33,883 bases of DNA from Pseudomonadota bacterium (GCA_018240635.1 JAFEFJ010000011.1:1-33883), one strand, 5' to 3'. Counted from the first letter of the stretch, positions 1-33,883 are shown. Translations and numbers: made by a program. The notes: generated by a model from the sequence alone, not told the origin.

Positions 1-1969
1 TCTCCGGCGCCTTCGGCCTGACCATGTCCGCCCTGCTCGCCCGCGCCGAGGCGGACGCGGCCGGCGCCGGCGGCCGCAGATCGAGGAACGGTATGCTCGC
101 TGCCGGAATGCGGTGATCGACAATGACGAGCTGCTCGCGCGACAACGCATGCGCCAGATCGGTCAGGCGGCGGTTCACGATAAAGGCCGCGCCGCCGGCG
201 CGCGCTGCGGCGCGGTCGGCCGTGAATCTTGTCAGGTCAATCTGGGCTGCACTGACAGCCTCGGCGGCGGCGGCCTTCGCCTGCGACACGAGCTCTGTCG
301 CATATTGCTTCGCCTTCGACAGATCGGCGATCGCACGCCCGCGTTCGGCGGCGATGCTTGTCGTCGCCTTGATCTCTGCGGCCTGCACGGCATGGTAGGC
401 TTCGGCGGCGCCGCCGGGCGGATGAATCGCCTCGATCACCAACGCAACCAGCTCGATGCCGCACCGGGCGCGGACAAGTTCCTGTTGCACCGATGCGCGC
501 AGCCGCTCGGCCAACATATCTCGGTTGTCCCCAAGAACGTCGTCGAGTGTCCGGCCTGCGAAGAACCGCGAAAGCACGCGACCGGCGACGCCGCGCAACA
601 ATGCTTCCGGGTCGTTCGTACGATAGGCGGCCTGCATTGCATCCGCATCCGTCAAGCCGATGCGATAGAGAAGACGCACATCGGCGCTGACAACCTGGAA
701 GCTTTGCCGTTCGGTGCTGCTGCCCGCGACCGGTGCCTTGCTCGCAATCAGAAAGGTGAGTTCCGAGGGATGCCGCTCTTCCCAGAGCCGGTCGGCTTCC
801 AGCGGCGCCCGATCCTCTGCGCCGACAAGAGGCGCAGTCGGCGCGAAGTCGGTATCGCTGAGCGTTGTTTGTTGGATGGTGCCGAACTCGACGTGGCGCA
901 CCCGTCCCACCGGCCAGGGCAGCACGACATGAAGGCCGGAGTGGAGAACGGCGATCGGCGCTCCGAAACGTTCGTAGATCGCCCGTTGATCGGTGCCGAC
1001 CAGAACCACGCCCGTCAGGCCCCATAGCACCAGCAGCAGAAGCAGGATTACATGCGGCGCACTCGCGCGCATGTATGACATCGCCCAGCTTCGCGAGATG
1101 TCGATACCCAAGTGCCGGCGGACCGGTGCGGCAATGCTCCGGCCGCGGATGCCCTCGGCGATCATCGAGGCGAGCAGAGACGTCACGGCGGCGCGCGCGT
1201 CCGCCGCACGCGGTGGCGGCATGAAGCATCGGCCGACGGACCGCAGCGCGAGTTCCGTCGCCACCCCGCCGACCAGTATGGCCAGCGGGATCATTGCGAG
1301 AGGCGCATGAGGGATGCCGAGCCCGATGGCGATCTGCACTATTCCGCCGCCGGTCACGACGAGAACACACAGCAGGAACAGCGCATGCAGACCGGCTGCC
1401 TCGGGCAATCGCGCCTCGGGCACGGTCGCGAAATGGCGCTCCGCCACAAGCAGCGGGAAGCAGAGCACGATGGCCGCAACTCCGAGCGCAACCGCCGCAT
1501 TGTCCGCGGCGCCCTGGGTCTGATGCGCGGCTAATAACAACCAATTGGAACCGATGGCGGATAGCCCGACGATGAAGGCCTGTGGCCAGCCCGCGGCGCT
1601 GCCGATCACCGTCACATCGCCGCGCGGAGGCAGCCGCAGCACCCGGCGCAACGCATCGACCGCCCGCCCGTCCGCCGGCCGGTCTGGTGTCGCGGCGGCA
1701 CGCCGCCGCGCCCACGCCATCACCGTCGCCCCTGCCAGTCCGCCCAGCGTGAGCAGCAGGGCGCCGGCGGTTAGGGGCAGCAAAGGCGTCTTGGCTGCGG
1801 GCATGATCGGAGGCGGTGCGCTCAGCACGATGAGCGCCGCCACAGCGACGGCGACAAGGCTCGTCAAGCGCACCAGCGGCCGGAATGCGGCAACCGCCCC
1901 AGCAGGCTGTGGCGCCATCCCCGGCGACCGGTCCGGAGCGTGCGGACCGAACGGCTCAATGACGCTCAT
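1..1969 (-). CDS. SPFH/band-7 (HflK-like) protein with multi-pass N-terminal membrane domain, 3' end cut by window edge
   Basis: The minus-strand frame is open from ATG at 1967-1969 to the window edge, giving 656 codons with no stop, so the C-terminus is missing. Residues about 1-240 contain five or six hydrophobic segments (around 28-52, 60-88, 125-150, 155-175, 190-235). Another membrane segment at about 305-325 leads directly into a band-7 domain that begins GTDQRAIYERFGAPI. Later come HflK-like stretches such as YRTNDPEALLRGVAGRVL and an Ala-rich helix with VQAAEIKATTSIAAERGRAI, as in HflK-type prohibitin homologues. HflK proteins have one membrane anchor and modulate FtsH; the extra N-terminal membrane domain is unusual. 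The role is probably scaffolding a membrane protease or microdomain (inference). A purine-rich AGAGAGG lies about 15 bases before the ATG. The tonB remnant lies upstream on the same strand. Confidence 0.8.
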   Translation of the reverse strand, partial: MSVIEPFGPHAPDRSPGMAPQPAGAVAAFRPLVRLTSLVAVAVAALIVLSAPPPIMPAAKTPLLPLTAGALLLTLGGLAGATVMAWARRRAAATPDRPADGRAVDALRRVLRLPPRGDVTVIGSAAGWPQAFIVGLSAIGSNWLLLAAHQTQGAADNAAVALGVAAIVLCFPLLVAERHFATVPEARLPEAAGLHALFLLCVLVVTGGGIVQIAIGLGIPHAPLAMIPLAILVGGVATELALRSVGRCFMPPPRAADARAAVTSLLASMIAEGIRGRSIAAPVRRHLGIDISRSWAMSYMRASAPHVILLLLLVLWGLTGVVLVGTDQRAIYERFGAPIAVLHSGLHVVLPWPVGRVRHVEFGTIQQTTLSDTDFAPTAPLVGAEDRAPLEADRLWEERHPSELTFLIASKAPVAGSSTERQSFQVVSADVRLLYRIGLTDADAMQAAYRTNDPEALLRGVAGRVLSRFFAGRTLDDVLGDNRDMLAERLRASVQQELVRARCGIELVALVIEAIHPPGGAAEAYHAVQAAEIKATTSIAAERGRAIADLSKAKQYATELVSQAKAAAAEAVSAAQIDLTRFTADRAAARAGGAAFIVNRRLTDLAHALSREQLVIVDHRIPAASIPFLDLRPPAPAASASARASRADMVRPKAPE

Positions 1970-2194
1970 CGTCGGCCTACAACCTCTCTAGAGGGGCCAC
2001 GGCCCGACTTCGCGGAGTCGATGCGGGCCGGTCAAGCGATAACATGCGCCGACGGCGCGCATGCTACGCCCAAGCGCTTTTTTCGGCCGTCCCGCGGTCG
2101 GGGGCGACTGGGGGATTTGGGCGCATCCTGCCTAACATGGTCCAGGCGAGCGGACGGTAGGGACGAGAGGCTGTGCAAGGAGCGGCGGCCCCCA
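1970..2194. other. intergenic stretch between tonB remnant and SPFH gene
   Basis: This 225-base stretch must hold the promoter and ribosome binding site of the SPFH gene if that gene is transcribed separately. I see no convincing -35/-10 pair and no terminator with a T-run. Open frames crossing it on the plus strand show no family motif. Confidence 0.4.
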
Positions 2195-3039
2195 TCAGGG
2201 AGTGAGCGCGTAGCGGATCTGCACGGTAACAGTGACGCTGGCCTGCATCATCGTCTCAGGCAGGGCCGGCAGGTTCGCGCCCTGCAGCATCGCCAACGCC
2301 GCCTGATCGAGCGCCTCCGATCCCGACCCGCGCACGATCTCGGCGGCCCGCACATGGCCGGAACAATCCATCGTGAAACGAACGGCAAGGCGCCCCTCCT
2401 CGCCGCGGTGCCGCGCCTCGGCAGGATAGGTCTTGTGCGCAGCCGGCCAGGCGCCGAGCGCCTGCATCCATCCCCCGTCGTTCGCCGTGGCGGCCGGCGC
2501 GTCGGTGCCGCCGCTTGCAGCTGCATTCGGTCGCGAGCCCGCCGACGGTGCCCCTGCTGCGCCGCGCCCTCCGGCGGAGTGGCGGGGCCGGCCGGATGTG
2601 TCGGGACGGGTGCTGTCCCTTGCGCCGGAGGCGCGGACGGCGGACGCGGTACGGCACGCGGTTTCCTCGGCGCAGCGGCTTGAGTCAGCGGCGCGACAGC
2701 GGCGCTGGGCGTCGGCCGCGCGGCGAATTCCGGCCACGGCATCGATTGCGCCGGGCTGGGGGGCCGCCGGTTGCAAGGCCGCGGGCTCGGGCGGCTGCGC
2801 GGCAGACGGCGCAGCCGTCTGCGCCGGTATCGGTTCCGGTTCTGGGGCCGGTTCTGGCGACGGTGCGGCCCGCGGCTCCAAGGGGGGCTTTCTGTCGTCG
2901 CCGGTGCTGACGACAGCTCTGCCGGTTTTGCCCCCGGCTGCGGGGATGTGGGGACGGGCGCAGCCTCCGATTCCGGAGGCGATGCGGCGTGCGGCTCCGT
3001 ATAATGGGAGTTGTGGCGCGCTCCCGCACTCCTCAACAA
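2195..3039 (-). pseudogene. tonB: tonB-like energy transducer, frameshifted and lacking its N-terminal anchor
   Basis: The last ~110 codons are a TonB C-terminal domain, with PAEARHRGEEGRLAVRFTMD followed by EIVRGSGSEALDQAAL, ending at TGA 2197-2195. The region before it is Pro/Ala/Glu-rich like the periplasmic spacer of TonB. This TonB-like composition does not stay in one frame. It switches near 2882-2887 (a run of six G on the plus strand), near 2758-2763 (another run of six G) and near 2545-2550 (a short G run). TonB family members normally begin with a transmembrane anchor carrying a conserved His; none is visible before the recombinase remnant starts at 3113. I read it as a truncated, decayed tonB. 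Sequencing indels at the homopolymers could explain the frame switches but not the missing anchor. Confidence 0.6.
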
Positions 3040-3112
3040 ATCGCGCGTAACGCAGGCTGTCGGTGGTTTCCTGCCCCTGATTTGAACCTAGCTTGCCGCT
3101 AGCCTCCATATT

Positions 3113-3653
3113 TCAAAGGCTTACGGCAACCGACCAGTTCTCAGTTTTATCGCGCCCGGCACGCCACTCCCGAACAAAAAAGGGCACCAATCCCCCGGCA
3201 GGCGGGAGTGTGCCGTCGGTCGCGGCCCCGGCCAGAGCAGCCGTCGGTCCCTGCATCCGTACCTCGCCGAGTCCGACCGTGATCCGCTCGAAGAATAGGT
3301 GGACATAGGCCTTGCGAAAGGTCGGGTCATCGCTCGTCAAGGCGTCGCGGAGGGCCGCGGCAAGCCGGTCGATCGTCTGCTCCGTGACCATTCCAGCGCC
3401 CGAGGCGCTGGCTTCTTCGAGAAGATGGACCCGGTCGGCAGCGGCGCGGCGGGACGACTTGGCGGCATCGAGCCGCTCCTTCAGGGTTGGATCGCTAACA
3501 TCCATTGGGGCCTGCTCGACCAGCTCTAGCAGATGGTTGAGCCTTCCATGCGCCTCTGTCGAAGCACCTCGCGCTTGCGCGGGCTGCTCGCGTCGACTGG
3601 CGTCTGCTTCCGCCGACTGCGTGATCTAGGCGTCAAGGATGACGCGCTGAAGC
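3113..3653 (-). pseudogene. C-terminal remnant of a large serine recombinase (resolvase/invertase family)
   Basis: The minus frame ending at TGA 3115-3113 encodes the typical tail of large serine recombinases: a coiled-coil stretch (RLNHLLELVEQ, then DPTLKERLDAA), TIDRLAAALRDAL, then DDPTFRKAYVHLFFERITVG and a final PFFVREWRAG. These enzymes integrate or excise mobile DNA. Only the coiled-coil and terminal part remains. The catalytic resolvase domain and the zinc-ribbon domain are absent. The same frame carries a TAG at 3628-3626 and reaches the IS3 end at 3654, where homology stops. I did not find the missing N-terminal part on the far side of the IS, so a deletion accompanied or followed the insertion. 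Confidence 0.75.
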
Positions 3654-3671
3654 TGCCCCGATTTCGTGGAG
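3654..3671. repeat. IS3 terminal inverted repeat (orfB end)
   Basis: TGCCCCGATTTCGTGGAG read on the plus strand pairs with the opposite end at 4844-4861, with mismatches at 3 of 18 positions. It begins with TG, the usual IS3 terminus. Confidence 0.75.
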
Positions 3672-3690
3672 TGTTTGCGCGCGTGGGTGG

Positions 3691-4490
3691 TTACGGACCC
3701 GTCGTCTCCACCTCGGTTGCTTCGTAGACGATGGGCGATCGGTAGCCGAGGGCTGAATGCAGCCACACCGCGTTTTACCAGCCCTCGATGAAGCTGAAGC
3801 AAGCCATGCGTGCCTCCGCCTGGGAGGCATACCGGCGCTGGTCCAGCAGTTCGCATTCCAACGTGGCGAAGAAGCCCTCGCATATCGCGTTGTCGTAGGC
3901 GTCGCCCACAGAGCCCATCGATGGCCGGACCCCGGCTTTCTTGCAGCGCTTGCCGAACGCCAGCGACGTGTACTGGCTGCCCTGTTGCTGTGATGAATGA
4001 CGCCGTCCGGCCGACGCTGGCCGATCGCCATCTCTGGCGCTTCCAGCACGACCGCCAGATAAGAAATCCGTCCGCGGCCGGCACGAATGTGATGTCGGCA
4101 ACCCAGAGCTGGTTGGGCCGCGACGCGACGAAGTTTCGATCCACCAGGTCCGGGGCCGGGCAGGCCTCTCGATCACGTGGGCACGACCGTGCCGCCTCTG
4201 CGGCTGGCACCGACCAGTCGAGCCGCCCGCATCAGCCGCACGATCCGCTTTCGCCCGTGCTTCTCTCCTTCTGCCCGCAGCTCAGCGTGAACGCGCGGTG
4301 CGCCGTAGGTCTCGCAAGAACTGGCGTGGATCGTGCGGATCCGCTTCAGCAATGCCGCGTCGGCAATGGCGTGCGCCAAAGGTTATCGCCGACGCCAAGC
4401 GTGAAAGCCTGATTCCGACACGCCGAGCACGCGCGCCATCGCTGTGACTGGAAAGAAAGCCTGATGCGCGCTCATGAACTCGAAGACCCG
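3691..4490 (-). pseudogene. IS3-family orfB (DDE transposase), multiply broken
   Basis: Fragments in different frames rebuild an IS3 orfB. They are an N-terminal piece with MARVLGVSESGFHAWRRR, then LLKRIRTIHASSCETYGAPR, then RPNQLWVADITFVPAADGF with the first catalytic Asp, then EMAIGQRRPDGVIHHS, and then QGSQYTSLAFG...YDNAICEGFFATLE with the Glu. Defects I can place: an in-frame TAA at 4385-4383; a one-base shift near 4175; an apparent internal deletion of roughly 70 bases after the ADGF segment (judged against remembered relatives); a frameshift that removes the second catalytic Asp (HHS-D-QGSQ); and a TAA at 3777-3775 after FSFIEGW. The frame continues to TAA 3693-3691. No functional enzyme can be made. 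Confidence 0.85.
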
Positions 4491-4813
4491 GGCAGGATCG
4501 CGCCCTCGATCCGCTTCGCGGCGCGAGCCCGTGCGAACCAGGCAGCGGCCCGAGAGAGGATGTCCCGTTCCAGACGCAGTTGCTTGTTCTCACGCCGCAA
4601 CCGCGCCAGTTCATCACGCTCATCCGACGCAAGCCCCTCTCCCTTCTCTTCCCGGCGGCCTTCTTGGCGGTCGGCTTGCGCCACCCAGTGGCTGATCGAC
4701 TGCGCGGTCGGCGCGAACTCTCGCGCCTGATCGGCCGGATCGCGGCCGGCACGAGCCCGTTCAACCATCTGACGGCAAAACTCAGGCGAATACGGCGGTC
4801 AGGTCCTCGGCAT
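4472..4813 (-). pseudogene. IS3-family orfA with nonsense codon 5
   Basis: The frame starts at ATG 4813-4811 and reads Met-Pro-Arg-Thr, then TGA at 4801-4799, then PPYSPEFCRQMVERARAG, a helix-turn-helix region with SISHWVAQ, and a zipper-like LARLRRENKQLRLERDIL before its stop at 4474-4472. Relatives I recall have Arg at codon 5, so CGA to TGA is a likely single change. A later ATG (Met of QMVERARAG) could restart, but it would lack the first helix. The end of orfA overlaps the orfB frame, as expected for the programmed -1 frameshift of this family. Confidence 0.8.
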
Positions 4814-4843
4814 CTGTGAAGACTCTTCTGAAAGCCGGAACGG

Positions 4844-4861
4844 CTCCACCAAACCGGGTCA
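4844..4861. repeat. IS3 terminal inverted repeat (orfA end)
   Basis: On the minus strand this reads TGACCCGGTTTGGTGGAG, the partner of 3654-3671. It lies about 30 bases before the orfA start codon. Confidence 0.75.
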
Positions 4862-5498
4862 ACGCCAACTCTACGACGCATCCGCCGCGCTTTCTTGGCA
4901 TCTGCGGCCTTGTCCCGACGGCCTGCTGCTCAGTCTCGTCTTCTTGCTCCATCAAGTGGGCGGGTTCCCTGGTCCGCGGCTTGGCGGCATCGCTCTCGAT
5001 GTCACCGGGTGCCGTACGGCGACCTGGCGGCCATGATCGCGGCGGGCGCCGCCGCCACGCTTCTGCAATGGCCGATGAACCATGAGCCGCCGCTGCGCCT
5101 TGCGATGGCTCCGGCGACATCGCAGGCGGCCGAGAGCCAGCCCGCGACGGCCGCGACCGGCCTCTTGCCGGAGATGTCGGCGAGCCCCGGTCGGACCAGG
5201 TACGGCGATCGGCAGATCCCGTGCCGCCAGGGCCATCGCGCCGGGAAACTCGGATTGCCATTGAGCCGGAGGGGGCCCGGCGTCGCGCCATACTTCATCG
5301 GCACACGGTCCGGAGCGCTCCTTGGGCGGGCGGCTGCGGGAGGTGATATCGCGATCATAGCGTCGGTCGGCAGGATATGGGGGCAAGGCGCCGGGCCGAG
5401 AACAAGGTGTGCTGCTTCAAGATGCAACCGCCCAAAACCTAGGCGCGGTCCGGTCCCGGCATCCCGTTTCTAACGGCACGAACATAGTGCTTTGACTC
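4862..5498. other. about 640 bp with no recognisable gene
   Basis: Several frames are open here on both strands (for example 4895-5473 plus and 5002-5427 minus). None shows a family motif, a good ribosome binding site or protein-like composition; they are rich in Arg, Pro and Ala as expected for chance frames in GC-rich DNA. It may be remnant DNA from the rearrangement that removed the front of the serine recombinase. Confidence 0.5.
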
Positions 5499-5514
5499 TG
5501 GCACAAGGTATGCA
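5499..5514 (+). promoter_or_regulatory. candidate sigma-54 (RpoN) promoter of the amide operon
   Basis: TGGCACaaggtaTGCA carries the GG (-24) and GC (-12) pairs at the required 12-base register and matches the sigma-54 consensus TGGCAC-N5-TTGCA at all but one scored position. Transcription would start near 5525, leaving a leader of about 118 bases before the amiC ATG at 5643. RpoN control of amide use is plausible because it is a nitrogen-scavenging function. The NtrC-type activator that would be needed is not in the window. Confidence 0.65.
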
Positions 5515-5521
5515 ACGTTCT

Positions 5522-5614
5522 CTCGCTATCTGGGCGAGCGCGGCAATGACGCCGACCTTGCGTGCCCAGCACAGTCACGTTCGGCCCCGGCAGCGTCGCC
5601 CGCACTTCGGTGCG
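5522..5614 (+). promoter_or_regulatory. amiC leader with two hairpins, one with a UUCG tetraloop
   Basis: CTCGC-N7-GCGAG spans 5522-5538, at the predicted start of the transcript. CGCAC-TTCG-GTGCG spans 5601-5614 and forms a stable C(UUCG)G hairpin 28 bases before the amiC ATG. Either could take part in antitermination or RNA stability. No T-run follows, so I do not call a terminator. Confidence 0.35.
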
Positions 5615-5642
5615 AGAGGGCCTCCCACAAATCGAGCGAGTC

Positions 5643-6815
5643 ATGAAGCAGTCGACGCGGTCCGTCGTACCGTTCGGACTTGTGTTTTCCCGGACCGGGC
5701 CATACGCCACGGTGTCGCGGGCGATGTTCAATGGCGCTTGGCTCGCGGTCGAGCAGGCGAACGCGCAGTCCCGAAGCCTGGTGCTGACGCCGCTCGGCGA
5801 CGATCCGCAGGGAAAGCCGGAACGCTATGCCGAGACCTGCGCCGACCTGCTGCGTCATCACGGCGTGCGCCACGCCGTCGGCTGCTACACCTCGTCGAGC
5901 CGCAAGGAGTGCATCCCGCATTTCGAGCACGCGGACGCGCTGCTCTGGTACCCGTCGCACTACGAGGGGTTCGAAACCTCCCCCAACGTGCTCTACACCG
6001 GCGCGGTCCCGAACCAGCACCTGCTGCCGCTTGCCGACTACATGCAGCGTACGTTCGGCTCGCGCGCCTTCTGCGTCGGCTCCAACTACATCTGGGCGTG
6101 GGAGAACAACCGCATCCTGCGCGAGCGGCTGGGCACGACGGGCGGCGAGGTGGTGGCCGAACGCTACGTGCCGGTGGGCGAGACCGGGTTCGATCAGGTC
6201 ATCGAGCGGATCATCGCGGCGCGGCCGAGTTTCGTCTTCAACACGCTGATCGGCGTTTCCGCCTATCGCTTCTTCGCCGATTTCCGCGCCGCCTGCGCCG
6301 CGCGCGGGATCGACCAGAAGCGCGAAATCCCCGTTGCAAGCTGCACGCTTTCCGAGCCTGAGCTTGAGGAGATCGGCCCCGACGCGGCTGACGGTCACGT
6401 CACGGCGAGCGTCTATTTCTCCTCGATCCGCAGCGCGGAGAACGAAGCCTTCGTCGATGCCTATGCGCGACGGTTCCCTGATGGGCCATCCGCCTGTGCG
6501 GACGCGGAAGCCGCCTACATCGCGGTGATGCTGCTGGCCCGCGCGCTCGAGGCGGCGGGGCCCGAGGCGTCATGCGAGGAGGTCAAGCGGGCGGCCACGG
6601 CGATCACGTTCGAGGCGCCGCAGGGCCCGGTGCGGATCAACCCGGAAACCTGCCATGCGGCGCTGACGCCGCGGATCGGCCGCTCCACCGCGGCGATGCG
6701 CTTCGAAATCCTGAAGGAAGCGCCCGCGCCCGTCGCGGCCGATCCCTACCTGGTATGGAATTCGCCGCGCTTCTGGACACCGTCGGCGCCTCCCGCGCTG
6801 CGGGTCGCGTCATGA
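5643..6815 (+). CDS. amiC: AmiC-like cytosolic amide sensor (periplasmic-binding-protein fold)
   Basis: This 390-residue protein (Pseudomonas AmiC is 385) belongs to the type-I periplasmic binding fold of AmiC/UrtA. Recognisable stretches are VPFGLVFSRTGPYATVSRAM at the N-terminus, RHAVGCYTSSSRKECIPHFE, LLWYPSHYEGFETSPNVLYT and TASVYFSSI. There is no signal peptide, as in AmiC, which is a cytosolic ligand-controlled inhibitor of AmiR. I chose ATG 5643 because family homology starts there; GTG 5562 in the same frame is possible but adds 27 unrelated residues. The stop overlaps the amiR start (ATGA at 6812-6815), typical of the amiC-amiR pair. In the known system an amide releases AmiR from AmiC. 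The exact amide sensed here is unknown. Confidence 0.88.
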   Translation: MKQSTRSVVPFGLVFSRTGPYATVSRAMFNGAWLAVEQANAQSRSLVLTPLGDDPQGKPERYAETCADLLRHHGVRHAVGCYTSSSRKECIPHFEHADALLWYPSHYEGFETSPNVLYTGAVPNQHLLPLADYMQRTFGSRAFCVGSNYIWAWENNRILRERLGTTGGEVVAERYVPVGETGFDQVIERIIAARPSFVFNTLIGVSAYRFFADFRAACAARGIDQKREIPVASCTLSEPELEEIGPDAADGHVTASVYFSSIRSAENEAFVDAYARRFPDGPSACADAEAAYIAVMLLARALEAAGPEASCEEVKRAATAITFEAPQGPVRINPETCHAALTPRIGRSTAAMRFEILKEAPAPVAADPYLVWNSPRFWTPSAPPALRVAS

Positions 6816-7534
6816 CGGCTGCGCGGGCGATCCAGAACTTCCGCGGCTTCCGCGGCGTGTGGCGCGGCCCTTCCGGGCATCACGAGCAGGCGCTGCGCGC
6901 AGCACTCGGCCGCCTCGGCGTCGCCAGCACGTCGTTCGAGGCGATCGGCCCCGGCGGCCTCTGCGCCGAGCGCGACGTGCTATTCGTCGATAGCGACGTG
7001 CTGTTCGACCCCGCACCGGCCGCGGAGCCCGGGCACCTTCTGCTGCCCGTGCCGGTGATCGGGGTGGTGGGCGTCGAAGCGCCGAGCCGGCTGAAGGCGC
7101 TGAGCGACATCGGCGCGACCGCGTTCCTGCACAAGCCGATCCATCCCGCGACCGTCTATTCCGCGCTGTTTCTCGCGGTGAACAACCATGCGCGCTTCGC
7201 CCGCCTGGAAGCGCAGATCGAGGAGCACAACCGGCGGCGGGCCGGGCGGCGCTATGTGATCCGCGCGGTGGCCACACTGATGCAGCAGTCCGCCATGAGC
7301 GACGAACAGGCCTATGCGCATTTGCGCCGCGAAAGCATGCGCCGCCGCGTCGGGATCGAAGAACTTGCCCGCAGCCTGTGCGACGATCCGTCCGCTCTCT
7401 CGATGGAACGCCAGGCGCACGACGCGAGCCGAAACCAAGCCGCCAGTCATCGCCGCGCCGGGGGCGAGCCGCACCGCCCACTCGACGAGGCTCGGCGTGC
7501 ACGGGGACCGGCCGGTCGGATGAGATCGTGCTGA
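6812..7534 (+). CDS. amiR: AmiR-like ANTAR-domain RNA-binding antiterminator
   Basis: This 240-residue protein starts at ATG 6812 inside the amiC stop. The N-terminal ~130 residues resemble a degenerate receiver domain (FRGVWRGPSGHHEQALRAAL, then VPVIGVVGVEAPSRLKAL and GATAFLHKPIHPATVYSALF) without a normal phosphorylatable Asp pattern, as in AmiR. A coiled-coil linker (ARLEAQIEEHNRRRAGRR) leads to the ANTAR helices, seen as VATLMQQSAMSDEQAYAHLR followed by SMRRRVGIEELARSL. ANTAR proteins bind paired hairpins in leader RNA and prevent termination. After about residue 195 the tail is Arg/Ala/His-rich and longer than I expect for the family, so the 3' end may have drifted. The likely targets are the leader at 7535-7639 and/or the amiC leader. 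Confidence 0.85.
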   Translation: MTAARAIQNFRGFRGVWRGPSGHHEQALRAALGRLGVASTSFEAIGPGGLCAERDVLFVDSDVLFDPAPAAEPGHLLLPVPVIGVVGVEAPSRLKALSDIGATAFLHKPIHPATVYSALFLAVNNHARFARLEAQIEEHNRRRAGRRYVIRAVATLMQQSAMSDEQAYAHLRRESMRRRVGIEELARSLCDDPSALSMERQAHDASRNQAASHRRAGGEPHRPLDEARRARGPAGRMRSC

Positions 7535-7618
7535 CCACCATCGGCAGGGTCCGCGGCGTCCATCGCGACGCGGAGGGGATCGGCGCCGCGGGCGGTTCGC
7601 GGCCCCGGGCTGGGCCCG
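7533..7618 (+). promoter_or_regulatory. hairpin-rich leader between amiR and the acetamidase gene, possible ANTAR target
   Basis: Four inverted repeats lie in a row: GACC/GGTC (7533-7551), TCCGCG-N13-CGCGGA (7550-7574), GCCGCG-N7-CGCGGC (7585-7603) and CGGGC-TGG-GCCCG (7606-7618). They sit in the 105-base gap between amiR and the next ATG at 7640. The first hairpin loop contains ATCGGC, which has the A1 and G4 bases reported for ANTAR hexaloops, but the stem is bulged. No T-run follows. High GC makes chance stems common, so this is only a candidate antitermination site. Confidence 0.4.
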
Positions 7619-7639
7619 CAGTCTGAACAGGAGGGAACC

Positions 7640-8644
7640 ATGTCCTGGCTCGAAAACTCGATCCTGGCGCGCATGGGCGTCGCCGGCGGCAGGCCCGGCC
7701 GTACGCACGCGCTGACCGAAGCCAGGCAGGGCCGCTATCACTACGTGTACGGACCTTATGCCGAGCCGGTGCTGACGATCGAGCCGGGCGACGTGGTGGT
7801 GGCCGAAACGCACGACGCGTTCGAGGGCAAGATCCGCTCGGAGACCGACAGGCCGAGCGAGGTTCTGCGCTTTCCCTATCTGAATCCGCAGAACGGTCCG
7901 ATCTTCGTCAAGGGCGCCGAGAAGGGCGACTGCCTCGCCGTCCACATCAAAGACATCCGTCCGCGCGGGCCGCAGCCAGTCGGCACGACGTGCCTGATCA
8001 CCGAATTCGGCGGCCTGGTCGCGACGGGCGCCACCGCGCTCCTCAACAAGCCGCTGCCCGAGAAGGTCAAGAAGCTGCACGTCACCGTCGAGGAAGGCGT
8101 GAAATGGAGCGACAAGATCACGCTGCCATACGAGCCGTTCATCGGCACGATCGGAACCTCGCCGGAGATCGAGGCGATCTCGTCTCTGGTGCCAGACTAT
8201 TACGGCGGCAACATGGACCTGCCCGACGTCGCGCCTGGCGCCGTGATCTACCTGCCGGTCAACCGCGAGGGCGCACTGCTCTATCTGGGCGACTGCCACG
8301 CGATCCAGGGCGACGGCGAGCTGTGCGGCGTGGCGCTGGAACACCCGACGCACACGACGGTGCAGGTCGATCTGATCAAGGACTGGACGATCGCCTGGCC
8401 GCGGCTTGAGACCGAGGCGTTCTTCATGACGATCGGCTCCGGCCGGCCGATGGAGGACGCGGCCCGCATCGCCTACCGCGAACTGGTGCGCTGGATGGCG
8501 AGCGACTGGGACTTCGACGAGCACGAGGCGTACCTGCTGCTGACGCAGTGCGGGAAAGTGCGTGTCGGCAACATGGTGGATCCGAAATACACGCTCGGCG
8601 CGTCGATCAAGCGGTCGATCGTGGGCGAGCCGAAGGGGCGCTGA
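7640..8644 (+). CDS. fmdA: acetamidase/formamidase family protein (FmdA/AmdA)
   Basis: This 334-residue protein is similar throughout to the FmdA/AmdA family, zinc-type hydrolases that split short aliphatic amides (formamide, acetamide) into ammonia and the acid. Recognisable stretches are VLTIEPGDVVVAETHDAF, NPQNGPIFVKGAEKGDCLAV, LYLGDCHAIQGDGELCGVAL and RVGNMVDPKYTLGASI. It is a complete family length. The ATG is preceded by AGGAGGG at a good distance. It is the first enzyme after amiR and is followed one base after its TGA by the next ATG. No signal peptide, so it is cytosolic. Substrate range cannot be read from sequence; AmiC-controlled induction suggests small amides. Confidence 0.9.
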   Translation: MSWLENSILARMGVAGGRPGRTHALTEARQGRYHYVYGPYAEPVLTIEPGDVVVAETHDAFEGKIRSETDRPSEVLRFPYLNPQNGPIFVKGAEKGDCLAVHIKDIRPRGPQPVGTTCLITEFGGLVATGATALLNKPLPEKVKKLHVTVEEGVKWSDKITLPYEPFIGTIGTSPEIEAISSLVPDYYGGNMDLPDVAPGAVIYLPVNREGALLYLGDCHAIQGDGELCGVALEHPTHTTVQVDLIKDWTIAWPRLETEAFFMTIGSGRPMEDAARIAYRELVRWMASDWDFDEHEAYLLLTQCGKVRVGNMVDPKYTLGASIKRSIVGEPKGR

Positions 8645-8645
8645 G

Positions 8646-10181
8646 ATGACGGACACGATCGACCCGACCGCGATCACGGTCACGCAGGCGCAGGAGGGAT
8701 TCCGGGCCGGAACGCTGACCGCCGAGGCGCTGACGCAGGCGTGCCTCGATCGGATCAACGAATACGACCCGAACTACAACGCCTTCATCTTCCGCAACCC
8801 CTCCGCGCTGGACGACGCGCGGGCGATCGACCGGCGGCGGCAGGCGGGCGAGGCACTGGGGCCGCTCGCCGGCATCCCCATCGCGGTCAAGGACACGATG
8901 GACACCGTCGGCTACCCGAGCACGGGCGGCTGGCGCCTGCTGTGCAGCCGCGCGGGCGGCATCGACCTGATGCCGGCGACCGACGCGCCGGTGGTCGCGC
9001 GGATGCGGGCCGCGGGCGCGGTGATCCTGGGCAAAACCAACGTTCCGGTGCTGAGCGCATCGGGCACGCACGCCAACGATTCCTGGGCAGGGCCGACCTT
9101 CAACGCGACCGGCCGCGGCTTCGTCCCCGGCGGCAGCAGCGCGGGAAGTGCCACGGCGGTAGCGGGCGGTTTCGCCGTGCTGGGGCTGGCGGAGGAGACC
9201 GGCGGCTCGATCCAGAACCCGGCCTCGGCGCAGGCGCTGGTCGGCATAAAGCCGACCTTCGCGCTGGTGCCCAACGCGGGCGTGATGCCGCTCGCGAGCC
9301 AGCGGGACGTGGTCGGCCCGCTTGCGCGCACGGTGCGCGACGCGGCGCTCGCTCTCGACGTGCTGGCAGGCTTCACGATGGCCGATCCCAAGACCGCCGC
9401 CTCGTTCGGAAATATCCCCGAGGGAGGCTATGCCGCCGGGCTTGCGGCGGGCGCGCTGAAGGGCAAGCGGCTCGGGCTCTATGGCCCCGGCTGGCGCGAC
9501 CTGCCGCTGTCGGCGGCGACGGCGGAGCTTTATGCGCGGGCGCAGGAGGAGTTGCGCCGCGCCGGGGCCGCGCTGATCGCCGATCCGTTCGCGGGAAGCG
9601 GCTTCTCCGGCATCGCGCGGGTGATGCCGGGGCCGGGCTACTACGACGCGCGCGGCGTGGAATCGGTGCCGCACGATCTGAACAACTACCTCGCGCGGCT
9701 CGGGCCGCAGTCGGCGCTGAAGACCTTCGCGGAATTCGCCGAGGCGACGAAGGCCGAGAACCCGTTCGCGCCCGGTGGCGTGCTCGCCTACCTGCCCGAT
9801 ATGCCGGACTTCGTGCGCTGCCTCGCCAATCCGGCCGCGCCGCCCGAGCTGCCCGACTTCGCCGGCGCGAAGGCCGCGTATCTGCGGACCTTCCGGCAGG
9901 TGATGGACGGCGCCGGTCTGGATGCCCTGATCTTTCCGCAGATGCGCGACAGGCTGCCGCCGATCTTCGCCGGTGAGCCGATCCAGGAAACCACCGTCTG
10001 CGAGATCAACATCGCGGGCCTGCCGGGCGTGACGGTGCCGGCCGGCTACCATTCCGGAGGCGAGCCGTTCAACCTGATCTTCGTCGGCCGTCCATGGAGC
10101 GAGGCGCTGCTGCTGTCGCTCGCGCACGATTACGAACAGGCGACCCGCCACCGCCGCGCGCCCGTATTGGAGCGGGCGTGA
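8646..10181 (+). CDS. amidase-signature family amidohydrolase 1
   Basis: This 511-residue amidase-signature enzyme hydrolyses amide bonds with a Lys-cisSer-Ser triad. Visible: Lys82 in PIAVKDTMDTVG, the GGSSAGS loop at 162-168 with the cis-Ser, and nucleophile Ser188 in AEETGGSIQNPA. The usual DxGGSIR around the nucleophile is altered here: E replaces D and Q replaces R. That places it in an unusual subgroup, but the triad is intact. It starts one base after the acetamidase stop, and its TGA overlaps the next ATG, so it is translationally coupled. The substrate is probably an amide brought in by the ABC system encoded downstream (inference). The upstream GTG at 8562 in the same frame lies inside the acetamidase gene and is not needed. 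Confidence 0.88.
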   Translation: MTDTIDPTAITVTQAQEGFRAGTLTAEALTQACLDRINEYDPNYNAFIFRNPSALDDARAIDRRRQAGEALGPLAGIPIAVKDTMDTVGYPSTGGWRLLCSRAGGIDLMPATDAPVVARMRAAGAVILGKTNVPVLSASGTHANDSWAGPTFNATGRGFVPGGSSAGSATAVAGGFAVLGLAEETGGSIQNPASAQALVGIKPTFALVPNAGVMPLASQRDVVGPLARTVRDAALALDVLAGFTMADPKTAASFGNIPEGGYAAGLAAGALKGKRLGLYGPGWRDLPLSAATAELYARAQEELRRAGAALIADPFAGSGFSGIARVMPGPGYYDARGVESVPHDLNNYLARLGPQSALKTFAEFAEATKAENPFAPGGVLAYLPDMPDFVRCLANPAAPPELPDFAGAKAAYLRTFRQVMDGAGLDALIFPQMRDRLPPIFAGEPIQETTVCEINIAGLPGVTVPAGYHSGGEPFNLIFVGRPWSEALLLSLAHDYEQATRHRRAPVLERA

Positions 10182-11038
10182 TGGATATCGCCATCAAGTT
10201 CGCCTTTGACATCCTGGCATTCACTTCGGTGATGGTGCTGATCGTGCTCGGTCTCGGCGTGATCGCGAGCATGATGGGCATCTTCAACTTCGCGCACGGG
10301 GAGCTTGTGCTGCTCGGCGCCTATACCGTCTATCTCAGCGACGAGGCGGGACTTGGCGGCTGGCCCGGTGTGATCGCGGCGCCCATTGTCGTCGGCGCGG
10401 TGGGGCTCGCTTTGGAACGCACGGTGATCCGGCGCTTCTATGCCAACCCGATCATCGCCATGCTGGGCACCTACGCGCTCGGCCTGATGATCCGCGAGAT
10501 CGTGCGCGGCCTGCTCGGCGGCCACTACAAGTCGATTCCCGAGCCGATGGGCGGCGTGTTCGGGATCGGCGGCCTGGAGTTCTCGGTCTGGCGCACGTTC
10601 ATCATCGTGGTGACGATGCTGGTCATCGCCGGAAGCTGGCTGCTGCTGTCGCGCACCTCGATCGGGCTCAAGGTTCGCGGTGCGCTGGAGAACCCGGCCC
10701 TGGCCCGCGCCTGCGGCATCTCGACCGACCTGGTCTACAGCCTAACCTTCGCCTTCGGCGCGGCCCTGGCCGGGCTCGCAGGCGCGCTGATCGTGCCGCT
10801 CTATCAGCTGTCGGCCGATATCGGCATCCGCTTCCTGGTTCAGTCCTTCCTCTCGGTCATGCTGGGCGGCGTCGGCACGTTCGAGGGACCGGTGCTGGGC
10901 GCCGCCGCCGTGGGCGCGATGGCTGCCGGACTGCCTTGGATCGTGCTGCCGGTGCTGGCCGATCCGCTTGTCTTCGTCCTTGCGCTCGCCGTCGTCCGGA
11001 TGCGGCCGCAGGGCTTCATCGCTGCCGGACGCATCTAA
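10181..11038 (+). CDS. livH: branched-chain/urea/amide-type ABC transporter permease (LivH/UrtB)
   Basis: This 285-residue integral membrane protein of the LivH/UrtB family has about eight hydrophobic segments, the early motif GIFNFAHGELVLLGAY and the late GGVGTFEGPVLGA, both typical of this permease. It starts at the ATG overlapping the amidase TGA (TGATG). Together with the second permease it would form the membrane channel for the ligand bound by the next gene product. Its position among amide hydrolases suggests amide or urea-like substrates rather than branched-chain amino acids. Confidence 0.9.
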   Translation: MDIAIKFAFDILAFTSVMVLIVLGLGVIASMMGIFNFAHGELVLLGAYTVYLSDEAGLGGWPGVIAAPIVVGAVGLALERTVIRRFYANPIIAMLGTYALGLMIREIVRGLLGGHYKSIPEPMGGVFGIGGLEFSVWRTFIIVVTMLVIAGSWLLLSRTSIGLKVRGALENPALARACGISTDLVYSLTFAFGAALAGLAGALIVPLYQLSADIGIRFLVQSFLSVMLGGVGTFEGPVLGAAAVGAMAAGLPWIVLPVLADPLVFVLALAVVRMRPQGFIAAGRI

Positions 11039-11056
11039 ACAACAGGGGGTTTGACC

Positions 11057-12277
11057 ATGACGGAAAACATGCGCGGCATCGGCCGCCGCGGCCTGCTGAA
11101 GCTGTCAGCCGCGGGCTGGATCGCCGGCGCCGGCGGCTGGGTGCTGCGGCCGAGCTGGGGACACGCGGCGGGTCCGATCAAGATGGGCATCGCGACCGAC
11201 ATCACCGGCGCCATCGCGCCGTCCGGCAACGCCAACTGGCAGGTCGCGCAGTTCACGGTGGAGAAGATCAACGCGGGCGGCGGGATCGGCGGGCGTCCGA
11301 TCGAGCTTTATCTGGAGGACACCGCATCCGATCCGAAGATCGCGGTCGGCAATGTCCGCAAGCTGATCCAGGAGCGGCGGGTCGATGTGGTGCTGGGCGG
11401 CATCACCAGCGCGATGCGCCAGGCCATCAAGGACCCGATCGTGAACCGCGGCCGCACGCTCTACATCTACCCGCAGCTCTACGAAGGCCAGGAGTGCACC
11501 AAGTTTCTCTACAACACCGGCCCGACACCCGCGCAGCAATGCGACAGGCTGATCCCGTATATCATCAAGACTCTCGGCAAGAAGCGCTTCGCGATGCCGT
11601 CGGCCAACTATGTCTGGCCGCAGCTGCTGAACAAGTACGCGCGCAAGGTGATCGAGGCGAACGGCGGCGAGGTGGTGTTCGAGGAGTACTATCCGCTGGA
11701 CCAGGCGGAATATTCGGCCACGATCAGCAAGATCACCGACGGCAAGGTGGATTGCGTGTTCAACACCATCATCCCGCCCGGCCTGCAGCCCTTCGTGAAG
11801 CAGCTCTACGAATCGGGCTTCCAGAAGAACGGCGGCGTGCTGTCCTGCGTCTATTACGACGAGAACCTGCTGAACTACCATCCCGCCAACGAAATGGAGG
11901 GCCTGTACAGCTGCCTGGACTACTTCCAGGCGGTCGACGATCCGTTCAGCAAGCAGCTGCAGATCGATTACAGCAAGCGCTTCCCGGACACGAAATACCT
12001 GTTCACCGCCGGCAGCGCATCAACCGGCATGTACCGCGGCATCAAGCTCTACGAGGCTGCGGTCAAGGCCAACGGCGGCAAGCTCGGCCGAGAGGACGTG
12101 GCCGAGGCGTTGGATCACGCATCGATCCCTGAAGGCCCGGGCGGCGGCGCGGAGGTGGTTCCCGGCAAATGGCATTGCAAGATGAACATGTACATCGCCG
12201 TGTGCAGAAACGACGCGGGCAAGACCCGTTATGAAGTGATCGACAAGGAAACCATGGTCGATCCGCGCGAGTGCTGA
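11057..12277 (+). CDS. ABC transporter substrate-binding protein (UrtA/AmiC-like) with Tat-type signal
   Basis: This 406-residue protein begins with a Tat-like leader (GRRGLLKLSAAG, then a hydrophobic stretch ending near HAAG), followed by a type-I periplasmic binding domain: MGIATDITGAIAPSGNANWQ, then INAGGGIGGRPIEL and YPQLYEGQECTKFLYNTGP. The YEG-containing stretch is shared with AmiC and UrtA, so this protein and the AmiC sensor in the same operon are paralogues: one binds the ligand in the periplasm, the other in the cytosol. ATG 11057 follows AGGGGG; the in-frame TTG 11051 is less likely. It would deliver a small amide or urea to the two permeases. Confidence 0.9.
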   Translation: MTENMRGIGRRGLLKLSAAGWIAGAGGWVLRPSWGHAAGPIKMGIATDITGAIAPSGNANWQVAQFTVEKINAGGGIGGRPIELYLEDTASDPKIAVGNVRKLIQERRVDVVLGGITSAMRQAIKDPIVNRGRTLYIYPQLYEGQECTKFLYNTGPTPAQQCDRLIPYIIKTLGKKRFAMPSANYVWPQLLNKYARKVIEANGGEVVFEEYYPLDQAEYSATISKITDGKVDCVFNTIIPPGLQPFVKQLYESGFQKNGGVLSCVYYDENLLNYHPANEMEGLYSCLDYFQAVDDPFSKQLQIDYSKRFPDTKYLFTAGSASTGMYRGIKLYEAAVKANGGKLGREDVAEALDHASIPEGPGGGAEVVPGKWHCKMNMYIAVCRNDAGKTRYEVIDKETMVDPREC

Positions 12278-12279
12278 GC

Positions 12280-13311
12280 ATGGACGCCGCGACCAGCCTT
12301 GCCCCGGCGACGGCGAAGCGGCGGGGGCGCGCTTTCCGCGTGCTGCCTGGCGTCGAGCTGATCACACTTGCCGCGCTGGTCGCGGCGCCCTTCCTGCTGG
12401 CCGACCGGCCGGAACTCGTCACGCTGATGACGAACATCCTGATCCTGTCGCTGCTCGCGATCAGTTTCGACCTGTGCTGGGGCTACTCCGGCATCATGTC
12501 ATTCGGCCAGGCGCTGTTCTTCGGCGTATCCAGCTACGTGATCGCGCTGGTCGGCCGCGACCTGGATTTCAGCCAGCTCTGGGCGACGCTGCCGCTCGCG
12601 ATGCTGGTGGGCTTCCTGCTCTCAGGACTGATGGCGGCTTTCCTGCTGCTCGGACGGAGGACGCCGACATCGATCTTCGTCGCCTTCGGCACGCTGACCG
12701 GCGCCTACGCCGCCGAACGGCTTGTCGCAGGCTGGCAATATGTGGGTGCCGGCAACGGGCTCAGCTCGATCAAGCTGATGGCGTTCGGCAGCACCGAGTT
12801 CGTTGAGGGGCCGGCGTTCTACTCCATCGCGCTTGGAATCCTGGTGGCCGTGTTCGCCTTGAGCCGCTGGCTGGTACGCTCCCAGCTCGGGCTCGTGCTC
12901 GCGGGGATGCGGCAGAACGAGGAGCGGCTCGCCTTCTTCGGCTACCGCGTGCAGGCGTTCCGGGCGCTGGTGTTCAGCGTGGCGGGCGCGATCGCCGGCC
13001 TCTCGGGCGCGCTCTACGCCTATCACCAGGGCTTTACCGGCCCGAGCAATCTGGGCCCCGGCCTGTCCACCACGGCAGTGATCTACTGCCTGTTCGGCGG
13101 CTCCGGCACGCTGATCGGGCCGGTGCTGGGCACCGCCGCCATCGAGGGCATCAGTTTCGTGCTGTCGGACACCGATGCGGTGCGCCAGTTCTGGCCGGTG
13201 ATCCTGGGCTTCGTGCTGCTGATCGTGGTGATGTTCCAGCCGACCGGGCTGCTCGGGCTCGTGGTTTCCACCCGCGAGCGCATCGGCTCCTACGCCGGGC
13301 GGCGCCGCTGA
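12280..13311 (+). CDS. livM: branched-chain/urea/amide-type ABC transporter permease (LivM/UrtC)
   Basis: This 343-residue second permease has the LivM signature region CWGYSGIMSFGQALFFGVSS and about ten hydrophobic segments. The stretch YAYHQGFTGPSNLGPGLS near the end is typical of the UrtC/LivM branch. It starts two bases after the binding-protein stop. The ATP-binding gene overlaps its TGA. It pairs with the LivH-type permease. Confidence 0.9.
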   Translation: MDAATSLAPATAKRRGRAFRVLPGVELITLAALVAAPFLLADRPELVTLMTNILILSLLAISFDLCWGYSGIMSFGQALFFGVSSYVIALVGRDLDFSQLWATLPLAMLVGFLLSGLMAAFLLLGRRTPTSIFVAFGTLTGAYAAERLVAGWQYVGAGNGLSSIKLMAFGSTEFVEGPAFYSIALGILVAVFALSRWLVRSQLGLVLAGMRQNEERLAFFGYRVQAFRALVFSVAGAIAGLSGALYAYHQGFTGPSNLGPGLSTTAVIYCLFGGSGTLIGPVLGTAAIEGISFVLSDTDAVRQFWPVILGFVLLIVVMFQPTGLLGLVVSTRERIGSYAGRRR

Positions 13312-14045
13312 TGGCGCTGCTCGATGTCACCGGGCTTACCAAGTCCTACGGCCCGCTGCGGGCGCTGGACGGGGTCGATCTGACGGTGCGGGCCGGCACC
13401 TTCCACGGTCTGATCGGGCCGAACGGCTCGGGCAAGAGCACGCTGCTGAAGGCGATCGCGGGCGCGCATTTCCCGACCGGCGGCACGATCCGGTTCGACG
13501 GCGCCGACGTGACCACGGCGCCGCCGTTCCAGCGCGCGCGGCTCGGCCTCAGCCTGAAGTTCCAGATCACGGCTGTGCTGCCGGAACTGTCGGTCTACGA
13601 CAACGTGCTGCTGGCGTTGCAGGCGCACGACCGGACGATCGACCTGCTGCGCAGCCGCTCGCGCGCGCGCCTCGCGCCCCGCATCATGGACGCGCTCGAC
13701 CGGTTCCGCCTCGCCGACCGCGCCGACGATCTGGCGGGGGAATTGAGCCACGGCGAGCAGCAATGGCTGGAGATCGCGATGGCGCTGGCGCCGGAGCCGA
13801 AGCTGCTGCTGCTGGACGAGCCGACCGGCGGCATGAGCCCGGAGGAACGTCGGGTGACGGGCGAGCTTCTCGCGCCGATCAAGGCCAGCTGCGCGCTGAT
13901 CATCGTCGAGCACGACCTGGACTTCATCAAGAACATCTGCGATCGGCTCACCGTTCTCGACCAGGGCCGCGTGCTGGGCGACGGCACGACGGACGAGATC
14001 GAGAACGATCCGCGCGTGCGGGAGATCTACACCAGCCGTGTCTGA
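13311..14045 (+). CDS. livG: ABC transporter ATP-binding protein (LivG/UrtD)
   Basis: This 244-residue ATPase has Walker A GPNGSGKST at 36-44, signature LSHGEQQ, Walker B LLLLDEPTGGMS and the H-loop in VEHDLDF. The family length is normal. Its ATG overlaps the TGA of the upstream permease (TGATG). The GGMS after Walker B and the LSHGEQQ signature match the UrtD side of the family (from memory), which agrees with urea or amide uptake. Confidence 0.92.
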   Translation: MALLDVTGLTKSYGPLRALDGVDLTVRAGTFHGLIGPNGSGKSTLLKAIAGAHFPTGGTIRFDGADVTTAPPFQRARLGLSLKFQITAVLPELSVYDNVLLALQAHDRTIDLLRSRSRARLAPRIMDALDRFRLADRADDLAGELSHGEQQWLEIAMALAPEPKLLLLDEPTGGMSPEERRVTGELLAPIKASCALIIVEHDLDFIKNICDRLTVLDQGRVLGDGTTDEIENDPRVREIYTSRV

Positions 14046-14736
14046 CGCACCGCTCCTCGAAGTCACCGATCTGTGCAGCGGCTATGGCCGCAGCCAGGTC
14101 CTGTTCGGCATCACGATGCGCGCCCCGCATGCGGGCGGCGTCGCCATCCTGGGGCGCAACGGCGCTGGCAAGACGACGCTCCTGAAGACGCTGGCGGGCG
14201 AGTTGCGTGCGACCGGCGGCAGCATCCGGCTGGACGGCAAGCCGATCGAGGGCCGTACGCCCGAGCAGCGCAGCCGCGACGGGGTAGGCTCGGTGCCGCA
14301 GGAACAGGCGATCTTCGCCCGCATGACGGTGCGCGAGAACCTGCTGCTGGGTGCACGCGGGCGCGACAGCGGGGCGATCGACCAGGTGCTGCGGATCTTC
14401 CCAAAGCTCGGCCGCCGCCTCGGCCAGACCGCCGGCACGCTGTCGGGCGGCGAGCGCAAGATGCTCGCCGTCGGCCGCGCCCTGCTGGGCCGGCCGCGCC
14501 TGCTGATGCTCGACGAACCGACCGAGGGCGTCTGGATCGGCGTGATCGAGGAGATCGCGGACCAGCTGATGGAACTGGCCGGGCGCATGAGCATCATCCT
14601 GGTCGAGCAGCACGTGGAACTCGCGCTGCGCGTGGCAAGCTACGCCTACGTCATCGACCGGGGTACGGTCGTCCTTGAAGGACCGGCCGATGACGTGCGC
14701 AACGACAAGGCGCTGCTGCGCTACCTCGCCCCATAG
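14038..14736 (+). CDS. livF: ABC transporter ATP-binding protein (LivF/UrtE)
   Basis: This 232-residue ATPase has Walker A GRNGAGKTT at 39-47, signature LSGGERK, Walker B LLMLDEPTEGVW and H-loop EQHVE. The start is GTG at 14038, eight bases inside the preceding gene, so translation is coupled. The TEG after Walker B is like the UrtE branch. It forms the heterodimeric ATPase with the LivG-type subunit. Confidence 0.92.
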   Translation: MSDAPLLEVTDLCSGYGRSQVLFGITMRAPHAGGVAILGRNGAGKTTLLKTLAGELRATGGSIRLDGKPIEGRTPEQRSRDGVGSVPQEQAIFARMTVRENLLLGARGRDSGAIDQVLRIFPKLGRRLGQTAGTLSGGERKMLAVGRALLGRPRLLMLDEPTEGVWIGVIEEIADQLMELAGRMSIILVEQHVELALRVASYAYVIDRGTVVLEGPADDVRNDKALLRYLAP

Positions 14737-14753
14737 AACACCGGAGGAAACCG

Positions 14754-16268
14754 ATGACCGTTCCGATGCCGACGCATTCGCAGCTGCTCGACGCCGCGGA
14801 CGAGGTCGGGCTCGACCTGAGCGACGAGGATGTCCGCTCCTTTGCCGGTCTTCTGGCGCCGAGCATCGCCGCCTACAACCTGATCGACACGATGCCCGAC
14901 AACCTGCCGCGCGTGCGCTATCCGCGCACGCCGGGCTACCGGCCGTCCGCCGAGGAGAACCCGTACAACGCTTGGTATGTAAAGACGACCGTGCGCGGGG
15001 CCGAGACCGGCAAGCTTGCCGGCAAGACCGTGGCGCTGAAGGACAACATCATGCTGGCCGGCGTGCCCATGATGAACGGCGCGGCCACGCTGGAAGGCTA
15101 CATGCCCGATATCGACGCGACCGTGGTCCAGCGCATCCTGGATGCCGGCGGCATGATCCTCGGCAAGGTTCACTGCGAGTCGTTCTGCCTGTCCGGCAGT
15201 TCGCACACCAACGCGACCGGCCCGGTACACAATCCACACAAGCACGGCTACTCGGCGGGCGGCTCGTCGTCGGGCAGCGCGGTCGTGGTGGCGACGGGCG
15301 AGGCGGACATGGCGCTGGGCGGCGACCAGGGCGGCTCGATCCGGATGCCCGCGAGCTTCTGCGGCATCTACGGCATGAAGGCGACGCACGGGCTGGTGCC
15401 CTATACCGGGATCATGCCGATCGAAATCACCGTCGATCACACCGGGCCGATGACGCGCACGGTGGCGGACAACGCGCTGCTGCTGGAGGTGATCGCCGGA
15501 CCCGACGGCTACGATCCGCGCCAGGCGGGCGCGGTGACGCATCCCTACACCGAGGCGCTGGGCAAGGGCGTGGCTGGGCTGCGGATCGGCGTGGTGGAGG
15601 AGGGATTCCAGCAGGCGAACGCCGAGGCCGACGTGAACGCGAAGGTCCGGCAGGCGGCGGAGCGGCTTGCGAAACTGGGCGCCGTGGTCGAATCGGTGTC
15701 GATCCCGATGCATCTGCTGGGGCCGGCGATCTGGATTCCGATCGGCGTCGAGGGCCTGACCCAGACGATGATGTACGGCGACGGCTACGGGGTCAGCCGG
15801 CCCGACCTGTACGTGACCAGCCTGATGGACTTCCATCGCGGCTGGCGGGCGCGCGCCAACGAGATGAGCGAGACCACCAAGCTGTTCACGCTGCTCGGGA
15901 CGCATATCCGCCGCCAGCACGGCAGCCGCTACTACGGCAAGGCATTCAACATCGCCCGGCGGCTGCGCGCCGCCTACGACGAGGCGCTGTCGCGCTACGA
16001 CCTGCTGCTGATGCCCACAACGCCGATCAAGGCGCAGGCGATGCCGCCAGCCGGCGCGCCGCGCGAGCAGGTCGTGGAGCACGCGCTGAACATGATCTCC
16101 AACACCTGCCCGTTCGATCTCAGCCACCATCCGGCGATGGCGATCCCATGCGGCATGTCGGACGGGCTGCCGGTGTCGATGATGCTCATCGGCCGGCACT
16201 GGGACGAACCGACCGTGTATCGCGCCGCGCACGCCTTCGAGCAGGCGCAGGACTGGACCACGCTGTAA
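14754..16268 (+). CDS. amidase-signature family amidohydrolase 2 (Rhodococcus-type amidase)
   Basis: This 504-residue enzyme has a ~75-residue helical N-terminal extension (LLDAADEVGLDLSDEDVRSF), then the amidase-signature core. Lys96 lies in VALKDNIMLAGVPM, the GGSSSGS loop at 169-175, and nucleophile Ser195 in GGDQGGSIRMPASFCG. The DQGGSIR form and the N-terminal helical part are those of nitrile-pathway amidases of the Rhodococcus type. It acts on small amides in the cytosol. A strong GGAGGAAA precedes the ATG. No nitrile hydratase is present in the window, so the amides are probably imported. Confidence 0.9.
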   Translation: MTVPMPTHSQLLDAADEVGLDLSDEDVRSFAGLLAPSIAAYNLIDTMPDNLPRVRYPRTPGYRPSAEENPYNAWYVKTTVRGAETGKLAGKTVALKDNIMLAGVPMMNGAATLEGYMPDIDATVVQRILDAGGMILGKVHCESFCLSGSSHTNATGPVHNPHKHGYSAGGSSSGSAVVVATGEADMALGGDQGGSIRMPASFCGIYGMKATHGLVPYTGIMPIEITVDHTGPMTRTVADNALLLEVIAGPDGYDPRQAGAVTHPYTEALGKGVAGLRIGVVEEGFQQANAEADVNAKVRQAAERLAKLGAVVESVSIPMHLLGPAIWIPIGVEGLTQTMMYGDGYGVSRPDLYVTSLMDFHRGWRARANEMSETTKLFTLLGTHIRRQHGSRYYGKAFNIARRLRAAYDEALSRYDLLLMPTTPIKAQAMPPAGAPREQVVEHALNMISNTCPFDLSHHPAMAIPCGMSDGLPVSMMLIGRHWDEPTVYRAAHAFEQAQDWTTL

Positions 16269-16310
16269 CGGCTTCGCCGCAGCAACCGGGAACGGAAGGA
16301 CCCAACAGCC

Positions 16311-17072
16311 ATGGATCTGGGTTTGTCTGGCGCAAAGGTGCTGGTGACCGGCGGCACGAAGGGAATTGGGCGGGCCATCGCCGAGACCTTCGCGCGCGAG
16401 GGCGCGGATGTCGGGTTGTGCGCCCGCGACGCGGCGGAGGTCGAAGCGGCGGTTGCGGCGCTGAAGGGGCTGGGCGTCGCTGCCTTCGGCGCCGCGCTCG
16501 ACGTGGCGGACGGCCCAGCCCTACAGGCCTGGGTCGCCGACATGGCGGCCAAGCTTGGCGGCATCGACGTGGTGGTTGCCAATGTCAGCGCGCTCGCGAT
16601 CGGCCAGGACGAGGAGTCCTGGCGCAAGGAATTCGAGACCGACATGATGGGAACGGTGCGGCTGGTCGATGCCGCGATGCCGCATCTTGAGCGGAGCAAG
16701 GCGGCGGCGATCGTGACCATTTCCAGCGTCTCGGGGCGCGAAATCGATTTCGCTGCGGGACCGTACGGGACGTTCAAGGCGGCGATCGTTCACTACACTC
16801 AGGGGCTTGCGTATCAGCTTGCCGGCAAAGGGATACGGGCGAACACCGTCTCGCCCGGCAACACCTATTTCGAGGGCGGCGTGTGGCACCGGATCAAGGA
16901 CGGCAATCCGAAGCTCTACGCGGAGGCGCTCGCGCTGAACCCGACCGGCCGGATGGGCACGCCGCAGGAGATGGCGAACGCGGTCGTATTCCTGGCCAGT
17001 CGGGCGGCGAGCTTCATTACCGGAACCAACCTGGTGGTGGACGGCGCCCTTACGCGGGGCGTTCAGTTCTGA
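16311..17072 (+). CDS. short-chain dehydrogenase/reductase (SDR)
   Basis: This 253-residue classical SDR has the cofactor motif TGGTKGIG at about 14-21, catalytic Ser in ISSVSGRE and the YGTFK pair (Tyr and Lys, YxxxK). The common NNAG is replaced by ANVSA. The C-terminal stretch ASFITGTNLVVDGALTRG is typical of the FabG-like class. A good GGAAGGA precedes the ATG. It is the last gene of the amide block, 42 bases after the amidase. It could oxidise or reduce a hydroxy or oxo compound released from an amide (inference); the substrate cannot be read. Confidence 0.85.
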   Translation: MDLGLSGAKVLVTGGTKGIGRAIAETFAREGADVGLCARDAAEVEAAVAALKGLGVAAFGAALDVADGPALQAWVADMAAKLGGIDVVVANVSALAIGQDEESWRKEFETDMMGTVRLVDAAMPHLERSKAAAIVTISSVSGREIDFAAGPYGTFKAAIVHYTQGLAYQLAGKGIRANTVSPGNTYFEGGVWHRIKDGNPKLYAEALALNPTGRMGTPQEMANAVVFLASRAASFITGTNLVVDGALTRGVQF

Positions 17073-17627
17073 TCCGGCCCCCGCGATCTGGTTGGCAAAC
17101 CGCCGGACCAACGGCGCAATGGCTGCGCGCCACCGCACGCTGAGGGTGGCCTTCGGGAATCATAACGGAAAATGTGCCGGGTCGGCATGGCGTGGCAGCG
17201 AGCGCCGCATCCCTCGATGCGCCGGTTCGGTGAGCGTTATGGGAGATTGGGCGTGCGTTCCGCCGAGAGCTCCCTGGCGGCCGGGACTGTCTCCATGAGT
17301 TATGGAATCCCTCGATCGGTATCTCTCCTGACAGGCTGGTATTGCCGGCCCGACTAGGGGCGCAGTCTTTCGCAATGTCAAAGATGTAGCGCGATCGGCT
17401 GGTTCTAACTTCTATCGCACATCGCTCGCCAGCCCCGCACGCCGTGTGCCCGCCGAAAAGTCGCGGCGCGGCTGCGATCGATCCTCCTCCGACTTAAAAT
17501 GGTCAAACAAACGGATCTGGCCGAGATCACCCCCGCGTGAGGCCTCGCCTCCGCCGCTCAATCGAATTGACACGAGTATCCCCGGCTGTCTTACCATCTA
17601 AAAAATCAGTAATGTGAGGCGCTGGGA
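17073..17627. other. 555-bp intergenic region before the acyl-AMP ligase cluster
   Basis: No frame here shows a protein family or a ribosome binding site. The region is less GC-rich near its right end and contains the TTGACA promoter candidate at 17567-17597. A weak inverted repeat (GTTGG/CCAAC) lies shortly after the SDR stop but has no T-run. I see no RNA gene. Confidence 0.5.
17567..17597 (+). promoter_or_regulatory. candidate sigma-70 promoter of the FAAL-desaturase cluster
   Basis: A perfect -35 TTGACA (17567-17572) is followed after 19 bases by TACCAT (17592-17597), a weak -10. A start near 17604 would leave a leader of about 24 bases before the GTG at 17628. The spacing is one or two bases longer than ideal. 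Confidence 0.4.
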
Positions 17628-19490
17628 GTGGAGCGGTCTGACTTCGGCCAGTCGTCCGCCTTGGAGACGCTCGCTGCGGGAAATGCGGGCTGGAAAGGCG
17701 CGTGCGCCGGACGGTCCGGCGCGTCGCCGCTTGCTCCCGCCGGCACGTTGATCGACGTCCTGCGCCGCAACGCGCACGCGCATCCCGGCAAGACCGCGTT
17801 CGTCTTCCTGAAGGACGGCGAGCACGAGGCCGCGCGGCTGACCTTCGGCGAGCTGTACGAGCGCGCCTGCCGGGTGGGCACCGCACTCCGCCGCCTCGGC
17901 GCGGCCGGGGAGCGGGTGCTGCTGCTCTATCCGCAGAGCCTGGATTTCATCGTGGCGTTCCTGGGAACGCTGCATGCCGGCGCGGTGGCGGTGCCGGGGC
18001 CGCACAACACCAACAGCCGCACCTCCCGCATCGACGCCATCCTGGACGACTCAGCGCCCGCCTTCGCGATGACCGTGCCCGGCATGACGGCGGAGATCGC
18101 GCCCATCCTGGAAGCACGGCGCGGCGGCGCGCGACTGCTGACGGTGGAGGAGCTGCTGGACTTGGTTCCGGCGGCCGCGGCGGAGCAGGCGCCGGCGCTG
18201 GCGGGCGAAGCCCTCGCGCTGCTGCAATTCACCTCGGGTTCGACGCGCACGCCCAAGGGCGTGATGATCACGCACCACAACATCATGCACAACCAGTCTC
18301 TGATCCGCCGCTGGTTCGAGCATTCCGGCGACACGGTCTTTGTCTCGTGGCTGCCGATGTTCCACGACATGGGGCTGATCGGGAACACGCTGCAGCCGGT
18401 CTATGTCGGCTGCCAGTGCGTGGTGATGTCGCCCGCGTCCTTCCTGCAGGAGCCCAGCCGCTGGCTGCGCGCGATCACCCGCTATCGCGGCACCACGGCG
18501 GGCAGCCCGAATTTCGGCTACGATTTCTGCGTCGATCGCATCGGCGCCGAGCAGCGCCAGAGCCTCGATCTCTCGACCTGGGACATCGCCTATAACGGCT
18601 CGGAGCCGGTGAAGGCGCGCACCCTGGCGCGGTTCACCGAGGCCTTCGCCCCGCACGGCTTCAGCCCCGCCGCCTTCTACCCCTGCTACGGCATGGCGGA
18701 GGCGACGCTGCTTGTTTCGGGCGGCGCGAAATCCGCCGAACCTTTCACGCGGGAGTATCAGGCGGCGCCGCTGCCGGGCGGGGCGCCGGAGCCCGCGCGC
18801 ACCATCGTGGGCTGCGGCACGACCTCGGCCGAGCACCGCATCGTCATCGTCGATCCCGAAACGTTGAAGCCTGCGCCGGATGGGCAGACCGGCGAAATCT
18901 GGCTGGCGGGGCCGAGCATCTCGCCCGGCTACTGGAACCGGCCGGAGGAAACCGCAGAAGCCTTCGGCCTGACGCTGGACGGGATGGAGCCGTGGCGCTT
19001 CATGCGCACCGGCGATCTCGGCCTGATGGACAGCGGGCACCTGTTCGTCACCGGCCGGATCAAGGAACTGATCATCGTCCGCGGCCGCAACCACTATCCG
19101 CACGATATCGAGGAAACCGCGCAGGGCAGCCACCCAGCACTGCGGCTCGGCGGCGGGGCGGCCTTCGCGGTGGAGGGCGGGGAGATCCCCCGCATCGTCC
19201 TGGTGAACGAGATCGCGCGGCAATACCTGCGCGAGCCGCCGGTGGCCGAGATCGCCGCGCGGGTGCGCGCCGCGGTGTCGCGCGAGCACGGATTGCAGGT
19301 CGCCGCCGTCGTGCTGATCAAGCCCGGCGCGATTCCCAAGACATCCAGCGGCAAGATCCAGCGCGGGCTGTGCCGGACGCGTTTTCTGGCCGGCACGTTG
19401 GCCGCGGTGGCCGAGGACCGGATCGGCGGAAAGATTTTTGTCGGGGAACAAACGCGGGAGGCGCACAGAAGCGCAGCCGCGCACGTCTAG
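17628..19490 (+). CDS. fatty-acyl-AMP ligase 1 (FAAL, acyl-ACP loading)
   Basis: This 620-residue adenylate-forming enzyme of the FAAL branch activates fatty acids as acyl-AMP and passes them to an ACP rather than to CoA. Visible: the ATP loop TSGSTRTPKG at 202-211, the FAAL stretch WLPMFHDMGLIG at 241-252, YPCYGMAEATLLVSGG at 351-366, the hinge region RTGDLG at 460-465 and catalytic Lys576 in TSSGKIQR. The WLPxxHDMGLIG plus YGMAEATLLVSGG combination is characteristic of FAALs from PKS, lipopeptide and alkyne clusters. The start is GTG 17628, the first possible start after an in-frame TAA at 17610. The desaturase follows 45 bases later. The partner ACP is probably the one at 21611. Confidence 0.9.
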   Translation: MERSDFGQSSALETLAAGNAGWKGACAGRSGASPLAPAGTLIDVLRRNAHAHPGKTAFVFLKDGEHEAARLTFGELYERACRVGTALRRLGAAGERVLLLYPQSLDFIVAFLGTLHAGAVAVPGPHNTNSRTSRIDAILDDSAPAFAMTVPGMTAEIAPILEARRGGARLLTVEELLDLVPAAAAEQAPALAGEALALLQFTSGSTRTPKGVMITHHNIMHNQSLIRRWFEHSGDTVFVSWLPMFHDMGLIGNTLQPVYVGCQCVVMSPASFLQEPSRWLRAITRYRGTTAGSPNFGYDFCVDRIGAEQRQSLDLSTWDIAYNGSEPVKARTLARFTEAFAPHGFSPAAFYPCYGMAEATLLVSGGAKSAEPFTREYQAAPLPGGAPEPARTIVGCGTTSAEHRIVIVDPETLKPAPDGQTGEIWLAGPSISPGYWNRPEETAEAFGLTLDGMEPWRFMRTGDLGLMDSGHLFVTGRIKELIIVRGRNHYPHDIEETAQGSHPALRLGGGAAFAVEGGEIPRIVLVNEIARQYLREPPVAEIAARVRAAVSREHGLQVAAVVLIKPGAIPKTSSGKIQRGLCRTRFLAGTLAAVAEDRIGGKIFVGEQTREAHRSAAAHV

Positions 19491-19535
19491 TGCGGGCTGG
19501 CCTGTGTCTCCCCGTCCGAGAAGGAGGAGTCGACG

Positions 19536-20537
19536 ATGGCCGACCATACCGATGCGTTCCAGGACAACGCCCTGCTGATTTCCAGCGAGCTCGGGCCGCT
19601 TTCCTCGGCGCCCGTGCCGGGCAATGTCACGGTCGAGCAGGGCTTCCTGCGCGGGCCGCAGAAATGGCACGCCATCGCGATCTCCGTGGTGCCCGCGATC
19701 GGCACCGCCGCGGCGATCTGGCTCGCGATCGAATACGGCATGACCGCGACCGACATCTGGCTGGTGCTGGTGATGTACGCGATCACCATGCTGGGGATCA
19801 GCGTCGGCTATCACCGGCATTTCTCGCACCGCTCCTTCAAGGCGGTGACGCCGGTGCGCGTCGCGCTGGCCATCGCGGGCTCGATGGCGGCGCAGGGCTC
19901 GGTTTCCTACTGGGTTGCGAACCACCGGCGGCACCACCAGTACACCGACCGGCCGGGCGACATCCATTCGCCCTATTGGGACGACGAGAAGCAGCTCAAG
20001 ACAGTCGAGGGCTTCTGGCATTCCCACATGGGCTGGACCTTCGGCCACCGCATGACGAACACCGTGACGTTCGCCAAGGACATCTACCGCGACCCCGCGA
20101 TCGCGATGGCGAACAAGCTGTATTACGTCTGGGTGATCGCGGGCCTGGTGGTTCCCGCGATCATAGGCGGGCTGGTTTCGATGTCCTGGTACGGCGCGCT
20201 GACCGGCTTCCTGTGGGGCGGGTTGGTGCGCATGTTCCTGTGCTACCACTTCACCAACGGCATCGACTCCGTCACCCACATCTTCGGCCGCCGCCCGTTC
20301 AGGACCAACGACTACAGCACCAACAACGCGATCTGGGCGTTGCCGACGATGGGCGAGGGCTGGCACAACAACCACCACGCCTTCCCCTCCTCCGCCGTGT
20401 TCGGCTTCACCTGGTGGCAGGTGGATTTCGGCGCGTGGCTGCTGTGGGGCCTGAAGAAGTTCGGCCTGGTGTGGGGCATGAACATCGCCACGCCCGACCT
20501 GATCGAAGCGAAGAAAAAAAGCGGCGCCGCGGCCTGA
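19536..20537 (+). CDS. membrane fatty-acid desaturase 1
   Basis: This 333-residue membrane di-iron desaturase of the stearoyl/acyl-lipid type has the three His boxes at the right spacing: HRHFSH (93-98), HRRHH (130-134) and HNNHH (277-281). A further His occurs in CYHFTN. Hydrophobic segments cover about 46-92 and 192-233. It introduces a double bond, or in the alkyne-forming subgroup a triple bond, into an acyl chain. A strong AAGGAGGAG precedes the ATG. Its place between a FAAL and an ACP suggests an acyl-ACP substrate, as for JamB-type enzymes (inference). It is paralogous to the next gene. Confidence 0.9.
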   Translation: MADHTDAFQDNALLISSELGPLSSAPVPGNVTVEQGFLRGPQKWHAIAISVVPAIGTAAAIWLAIEYGMTATDIWLVLVMYAITMLGISVGYHRHFSHRSFKAVTPVRVALAIAGSMAAQGSVSYWVANHRRHHQYTDRPGDIHSPYWDDEKQLKTVEGFWHSHMGWTFGHRMTNTVTFAKDIYRDPAIAMANKLYYVWVIAGLVVPAIIGGLVSMSWYGALTGFLWGGLVRMFLCYHFTNGIDSVTHIFGRRPFRTNDYSTNNAIWALPTMGEGWHNNHHAFPSSAVFGFTWWQVDFGAWLLWGLKKFGLVWGMNIATPDLIEAKKKSGAAA

Positions 20538-20574
20538 CCGGCCCGAACCCCGGAGAGGATTCGAGGAGTTCCCG

Positions 20575-21540
20575 ATGGACGATCAGGTCAGCGCCAAGGT
20601 CCGCGTCGATCGCCACGTGACGATCGACAACGCCGAGCTTCAACGTCTGCAGCGCCGGCTCGCGCTCGCCACCATGGTGATCCCGTTCCTGGGCACCATC
20701 GTCGCGGTGGGGCTGCTGTTCTACCGACCGATCACGATGGTGGACGTGGTGCTGCTGGTGGTGATGTATTCGCTCACGCTGCTGGGCGTGACGGCGGGGT
20801 TCCACCGGCTGTTCGCGCATTCCGCCTTCGTGGCCAAGCCCGCCCTGCGGGCGGCGCTCGGCATCCTGGGCTCGATGGCCGCGCAGGGCACGCTGATCTA
20901 CTGGGCCGCGACGCATCGCCGCCACCACCACTTCAGCGAGGGCGAGGGCGATCCGCATTCGCCCTACCGCATCGACGGGCGGGAACTCGGCTTCTGGGAA
21001 GGGCTGTGGCATTCGCATCTCGGCTGGATGCTGAACAGCAAGATGACCAACACGGTCCGCTACGCGAAGGACCTGATCCGCGATCCGGTGATCTCCCGCG
21101 TCAACGACCTGTATTACCTCTGGGTCGCGCTCGGGCTGATCATCCCGGCGGTGGCCGGCGCGCTGCTGACGCAGTCCTGGTACGGCGGGCTGACGGGGAT
21201 GCTGTGGGGCGGCTTCGTTCGCCTGTTCCTGGTGCACCACGTGATGTGGACCAGCGGATCGACCGCGCATCTGTTCGGCTTCCGGCCGTTCGAGACGGGC
21301 GACCACAGCACGAACAACCCTGTCCTGGCCTATGCGAATTTCGGCGAGGCCTATCACAACAACCACCACGCCTTCCCTTATTCGGCGCGCTTCGGGCTGC
21401 GGTGGTGGCAGTTCGATCTCGGCGGCTGGGCGATCATGCTGTTCGAGAAGCTGGGCTGGGCATCGGACGTGAAGGTGCCGGCCGAGGAGAAGATCCAGGC
21501 CAAGCGGAAGGGCCGCGGCCCGGCGCATAGCACGGTCTAG
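20575..21540 (+). CDS. membrane fatty-acid desaturase 2
   Basis: This 321-residue protein is a second membrane di-iron desaturase with His boxes HRLFAH (77-82), HRRHHH (114-119) and HNNHH (261-265). It shares long stretches with the first, for example LWHSHLGW versus FWHSHMGW and MTNTVRYAKDL versus MTNTVTFAKDI, so the pair arose by duplication. The residues after box 1 differ (SAF here, RSF in the first), which may reflect a different substrate or outcome. GAGGAG precedes the ATG, 37 bases after the first desaturase. The C-terminus is Lys/Arg-rich. Confidence 0.9.
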   Translation: MDDQVSAKVRVDRHVTIDNAELQRLQRRLALATMVIPFLGTIVAVGLLFYRPITMVDVVLLVVMYSLTLLGVTAGFHRLFAHSAFVAKPALRAALGILGSMAAQGTLIYWAATHRRHHHFSEGEGDPHSPYRIDGRELGFWEGLWHSHLGWMLNSKMTNTVRYAKDLIRDPVISRVNDLYYLWVALGLIIPAVAGALLTQSWYGGLTGMLWGGFVRLFLVHHVMWTSGSTAHLFGFRPFETGDHSTNNPVLAYANFGEAYHNNHHAFPYSARFGLRWWQFDLGGWAIMLFEKLGWASDVKVPAEEKIQAKRKGRGPAHSTV

Positions 21541-21610
21541 CGGCCGCACCTTGCATTTGAACACAAGGGCGCGCGGCATTCGGCGCCCGCCAGAGATCGG
21601 AGGACGGAGC

Positions 21611-21868
21611 GTGTCTGATTCCAACAACCACGTCGAAGCCTGGATGGTGAGCTACCTTGCCGACCTGCTGGACGTGCCGGCGGATGAAGTGAGCCGCACG
21701 ACGCCGTTCGAAAGTTTCGGCCTGGATTCGGCGGCCATCGTCGTGATGACGAGCGACCTTTCCAAATACATCGGCATGGACCTGAAATCGGACCTGTTCT
21801 TCAAGTATCCGGACATCAAGTCGGTGTCGGAATACCTGGGCGCGACGCAACTCAAGCGCGCGGGTTGA
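21611..21868 (+). CDS. acyl carrier protein
   Basis: This 85-residue carrier protein has the phosphopantetheine attachment site Ser40 in SFGLDSAAIV, followed by helices II and III (LFFKYPDIKSVSEYL). The start is GTG 21611, with GGAGGACGGAGC directly upstream. The C-terminus is acidic to neutral. It is separate from the fatty-acid synthase ACP that usually sits by fabF, so it is likely a dedicated carrier for the FAALs and desaturases around it. A phosphopantetheinyl transferase must come from elsewhere. FAAL 2 starts 28 bases later. Confidence 0.92.
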   Translation: MSDSNNHVEAWMVSYLADLLDVPADEVSRTTPFESFGLDSAAIVVMTSDLSKYIGMDLKSDLFFKYPDIKSVSEYLGATQLKRAG

Positions 21869-21896
21869 TGGAACGCGCGCGCGGAACCACGCACTG

Positions 21897-23681
21897 ATGC
21901 CGCCCGCGCTTCCCGGTCCCGCCGACGCCGCCGACACAATCGCAGCGATGCCGCCGGACCCCGCCCGCGCGGCGCGGTCGCTCGTGGAACTGCTCGCGCT
22001 GCGCGCCGCCGCGCAGCCCGACGAGGTGGCCTACACCTATCTCGACCAGGGCGAGGAGCCGGCGGATGCGCTGACCTACGGCGCGTTGGAGCAGCGCGCC
22101 CGCGCGATCGGCGCGCATCTCGGCGCCACGCTGCCGCCGGGCAGCCGGGTGCTGCTGATTTTCCCAAATCAGCTCGATTTCCTGCCCGCCTTCTTCGGCT
22201 GCCACTTCGCCGGCATGATCGCCGTGCCGATGCCGCCGCCGCGCACCGCGCAGGCCGTCGGCCGCCTGCTGCACGTCGCCGCCCGCGCAGGCACGCGTGT
22301 CGCGCTGTGCTCGCCCGATCTGCGCGAGGAACTGGAGCGCCGTCTCGCCGCCGCCGCCGATGCCGACCTCGACCTGATCTTCGCCGACCGAATCCCCGCT
22401 GCCGCCGATCCCGCCTGGCGGCCCGCCGCGCCCGCGGGCGAGGATATCGCGGTGCTGCAATTCACCTCAGGCTCCACCGGCAACCCGAAGGGCGTCTGCG
22501 TCACGCACGCGAACATTCTTCACAACTGCACGCTGCTGGAAAGCGTGTGCGGCTCCGCGCCTGACCTGAAACTGGTTTCATGGCTGCCCAACTTCCACGA
22601 CTGGGGGCTGGTGGGCTGCCTGATGTTCCCGCTCTTCGTCGGGCGGCCGTCCTTCGTGTTCGATCCCGCCGCCTTCCTGTTTCGCCCGCGCCGCTGGCTG
22701 GAAGCGATCAGCCGCGTGCGCGGCACGATCAGTTGCGCGCCCAACTTCGCCTACGAGACCTGCATCCGCGCCGCCACGCGCGATGACGGGCCGCCGCTCG
22801 ACCTGGGTTGCTGGCGCATGGCGCTGGTGGGCGCGGAGCCGGTGCGCAAGGACACGGTGGAGCGTTTCGCCGCCGCCTTCGGGCCGAGCGGGTTCAAGGC
22901 CGATGCTTTCTTCCCCTGCTACGGGCTTGCGGAAAGCACGCTGATCGTCTCGGGCGGTCGCCCTAACGCGCCGCCCGTCTGTCTGCGCGCCGACCGCGCC
23001 GCGCTCGAGGACCGGCGTGTGCGGGTCCTTGCGGATGCAACCGGACCGGAGGCGCGGGACCTGGTCGGCTGCGGCCGCTCGCTCCTGGATCACCGGATCG
23101 TCATCGCCGATCCGCGCACCGGCGAACGCTGCGACCCGGACGAGGTGGGCGAGGTCTGGGTCTCCGGCGGCAGCGTCGCGCGCGGCTACTGGGACGATCC
23201 CGAGCTGTCGCAGGCCACGTTTGGGGCGCGCATCCCCGGCGAGCTCGGCGGACCCTATTTGCGCACCGGCGACCTGGGCTTCCTGCTCGATGGCGAGCTG
23301 TTCATCTGCGGGCGGCTGAAGGACGTCATCATCAAGGCCGGGCAGAACTACTTCGCCGAGGACATCGAGCACAGCGTGGAGCGTGCGCATTCCGCACTGC
23401 GCCCGAATTGCTGCGCCGCCTTCGGCGTGGAGGCCGGTGGCGCGGAGCGGCTGGTGATCGTGCAGGAGCTGGATTACGGCCGGAAGGCCGACGCCCAGGC
23501 GGTCATCGGAAACATACAGATGGCTGTCTCGAAGCAGCACGACGTGATGGCCGACGCCATCGTGCTGATCCGCCCCGGCAGCCTGGAGAAGACCGGCAGC
23601 GGCAAGGTGCGCCGCCAGACCACGCGCACCCTGTTCCTGGACGCCGCTCTTCCCGTGCTTGCCGCCTGGCAGTCCTGGTAG
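21897..23681 (+). CDS. fatty-acyl-AMP ligase 2 (FAAL)
   Basis: This 594-residue FAAL has the loop TSGSTGNPKG at 190-199, WLPNFHDWGLVG at 229-240, YGLAEST at 342-348, a TGDLG hinge stretch and catalytic Lys near 570 in TGSGKVRRQ. It is clearly distinct from the first FAAL (HDWG instead of HDMG, different N-terminus), so it is not a recent duplicate. ATG 21897 is used here; ATG 21948 would remove 17 residues. It may load a second fatty acid or a second carrier, or pass the finished chain on as acyl-AMP. It ends 34 bases before the convergent MaoC gene, with a hairpin between them. Confidence 0.88.
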   Translation: MPPALPGPADAADTIAAMPPDPARAARSLVELLALRAAAQPDEVAYTYLDQGEEPADALTYGALEQRARAIGAHLGATLPPGSRVLLIFPNQLDFLPAFFGCHFAGMIAVPMPPPRTAQAVGRLLHVAARAGTRVALCSPDLREELERRLAAAADADLDLIFADRIPAAADPAWRPAAPAGEDIAVLQFTSGSTGNPKGVCVTHANILHNCTLLESVCGSAPDLKLVSWLPNFHDWGLVGCLMFPLFVGRPSFVFDPAAFLFRPRRWLEAISRVRGTISCAPNFAYETCIRAATRDDGPPLDLGCWRMALVGAEPVRKDTVERFAAAFGPSGFKADAFFPCYGLAESTLIVSGGRPNAPPVCLRADRAALEDRRVRVLADATGPEARDLVGCGRSLLDHRIVIADPRTGERCDPDEVGEVWVSGGSVARGYWDDPELSQATFGARIPGELGGPYLRTGDLGFLLDGELFICGRLKDVIIKAGQNYFAEDIEHSVERAHSALRPNCCAAFGVEAGGAERLVIVQELDYGRKADAQAVIGNIQMAVSKQHDVMADAIVLIRPGSLEKTGSGKVRRQTTRTLFLDAALPVLAAWQSW

Positions 23682-23684
23682 TCC

Positions 23685-23711
23685 GCGCCGCAGCCGGGGC
23701 CGCTGCGCCGC
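23685..23711. terminator. hairpin between convergent FAAL 2 and MaoC genes
   Basis: CGCAGC-N7-GCTGCG (23689-23707) extends after a C/C mismatch by three more pairs to 23685-23711. It lies exactly between two convergent stops and could act as a bidirectional terminator, though no T-run follows on either strand. Confidence 0.45.
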
Positions 23712-23715
23712 CGGT

Positions 23716-24234
23716 TCAGTAATTCGCCCGGTCGTCCACCGCGTGGCCGCGCTTCGGCACCAGAATGGTCCGCTCGAAGCCGATCACCTTGGTGCCGTCC
23801 TGCTTGGTGCCGGTGGTGCGCACCGTCACGATCCCCTGCGTCGGGCGCGATGCCGATTCCCGCTTGGCCAGCACTTCGGATTCTGCGTACAGCGTGTCGC
23901 CGACGAAGACCGGCGCGGTCAGCGCGATGTCGGTCCAGCCCAAGTTGCCGATCGCCTTCTGGCTGATGTCGCTGACCGTCATGCCGACGACGATCGACAG
24001 TGTCAGGCAGGAATTCACCAACGGCTGGCCGAACTCCGATTTGCTTGCATATTCGCGGTCGAAATGCAGCGGATGCTGGTTCATCGTCAGCAGCGTGAAC
24101 CAGGTGTTGTCGGTTTCCGTCACGGTGCGGCCGGGACGGTGCTCGTAGATCGCGCCGATCTCGAAATCCTCGAAATAGCGGCCGTAGCTTTCCCGCTGCC
24201 GGCTGCCGCCGACCGGCTTCATCGTCGCGACCAT
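23716..24234 (-). CDS. MaoC-family acyl-CoA hydratase
   Basis: This 172-residue hot-dog hydratase begins at ATG 24234 with YFEDFEIGAIYEHRPGRTVT and carries the hydratase motif TMNQHPLHFDREYA, in which the Asn, His and Pro-Leu-His-Phe-Asp pattern matches R-specific enoyl-CoA or mesaconyl-CoA hydratase types. VNSCLTLSIVVGM and NLGWTDIALTAPVFVGDTLY follow as in the family. It is the last gene of a three-gene minus operon, after a CoA-transferase and an acyl-CoA dehydrogenase, so it probably hydrates the unsaturated acyl-CoA that the dehydrogenase makes. Confidence 0.88.
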   Translation of the reverse strand: MVATMKPVGGSRQRESYGRYFEDFEIGAIYEHRPGRTVTETDNTWFTLLTMNQHPLHFDREYASKSEFGQPLVNSCLTLSIVVGMTVSDISQKAIGNLGWTDIALTAPVFVGDTLYAESEVLAKRESASRPTQGIVTVRTTGTKQDGTKVIGFERTILVPKRGHAVDDRANY

Positions 24235-24248
24235 CGGGCGTCCTTCCT

Positions 24249-25346
24249 CTAACGGGGGATGTCGTGCGCGCCCAGCACGGGCGCGCGCAGATCGGGCCGG
24301 GCGGGTTCGGCTGCGAAGGCGATGGGCGGGCCGATATGCAGCCGCCCGTCTGCGTCCGTCAGCACCATGCCGCGCGCATGCAGATGCGGATCGCGCAGCA
24401 TCTCCGGAAACGTCGCGACAGGGCCGTAGCAGATATCGCGGCCATCGAGCCAAGCCAGCCATTCCGTCAGCGTCTTTGTCGCGAACACGGATTCCAGGAA
24501 CGCCATCACCGGCGCCTGATGCGGACCTGGGCCTTGCAGGCAGAGCGGAATGAGGTCCGGGCGGTGCAGCGCATCGAGCAGCGTGCGCACGAATTTCTCC
24601 TCCTGCCCCGCCAGCGCCAGATGCCGTCCGTCGGCGGTGCGATAGAGCCGGTATAGCGCCGCACCGCCGGTGGTGCGCTCGTGCTTGGCAACCGGCTGTC
24701 GGTTCTCGGCGATGGCGGGGCCGAGCACGTTCAGGCAGCCGGCCACCATCGAATCGAGCATCGAGATGTCGATGCGGTCGCCAATGCCGGTGCTGGCACG
24801 GCGCAGCAACGCCATCAGCACGCCCGACAATCCCTGTAGGCCCGAAAGAAGATCCGCGACCGGCACGCCCGGCATGGCGGGCGCATCGTCATTGCCGAGC
24901 GTGACGCTGAGTACGCCGCTCATGCCTTCGGTCGCAAGGTCGTGCGCCGGCCGCGCGGCATAGGCGCCGTCCTGGCCGAAGGCGCTGATCGAGCAATAGA
25001 CGATTCCGGGATTGCGCGCGCGCAGCGTCTCGTAGTCGAATCCCAGACGCTGCATCACGCCGGGCCGGAAGCTCTCTACGAACACGTCCGCGGTGTCGCA
25101 CAGCGCGTGCAGCGCCGCGCGGTCCTGTTCGGTCTTCAAGTCCAGCACGACGCTCTTCTTGCCGCGGTTGAGGTTGCGGAAGAACACGGACGCATCGCCG
25201 TCGATGGGGCCGATGCGCCGTCCGTGCTCGCCGCCCGGCGGCTCGATCTTGATCACTTCCGCGCCGTGATCGGCCATCGCCAGCGTCAGGTACGGCCCCG
25301 GCAGGAAGGCCGTCAGATCGACGACGCGGATGCCTTCGAGCTTCAT
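24249..25346 (-). CDS. CaiB/BaiF family (class III) CoA-transferase
   Basis: This 365-residue family III CoA-transferase has the N-terminal stretch GIRVVDLTAFLPGPYLTLAM, ADHGAEVIKIEPPGGEHGR, the FRNLNRGKKSVVLDL segment and Asp136 in RPAHDLATEGMSG, which aligns with the catalytic Asp of the family (formyl-CoA transferase Asp169, by family knowledge). It moves CoA between acids through an aspartyl thioester. It is likely to activate the acid that the dehydrogenase and MaoC process. It starts 10 bases after the dehydrogenase stop, and the MaoC gene follows 14 bases later. Confidence 0.9.
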   Translation of the reverse strand: MKLEGIRVVDLTAFLPGPYLTLAMADHGAEVIKIEPPGGEHGRRIGPIDGDASVFFRNLNRGKKSVVLDLKTEQDRAALHALCDTADVFVESFRPGVMQRLGFDYETLRARNPGIVYCSISAFGQDGAYAARPAHDLATEGMSGVLSVTLGNDDAPAMPGVPVADLLSGLQGLSGVLMALLRRASTGIGDRIDISMLDSMVAGCLNVLGPAIAENRQPVAKHERTTGGAALYRLYRTADGRHLALAGQEEKFVRTLLDALHRPDLIPLCLQGPGPHQAPVMAFLESVFATKTLTEWLAWLDGRDICYGPVATFPEMLRDPHLHARGMVLTDADGRLHIGPPIAFAAEPARPDLRAPVLGAHDIPR

Positions 25347-25356
25347 CGCGCGTCCG

Positions 25357-26532
25357 TCACGCGACCGCGTTCCGCTTGATCCATTGCCGGGCGATGATGA
25401 TGCGCTGCATCTCGTTCGTGCCTTCGCCGATGCAGGTCAGCGGCGCGTCGCGGTACAGGCGCTCGATGTCGAATTCCCTAGAATAGCCGTAGCCGCCATG
25501 GATGCGCATCGATTCGATGCTGTTCTCCAGAGCGGCTTCGGAAGCGAAATACTTCGCCATGCCGGCTTGCAGATCGCACCGTTCGCCACGGTCGAAGGCC
25601 TCGGCGGCGTCCAGCGTCAGCAGCCGCGCGGCGCGGGCGCGCGTGACCATTTCGCCGATCTTGAGCTGGATCGCCTGATGCTCGGCGATCGGCTTGCCGA
25701 AGGTGCGGCGAAGCTGCGCGTAATTCGTCGCCAGCTCCAGCGCGCCTTCCGCGATGCCCACGCCGCGCGCGGCGACATTGATGCGGCCGAGTTCCAGCCC
25801 GCCGGTCGCCTGGTAGAAGCCCTGGCCCTCCACGCCGCCGATCAGGCGATCGGCGGGGATGCGATAGTCCTCGAACACCAGCTCGGCGGAATCAATCGAT
25901 TTATAACCGAGTTTTTCCAGCTTGCGGCCGACCCGGAAGCCCGGGCCGCTCGGCGCGATGAACAGGCTCATGCCCTTGTGCCGCGGCTCGGCGTGCGGAT
26001 CGGTCTTCACCAGCAGCGCGAAGACCGATCCGTGGATGCCGTTGGAGATCCAGGTCTTCGTGCCGTTGATGACATAATCGCCGCCGTCGCGCTTGGCGGT
26101 CATGCGGATGCCTTGCAGATCGGTGCCCGCGTCCGGCTCGGTCAGCGCCAGCCCGCCGCGCACCTCGCCGGTGGCGAGCTTCGGCAGCCATGCGCGCTTC
26201 TGCTCCGGCGTGCCGAACTTCTCGATGGCCAGCGCCAACATCAGGTGCGAATTGAAGATGCCGGTGATCGCCATCCACACGCTGGAGATGCGCATGACGA
26301 TCTTCGCGTAGGTGGTGGCAGGCAGGCCGAGCCCGCCGTATTCCGGCCCCACGGTCGCGCCGAACAGGCCGAACTCGGCCATCCGCGCCACCACCTCGTC
26401 CGGCCAGCGGTCGGCGTGGTCGTATTCCTTCACGATGGGGCGGATGTCCCTCTCCACCCAGCGGTCGATGGTGCCGAGAAGCAGTGCCTCCTCGTCCGGA
26501 TCGAGGCGGCGCTTTGCTGGGCTGTCGTTCAT
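25357..26532 (-). CDS. acyl-CoA dehydrogenase
   Basis: This 391-residue flavoenzyme of the acyl-CoA dehydrogenase family has RGGLALTEPDAGTDLQGIRM and NGTKTWISNG for the FAD/substrate region, TFGKPIAEHQAIQLKI, RIHGGYGYSREFDIERLYRD, and the catalytic Glu in IGEGTNEMQR near the C-terminus, as in the short/medium-chain group. ATG 26532 is chosen because family homology starts shortly after; the frame extends upstream with 14 unrelated residues. It is the first gene of the operon with the CoA-transferase and MaoC. It probably introduces a 2,3-double bond in a small acyl-CoA. Confidence 0.9.
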   Translation of the reverse strand: MNDSPAKRRLDPDEEALLLGTIDRWVERDIRPIVKEYDHADRWPDEVVARMAEFGLFGATVGPEYGGLGLPATTYAKIVMRISSVWMAITGIFNSHLMLALAIEKFGTPEQKRAWLPKLATGEVRGGLALTEPDAGTDLQGIRMTAKRDGGDYVINGTKTWISNGIHGSVFALLVKTDPHAEPRHKGMSLFIAPSGPGFRVGRKLEKLGYKSIDSAELVFEDYRIPADRLIGGVEGQGFYQATGGLELGRINVAARGVGIAEGALELATNYAQLRRTFGKPIAEHQAIQLKIGEMVTRARAARLLTLDAAEAFDRGERCDLQAGMAKYFASEAALENSIESMRIHGGYGYSREFDIERLYRDAPLTCIGEGTNEMQRIIIARQWIKRNAVA

Positions 26533-26561
26533 GGACGCTGCGCCTCCCGCGCATGGCCTTC

Positions 26562-26596
26562 CGCTCTCGGACACGGGAGACGAAGTCCCGAGAGCG
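26562..26596. promoter_or_regulatory. perfect 9-bp inverted repeat in the divergent acyl-CoA dehydrogenase / prpF promoter region
   Basis: CGCTCTCGG and CCGAGAGCG are perfect 9-base arms separated by 17 bases, with a second inner pair GGAC/GTCC. It lies 30 bases upstream of the dehydrogenase ATG and 132 bases before prpF. A GATAAT at 26685-26690 could be the prpF -10, but its -35 is poor. The arms could form an operator or an RNA hairpin in the dehydrogenase leader. Confidence 0.4.
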
Positions 26597-26727
26597 TGTC
26601 AACCGCCGGGCTGGGCCGCGCCGGTTGGCGGCGGCGCGCTTGGCGCGGTCCGGTGGAAGGCTGTTCGTCCGCGCCGCGGGCGCGGATAATCGGCGCCCGA
26701 CGCTGGCCACAGGCAGGAGATCCGACG

Positions 26728-27879
26728 ATGGTGCAAAGCCGGCTGCGCGCGACCTTCATGCGCGGCGGGACGTCCAAGGCGCTGATGCTGCACCGCGCGG
26801 ACCTTCCCGCGGATCGCGACGCCTGGGCGCCGATCTTCCTGGCCGCGATGGGCTCGCCCGATCCCAACGGGCGGCAGCTCGACGGGATGGGCGGCGGCAT
26901 CTCCTCGCTGTCGAAGGTGTGCGTGATCGGCCCGCCGAGCCGGAACGATGCCGATGTGGATTATACCTTCGCGCAGGTCTCGTCTTCGGCCGCGGTGGTC
27001 GATTACTCGGCCAACTGCGGCAACATGTCCTCCGCCATCGGCCCCTTCGCGGTGGACGAGGGCCTCGTGCCGCGCCCCGATGGCGCCGAGGCAGTGGTGC
27101 GCATCCACAACACCAACACCGGCAAGATCATCGTCGCGCGCTTTCCCGTGCAGGACGGCATGGCGGCGGTGGAAGGCGATCTTGCGCTCGACGGCGTGGC
27201 GGGCGCCGGCGCGCCGATCCGCATGGAGTTCCGCGATCCCGGCGGCGCGCGCACCGGGCGGCTGCTGCCCACGGGGAATGCGGCGGACACGCTGGAGATC
27301 GACGGGCTAGGGCAGGTGCGGGTCAGCATGGTGGATGCCGCCAATCCCTGCGTGTTCGCGGCTGCCTCCGCGCTGGGGCTGCGCGGGACGGAGCTGCCCG
27401 ATGAGCTGGAGCGGATGCACGACGTGCTGGCGCGGCTCGATGCGATCCGCTGCGCGGCCTCGGTGCGGATGGGCCTTGCGGCCGATATCGACGCCGCCGC
27501 GCGTATCCCCAGCGTGCCGAAGGTCGCGGTGTTGGCTCCGGCGGGCGAGGCGCCGACGCTGTCCGGGCGGACGCTGACGGCGGCGGATGCGGATATCCTG
27601 GTGCGGATGATCTCCGTGGGCCAACCGCACCGCGCGGTGCCGCTGACCGGCGCGCTCTGCCTCGCCGCCGCCTGCCGCGTGCCCGGCAGCGTGGCCGATG
27701 CGCTGCTGACGGACGCAGCGTGCAGCGGGTCCTTGCGCATCGGCCATCCCTCGGGCGTGGTGCTGGTGGATGCGGAAACCGCGACGGGGCCGGATGGCAC
27801 GGTGGTTCACCACGCGACGGTCTACCGCACCGCGCGGCGGCTGTTCTCCGGCGAGGTGTACTACCGCACGCCGCGCTAG
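26728..27879 (+). CDS. prpF: PrpF-family isomerase (methylaconitate/oxalomesaconate type)
   Basis: This 383-residue protein of the PrpF family (aconitate or methylaconitate isomerases, 4-oxalomesaconate tautomerase, diaminopimelate-epimerase fold) has the family start FMRGGTSKALMLHRADLP, GSPDPNGRQLDGMGGGISSL, SANCGNMSSAIGPFA and SMVDAANPCVFAAA. The Cys of ANCGNM and the Lys of TSKA are the conserved family residues. AGGAG lies upstream of ATG 26728; a long open frame upstream is not coding. No prpB/C/D is nearby, so it is not the propionate pathway; the divergent CoA operon suggests an unsaturated dicarboxylate substrate (inference). Confidence 0.9.
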   Translation: MVQSRLRATFMRGGTSKALMLHRADLPADRDAWAPIFLAAMGSPDPNGRQLDGMGGGISSLSKVCVIGPPSRNDADVDYTFAQVSSSAAVVDYSANCGNMSSAIGPFAVDEGLVPRPDGAEAVVRIHNTNTGKIIVARFPVQDGMAAVEGDLALDGVAGAGAPIRMEFRDPGGARTGRLLPTGNAADTLEIDGLGQVRVSMVDAANPCVFAAASALGLRGTELPDELERMHDVLARLDAIRCAASVRMGLAADIDAAARIPSVPKVAVLAPAGEAPTLSGRTLTAADADILVRMISVGQPHRAVPLTGALCLAAACRVPGSVADALLTDAACSGSLRIGHPSGVVLVDAETATGPDGTVVHHATVYRTARRLFSGEVYYRTPR

Positions 27880-28559
27880 GCGGGATCGGTCACCATGCGC
27901 CGGCCACGAGCCGTCATGCGTTCCAGCCGGCGCACCGCGATCGACAGCGGATAGGACATCGCGAAATACATCGCGCCGGTGATGAGGTAGACCTCCATCG
28001 GCATGTAGAACTCGCTGGTCACGTCGTTCGCCCGCAACATCAGCTCGGGTGCGGCGATCAGGGAGGCGACGGAGGTGTCCTTCAGCAGCGAGATGGCCGA
28101 GTTGGTCATCGGCGGGATCACCACGCGCAGCGCCTGCGGCAGGATCACGTAGCGCATGGTCTGCGCGCCGGTCATGCCGATGGACTGCGCCGCCTCGCGC
28201 TGGCCGCGGTCCACCGATGCGATTCCGGATCGGTAGGTTTCCGCCATGTAGGCCGCGTAGTGCAGGCCGAGCGCGAGAACTGCGGCGGCGAAGCCTGGGA
28301 TGATGATGCCGAAGGACGCGAGACCGAAATAGATCAGAAAAAGCTGCGTCAGCGTCGGCGTGCCGCGGATGAACTCGATATAGACGCGGCAGGACACCGA
28401 AAGCGCGCGGCGGCGCGACATCTCGCCGAAGGCGATCAGCAGGCCCGCGGAGGCGCCCAGCAGATAGGCGAAGAACGTCATGCGCAGCGTCTGGCCGGCC
28501 GCCACCAGAAGCTCCGGCATCCAGCCCCAGGCCAGCGCGAGGGTGGAGGGCGCGGTCAT
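27876..28559 (-). CDS. polar amino-acid ABC transporter permease 1 (HisM/GlnP type)
   Basis: This 227-residue permease has the EAA loop MTGAQTMRYVILPQALRVV and the family stretch FIRGTPTLTQLFLIYFGLA, typical of polar amino-acid uptake. It ends at TAG 27878-27876, sharing CTAG with the prpF stop on the other strand. It begins four bases inside the next permease gene (ATGA), so the two are translated together. Hydrophobic segments lie around 16-47, 85-105 and 184-205. Confidence 0.92.
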   Translation of the reverse strand: MTAPSTLALAWGWMPELLVAAGQTLRMTFFAYLLGASAGLLIAFGEMSRRRALSVSCRVYIEFIRGTPTLTQLFLIYFGLASFGIIIPGFAAAVLALGLHYAAYMAETYRSGIASVDRGQREAAQSIGMTGAQTMRYVILPQALRVVIPPMTNSAISLLKDTSVASLIAAPELMLRANDVTSEFYMPMEVYLITGAMYFAMSYPLSIAVRRLERMTARGRRMVTDPA

Positions 28560-29245
28560 GCGGCCCGCGCGGGACGGCCGCGCCGTTCCAGCCAGCGCAC
28601 CAGCAGCGACAGCGGCAGGCTCATCGCCATGTAGAACGCCGCGACCAGCAGGTAGATCTGCGTGCTGAGATAGGTTTCATCGACAAGCATGTGCGCCCGG
28701 AAGCTCAGCTCGGGCGCCGCCACGGCGGAGGCGAGCGAGGTGTCCTTCAGCAGCCCGATGGCGAAGTTGGCGATCGAGGGCAGCACGATGCGCGTCGCCT
28801 GCGGCAGAACGATCCAGCGGAACGCCATGCGCGGCGTCATCCCGATTGCGAGCGCCGCCTCGGTCTGGCCGCGGTGCACCGCCTGGATGCCCCCGCGGAA
28901 CACTTCCGACAGATACGCGCCGCCGTTCAGCCCGAATCCCACGATGGCTGCAGGGATCGGGCTCAGGCGGATGCCGATGGCCGCAAGCCCAAAATAGATG
29001 ATGAAAAGCTGCGTCAGCACGGGAACCGCGCGGAACACCTCCACATAGGCGTGCGCGAATCCCGCCAGCAGCCGCGACGATCCGGTGCGCAGCGCGGCGA
29101 CGAAGACGCCGAGCAGGATGGAGGCGACGAAGCCGCCGGCGGTGACGATCACCGTCATGATCGTGCCGGACCACAGCACTTCCAGGAAATAGGGCAGCAG
29201 GTGTACGGCCCGCGTCCATTCGCCGGGATGCACGGCGGGGTTCAT
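28556..29245 (-). CDS. polar amino-acid ABC transporter permease 2
   Basis: This 229-residue permease is paralogous to permease 1, with VFRAVPVLTQLFIIYFGLA and the EAA loop MTPRMAFRWIVLPQATRIV. It forms a heterodimer with permease 1. It starts 10 bases after the ATP-binding gene stop. Its product would carry amino acids or similar amines into the cytosol. Confidence 0.92.
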   Translation of the reverse strand: MNPAVHPGEWTRAVHLLPYFLEVLWSGTIMTVIVTAGGFVASILLGVFVAALRTGSSRLLAGFAHAYVEVFRAVPVLTQLFIIYFGLAAIGIRLSPIPAAIVGFGLNGGAYLSEVFRGGIQAVHRGQTEAALAIGMTPRMAFRWIVLPQATRIVLPSIANFAIGLLKDTSLASAVAAPELSFRAHMLVDETYLSTQIYLLVAAFYMAMSLPLSLLVRWLERRGRPARAA

Positions 29246-29255
29246 CGCTGGCCTG

Positions 29256-30080
29256 TCACTGCATCTGGCGCTTGCGCAGCACCGCGCTCAGGAAAGCCTG
29301 CGTGCGCGGGTGGCGGGGGGCAGCGAACAGGTCGTGCGGCGCGCCCTGTTCCACGATCTGACCATGATCCATAAAGATCACGCGGTCCGACACGTCCTCG
29401 GCGAACTGCATCTCGTGCGTGACGATCAGCATCGTCATGCCCTCGGCGGCGAGCTGTGCCATCACGTTCAGCACCTCACCCACCAGCTCGGGGTCAAGCG
29501 CCGATGTCGCCTCGTCGAACAGCATCAGCTTCGGGCGCATCGCGAGTGCGCGGGCGATGGCGACGCGCTGCTGCTGGCCGCCCGACAGCATCTCCGGATG
29601 GGCGTCGCGCTTGTCGCTGAGCCCTACCTTATCGAGCAGTGCGAGCGCACGGTCGCGCGCTTCCGCCTGCGGTTCCCTCAGCACCTTCTCGGGGCCGATG
29701 CAGACGTTCTGCAGAACGGTCAGGTGCGGGAACAGGTTGAAGCGCTGGAACACCATGCCGATCTCGGCGCGCTGGCGCGCGAGCGTGCGGTCGTCCACCG
29801 GCGCGAAGCCGGCTGCAGTCTGCTTCTGTCCAAGCAGATGGCCGGCGATGTAGATCTGCCCTTCGCTCGGCCGCTCGATATAGTTAACGCAACGCAGCAG
29901 CGTGGTCTTGCCCGATCCGCTCGGGCCGATGATCGACACCTTCTCGCCCGCGCGCACGTCCAAATCGATGCCGCGCAGGACGTGCAGGAGCCCGAAGCGC
30001 TTGTGGACTCCCGCCATCCTGACCAGCGGCGTTTCCGCGGGCATAACCGGCGCCGTCCCCGGCGCCGGCTGGTGCGTCAT
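29256..30080 (-). CDS. polar amino-acid ABC transporter ATP-binding protein
   Basis: This 274-residue ATPase has Walker [10 protein letters not shown] at 52-60, the signature LSGGQQQR, Walker [15 protein letters not shown] and H-loop [14 protein letters not shown], the last typical of GlnQ/HisP-type proteins. ATG 30080 is used; a GTG at 30086 is the alternative, and neither has a strong ribosome binding site. It lies 24 bases after the binding-protein gene. Confidence 0.93.
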
Positions 30081-30104
30081 GCTCACGGCCCGCGCGGCGG
30101 CGTG

Positions 30105-31073
30105 TCAGGAGAACAGCGCGGAGAAGTCCTTGGGCGTGTGCGCGGCCGGACCCAGGATGTTGCCCTGCGCGTCACGGTCCACGCCGATGCGCGGATCGGT
30201 AGCGGTGGGCACGAGGTAGTCCGGGCTCTTCATGCCGTTGCGCGCCAGGATCTCGCCGATCTGCTTGGTCTTCCACAGCCACTTCACGCCGGCGTTCATC
30301 GCATCGAACAGGTCCGGGTTCTGCAGGTTCATGCCGAGCACGGCGCGGCCCTTGCCGGAAAGGTTCGGATAGTCGGAGTTCGGCTGGACCGGCACCAACT
30401 TGAGGTCAAGGTCGGGATTCTGCAGCAGCATGTATTCGACGTTCATGCTGTCCAGCACGCCAAAATCGATGCGCCCGGCCAGAATGTCGCGCACGCAGCC
30501 ATCGACGTTGTCGTACAGCTTGACCTCGCCGATGTTCGGGATCTTCTTGATGTCCGGCACGTAGCTGTAGCCCTGACCCGTGCCGACCGAGTGGCCGCCC
30601 ATCGCGTTGATCGGCATCGACCCGCTGAACGGCTTGTCCTTCTTCATCGTGATGTAGTTGCCGCCGTAATAGATCGCGTCGGTCAGCAGCATGGCGTTGG
30701 AACGCGCGACGCTCCAGCCCATATCGCCGCACATCACGTCAGCACGGCCGGACTTGATCGATTCGATGGTGGCGGACCACGCCATGATCGACGGCTTCGC
30801 CTTCAGCCCCATCTTCTCGGCGATGGCGACGATCATCTCGGCGTCGCTGCCGATGATCTTGCCGTCCTTCAGGCCGGTGACGGGCATCGTGCCGGTCATC
30901 GCGATGGTGACGTAGCCGTCCTCGACCGTCCTGAACTTCGGCGTATCGGCGAGCGCGCGGCGCGCGATCGACGGCGCGGCGAGCGCCGCCGCTCCGAGCG
31001 CCGCGGTGCGCAGCAGCGTCCTGCGCGACGCGTTCGCGATGATGCCCGACGGTTTTGCGTCTTCGCGGCCCAT
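30105..31073 (-). CDS. polar amino-acid ABC transporter substrate-binding protein with Tat leader
   Basis: This 322-residue binding protein starts at ATG 31073 (GGAGAGG lies eight bases upstream), preferred over the longer frame. The leader has a twin-arginine motif, SRRTLLRTAALGAAALAAPS, followed by Ala-rich cleavage sequence. The mature part carries family III features: VTIAMTGTMPVTGLKDGKII, then DAEMIVAIAEKMGLK and IKSGRADVMCGDMGWSVARS. It is the first gene of the transporter operon, and the divergent regulator promoter lies upstream. Ligand not readable; the neighbours suggest an amino acid or amine. Confidence 0.9.
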   Translation of the reverse strand: MGREDAKPSGIIANASRRTLLRTAALGAAALAAPSIARRALADTPKFRTVEDGYVTIAMTGTMPVTGLKDGKIIGSDAEMIVAIAEKMGLKAKPSIMAWSATIESIKSGRADVMCGDMGWSVARSNAMLLTDAIYYGGNYITMKKDKPFSGSMPINAMGGHSVGTGQGYSYVPDIKKIPNIGEVKLYDNVDGCVRDILAGRIDFGVLDSMNVEYMLLQNPDLDLKLVPVQPNSDYPNLSGKGRAVLGMNLQNPDLFDAMNAGVKWLWKTKQIGEILARNGMKSPDYLVPTATDPRIGVDRDAQGNILGPAAHTPKDFSALFS

Positions 31074-31105
31074 GTTCGCCTCTCCGTTGCCAGCCATGAC
31101 GGTTC

Positions 31106-31136
31106 AGCATAATGCACAGTTGCACAAAATCTGCAA
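31106..31136 (-). promoter_or_regulatory. candidate promoter of the transporter operon overlapped by an inverted repeat
   Basis: On the minus strand TTGCAG (31136-31131) and TATGCT (31111-31106) are separated by 19 bases. The inverted repeat TTGCA-N7-TGCAA at 31120-31136 overlaps the -35, a sensible place for an operator of the divergently encoded XRE-cupin regulator. Confidence 0.4.
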
Positions 31137-31145
31137 TATATTGAA
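31137..31145 (+). repeat. TATATTGAA copy 1
   Basis: The 9-base TATATTGAA occurs here and again at 31235-31243, 98 bases apart, in the only AT-rich part of the divergent region. It may be a second regulator-binding element or -10-like sequence. Confidence 0.35.
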
Positions 31146-31234
31146 TCGGCACTCCAGCGAGAATTTGGGGTCATGGCAGGGAGTTTTGGCTTAGCCAATC
31201 GTCGGGCATGGCCTTGCCGAGGCAGGATCGTCAG

Positions 31235-31243
31235 TATATTGAA
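31235..31243 (+). repeat. TATATTGAA copy 2, possible -10 of the regulator gene
   Basis: This is the second TATATTGAA, 26 bases before the regulator ATG. TATATT could serve as a -10, with a poor TTGCCG 15 bases upstream. Confidence 0.35.
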
Positions 31244-31268
31244 AGTTTTCACGGCAAGGAACTCCGGC

Positions 31269-31895
31269 ATGGACGTCGCGTCCGCACCCATCGAGACGCC
31301 GCCGCGGCAGGCCTCGGGCAAGCTCGGCGAACGGCTGCGCGCGCTCCGGCAGGCGCGCGGGCTGACGATCGTGGAGCTGGGCGCGCGGGCGAAGGTTTCA
31401 TCCGGCCTGATCAGCCAGATCGAGCGCGGCAACTCCAACCCGTCGGTGAAGACGCTGCAGCGCCTGCGCGCCGCTCTCGGCGTGAATCTCTGGGAGCTGC
31501 TGAGCGACCGCCCCGCCGGCGCCGCGCCGGCCGAGAGCGGCGCGTCCGCGTTGCCCGACTATGTGCGCCGCGCCGCCGACCGCCCGCGCATCGTCGTCGG
31601 TTCCTCGCGCCTGGTGAAGGACCTGCTGTCCCCACGCAACGACCGCAACCTGCGCTTCATGCTCATCACCCTGCCGGCCGGCAGCGAGAGCGAGGACGTA
31701 ATCATGGGCCAGGGCGAGAAGGGCGGCTTGGTGATGAAGGGCCAGGTGCGCCTGACGGTCGATGACGGCGAGGCCGACCTGGCCGAAGGCGACAGTTTCC
31801 AGTTCCCCAGCAGCATCCCCCACAAGCTGTCCAACCCGCACGACGATCCGGCCGAGGTGCTGTGGATCATGTCGGTCGTGGACAGCCATATCTGA
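31269..31895 (+). CDS. XRE-family regulator with C-terminal cupin domain (PuuR-like)
   Basis: This 208-residue protein has an XRE helix-turn-helix at about 17-75 (KLGERLRALRQARGLTIVE, then VSSGLISQIERGNSNPSVKT) and a cupin domain after residue 120 (ESEDVIMGQGEKGGLVMKGQ, EADLAEGDSFQFPSSIPHKL). This arrangement is that of PuuR and related ligand-sensing repressors. ATG 31269 after AAGGA is used; ATG 31173 would add 32 residues that do not look like the family. It probably senses the substrate of the divergent transporter and the adjacent oxidase. The HAD gene follows after 10 bases. Confidence 0.9.
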   Translation: MDVASAPIETPPRQASGKLGERLRALRQARGLTIVELGARAKVSSGLISQIERGNSNPSVKTLQRLRAALGVNLWELLSDRPAGAAPAESGASALPDYVRRAADRPRIVVGSSRLVKDLLSPRNDRNLRFMLITLPAGSESEDVIMGQGEKGGLVMKGQVRLTVDDGEADLAEGDSFQFPSSIPHKLSNPHDDPAEVLWIMSVVDSHI

Positions 31896-31905
31896 AGGAC
31901 AGGCC

Positions 31906-32580
31906 ATGCCGGTTCAGTTCCGTCCCAAGTTCATCACCTTCGACTGCTACGGCACGCTGACCCGCTTCCGCATGAGCGAGATGGCGCGCACGATCTTCGC
32001 CGATCGCCTGACGCCCGAGCAGATGGACGGCTTCGTCCGCGACTTCGCCGCCTACCGGCTGGACGAGGTGCTGGGCCCCTGGCAGCCCTATGCCGACGTG
32101 ATCGCGAACGCCGTAGAGCGCACCTGCCGCAAGCACGGCATCGCGTTCACCGAGTCCGAGGCGCGCAGCTTCTACGACGCCGTTCCCACCTGGGGGCCGC
32201 ACCCGGACGTGGCGCCCGCGTTGTCCTTGGTCGCGAAGCACTTCCCGCTGGTCGGGCTGTCCAACGCGGCGGATGCGCAGATCATGACCAACGTCGCGCA
32301 ATACGGCGCGCCCTTCCATGCGGTGTTCACCGCCGAGCAGGCTCAGTCCTACAAGCCGCGGATGCGCGGCTTCGAATACATGATGGACAAGCTCGGCGCG
32401 CGGCCCGAGGACCTGCTGCACGTCTCGTCCTCGTTCCGCTATGACCTGTTCACCGCGCACGACCTTGGCATCGCGGCGAAGGCCTGGGTGAACCGCGGGC
32501 ACGAGCCGGTGGCGAACGGGTTCTACGGCTTCACCGAAATCCCCGACCTGAGCGGCCTGCCCGGGCTGCTCGGCCTGTAG
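31906..32580 (+). CDS. HAD-superfamily hydrolase, haloacid-dehalogenase-type-II-like
   Basis: This 224-residue protein has nucleophile Asp13 in TFDCYGTLTRF, motif II Ser in VGLSNAAD, motif III Lys in SYKPRMRGFEYM and motif IV Asp in SSSFRYDLFTAHDLG, close to type II haloacid dehalogenase. The Asn of the dehalogenase SSNGWD block is not present, so a dehalogenase function is doubtful; a phosphatase or other HAD role is as likely. It is in an operon with the regulator and the oxidase. Confidence 0.82.
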   Translation: MPVQFRPKFITFDCYGTLTRFRMSEMARTIFADRLTPEQMDGFVRDFAAYRLDEVLGPWQPYADVIANAVERTCRKHGIAFTESEARSFYDAVPTWGPHPDVAPALSLVAKHFPLVGLSNAADAQIMTNVAQYGAPFHAVFTAEQAQSYKPRMRGFEYMMDKLGARPEDLLHVSSSFRYDLFTAHDLGIAAKAWVNRGHEPVANGFYGFTEIPDLSGLPGLLGL

Positions 32581-32599
32581 TCCTTCCCGCCGGTTGCCG

Positions 32600-33877
32600 A
32601 TGAAACAGGTACCCTACTGGCTGGACACGGCGGATGCCTTCGCGGGTGGCGCGAAGGGGCCGGTGGAGGGCAACGTCGATGTCGCGGTGATCGGCGCTGG
32701 CTTCACCGGGCTTTCGGCGGCGCTCGCGCTGGGCCAGCGCGGCGCGCGCGTGGTGGTGCTGGATGCCGGCAAAGTCGGCGGCGGCGCATCCGGGCGCAAC
32801 GGCGGGCATGTCAACAACGGTACCGCCGTCGATGTCGGCGGCCTTGCCGCGCGCTTCGGCGCCGAGTACGCGAAGAGCCTCTATCTCGCCTACGACGCCG
32901 CGGTGGACACGGTGGAGCGTATCGTGCGGGAGCAGCAGATTTCCTGCGACTTCCACCGCGCGGGCAAGATCAAGCTCGCCGCCAAGCCCGAGCATTTCGA
33001 GAAGATCGCCAAGGGCTTCGATTTCCTGCACCGCACGATCGACGACGAGACTGAGTTGGTGCCGCGCGAGCGCATCCGCGACGAGATCGGCTCGGACGCC
33101 TTTCACGGCGGCCTCGTCTACCGCAAGAGCGCGCAGATGCACATGGGCCGCTTCGTCCTCGGCCTTGCGGACGCCGCGATGCGGCACGGTGCGCGCATCC
33201 ACGAGGATGCGCCCGTCACCGGCCTGAGCCGCGCGCCCGGCGGCGCGCATCTGGTGAAGACGGCGCGCGGCACGCTGACGGCGAAGCAGGTGTTCGCAGC
33301 GACGGGGGCGAGCCAGAAGGGCCCGTTCTTTCATTTCCGCCGCCGCATCGTGCCCGTCGGTAGCTTCATCATCGCGACAGAGCCGCTGACGGCGGCGCAG
33401 ATCGCCTCCATCATGCCGACGCGGCGCACCGCGACGACGACCAAGAACATCGGCAACTATTTCCGCATCGCACCCGACAACCGGCTGATCTGGGGCGGCC
33501 GCGCACGCTTCGCGCTGTCGAGCCCGACCTCGGACCTCAAGAGCGGGCGCATCCTGGAAGCCTCGCTGCGGCAGACTTTTCCGCAGCTCGGCAACGTGCG
33601 GATCGACTATTGCTGGGGCGGCATCGTGGACATGACCGCCGACCGGCTGCCGCGCGCGGGCGAGCACGAGGGCCTGTTCTACGCGATGGGCTTCAGCGGC
33701 CACGGCGCGCAGATGTCCGTGCATATGGGTCAGCAGATGGCCGCGGTGATGGCCGGCGACGCCGCTGCGAACCCGCTGCGCGGCCTGCCCTGGCCCGCCA
33801 TCCCCGGCCATTTCGGCCCGCCCTGGTTCATGCCCTTCGTCGGCGCGTACTACCGGCTGCAGGATTGGTTGCATTAG
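32600..33877 (+). CDS. FAD-dependent oxidoreductase (DAO family, gamma-glutamylputrescine-oxidase-like)
   Basis: This 425-residue flavoenzyme has the dinucleotide motif VAVIGAGFTGLSAALAL at 28-44 and the GGGASGRNGGHVNNG block at 60-74, which is typical of the PuuB branch, and IVDMTADRLPRAGEHEGLFY near the C-terminus. It oxidises an amine or amino group to the imine. ATG 32600 is chosen; TTG 32594 is the alternative. With the PuuR-like regulator and amino-acid transporter it suggests polyamine or amino-acid breakdown, but the puu glutamine-synthetase-like and hydrolase genes are not in the window. Confidence 0.88.
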   Translation: MKQVPYWLDTADAFAGGAKGPVEGNVDVAVIGAGFTGLSAALALGQRGARVVVLDAGKVGGGASGRNGGHVNNGTAVDVGGLAARFGAEYAKSLYLAYDAAVDTVERIVREQQISCDFHRAGKIKLAAKPEHFEKIAKGFDFLHRTIDDETELVPRERIRDEIGSDAFHGGLVYRKSAQMHMGRFVLGLADAAMRHGARIHEDAPVTGLSRAPGGAHLVKTARGTLTAKQVFAATGASQKGPFFHFRRRIVPVGSFIIATEPLTAAQIASIMPTRRTATTTKNIGNYFRIAPDNRLIWGGRARFALSSPTSDLKSGRILEASLRQTFPQLGNVRIDYCWGGIVDMTADRLPRAGEHEGLFYAMGFSGHGAQMSVHMGQQMAAVMAGDAAANPLRGLPWPAIPGHFGPPWFMPFVGAYYRLQDWLH

Positions 33878-33883
33878 AGCGGT

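Follow-up and report, generated by a model that had tools for sequence, protein, structure and literature searches.

Five neighbouring, tightly packed genes at 17628-23681 on the plus strand of a 33,883-nucleotide stretch of DNA (the whole stretch analysed, hereafter the window) encoded, by ORF calls, a fatty acyl-AMP ligase (FAAL1), two desaturases (Des1 and Des2), an acyl carrier protein (ACP) and a second ligase (FAAL2). This FAAL-Des-Des-ACP-FAAL block is a new variation on the known FAAL/desaturase/ACP cassette; its order, clade and rarity were established, and its chemistry is predicted. It is probably (at about 60%) an acquired, ACP-based desaturation cassette of the JamABC kind, in which FAAL2 would provide a second activation. 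The broad acyl-ACP desaturase family includes the characterised route by which bacteria make terminal alkynes, which serve as click handles. The cassette occurs here in an alphaproteobacterial family that otherwise nearly lacks it, and its doubled activation step is unusual.

Gene organization

Intergenic gaps within the block were 45, 37, 70 and 28 bp, taking GTG 21611 as the start of the ACP gene (Table 1). The ORFs as called mechanically, all on the plus strand, had the coordinates of Table 1 except for the ACP, which was called at 21551-21868. The GTG at 21611 is the more likely start than 21551; GGAGGA sits before it, and the PP-binding match had an E value of 5e-13 with the shortened form and 9e-13 with the mechanical ORF. 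The operon probably consists of just the five genes, because FAAL1 is preceded by 555 bp of intergenic DNA and a MaoC-type gene in convergent orientation lies 34 bp past FAAL2. A scan of the 555-bp gap for sigma-70-like promoters found no site. The gene order given by the first-pass annotation was confirmed by ORFs and Pfam matches, and all the catalytic motifs that it had named (FAAL Lys, three His boxes per desaturase and ACP Ser) were located.

Table 1. Features of the five-gene block and the gap preceding it, in window positions.
Feature	Position	Strand	Remarks
Upstream intergenic gap, 555 bp	17073..17627	+	Probable promoter region, without consensus match
FAAL1, stand-alone fatty acyl-AMP ligase, 620 aa	17628..19490	+	Pfam AMP-binding, E 8e-71
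Des1, membrane fatty acyl desaturase, 333 aa	19536..20537	+	Pfam FA_desaturase, E 2e-18
Des2, membrane fatty acyl desaturase, 321 aa	20575..21540	+	Pfam FA_desaturase, E 4e-19
Stand-alone ACP, 85 aa from GTG 21611	21611..21868	+	PP-binding, E 5e-13
FAAL2, second, divergent fatty acyl-AMP ligase, 594 aa	21897..23681	+	AMP-binding, E 1e-64

Upstream neighbours of the operon encoded amide/branched-chain ABC transporters, amidases and an SDR, and downstream neighbours a MaoC hydratase, a CoA-transferase, an acyl-CoA dehydrogenase, PrpF and an amino-acid ABC transporter; none of the flanking genes looks like a pathway member. Third-position GC of the five genes (0.80-0.93) was similar to that of adjoining genes, and the base composition of the block is native. 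No PKS, NRPS, thioesterase, P450 or rubredoxin gene was present among the window genes identified, no exporter among the identified adjoining genes, and no acyltransferase in the operon.

Desaturases and ACP

Des1 and Des2 each contained three His boxes (HX4H, HRRHH and HNNHH), and the phosphopantetheine site of the ACP (GLDS) lay at 21719-21730. The two desaturases were 47-48% identical to each other. Des1 had its highest identity (54%) with the desaturase of a FAAL-Des-ACP locus of Scytonema sp. RU_4_4 (L018), and the best match of Des2 (53-54%) was desaturase 1 of the FAAL-Des-Des-Des-Des-ACP cluster L191 in the cyanobacterial genome G630, a cluster that also contained one of the closest relatives of Des1 (49-51%).

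The careful desaturase tree comprised 71 sequences. The housekeeping side was represented by two DesC-type references, by the C166 desaturase of the same genome and by further desaturases of the family and class, and cyanobacterial FAAL-Des-ACP-PKS loci (L192, L020 and L022) served as stand-ins for JamB/TtuB. Des1 and Des2 fell within a 34-row group made up solely of desaturases from FAAL-bearing loci (support 93/95), with the references, C166 and the other family and class desaturases outside it. This placement supported the kinship with alkyne-type FAAL/desaturase/ACP cassettes that the first-pass annotation had proposed; the grouping with delta-9 housekeeping enzymes that would have told against it was looked for and was absent, a clade of Des1 and Des2 with housekeeping desaturases being rejected (AU p = 0.0035). 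Six positions, picked from the same data and thus descriptive, separated cassette from other desaturases, and both proteins carried the cassette residue at all six. Des1 and Des2 were in neither polyyne desaturase clade, a forced clade with polyyne Des1 being borderline (p = 0.053). A recent tandem duplication giving Des1 and Des2 was not favoured by the tree and was not rejected (p = 0.295). A quick tree joined Des2 to G630 desaturase 1 and Des1 to G630 desaturase 3 (support 91 and 82), pairings that the careful tree left unresolved.

The two FAALs

Both ligases had an AMP-binding domain with a FAAL-type C-terminal domain (Pfam) and matched FAAL structures over their full length; with P-loop and A10 Lys also present, both are predicted to be stand-alone FAALs. 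Their best NCBIfam matches were FAAL or FAAL-containing models, scoring below the model cut-offs. The best PDB match of FAAL1 was the FAAL domain 7r7f (E 2e-159). Homology of FAAL1 begins near residue 36-40, so its true start may be further downstream. The P-loop and the A10 Lys motif lay at 18231-18260 and 19341-19358 (TSSGKI) in FAAL1, and at 22464-22493 and 23592-23609 (TGSGKV) in FAAL2. The P-loop of FAAL1 (TSGSTRTPKG) had Arg at position 6 (18246-18248), where the cassette FAALs compared carry Gly, Ser or Ala; this Arg may affect activity.

FAAL1 and FAAL2 were 40% identical and differed in the neighbourhood of the acyl site (e.g., VGCQC vs. VGRPS). Prediction of chain length from the FAAL tunnel residues was dropped, as the site varied among cassettes without a clear pattern. 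The best-matching relative of FAAL1 was in the Scytonema locus (49%), and in the FAAL tree FAAL1 belonged to a 28-row group containing non-polyyne cassette FAALs (support 89/96). FAAL2 lay outside the cassette-FAAL group, in a polytomy with FAALs from PKS and other loci. No close relative of FAAL2 was found in what was searched; its best match in 385 genomes of the class (46%) was the N-terminus of a 3,320-aa PKS, and its closest alphaproteobacterial relatives were N-terminal domains of giant PKS proteins. A recent tandem duplication was not favoured by the tree, but a forced topology with the two FAALs as sisters was not rejected (p = 0.296), and separate roles are therefore not forced.

Related loci and distribution

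Plasmid and genome scans, with loci classed by gene order, turned up many FAAL/desaturase/ACP loci. The order FAAL-Des-Des-ACP-FAAL was in none of the related loci read. The view of the second, different FAAL as unusual, taken at first pass, was upheld. Polyyne-type clusters occurred in Streptomyces sp. Mg1, S. eurocidicus, Kibdelosporangium and Burkholderia Bp9142. Complete clusters of this type were carried on large plasmids in Streptomyces sp. Mg1 (pSMg1-1, L016) and S. goshikiensis, with the order FAAL-Des-Des-ACP-Des-hydrolase-rubredoxin-P450-MFS in L016. Cyanobacterial orders were FAAL-Des(-Des)-ACP-PKS, FAAL-Des-ACP-CFAS and, in G630, four desaturases between FAAL and ACP with no nearby PKS.

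Cassettes with a cyclopropane-synthase-like (CFAS-like) methyltransferase were present in Tistrella, Thalassospira, Rhodococcus, Pseudonocardia, Acidiferrobacterales and Burkholderia. Those of the form Des-ACP-(CFAS-like methyltransferase)-FAAL were widespread (L011-L015, L091, L195-L197, L203, L207 and L208), some with P450 and hydrolase, and would pass the published alkyne co-location rule. Many relatives in the same desaturase clade as Des1 and Des2 adjoined such a methyltransferase, which suggests an alkene intermediate in them and a cyclopropanated or methylated acyl-ACP. The rule that FAAL, desaturase and ACP together mean an alkyne is broad and probably over-predicts alkynes, because the methyltransferase is in the operon of many relatives. 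One locus of roughly 18 kb (L193, genome G497, GC 0.64) combined a FAAL and two ACPs with four desaturases of the cassette type, and also had two P450s, two CFAS-like methyltransferases and PKS genes.

At E < 1e-45, 1 of 396 other family genomes (102 genera sampled) yielded a Des2 relative, 44% identical and with an internal stop; in a class-wide sample, five other genomes had one at E < 1e-50. The five-gene operon was probably acquired horizontally, which fits its sporadic distribution; horizontal acquisition has been argued for alkyne cassettes generally (PMC8406139).

Rest of the genome

Four FA_desaturase genes, two of them Des1 and Des2, were present in the genome (551 contigs totalling 4.47 Mb, 91% complete), which had no further FAAL elsewhere, the next ligase scoring 60 bits vs. 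427 for FAAL2. The first-pass statement that PKS and NRPS genes were lacking held within the window genes identified but not for PKS beyond it, as KS genes are present elsewhere. A genome-wide search for a partner, which had been proposed with that statement, returned pieces of a PUFA-synthase-like iterative PKS on contigs C132 (3504-7028) and C137, unlinked to the operon, but no NRPS condensation domain was detected in the genome. The PKS pieces comprised NMO-KS, an ACP with LGIDSIKR followed by KR-DH, and KS-AT-PPTase; the C132/C137 contig break falls probably within tandem ACP repeats. No match to this PKS at E < 1e-150 was obtained in 169 other family genomes. On contig C136 (L115), ispDF preceded genes for a FabZ-like protein, two KS, an SDR and an alcohol dehydrogenase; the set is reminiscent of the acpXL cluster that serves the very-long-chain fatty acid of lipid A in rhizobia.

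Proposed pathway and alternatives

In the proposed pathway, FAAL1 would activate a free fatty acid as acyl-AMP and presumably load it onto the ACP; Des1 and Des2 would then work one after the other on the chain held by the ACP, to yield a diene, enyne or alkyne. Double- versus triple-bond chemistry is not readable from sequence. FAAL2 would provide a second activation, most likely re-activating the released product, or a co-substrate, for another carrier. This relay is proposed by analogy with the Scytonema locus, where a downstream FAAL apparently feeds an NRPS; taken singly, it is a best guess, held less firmly than the scheme as a whole.

The tight order, the complete motifs and the rarity in the family count in favour of the scheme. 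The grouping of Des1 and Des2 (93/95), the rejection of the housekeeping clade (p = 0.0035), the six cassette residues of six, and the position of FAAL1 among and FAAL2 outside the cassette FAALs also support it. Precedents are the stand-alone L191 cassette with no nearby PKS, the two FAALs of Scytonema and the biochemistry of JamABC. Against it, no thioesterase is adjacent to free a product for FAAL2 and no assembly line is linked, and the FAAL sisterhood that was not rejected (p = 0.296) and the odd Arg in the P-loop of FAAL1 also speak against it.

Alternatively, but unlikely, the FAALs would load one ACP redundantly, each with its own chain length, and a lipid acyltransferase would take over the acyl-ACP directly to yield a special membrane or lipid A fatty acid. 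The single ACP, the differing acyl-site neighbourhoods, the FAAL sister duplication that was not rejected and the lack by the operon of thioesterase, exporter, PKS and NRPS among identified window genes would all agree with this, but same-clade relatives are attached to PKS, NRPS or tailoring genes and the operon has no acyltransferase. Quite improbable is a narrower variant of the preferred two-FAAL relay, in which FAAL1, the ACP and the desaturases would build an ene-yne or alkynyl acid, and FAAL2, specific for that product, would transfer it to a carrier encoded elsewhere, for instance the PUFA-synthase-like PKS. If true, Alphaproteobacteria would have a new class of lipid bearing an alkyne or polyene tag.

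That the operon instead feeds an unusual starter to this PKS, with FAAL2 loading it, is more doubtful again. The PKS is as sporadic as the operon, being unmatched in the 169 family genomes, and the nearest alphaproteobacterial relatives of FAAL2 are N-terminal domains of giant PKS proteins; however, the two lie on separate contigs with no linkage, PUFA synthases are self-priming as a rule, and co-occurrence in one genome is weak evidence.

A polyyne pathway without its late genes is very improbable, being disfavoured by gene content and tree. The front order is that of polyyne clusters L016, L081 and L086, so that this part of the first-pass likeness stood; a special link to polyynes was not supported, as neither desaturase is in a polyyne clade (p = 0.053 for the clade with polyyne Des1). 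The polyyne-specific third desaturase and hydrolase that the first-pass annotation had reported missing are indeed absent among window genes identified, as are thioesterase and rubredoxin, the front four genes being flanked on the upstream side by SDR and the operon on the downstream side by MaoC; deletion of any member of the desaturase triad, or of the thioesterase, abolished polyynes (PMC8406139). Ordinary delta-9 desaturases next to unrelated ligases are scarcely tenable: both desaturases are homologous to stearoyl-CoA desaturase (PDB 4ymk, E 3e-29), but the AU test rejected the housekeeping clade, which the distinct genomic desaturase C166 does join.

Comparison with known systems

Two FAALs in one pathway also occur in mycobacterial phenolic glycolipids (PMC11837247). 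The Scytonema locus likewise has two FAALs and supplies the best relatives of FAAL1 and Des1, but has one desaturase, three CFAS-like methyltransferases and an NRPS, and its second FAAL is fused to an ACP (FAAL-Des-ACP-CFASx3, then a FAAL-ACP didomain, then NRPS), from which we infer that this FAAL serves the NRPS assembly line. The L191 cluster, source of the best Des2 relative, likewise has no nearby PKS or NRPS, but has four desaturases and one FAAL. The Des-ACP-methyltransferase-FAAL cassettes of Tistrella mobilis (pTM3), Thalassospira, Rhodococcus and Pseudonocardia (L011-L013 and L015) share FAAL, cassette-type desaturase and ACP, and differ in their CFAS-like methyltransferase, single desaturase and, in some, P450 and hydrolase.

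The seven-gene polyyne cassette of caryoynencin, protegencin, collimonin and cepacin (Mullins et al. 2021, PMC8406139) shares the FAAL-Des-Des-ACP order; the present block differs in desaturase clades and has FAAL2 instead of third desaturase, thioesterase and rubredoxin. With jamABC of jamaicamide (Zhu et al. 2015, as described in PMC4356899), in which JamA loads the acid onto the ACP JamC, where JamB oxidises it (PMC4356899), the block shares a FAAL-first operon, membrane desaturase and stand-alone ACP, and differs in its two desaturases, second FAAL and lack of an adjoining PKS/NRPS, JamB being represented in the tree by stand-ins. FAAL, FA_desaturase and ACP domains are co-located, as in the jamABC-type definition of Mullins et al. 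(2021), and the desaturases group with FAAL-cassette rather than housekeeping enzymes. Judged by its placement in the desaturase tree, the five-gene block is a relative of jamABC-type cassettes rather than a truncated polyyne cluster.
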